From: Endomicrobium sp.
GTDB lineage: Bacteria; Elusimicrobiota; Endomicrobiia; Endomicrobiales; Endomicrobiaceae
DNA length: 12,144 nucleotides
Assembly: GCA_031273885.1 (NCBI GenBank)
Contig: JAISRA010000031.1
Span: 1 to 12,144, forward strand
Direction: 5' to 3'
Of the stretch, positions 1 to 12,144 are shown piece by piece (positions within the stretch are counted from its first letter, which is position 1; the number at the start of each line of letters is the position of its first letter). The position numbers and the translations under genes were made by a program. The notes beneath the pieces are model-generated. The model was not told where the DNA came from. It made no database searches and saw nothing but the letters and a program-made list of their open reading frames with translations.

Positions 1-106
1 ACACCTTTGTAATCGCTGCTGTCAATGTTGTTTTCCCATGATCTACGTGCCCTATTGTCCCTATGTTTACATGCGGTTTGCTCCTGTCAAATTTCCCTTT
101 TCCCAT
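1..106 (-). CDS. tuf: Elongation factor Tu, N-terminal part (gene runs off the left edge)
   Basis: EF-Tu is the GTPase that delivers aminoacyl-tRNA to the ribosome. Only the first 35 codons lie in the window. They begin [20 protein letters not shown] and continue straight into the P-loop GHVDHGKT (about residues 18-25), as in essentially all bacterial EF-Tu proteins. The start is ATG at 106-104, preceded by a purine-rich GGGGGAAG ribosome site at about 113-120 with a spacing suited to this start. It is the last visible member of a minus-strand operon with three tRNA genes; the tRNA-Thr gene ends 56 bases upstream of the ATG. The rest of the protein lies beyond the left edge, so completeness cannot be judged. 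Confidence 0.97.
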
Positions 107-162
107 TTTTGTCTTCCCCCAAAAATCTCTACTATGATAGTATTTTATAATTCAAATAAATT

Positions 163-234
163 AGCCGAGGGCGGGAATTGAACCCGCGACCACCTCCTTA
201 CCAAGGAGATGCTCTACCACTGAGCCACCTCGGC
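163..234 (-). tRNA. tRNA-Thr, anticodon GGT
   Basis: A full cloverleaf can be folded. The 7-bp acceptor GCCGAGG/CCTCGGC is perfect, the D arm is GCTC/GAGC, the anticodon stem TCTCC/GGAGG closes the loop TTGGTAA, and the T arm is GCGGG-TTCAATT-CCCGC. The anticodon GGT reads ACC and ACT. The discriminator base is T and the CCA tail is not encoded, so it must be added by CCA-adding enzyme. This gene sits directly before tuf, as thrT does before tufB in E. coli. Confidence 0.96.
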
Positions 235-263
235 CGCCAAATAGGAAAACAAACAACCTGAAA

Positions 264-334
264 AGCGGGAGACGGGAATCGAACCCGCATGACCAGCTTG
301 GAAGGCTAGAGCACTGCCACTGTGCTACTCCCGC
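264..334 (-). tRNA. tRNA-Gly, anticodon TCC
   Basis: The 71-base cloverleaf has acceptor GCGGGAG/CTCCCGC, D arm GCAC/GTGC, anticodon stem CTAGC/GCTGG with loop CTTCCAA, and T arm GCGGG-TTCGATT-CCCGT. The anticodon TCC reads GGA and GGG. The discriminator is T, as in E. coli glycine tRNAs, and CCA is not encoded. It lies 29 bases upstream of tRNA-Thr and 16 bases downstream of tRNA-Tyr in the same transcription unit. Confidence 0.96.
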
Positions 335-350
335 AAATAAATTTTTTATA

Positions 351-433
351 TGGGGGCGGATGGATTTGAACCACCGAAGGGCAAGCCCGCCAGATTTACA
401 GTCTGGTGCATTAAACCACTCTGCCACACCCCC
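351..433 (-). tRNA. tRNA-Tyr, anticodon GTA
   Basis: This is an 83-base class II tRNA with the long variable arm expected for bacterial tRNA-Tyr. The acceptor GGGGGTG pairs with CGCCCCC. The anticodon stem CCAGA/TCTGG closes loop CTGTAAA with anticodon GTA, and the T arm is GGTGG-TTCAAAT-CCATC. The discriminator is A and CCA is not encoded. It is the first tRNA of the operon, beginning about 100 bases downstream of the predicted promoter. Confidence 0.96.
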
Positions 434-532
434 CAGATAATTAACTTGAATCGCTTATATTAACTAAAAAAATAAGAGAGCTGTAGCTGTATGCTTGAAC
501 CAAGTTTACTAAATTATATTATAATTCCGCTA

Positions 533-561
533 ACTATATAAAAAAATATTAATTTTGTCAA
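533..561 (-). promoter_or_regulatory. Sigma-70 promoter of the tRNA-Tyr-Gly-Thr-tuf operon
   Basis: On the minus strand a perfect -35 hexamer TTGACA (561-556) is followed by a 17-base spacer and TATAGT (538-533), five of six matches to the -10 consensus. Transcription should begin near 526, giving a leader of roughly 90 bases before tRNA-Tyr. The leader contains no fourth tRNA, although the E. coli cluster has a thrU gene at this place. It has a T-loop-like GGTTCAA (near 490-500) without flanking stems, and a short AACTTG...CAAGTT pairing possibility. This is the best promoter in the window, in keeping with a stable-RNA operon. Confidence 0.85.
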
Positions 562-603
562 ATATTTACCATGCGAATGATTTGAATTTTTCCAAAAAAA
601 TTT

Positions 604-816
604 TTAAAAAAATAAATCTCTTTCAAGTAAAGAAACTGCAAATAAAGATATAAAATATTCCCACTGTAGTTTATCGAAATTGGCATAAACGTTCATACAA
701 AACGGCTTAAAAAGCACTGTGCAAACAAACCAAACTGGACATATTAAGGTTTTTTCAACAAATTTTGATTCTGTGTGTGAACCAACCTGAGGAATACAGA
801 AGAACAAACCCACCAT
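604..816 (-). pseudogene. Fragment of an unrecognised hydrophobic protein, probably decayed
   Basis: A 70-codon open frame starts with ATG at 816 and encodes a hydrophobic, aromatic-rich peptide with two possible membrane segments (about residues 24-44 and 52-66). I do not recognise the family. It has no convincing ribosome site: only GGTGG lies near the ATG, and it falls inside the frame. The surrounding DNA has no open frame, and the stop falls in a poly-A/T tract just before the tRNA operon promoter. It is most likely the surviving piece of a larger membrane protein gene, but chance is not excluded. Confidence 0.25.
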
Positions 817-938
817 AAATATTATACCAAATAGTATATAAATTGAATTTTTTGTTTTTGATCAATACTAAAGTCCAATCACAAAAATTATATAATCGAT
901 TATTGATGTCAAATTAACGGAGTAGCCAACTGAGATTA

Positions 939-970
939 TGTATAATTTATATAGTAATATAAATTATACA
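939..970. repeat. Perfect 14-bp palindrome with a 4-base loop
   Basis: The left arm tgtataatttatat (939-952) and its exact reverse complement (957-970) flank the loop agta. The arms are almost entirely A/T, so a hairpin could form on either strand, but no T-run typical of an intrinsic terminator follows directly. It sits between the minus-strand fragment at 604-816 and the plus-strand remnant starting near 987. It could mark a boundary between them or be the footprint of a mobile element. Its role is unknown. Confidence 0.8.
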
Positions 971-986
971 CTTTACTTTTACGTAA

Positions 987-1535
987 AACCTGAATATACG
1001 AAAAAATTTATTTTCAACCAATGGTATAGAAAATTCTTATGAAGCAAAAAATACTTCTATAAATATAAATAAAAAACAGAAATTAAGGAAATTATTTTAT
1101 CTGCTTCATATAAAGCGCTTATTATAAACTTTACATATCAATACCCAAAATGACGATTTGAGTGACTTATGGGCACCAAAAATGGGCGAGGTAGAAGCTT
1201 CATCAATAGAAAAAGATCAAAAAGAGCTAGTATAGGCACTAGTTTATCAAAAATAAATTGGAACAACACAAGAATGTATCTATAGTATTGCAAGCTATCA
1301 ATACGGAAGAGAAGAGACGATATTATTAAAACAACTTTAGTTCTTTGGATTTTAAAATGTTTAAAATGTATATAGAATTCAAAAAGACAAAGGATTTATA
1401 AATATATTGTCTTGCGAAAATGAAAGTAAAACTATTTTAAGCAATTTAACCTTAAAATTTCAAACATTATTATGTTATTATGTTTATGTTCAAATGATTC
1501 GAAATACGGTAACGGTAATGGTAATTGATAAATGA
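987..1535 (+). pseudogene. Unrecognised plus-strand gene remnant upstream of mtaB
   Basis: Protein-like segments follow one another in changing plus-strand frames. An open stretch runs from 987 to about 1127. Next comes NDDLSDLWAPKMGEVEASSI (about 1149-1208), followed by KDQKELV and then stops near 1230-1255. Then come GTTQECIYSIASYQYGREE (about 1260-1320), DFKMFKMYIEFKKTKD (about 1348-1395), and finally 56 codons open from 1365 to a TGA at 1533-1535. That last stop overlaps the mtaB start as ATGA, the usual geometry of coupled genes, which suggests an upstream neighbour that has since broken. Frameshifts and stops are required throughout, so it is not an intact gene. I do not recognise the family. 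Confidence 0.35.
1446..1473 (+). promoter_or_regulatory. Possible promoter for mtaB
   Basis: TTAACC (1446-1451), a 16-base spacer and TATTAT (1468-1473) could drive mtaB, with a start near 1480 and a leader of about 50 bases. The -35 box matches only four of six positions, and the DNA is so AT-rich that chance -10 boxes are common. It is offered because mtaB has no intact gene upstream to supply read-through. Confidence 0.25.
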
Positions 1536-2719
1536 AAAAATATTATGTACTCTCTTTTGGTTGCAAAGTAAATCAGTACGAGTCGCAGCTTATTTCTGAA
1601 AAATTTCAAAATGACAATTTTGAACGCGGGAAAAATCCGGAAGACTCCGATATTATTATTTTTAATTCCTGCACCATAACGGAAAAAGCCGACAAAAAAT
1701 GTGAATATTTTTTAAGAAAAGTCTCAGAACTGCCAAATAAACCAAAAATAATGCTTACAGGCTGTCTCGCAAAAAATAAAAATATCAACATTAGAAAATT
1801 ATTCCCAAACATTGAAATAATAGAAGACAAAACAAAACTTTTTAGCAATCCTCAAAACCAAACTGTTTCAGGCTTTAACAAACACTCAAGAGCATTTTTA
1901 AAAATACAAGACGGATGCAACAGCTTTTGCAGTTATTGCATAGTGCCTTACGTCAGAAATATTCTTTGGAGCAAACCTGAAAATGAAATTCTTTCGGAAA
2001 TTATAAACTTCTCAAAAAGAGGATATTCTGAAATAGTTTTAACAGGAGTAAATATAGGCAAATACAACGGAGAACTTTCTCACCTACTTAAAAAAATAGT
2101 TCAAATTCCTTTAGATTTCAGAGTACGTATTTCATCCATAGAATTAAATGAGATTGACAACAAATTAATAGAGCTCCTTCAAACAAATCCTGAAAAGATA
2201 TGCTGTCATCTGCATATACCGTTGCAATCTGGAAGCGATGAAATTATACAACAAATGAACAGAACATATTCAACAAAAATATTTGAGAAAAAAGTAAATA
2301 AAACAATACTTGCACTGCCTGAATTAGCGCTTACTACAGATATCATCACTGGATTTCCAGGAGAAACTTTGAAACATCATAAAGAAACATGCAACTTTAT
2401 AATACGAAATCCATTTGCGAGATTGCATATCTTCAGATACTCAGACAGAACTGGCACAAAGGCCTCAATGTTTACAAATAAAATCCATGCACATGAAATA
2501 AAAAACAGATCAAAAGACCTATTCGAAATAGATTCTATAAAAAGAAAAGATTTTTTAAACAAAAATATAGGAAAAAAAAGGAAAGCAGTTAAGATAGGGA
2601 AAAGCAAAGCTCTGACAGATAACTATATAACTGTTCAAAAACAAAGTGAAATCAGCGAATCTACAAAACAACACAGAGGTATTTTTGAAGTTGAAATTAC
2701 AGATACTTCCAAAATCTAA
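1532..2719 (+). CDS. mtaB: tRNA (N6-L-threonylcarbamoyladenosine(37)-C2)-methylthiotransferase MtaB
   Basis: MtaB is a radical-SAM enzyme with two iron-sulfur clusters. It adds a methylthio group to t6A at position 37 of ANN-decoding tRNAs, giving ms2t6A. The 395-residue product has the N-terminal UPF0004 domain with its three cluster cysteines (C11 in FGCKVNQYES, C47 in FNSCTIT, C78 in LTGCLAK). A radical-SAM core follows with C129-x3-C133-x2-C136 (DGCNSFCSYC). Further family blocks are HLHIPLQSGS, TDIITGFPGE and SDRTGTKA. GCKVNQYE points to MtaB rather than MiaB or RimO. It is somewhat shorter than I expect for the family (about 430), mainly in a reduced C-terminal TRAM-like region. Two local oddities are RN instead of the usual RG after the SAM cysteines, and HIFRYS where HVFPYS is usual. 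There is no clear Shine-Dalgarno sequence; a degenerate GGTAAC/GGTAAT/GGTAAT run precedes the ATG. The gene stands alone on the plus strand between decayed regions. Confidence 0.9.
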   Translation: MKKYYVLSFGCKVNQYESQLISEKFQNDNFERGKNPEDSDIIIFNSCTITEKADKKCEYFLRKVSELPNKPKIMLTGCLAKNKNINIRKLFPNIEIIEDKTKLFSNPQNQTVSGFNKHSRAFLKIQDGCNSFCSYCIVPYVRNILWSKPENEILSEIINFSKRGYSEIVLTGVNIGKYNGELSHLLKKIVQIPLDFRVRISSIELNEIDNKLIELLQTNPEKICCHLHIPLQSGSDEIIQQMNRTYSTKIFEKKVNKTILALPELALTTDIITGFPGETLKHHKETCNFIIRNPFARLHIFRYSDRTGTKASMFTNKIHAHEIKNRSKDLFEIDSIKRKDFLNKNIGKKRKAVKIGKSKALTDNYITVQKQSEISESTKQHRGIFEVEITDTSKI

Positions 2720-2912
2720 ACTTTTAATCCACAAATAATTCTTAAACCATATTAATATTTCTAGACAAATATTTTTATTAAGTGAATGTAATAAAATTTT
2801 TACTTTTCGAGATTTGAGAAAATCTGCTACTATAAAATTATACCTGTACTTTAATCACAATTTTGTTTTTATACTAAACAAAACTTAAACGTGCTATTAA
2901 GCAACAATTTTG

Positions 2913-2938
2913 ACGGTACTAAAAAACGGTACTAAAAA
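2913..2938. repeat. Perfect 13-bp tandem duplication
   Basis: Acggtactaaaaa occurs twice in direct succession (2913-2925 and 2926-2938) with no mismatch. It lies in the non-coding stretch downstream of mtaB and looks like a recent replication-slippage event. Confidence 0.9.
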
Positions 2939-3320
2939 TTTGAATTTATTATATTTTTTCAATATGAGTGAAAAATGAAGAAGCTAACAACAGCATAATT
3001 AATATATTGCAACTTTTACGCAATTTATGTTAACCATCATAACGATATAGTTCAGTTTATACGCACATTCTCCTATGGAGGCATAATTATGAGCCAATTA
3101 AGGTAAAGAAGCGAATGTAAAAAGATGATTCTGTTTTTGTGCCTTTACACAATATTCGGTCTTTCTCCTCTTTCTTTTTAAAATCTGTATACCCCACACA
3201 CTCCTCTATTGAGGATCTCTATCTGCTATACCGGTACTTCCATTTTTATCACTCTAGCAATATATGAATATTAAAACTTCATTTTTTAAATTTCAATATC
3301 TTTGAGAAATCCCTCTACAC

Positions 3321-3338
3321 TGCCAGCAGTGCCAGCAG
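3321..3338. repeat. Perfect 9-bp tandem duplication
   Basis: Tgccagcag is repeated back to back (3321-3329, 3330-3338). It is unusually GC-rich for its surroundings, so chance is less likely than for A/T repeats. It falls within a scrap of minus-strand reading frame, where it would add three residues. Confidence 0.85.
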
Positions 3339-3804
3339 AATGAATAACACTAAAAACATAGTAGGAACAATTATTCCCACATTATAGCGTATTTATTAAT
3401 GCGCTTCATTGTTAAGAGCGACATGGGGGAATATGCATGAGAAGTGAGAAGAATGTACAGAAAAACTGCTCTATAAATAAATAACAAACGAAATGATCAC
3501 AATTTTGATAGCATGTTCGGAATTAACAACTAAAATCTTTCTACATTCAAATATTTCCTTTTGAAACTAAAGTTGGTTCTGCTAATAATCTCAAGAACTA
3601 GTTTAAACATTTCTAATGTTACTTTAGCTGTCTGTGTGGTTGGGGTACGTGTTAACTTCAATTGCATTACAGAACATATTTGCTACAATCCATCATAAAC
3701 TTTATTCTGTTTGCAACTATCTACATAACTAACCGTAATGAATGAAGATAAAGTATAAATTTAGCAATAATAAAAGTCATTTTACGTTCACACCATTTTA
3801 GAGA

Positions 3805-4361
3805 TTATTTTCTCTTTGAATTATCTTTTTGTACAATCACACTAACCTGAATATTTTCACAAGTATAATCTACCTTGGCACATGTGTACTTTTCTTTGCA
3901 GTACAACTTCATTTCATTGTTTAATAGTTCTGGAATACATTTTATGAATTCCTCTTTTTTACAAAATTATTTGTTAAAAAATCAGAGTTTTTTACTTTCA
4001 AGTTCAATTGCTCTATCAATTTATTAACAACATTATTTTCCTTTTATGCTTTTATCTTATACAAAAAATTTTATCAATATTTTTTGTATAAGATTAACAT
4101 TCTTGATTATTTTTTCTATGAAACCATTCATATCATAAGGAGTTAAATTACTTCTATCTTGGTTAAATTTTGTTTTAGTTAAAACAAAATTTATCAGTGA
4201 ATCAAAACTTCTTATTTTTCCACGAACTAAAAGAATCATCCTTTCTCATTTTCGAGATCTAGATATCGTTCTTTTTGCCTAACAAACAATCCTATTTTAA
4301 TGATTCCAATAAATATATTCTTAACAACATGAACAATAATGCCGCCCTTTCCCATTTCCAT
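3805..4361 (-). pseudogene. Remnant of a two-component sensor histidine kinase, frameshifted and truncated
   Basis: Four minus-strand segments in shifting frames read in kinase order. Segment A (4361-4236) has GKGGIIVHVVKNIFIGIIKI, resembling a HisKA H-box with phospho-accepting His, and ends at TGA. Segment B (4239-4057) resembles the second dimerisation helix (LTPYDMNGFIEKIIKNV) and ends inside an inverted repeat. Segment C (4043-3942) holds NNVVNKLIEQLNLKVKNSDF. Segment D (3966-3805) has EEFIKCIPELLNNEMKLY, close to the N-box ELLNNA-K, then VSVIVQKDNSK, similar to the start of the D-box, and stops there. The C to D shift falls in a six-A run. The glycine-rich ATP-lid boxes, any sensor region and an intact start are missing. 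The identification rests on motif order only. An unrelated dead gene is possible, but an intact protein is not. Confidence 0.45.
4054..4094. repeat. Perfect 16-bp inverted repeat, 9-base loop
   Basis: Atcttatacaaaaaat (4054-4069) and its exact reverse complement (4079-4094) flank tttatcaat. On the minus strand the first arm encodes NLIQK of the kinase remnant, and the second arm is an inverted copy of the same bases that introduces the stop codon. It is not followed by a clean T-run, so I favour a local inverted duplication over an intrinsic terminator. Confidence 0.85.
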
Positions 4362-4920
4362 TAAAAATTTGTTTTAATTTTTTCGTATTCGTGGAAGCAT
4401 CTGTATTTTCTTTTTTATCACAGCATAAGTAAGTAAGCCCACGCTAAACTAACATCATAAATCTACATAGCTCCCCCGTCATAGCGGACATATACAGGCC
4501 TTAAAAATCTGCCCAACTTCTAGGTTTTACATCTTGTAACCGAAAAATATTCAACTTTACTTTTTGCAGGAAGTAAATCCTATCGATATCCTCCTATCTG
4601 GATTTTCCTTTGTTGATTGAGATTAAACTTTTGATATAATACCTCTATACATTTTTTCTGATTATTTTTTATTTATAGTCAAAAATCATTCTTTTATTAC
4701 TCATTATTATAATTATAATATATTAATTAAAAGCTCGAGACAGTGTTTTCAAGAACTGCTTTGTCGATACACAAATATTCTGAAAAATTTATTAACCTGT
4801 AAAAGTTTTTTAAATATTTCATAAACAGTTCCTAAGAATTTTTATTAAGCTCTACAAACATATCCCTTTAAAAATCATTTATATATTCTAAAATTTAATA
4901 TATGAAAATGACAACTTACT
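4362..4920. other. Intergenic stretch without an intact gene
   Basis: The part next to the kinase remnant contains minus-strand scraps that could be its upstream portion, for example DIDRIYFLQKVKLNIFRLQD near 4530-4600. All are interrupted, and I cannot place a sensor domain. The part next to nnrD is almost pure A/T. It has one weak all-A/T inverted repeat, atatatt at 4881-4887 against aatatat at 4897-4903, about 20 bases after the nnrD stop on the minus strand. That could mark the end of the operon transcript but is too weak to call a terminator. Confidence 0.4.
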
Positions 4921-5778
4921 TTATAATAATTTTGAAAATAATTGTTTAACTGCATAGCAAATACTTTCAGCAATATCACTTGAAATAACACCTGCTTGAC
5001 CTTTATCACTTTCCGCTGCCTTTCCTGCGATACCGTGCACGAAAACCGCAAATTTTACGGCTTCAAATATATCATCTGTAATATTTACAAAGGAAGCTAT
5101 TACACCACTTAATACATCGCCGCTACCGGCAGTTGCCATGGCAGGGGTACCTGTATTATTTATATATATCTTCTTATCTGAAACTACGAGTGTATTATTG
5201 CCCTTTAAAACACACAACAGAGAATTTTCTTTTGCAAACTCTGAAACTACTTTCTCTCTGTTATTCTTTACTATATCACTTTTTATATCTAAAAGTTTAG
5301 AGAATTCTCCCAAATGAGGTGTTACTATAAGTTTAGCTCTTACATTTTTTAGTTCATCTGAAACACAATTAAAACAGGCAAGTCCCGAAGCATCTAAAAC
5401 AACAGGAATATCTATTGAAGAAAGAATTTTCTTAATAAACTCACGCAAAACATTATTGTCCACTTTTAAGCCAGGGCCTATTACAATTGATGAAATTTTT
5501 CTAGATTTTATAAAATCAATAATATCAGAAGCTGTTTTATATATAAAAAACATTATTTCAGGTTTTGAAATTGCGCAAACTTGATTTAAAAACTCATTTT
5601 TAACGGCATAAGTTACAAGACCAGCTCCTGAACGTAATGCTCCTAAACATGCTAGTATGCCTGCTCCAGGCATAGTTTTAGAACCTGCTATTATCAACAC
5701 ATGGCCAAACTCATACTTATGGCTATCAGGTTTTCTTTTTAAATTTAAAATAAATTTTTTAATTTCTTGTTTTTTCAT
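4921..5778 (-). CDS. nnrD: ADP-dependent (S)-NAD(P)H-hydrate dehydratase
   Basis: NnrD repairs hydrated NADH and NADPH (NADHX, NADPHX), using ADP as phosphate donor in bacteria. The product has the ribokinase-like YjeF C-terminal fold. The N-terminal glycine-rich part is GHVLIIAGSKTMPGAGILAC (about residues 25-45), followed by IGPGL, VLDASGL and VTPHLGEF. The signature MATAGSGDVLSGVIA has its catalytic Asp near residue 221. It lacks the N-terminal epimerase (NnrE) domain that is fused to this one in many bacteria, so the epimerase must be encoded elsewhere or be absent. I chose the ATG at 5778, 8 bases after the acpS stop. A TTG at 5790, overlapping that stop, would add four residues; neither start has a clear ribosome site. 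It is the last gene of the operon, and the acpS-nnrD pairing occurs in many bacteria. Confidence 0.9.
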   Translation of the reverse strand: MKKQEIKKFILNLKRKPDSHKYEFGHVLIIAGSKTMPGAGILACLGALRSGAGLVTYAVKNEFLNQVCAISKPEIMFFIYKTASDIIDFIKSRKISSIVIGPGLKVDNNVLREFIKKILSSIDIPVVLDASGLACFNCVSDELKNVRAKLIVTPHLGEFSKLLDIKSDIVKNNREKVVSEFAKENSLLCVLKGNNTLVVSDKKIYINNTGTPAMATAGSGDVLSGVIASFVNITDDIFEAVKFAVFVHGIAGKAAESDKGQAGVISSDIAESICYAVKQLFSKLL

Positions 5779-5786
5779 AAAGTATT

Positions 5787-6122
5787 TCAAAATACTATTG
5801 CAACAGCAACTACATATTTATCGGTATGTGATAAAGAAACATCTATCTTTTTATATTTTTTATTTTTAATATAGACTTGCGGTTTTCCGTCCCAGTCATT
5901 TTGAATAGAAACATCTATAACGGTAAGTTTTTTATTTTTAGCGATCAGAGCTTTCCAAACAGCTTCTTTTGCTGCAAAACGAACCGCTAAATGCTGAGCT
6001 GCATTTTTTTTAGGTAAAGAATAAAATATTTCTTCTTTTGAGAAAATGCGTCTTAGATATTCTTTATCTTTTATATATTTATTAAACCTTTTAACTTCTT
6101 CTATATCAATACCTATATTCAT
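5787..6122 (-). CDS. acpS: Holo-[acyl-carrier-protein] synthase
   Basis: AcpS moves 4'-phosphopantetheine from coenzyme A to a serine of acyl carrier protein, activating it for fatty-acid synthesis. The 111-residue product has the usual length. The metal-binding Asp is D6 in MNIGIDIEEV, and the second metal ligand is E53 in RFAAKEAVWKA. The C-terminal family blocks G-K-P and SLSHTDKYVVAVA are present. The ATG at 6122 has a ribosome site GGAG (6130-6133) 7 bases upstream. Unlike the rest of the operon, it is set off from the preceding gene (glmS) by 217 bases, in which a weak promoter can be proposed. It is adjacent to nnrD and may be translationally coupled to it. Confidence 0.95.
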   Translation of the reverse strand: MNIGIDIEEVKRFNKYIKDKEYLRRIFSKEEIFYSLPKKNAAQHLAVRFAAKEAVWKALIAKNKKLTVIDVSIQNDWDGKPQVYIKNKKYKKIDVSLSHTDKYVVAVAIVF

Positions 6123-6177
6123 TTTGACACTCCAACAAACTACATAAGTTGTTTAACTCTCCCAGCCAAAGCTTAAA

Positions 6178-6206
6178 TTTATACGATTCCAAAATAAAAA
6201 AAACAA
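6178..6206 (-). promoter_or_regulatory. Possible internal promoter for acpS-nnrD
   Basis: In the 217-base glmS-acpS gap, TTGTTT (6206-6201), a 17-base spacer and TATAAA (6183-6178) fit the spacing of a sigma-70 promoter, with a start near 6171. The -35 box matches only three of six bases, so this is tentative. The rest of the gap holds no gene. An imperfect hairpin, about AACAACT/AGTTTGTT around 6134-6153, lies just before the acpS ribosome site. Confidence 0.25.
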
Positions 6207-6339
6207 CAGTTTACAATACTTTTAATTTATACCTTAATATAACTTTGTGCAGACTTCGTCATTTAGAGTTAAGGATAAAATTTGTTAACAACGTGCAAAT
6301 AGTCGAGAAGCATAGTAAATTCAAAATCCGAAATACAAT

Positions 6340-8178
6340 TTATTCAACGGTTACGGACTTTGCTAAATTCCTCGGCTGGTCTATATCACGTCCAAGTAAA
6401 ACCGCAATATAATAAGCCAAAAGCTGCAAAGGAACAACTGTTATTAGAGGAGAAACAAACTCGTCTGTTTTAGGAACATAAATTACATGATCGCTTTTAT
6501 GTTTAATTTCTTTATCAGATTCGTTTGCAACTGCTATAATAGTAGCCCCTCTTGCTTTTGCTTCTTCGATATTTGAAATTATTTTTTCATATACTTTACT
6601 TTTAACTGCTATTACGACTATAGGCATAGATTCATCAACTAAAGCTATAGGTCCGTGTTTCATTTCGCCAGCAGCGTATCCTTCTGCATGTATATATGAA
6701 ATTTCCTTCAATTTTAGAGCGCCTTCTAATGCCACAGGATGATTTACGTGTCGTCCCAAATATAAAAAGTCTCTTTTATGCGCAAATAATTTTGCAATAT
6801 CGTTGACAAATTCAGTGTTTTTTAAAAATTTGCTTATTTTTACGGGAACTTCCCATAACTCTTTTAAGTATGTTTTTAATTCATTTTTTGCCAGTGTTTC
6901 TCTTTTATATGCCCAATCTAAAGCAAGTATATAAAGAATAGTAAGCTGTCCCGTAAAAGCTTTTGTGGAAGCTACACCTATTTCGGGACCACAATATGTA
7001 TAAATTACATACATAGCTTCACGACTCATAGTTGAACCGACAACATTGCAAACTGCAAGAGTCTGACAATTCCTACTTTTTGCGAATCTCAAAGCCGCCA
7101 AAGTATCTGCTGTTTCGCCAGACTGTGAAATAACAACAACTAAAATATTTTCATTTAAAATAGGCGCCCTATATCTAAACTCGGAAGCAATATCAACTTC
7201 TGTAGGTATTCTTGTAAAATTTTCAAATAAAAATTTTGATACAAGAGCAGAATGATACGATGTCCCGCAAGCAACAATATAAATATTCGAAATTTTCTTT
7301 ATATCTTTCTCTTTAAGTTTAACTTCTTCGATATGAACTTTACCTTCATCAGGATAAATCCTACCCCTGAAAGTATCTTCAATCGTACGAGGTTGTTCAA
7401 ATATTTCTTTTAACATAAAATGTTTATATCCGTCTTTTTTAGCTTGCATAGCATCCCATCGTACACTTTTTATTTCTCTGGTCGTTATATTATTGTCTTT
7501 GATATCTTTTATGACTATTTTGTCAGCAGTAATTTCTGCAATATCGCCATTTTCAAGAAAAATCATCTCGCGTGTATAAGGAAGCAAAGCCAGAATATCT
7601 GAAGCTATAAAATTCTCACCTTTGCCAACACCTATTATTAAAGGAGCATTGTGTCTTGCACAAAGTATCTTATCAGGCTCATTCATGCATATTATTCCAA
7701 GTGCATAAGAGCCTCCTAATTCACTTAAAGTCTTTTGAACAGCGTTAAGGAGATTATTGTTGTAATGTTTTTTTATAAGATGCGCTATTACTTCCGTATC
7801 AGTTTCAGATTTAAAGTTTTTCCCATTTTTTTCGAGTTTAGATCGCAATTCAACATAATTTTCTATTATACCATTATGGACAATACCAATGTTTTTTGTA
7901 GAATCTGTATGAGGATGAGCATTTTCTTCTGACGGTCTTCCATGCGTAGCCCAGCGTGTATGACCTATGCCAATTCTTGCACTTATACTTAAAGGATTTT
8001 TTGCAAGATTTTCTTCAAGATTGCAAAGTTTTCCAACACTTCTTCTTATATGCAATTCTTTATCTATAATGACAGCAATACCGGCGGAATCATATCCTCT
8101 GTATTCAAGTTTTTTTAAACCTTCTAACAATACCTCAACAGCATCCTTTTTACCTACATATCCGACAATTCCACACAT
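6340..8178 (-). CDS. glmS: Glutamine-fructose-6-phosphate aminotransferase (isomerizing)
   Basis: GlmS converts fructose-6-phosphate and glutamine to glucosamine-6-phosphate, the committed step to UDP-GlcNAc, peptidoglycan and lipopolysaccharide. The 612-residue product has the normal length. Met1 is followed by the nucleophile Cys2 (MCGIVGYVG). The glutaminase domain (to about 220) shows GYDSAGIAV, GHTRWATHG, NGIIEN and SETDTE. The two SIS sugar-isomerase domains follow, with VACGTSYHSA, SQSGETADTLAAL and CGPEIGVASTKAFT in the first, and LGRHVNHPVALEGALKLKE and GEMKHGPIALVD in the second. The C-terminal tail is the classic LAKSVTVE. It starts only 5 bases after the pdxJ stop, with AAGGG nearby as ribosome site. 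That leaves no room for a glmS ribozyme or other 5' control element, so it should follow the operon promoter. No damaged motif is seen. Confidence 0.98.
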   Translation of the reverse strand: MCGIVGYVGKKDAVEVLLEGLKKLEYRGYDSAGIAVIIDKELHIRRSVGKLCNLEENLAKNPLSISARIGIGHTRWATHGRPSEENAHPHTDSTKNIGIVHNGIIENYVELRSKLEKNGKNFKSETDTEVIAHLIKKHYNNNLLNAVQKTLSELGGSYALGIICMNEPDKILCARHNAPLIIGVGKGENFIASDILALLPYTREMIFLENGDIAEITADKIVIKDIKDNNITTREIKSVRWDAMQAKKDGYKHFMLKEIFEQPRTIEDTFRGRIYPDEGKVHIEEVKLKEKDIKKISNIYIVACGTSYHSALVSKFLFENFTRIPTEVDIASEFRYRAPILNENILVVVISQSGETADTLAALRFAKSRNCQTLAVCNVVGSTMSREAMYVIYTYCGPEIGVASTKAFTGQLTILYILALDWAYKRETLAKNELKTYLKELWEVPVKISKFLKNTEFVNDIAKLFAHKRDFLYLGRHVNHPVALEGALKLKEISYIHAEGYAAGEMKHGPIALVDESMPIVVIAVKSKVYEKIISNIEEAKARGATIIAVANESDKEIKHKSDHVIYVPKTDEFVSPLITVVPLQLLAYYIAVLLGRDIDQPRNLAKSVTVE

Positions 8179-8183
8179 ACTTT

Positions 8184-8918
8184 TTAACCCTTATTAATAA
8201 GTTCTTTCATATCTTTAACAGCTGTTTCAAGCCCTGTAAATACTGCTCTGGCAATAATTGAAAAACCAATATTAAATTCATTTATATCCGCAACTTTACA
8301 AATTCGCTTTGCATTGTCATAGTCCAGACCATGTCCGGCATTTAGTAAAAGCCCCTCTTTTATAGTCTCCCTCGAAGCTTTCAAAATTTTTTTCATTTCT
8401 GCTTTAAATTCAAAAGAACTCAATCCATTTTCTTTATAAAATTTTGCATACTTCCCTGTATGAAGTTCTATTGCATCAGCATTTATTTCACTGCATGATA
8501 ACACCTGATCTATATCAGCGGCAATAAATATACTGACAATGATTCCTACTTTTTTAAGTCTTGCAACAACATTTGCAAGATTTGTTTTATTAGTTTTAAC
8601 ATCAAGACCACCCTCTGTTGTAAGCTCTCGTCTTTTTTCTGGAACTATACAAACAAAATCCGGTTTTACATCCAGAGCAACTTTAACTATTTCTTCACTT
8701 GCAGACATTTCGAGATTTAATTTTGTTTTGACAGATTTTCTTAAATTGTATACATCCAAATCTTGAATGTGCCTTCTATCTTCCCTTAAGTGCACAGTTA
8801 TACTGTCTGCTCCAGCTTTTTCACATACTGCAGCTGCTTCAATTATTGATGGGATTCCTTCTTTTCTTGTTTGTCTTAATGTAGCTATGTGATCTATATT
8901 TACGCCAAGTTTTATCAT
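8184..8918 (-). CDS. pdxJ: Pyridoxine 5'-phosphate synthase
   Basis: PdxJ condenses 1-deoxyxylulose-5-phosphate with 3-amino-2-oxopropyl phosphate to form pyridoxine 5'-phosphate in the DXP-dependent B6 route. The 244-residue TIM-barrel protein opens with MIKLGVNIDHIATLRQTRKE. It carries the expected active-site residues: H43 and R45 in TVHLREDRRHIQD, E70 in LNLEMSAS, and H196 in NAGHGLDYDN. I chose ATG 8918 because a GGGGGAA ribosome site (about 8928-8934) lies upstream at a workable distance, and because the family begins right before LGVNIDHIATLR. An upstream in-frame GTG at 8936 would add six residues but lies within that ribosome site. It is 34 bases downstream of glmM. PdxA, which makes the second substrate, is not in the window. 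Confidence 0.96.
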   Translation of the reverse strand: MIKLGVNIDHIATLRQTRKEGIPSIIEAAAVCEKAGADSITVHLREDRRHIQDLDVYNLRKSVKTKLNLEMSASEEIVKVALDVKPDFVCIVPEKRRELTTEGGLDVKTNKTNLANVVARLKKVGIIVSIFIAADIDQVLSCSEINADAIELHTGKYAKFYKENGLSSFEFKAEMKKILKASRETIKEGLLLNAGHGLDYDNAKRICKVADINEFNIGFSIIARAVFTGLETAVKDMKELINKG

Positions 8919-8952
8919 TTTATCCAATTCCCCCACGTCTTTTTTTTAAAAA

Positions 8953-10287
8953 TTAAGCTTCAATTTCTTCTTCAATACTGTTCGCTATATTTTCTGCCAT
9001 TATCTTAATTTGCCTTGGGTCTTTACCTTCAACCATAACTCTTAAAAGCTTCTCAGTACCTGAATATCTCACAAGTACACCTCCACTTCTATTTAAAGAT
9101 TTTTCATAATACTTTATAAGCTTATAAGATTTTGGCAGTTTTTCAATAGGCACTTTTTTTATAACTTTTCTATTTACAAACACCTGAGGAAACTTTTCAA
9201 TTATATTCATAAATTCCGACATTGTTTTATTTGTATCGCATAATGCCGAAAGAAGCATAATTGCACTTAACATTCCATCACCTGTAGTTAAAATATCCTT
9301 AAATATAAAATGTCCTGACTGCTCGCCACCAAGCGACGCCTTATATTTTTTCATATCCTCCATTACGTACCTGTCACCAACTTTTGCAGATATTACTTGT
9401 ATCTTTTTTCTCTTCATTGCCTGAAAAAGCCCAATGTTTGCCATCACAGTGGTTACTAAAGTGCTATTTTTTAGTTTCTTTTTGCTTTTTAACCAAACCG
9501 CCATTGAAGCTAAAAAATAATCACCATCTCTTATCATTCCATTTTCGTCAATACATATTAATCTGTCAGCATCTCCGTCAAAAGCAAAACCACAAAAAGA
9601 TTTAGAGTCTTTTACTATTTTTGCAACAACCTCAGGATACAACGCACCACAATTTAAATTTATATTTTTCCCATCCGGCTTAACATTCAAAGCGATAACT
9701 TTTGCTCCAAGGTTTTTTAACACATAAGGAACAGATTTATAAGACGCACCATTAGCACAGTCTATAACTATTGTCCTTCCTTTAAGATTCATGCCAGTAA
9801 AATTTCTTACAATAAAATCTTCATAAAATCTTAAAAATTTAGAATCTTCTTTTACAATTATTCTTTTATTTGAAACTGTAATTTTTAAGTTGAGATATTT
9901 TTCTATTTTCTTTTCAATTTTTGCTTCTACAGAATCGGCAAGTTTAAATCCTTTGGAATTGAAAATCTTAATCCCGTTATCAATATAGAGATTATGGCTT
10001 GCAGAAATTACTATAGCTGCTGAATATTTGTAACTTCGCACAAGCAAAGAAGCTGAAGGCGTAGGCATAATACCGCCAAAAATAGATTTTTTGCCAACAC
10101 TTGCAATACCTTTTGCCAAATTTTTTTGTATTCTTTTTCCAGATTCTCTTGTATCACGTATGATTAGAATATCATTTTTGCCACATAAAGTTTCAGCTAC
10201 AGATCTACCAATAATTTCAAGTGTTGTATCGTCGAAAGGGAATACTGAAGAATCACCTCTTATACCATCGGTACCAAACAGTTTCAT
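8953..10287 (-). CDS. glmM: Phosphoglucosamine mutase
   Basis: GlmM interconverts glucosamine-6-phosphate and glucosamine-1-phosphate, feeding UDP-GlcNAc synthesis. The 444-residue reading agrees with the usual 445-450. It begins MKLFGTDGIRGDS and has the phosphoserine loop ISASHN (S97), the metal loop FDGDADR (D237, D239, D241), the sugar loop GGEQSGH, and the C-terminal phosphate loop RYSGTE (about 407-412). Two normally fixed prolines are replaced: SASHNP reads SASHNL, and RPSGTEP reads RYSGTEK. The catalytic residues themselves are kept. I chose ATG 10287, one base after the preceding micro-gene stop (TAG-A-ATG). ATG 10305 and TTG 10326 are in frame upstream but overlap the micro-gene and add non-family residues. 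No ribosome site is evident, so translation probably depends on re-initiation. In Firmicutes GlmM binds and inhibits CdaA, encoded just upstream here. Confidence 0.96.
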   Translation of the reverse strand: MKLFGTDGIRGDSSVFPFDDTTLEIIGRSVAETLCGKNDILIIRDTRESGKRIQKNLAKGIASVGKKSIFGGIMPTPSASLLVRSYKYSAAIVISASHNLYIDNGIKIFNSKGFKLADSVEAKIEKKIEKYLNLKITVSNKRIIVKEDSKFLRFYEDFIVRNFTGMNLKGRTIVIDCANGASYKSVPYVLKNLGAKVIALNVKPDGKNINLNCGALYPEVVAKIVKDSKSFCGFAFDGDADRLICIDENGMIRDGDYFLASMAVWLKSKKKLKNSTLVTTVMANIGLFQAMKRKKIQVISAKVGDRYVMEDMKKYKASLGGEQSGHFIFKDILTTGDGMLSAIMLLSALCDTNKTMSEFMNIIEKFPQVFVNRKVIKKVPIEKLPKSYKLIKYYEKSLNRSGGVLVRYSGTEKLLRVMVEGKDPRQIKIMAENIANSIEEEIEA

Positions 10288-10288
10288 T

Positions 10289-10390
10289 CTATATGTATCT
10301 TGCATATAGCCAGACAGAAAATGCAAGCATTAAAGCAAGTACTTTGAGCCTCCAGTTTTTTTTATTTCTGATATGCAATAATCTTCTCAT
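10289..10390 (-). CDS. 33-residue CdaR/YbbR-like membrane micro-protein between cdaA and glmM
   Basis: The ATG (10390-10388) overlaps the cdaA TGA as ATGA, and the TAG (10291-10289) ends one base before the glmM ATG. The product is a basic head (MRRLLHIRNKK) followed by NWRLKVLALMLAFSVWLY, one transmembrane helix, then ARYI. The N-W-x-x-K-x-x-A-L pattern followed by a hydrophobic run and Trp/Leu/Tyr resembles, from memory, the N-terminal anchor of CdaR/YbbR; B. subtilis YbbR has NRWAVKIIALLFALLLY. CdaR is the usual gene at this exact place and modulates CdaA through extracytoplasmic YbbR domains, all of which are missing here. Junctions with both neighbours are tight and the frame is clean. 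It could be a functional anchor-only CdaR, or a deletion product kept for translational coupling. Whether it is translated is not shown by sequence alone. Confidence 0.7.
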   Translation of the reverse strand: MRRLLHIRNKKNWRLKVLALMLAFSVWLYARYI

Positions 10391-11154
10391 TTTAATTTCC
10401 AAGCCTTGCCGTTTGTATTAATTATTTCTTTAAGATTTGAAGCTAATATATTACTGGTTAAATTACCTTTATATGCAACAGATATTTGACCCGTTTCCTC
10501 GGAAACAATAATTACTACAGCATCAGTTACCTCACTTAAACCAAGCGCAGCTCTATGTCTTGTTCCCACTATTTTGATATTGGTGTTATGGCTTAACGGA
10601 AACAAACAGCTTGCCGCTATAATTTTTCCATCAAATATTATTACAGCTCCATCATGCAAAGGAGCAGATTTATTTTTAAAAATTGAAAGAAGTAGTTCTT
10701 TTGAAATATCTGCATTTAAAGCTACTCCCATTTCAGTAAAATTCTTTAAACCTATTTCGTTTTCGATTGCTATTAATCCACCAATCATAGACGCACTTAA
10801 ATCTTCAACAGCAGCAATAATTTCTGTTGCATAAGAATCAGGGACCTTAGTTTTTAAACCCCAAAATTGCCCACCAATTTGAGCCAAAACATTACGAATT
10901 TCAGTTTGAAATATGACGGTAAATATAATAACAGCAGCAAGCCAGAAATTCTCTAATAGCCATGACAAAGCTCTAAGATGCAATATATCCCTAGAAACCA
11001 CTGTAAGAGCTAAAATAAATAATAACCCTACAACAATTTGAATCGCTCTTGTCCCTTTTATTACAAGAATAACTTTATAAAATATTATCGATAGTATGAG
11101 AACATCCAAAATATTTACTATATATAAGTTGTATATCCGTAACATAGTCCTCAT
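10387..11154 (-). CDS. cdaA: Diadenylate cyclase CdaA, membrane-anchored c-di-AMP synthase
   Basis: CdaA condenses two ATP into cyclic di-AMP, a second messenger tied to potassium, osmotic and cell-wall control. The 255-residue product has three N-terminal membrane segments (about 14-32, 38-54 and 66-83) and a cytoplasmic DAC domain. Both catalytic signatures are present: DGA (168-170, in APLHDGAVII) and RHR (199-201, in VGTRHRAALG). SEETGQIS follows near the end. ATG 11154 is preceded by AGAGGA (11168-11163) at 8 bases; an ATG three codons later is too close to that site to use it. It lies 41 bases downstream of folP and overlaps the CdaR-like micro-gene by ATGA. The cdaA-cdaR-glmM order is widespread, so the context supports the call. 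Confidence 0.96.
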   Translation of the reverse strand: MRTMLRIYNLYIVNILDVLILSIIFYKVILVIKGTRAIQIVVGLLFILALTVVSRDILHLRALSWLLENFWLAAVIIFTVIFQTEIRNVLAQIGGQFWGLKTKVPDSYATEIIAAVEDLSASMIGGLIAIENEIGLKNFTEMGVALNADISKELLLSIFKNKSAPLHDGAVIIFDGKIIAASCLFPLSHNTNIKIVGTRHRAALGLSEVTDAVVIIVSEETGQISVAYKGNLTSNILASNLKEIINTNGKAWKLK

Positions 11155-11195
11155 TTATATGTTCCTCTATACTTTGCGAAAAGTTTTAATTATAT

Positions 11196-12144
11196 TTAAA
11201 ACGTTTGCCGTCTCTTTACATCGTGCACTCTTATAATATCAGCCCCGCAAAACACCGTAAGAAAATTGGCTACAGTAAAAGCTGTTTTATCATCACCGGC
11301 AAGATCCCTGACAAATCCTTTTCTTGATACTGCCCCAACAACCACACCAAGCGTAGAGAAAACGCTTACATTTTTTATCAACTCAACATTATGTTTCACA
11401 GTTTTGCCAAAACCAGCCCCTGAATCAACTGCAATGCGTTCTTCTTCTATCCCAAAACTCATTGCATATTCTTTTCGCTCAGACAGAAATTCATATATTT
11501 CAGAGGTACAATTTCTATATTCCGGGGCTACCTGCATATTTTCAGGAATCCCTTTTATATGCATAAGTATTACGCCAGCTTTCGTATCTGCAATAAGCTT
11601 TGCAAGTTTTTCTTTCCCCTTTCTTAAAGCAAAAATATCATTTACTATATCTGCTCCTTCCGACAAAGCTGCTTTGGCCGTCTCGTATTTATAAGTATCT
11701 ACCGAAATTGGAATATTAACACTTTTTCTTATTTTTTTAAGAGATGGGAGCAATCTTTTTATTTCTGTCTTTGCATCTATTGGTTTTACACCGGGTCTAG
11801 AAGACTCTGCCCCTACATCTATAATTCCAGCACCGAGGGTCTCAAACTCAACCGCTTGATTACAAGCTTTACGAGGATCTGTAAGACCGTCTCCTGAAAA
11901 AGAATTTGGATCAATATTTACAATGCCCATAATGACTGGATTTGATAAATCAAGTAATTTTTGTCTGCATTTAAAATTTTTTTCTTTGCTTATGACACTA
12001 TCTAATTTCAAAGAAAGTGTTTGCAGCCCAAAGGGCTGCAAACTAAGTTTCTTTGCTAACCTTTCAATTTGATTTGTAGTGGCAAACAAAACTGCATCCG
12101 AAGAACCTTTTTTAAACCTGCATACATTTTCACTTACTGCAACA
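11196..12144 (-). CDS. folP: Dihydropteroate synthase, long form, 5' end beyond the window
   Basis: FolP joins p-aminobenzoate to dihydropterin pyrophosphate, making 7,8-dihydropteroate for folate. The TIM-barrel blocks appear in order: PVIMGIVNIDPNSFSGDG, DVGAESSRPG, ISVDTYK, VNDI, LMHIKGIPENMQ, DSGAGFGKT, GAVSRKGF and RVHDV. The frame stays open to the window edge. The only candidate start near the edge is a TTG at 12089 with no ribosome site, so I treat the gene as cut. About 60 residues precede the core, containing IERLAKKLSLQPFGLQTLS. They resemble the N-terminal extension of long-form bacterial DHPS (recalled), absent from the short E. coli enzyme. Loop 1 reads NIDPNSFSGDG where NVTPDSFSDGG is common, and DSGAGFGK replaces DPGIGFGK; catalysis should be possible, but this is inferred. 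It is the first visible gene of the operon. Confidence 0.93.
   Translation of the reverse strand, partial: VAVSENVCRFKKGSSDAVLFATTNQIERLAKKLSLQPFGLQTLSLKLDSVISKEKNFKCRQKLLDLSNPVIMGIVNIDPNSFSGDGLTDPRKACNQAVEFETLGAGIIDVGAESSRPGVKPIDAKTEIKRLLPSLKKIRKSVNIPISVDTYKYETAKAALSEGADIVNDIFALRKGKEKLAKLIADTKAGVILMHIKGIPENMQVAPEYRNCTSEIYEFLSERKEYAMSFGIEEERIAVDSGAGFGKTVKHNVELIKNVSVFSTLGVVVGAVSRKGFVRDLAGDDKTAFTVANFLTVFCGADIIRVHDVKRRQTF

What the first reader, a model, noticed from the sequence alone, without database searches (positions are those of the whole stretch)
10289..10390. A 33-residue, anchor-only CdaR-like micro-protein between cdaA and glmM
The sequence shows a clean short frame exactly where cdaR normally sits. 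It is joined to cdaA by ATGA and to glmM by TAG-A-ATG, and encodes only a basic head and one membrane helix of YbbR type. The established arrangement is cdaA-cdaR-glmM, in which CdaR has an N-terminal anchor plus YbbR domains that influence CdaA. I infer that the domains were lost while the anchor and both coupled junctions were retained. It could be a minimal CdaA partner acting within the membrane, or a translational linker to glmM. Short size makes it easy for gene callers to miss.
Basis: partly seen in the sequence, partly recalled or inferred. Interest (0 to 1): 0.72.

Follow-up and report, generated by a model that had tools for sequence, protein, structure and literature searches.

The report
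Anchor-only CdaR beside CdaA
A termite-gut symbiont's lineage keeps only the single membrane helix of a known regulator (CdaR) beside the enzyme that makes the signal cyclic di-AMP, and this helix-only form is common across its phylum, which points to the helix as the part that acts on the enzyme.

Summary
The 33-codon frame is a real, conserved gene on the minus strand (10390..10289). It overlaps the cdaA stop as ATGA and ends one base before glmM. It is not a local remnant: a profile of it matches 161 of 340 Elusimicrobiota genomes, all among the 223 with CdaA and none among the 117 without. In the genus its pN/pS is 0.28, against 0.23 for cdaA. It is homologous to the N-terminal anchor of full-length CdaR (hhalign 97.5%). 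A YbbR profile matches 16 of 340 genomes, none of the 76 in its family. The anchor is also fused in frame to the CdaA C-terminus in three lineages, and in a divergent cyclase class with or without YbbR. In 13 loci it follows cdaA with no glmM in the stretch fetched, so it is not merely a glmM linker. Its conservation peaks on one helix face, the same face as in full CdaR. Best reading: a minimal CdaR, a one-helix membrane partner of CdaA that has lost the outside domain. Binding and effect on c-di-AMP are inferred, not shown. New variant of a known kind.

The parts
10289..10390 (-). Micro-gene: 33-residue anchor-only CdaR-like protein (basic head plus one membrane helix)
   Evidence: no Pfam or NCBIfam match by itself
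10310..10357 (-). Codons 12-27, holding the conserved helix face N12, K16, A19, A23, W27
   Evidence: N12, K16, A23, W27 at 90% or more in A1; conservation moment peaks at 100 degrees, permutation P 0.0001
10387..10390 (-). ATGA overlap of micro start and cdaA stop
   Evidence: the same -4 offset in 42 of 92 loci with the anchor
10387..11154 (-). cdaA, diadenylate cyclase, 255 aa, with the CdaA membrane domain
   Evidence: Pfam DAC and CdaA_N over cut-off; TIGR00159 230.1 bits against cut-off 188.8
8953..10287 (-). glmM, phosphoglucosamine mutase, starting one base after the micro stop (ATG start taken here; the ORF tool lists an upstream TTG)
   Evidence: named by recognition, used as tblastn query

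Best explanation
The frame encodes a minimal CdaR: the N-terminal membrane anchor of CdaR without YbbR domains. It is translated from the cdaA message, inserts as a single helix with its basic N-terminus in the cytoplasm, and packs by one conserved face (N-K-A-A-W) against the membrane part of CdaA, helping to assemble the cyclase or set its activity. Having no outside domain, it should act as a fixed subunit rather than a sensor. Shown by computation: coding, conservation, homology to the CdaR anchor, absence of YbbR in the family, co-occurrence, fusions, one conserved face. Inferred: expression, insertion, binding, effect on c-di-AMP.
For: Purifying selection in frame only. 161 of 161 anchor-bearing genomes have CdaA; 0 of 117 without CdaA have the anchor. 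Homology to CdaR anchors: 45 of 75 non-Elusimicrobia CdaA loci have the A1 match (E <= 0.1; 30 at <= 0.001) at the head of a frame running at least 100 residues further; hhalign 97.5%. In-frame fusions to the CdaA C-terminus in G299, in G330/G331 and in G159/G160, which also require the anchor N-terminus to lie on the DAC (cytoplasmic) side. A second cyclase class carries the anchor fused with YbbR (10 of 26 loci) or without it (14 of 26). Same conserved face in micro-proteins, type II and outgroup CdaR. Literature passages: CdaR/YbbR contacts the membrane region of CdaA (PMC6368335; PMC8573169); a suppressor of ybbR deletion lies in helix 3 of DacA (PMC5207132); YbbR needed for full DacA output in Chlamydia (PMC12422730).
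Against: No experiment here. CdaA without a detected anchor exists: f8 (5 genomes), f24 (4), G229, and G222 where CdaA is a fragment, so the helix is not universally required. In those, CdaA membrane residues were not detectably relaxed (P 0.57, 7 against 53 loci). AlphaFold2 of two natural fusions gave a C-terminal helix but no readable packing. The permutation tests ignore relatedness. In S. aureus no conclusive regulatory role of YbbR was found (PMC6368335), and CdaR is a negative regulator in P. gingivalis (PMC9259658).
Confidence: 0.75

Rival explanations
1. Translational linker: the short frame exists to carry ribosomes from cdaA to glmM, and its peptide does nothing.
For: Tight junctions on both sides in the window; -4 overlap in 42 of 92 loci.
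Against: Amino-acid-level selection; kept after cdaA with no glmM in the fetched stretch in 13 loci; fused in frame to CdaA in three lineages, where no linker is needed.
Confidence: 0.06
2. It acts mainly on GlmM: a membrane tether that brings GlmM to the CdaA site.
For: It sits between cdaA and glmM here; in G313 it stays directly before glmM with cdaA on another contig. CdaA, CdaR and GlmM are reported as one complex (passages of PMC6368335).
Against: In 13 loci no glmM lies in the fetched stretch; the fusions seen are to CdaA; absent from all 117 genomes without CdaA. Whether those keep GlmM was not tested.
Confidence: 0.1
3. A decaying remnant of cdaR in a reduced symbiont genome.
For: Small genome; relatives with decayed cdaA exist (G001, G026, G296), and the frame is broken in L023.
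Against: Conserved in free genome sizes of 2-4 Mb across many families; pN/pS 0.28; no YbbR match in any of the 76 family genomes, so no intact ancestor nearby.
Confidence: 0.02

Closest known systems
CdaR (YbbR), membrane regulator of CdaA, as in the Bacillus cdaA-cdaR-glmM operon
   Same: Same place after cdaA, same N-terminal anchor motif and same conserved helix face
   Different: No YbbR domains: 33 aa here against 485 aa with YbbR in Bacillus sp. N13C7
CdaA-anchor fusion of Endomicrobium (P0090, 287 aa; L035)
   Same: Same cyclase family and same anchor, in a genus-mate of the window
   Different: One chain instead of two genes
Type II Elusimicrobiota cyclase, DAC-anchor with or without YbbR (P0212, L071)
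   Same: CdaA_N, DAC and the anchor signature N-x3-K-x2-A-x7-W
   Different: Divergent cyclase with the anchor always fused in the loci seen; 10 of 26 loci keep YbbR
Short database entries named 'YbbR domain-containing protein' (P0011, P0012, P0062)
   Same: Same size range and motif; returned by the same profile
   Different: The name is misleading: no Pfam match in the two that were scanned, P0012 and P0062

Membership tests
CdaR / YbbR | Encoded directly after cdaA, often before glmM | tested here: met
   Window junctions; 92 of 104 loci with CdaA located
CdaR / YbbR | N-terminal membrane anchor homologous to that of CdaR | tested here: met
   hhalign 97.5%, E 6e-12 over 38 columns; 45 of 75 outgroup loci at E <= 0.1
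CdaR / YbbR | One or more YbbR domains outside the membrane | tested here: not met
   No Pfam match; no room before glmM; no YbbR match elsewhere in G000 or its family
CdaR / YbbR | Binds CdaA and changes c-di-AMP output | not testable with these tools
   Inferred from fusions and literature passages
CdaA (for the neighbour gene) | CdaA membrane domain plus DAC domain, TIGR00159 over cut-off | tested here: met
   DGA and RHR motif residues invariant in 15 aligned CdaA except R201, which is nearly invariant (motif names recalled)

The most novel reading that the evidence does not exclude
The single anchor helix, not the YbbR domains, is the essential CdaA-acting element of all CdaR proteins. 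In Elusimicrobiota evolution has stripped CdaR to this element, kept it as a separate subunit of about 24-50 residues, and several times turned it into a fourth membrane helix of the cyclase, leaving a sensor-free c-di-AMP synthase.
Probability: 0.5. Interest if true: 0.78.

Novelty: new variant of a known kind. Interest (0 to 1): 0.66.

Why it matters
How CdaR controls CdaA is unsettled: it is reported as both activator and repressor, and PMC8573169 (passages) says the mechanism remains unclear. A phylum that keeps only the helix, in trans or fused, separates the two halves of CdaR by nature and names the residues to change. It makes the question directly testable with a 33-residue partner. 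It also adds a widespread conserved micro-protein that the named entries seen here mostly call hypothetical.

Tried and rejected
Led nowhere: a test whether CdaA membrane residues relax when the anchor is lost (7 anchor-free against 53 anchor-bearing loci, P 0.57). AlphaFold2 of two natural fusions (P0090, mean pLDDT 80.6, pTM 0.64, helix 250-285; P0212, 74.5, 0.52) gave a C-terminal helix but no readable packing; Foldseek on the first showed CdaA/DacA entries in the 50 of 317 rows printed. The micro-protein has no match in the plasmid collection. Nine paper searches showed no listing of an anchor-only CdaR or of c-di-AMP work in Elusimicrobiota or Endomicrobium; most subscription journals are not held, so absence from print is not claimed.

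Considered and rejected: random open frame; dead remnant; pure linker. The idea that the form is confined to Elusimicrobiota was not kept: P0076, 45 aa, comes from a Candidatus Omnitrophica record; its neighbours could not be seen.

Full report
Observation. On the minus strand the window reads folP, cdaA, micro-gene, glmM, pdxJ, glmS (folP, glmM, pdxJ and glmS named by recognition). The micro-gene is 10390..10289, MRRLLHIRNKKNWRLKVLALMLAFSVWLYARYI. It overlaps the cdaA stop as ATGA and ends one base before the glmM ATG. CdaA passes the NCBIfam cut-off for TIGR00159. The host belongs to the genus of G299, whose CdaA (L035) is 100% identical to P0090, named by UniRef 'Diadenylate cyclase ... Endomicrobium tri' (cut off in the output). 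Candidatus Endomicrobiellum trichonymphae lies in phylum Elusimicrobiota. The window's own record is unnamed.

Is it a gene. In 22 of the 27 genus loci of that script's set (dropped: L020-L023 and the fusion L035) the frame has pN/pS 0.28, with pN below pS in 228 of 231 pairs; the other two frames give 0.79 and 1.21, and cdaA gives 0.23. A profile of 45 micro-proteins (A1) matches 161 of 340 phylum genomes. All 161 are among the 223 genomes with CdaA and none among the 117 without (recounted). The 45 rows of A1 come from genomes of this same phylum. Five of the 161 are weak hits in family f28, whose cyclase is the fused type II where it was looked at. In 104 loci where CdaA was located, 92 have the anchor near it. 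Start offsets are -4 in 42 of 92; apart from the L035 fusion, 90 of 91 are 24-50 aa. The 12 others are five type II loci (L041 and L071 cover the same place), G313 with the gene elsewhere, three of f8, G229 and two of f24.

What it derives from. Of the 75 not titled Elusimicrobia or Elusimicrobium, 45 have an A1 match at E <= 0.1 (30 at <= 0.001) at the head of a frame that runs at least 100 residues further; none has a short one at that level; 12 have weaker hits and 18 none. Examples: 9.6e-12 in Pelovirga, 1.4e-10 in Desulfarculaceae, 0.01 in Bacillus sp. N13C7. The three such proteins scanned carry YbbR. The five Elusimicrobia loci (L146-L148, L150, L151) have the helix alone; L148 is a weak match (E 0.058). 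Profile against profile, with 53 outgroup N-termini: 97.5%, E 6e-12 over 38 columns. YbbR: PF07949 matches 5 of 340 genomes. A profile built from nine YbbR stretches, seven of them from this phylum, matches 16 of 340 at E <= 0.01: ten are cyclase fusions seen; G241, G242 and G247 lie in frames of like length; G062 and G258 are fragments; G333 is weak. None is in the window's family of 76. The likely ancestor had a full CdaR, and the phylum's main line kept the anchor.

Fusions. CdaA and the anchor are one in-frame chain in G299 (L035), in G330 and G331, and in G159 and G160: three lineages in three genera. Of the 120 proteins listed, 8 end in the anchor (7 by pattern, P0096 by eye). Separately, a divergent cyclase class (type II) has the anchor after the DAC domain. 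Of 26 type II loci, 10 continue 103-114 residues after the anchor tryptophan as a YbbR part, 14 end 6-10 residues after it, and in L117 and L122 the pattern picked another tryptophan (L122 runs into a contig end). All 120 listed relatives of the short form keep the signature. G056 has both: main CdaA with a separate micro-gene, and a DAC-anchor-YbbR fusion.

Conserved face. Conservation along the helix peaks at 100 degrees per residue in the micro-proteins (permutation P 0.0001), with N12, K16, A19, A23, W27 on one side; W13 and L15 are also well conserved. The same face is conserved in type II anchors (P 0.0135, peak at 95 degrees) and in 53 outgroup CdaR N-termini (P 0.0027), with phases 22, 344 and 12 degrees. 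Permutation ignores relatedness. The strict spacing N-x3-K-x2-[AS]-x7-[WY] holds in 76 of 92.

Not just a linker. In 13 loci (L091-L094, L097-L105) the micro-gene follows cdaA and tblastn with the window GlmM finds nothing in the fetched 1.35-1.48 kb downstream. In G313 the micro-gene stays directly before glmM with cdaA on another contig. Both fit a CdaA-CdaR-GlmM assembly.

Pathway. A PF07698 (7TM-HD, PgpH-like; function recalled) protein is present in the own genome and over the cut-off in 62 of 76 family genomes, so c-di-AMP turnover is plausible.

Literature, all as passages: YbbR contacts the CdaA membrane region by two-hybrid, and no conclusive regulatory role was found in S. aureus (PMC6368335); a suppressor of ybbR deletion lies in helix 3 of DacA (PMC5207132); how CdaR acts is unclear (PMC8573169); YbbR is needed for full DacA output in Chlamydia (PMC12422730); CdaR co-purifies with DacA in S. 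mutans (PMC13289029); CdaR lowers c-di-AMP in P. gingivalis (PMC9259658). Nine searches listed no paper on an anchor-only form.

Against. f8 (5 genomes), f24 (4), G229 and G222 have a CdaA match but no detected anchor; the G222 match and the G233 match in f24 are partial. Relaxation of CdaA there was not detectable. Models gave no packing. No wet evidence exists.

Verdict. Real, conserved, CdaR-derived and YbbR-free: near certain. CdaA membrane partner: likely. Direction of effect on c-di-AMP: unknown.

Noticed in passing
window 2720-4920: About 2.2 kb without a frame over 60 aa between two intact genes; may be decayed genes of a reducing symbiont genome.
   Followed up: partly
window 162-433: Three tRNA genes (Thr, Gly, Tyr) on the minus strand; the 88-aa frame listed at 161-427 overlaps them and is an artefact.
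   Followed up: yes
L023, L131, L134, L143 (G026, G001, G296): cdaA is decayed in some genus members (stops inside), with the anchor decaying or broken alongside; in L021 and L022 glmM was not found after the still open micro-frame.
   Followed up: partly
L041, L042, L043, L044, L106-L108, L110, L113, L114: Single-chain fusions of cyclase, anchor helix and YbbR domain in Elusimicrobiota.
   Followed up: partly
P0076 (45 aa): Anchor-like short protein from a Candidatus Omnitrophica record suggests the form may exist outside Elusimicrobiota.
   Followed up: no
L065-L067 (f8): CdaA followed by a frame that looks like gyrB (by recognition) and no anchor: a family that seems to have lost the helix but kept the cyclase.
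   Followed up: partly
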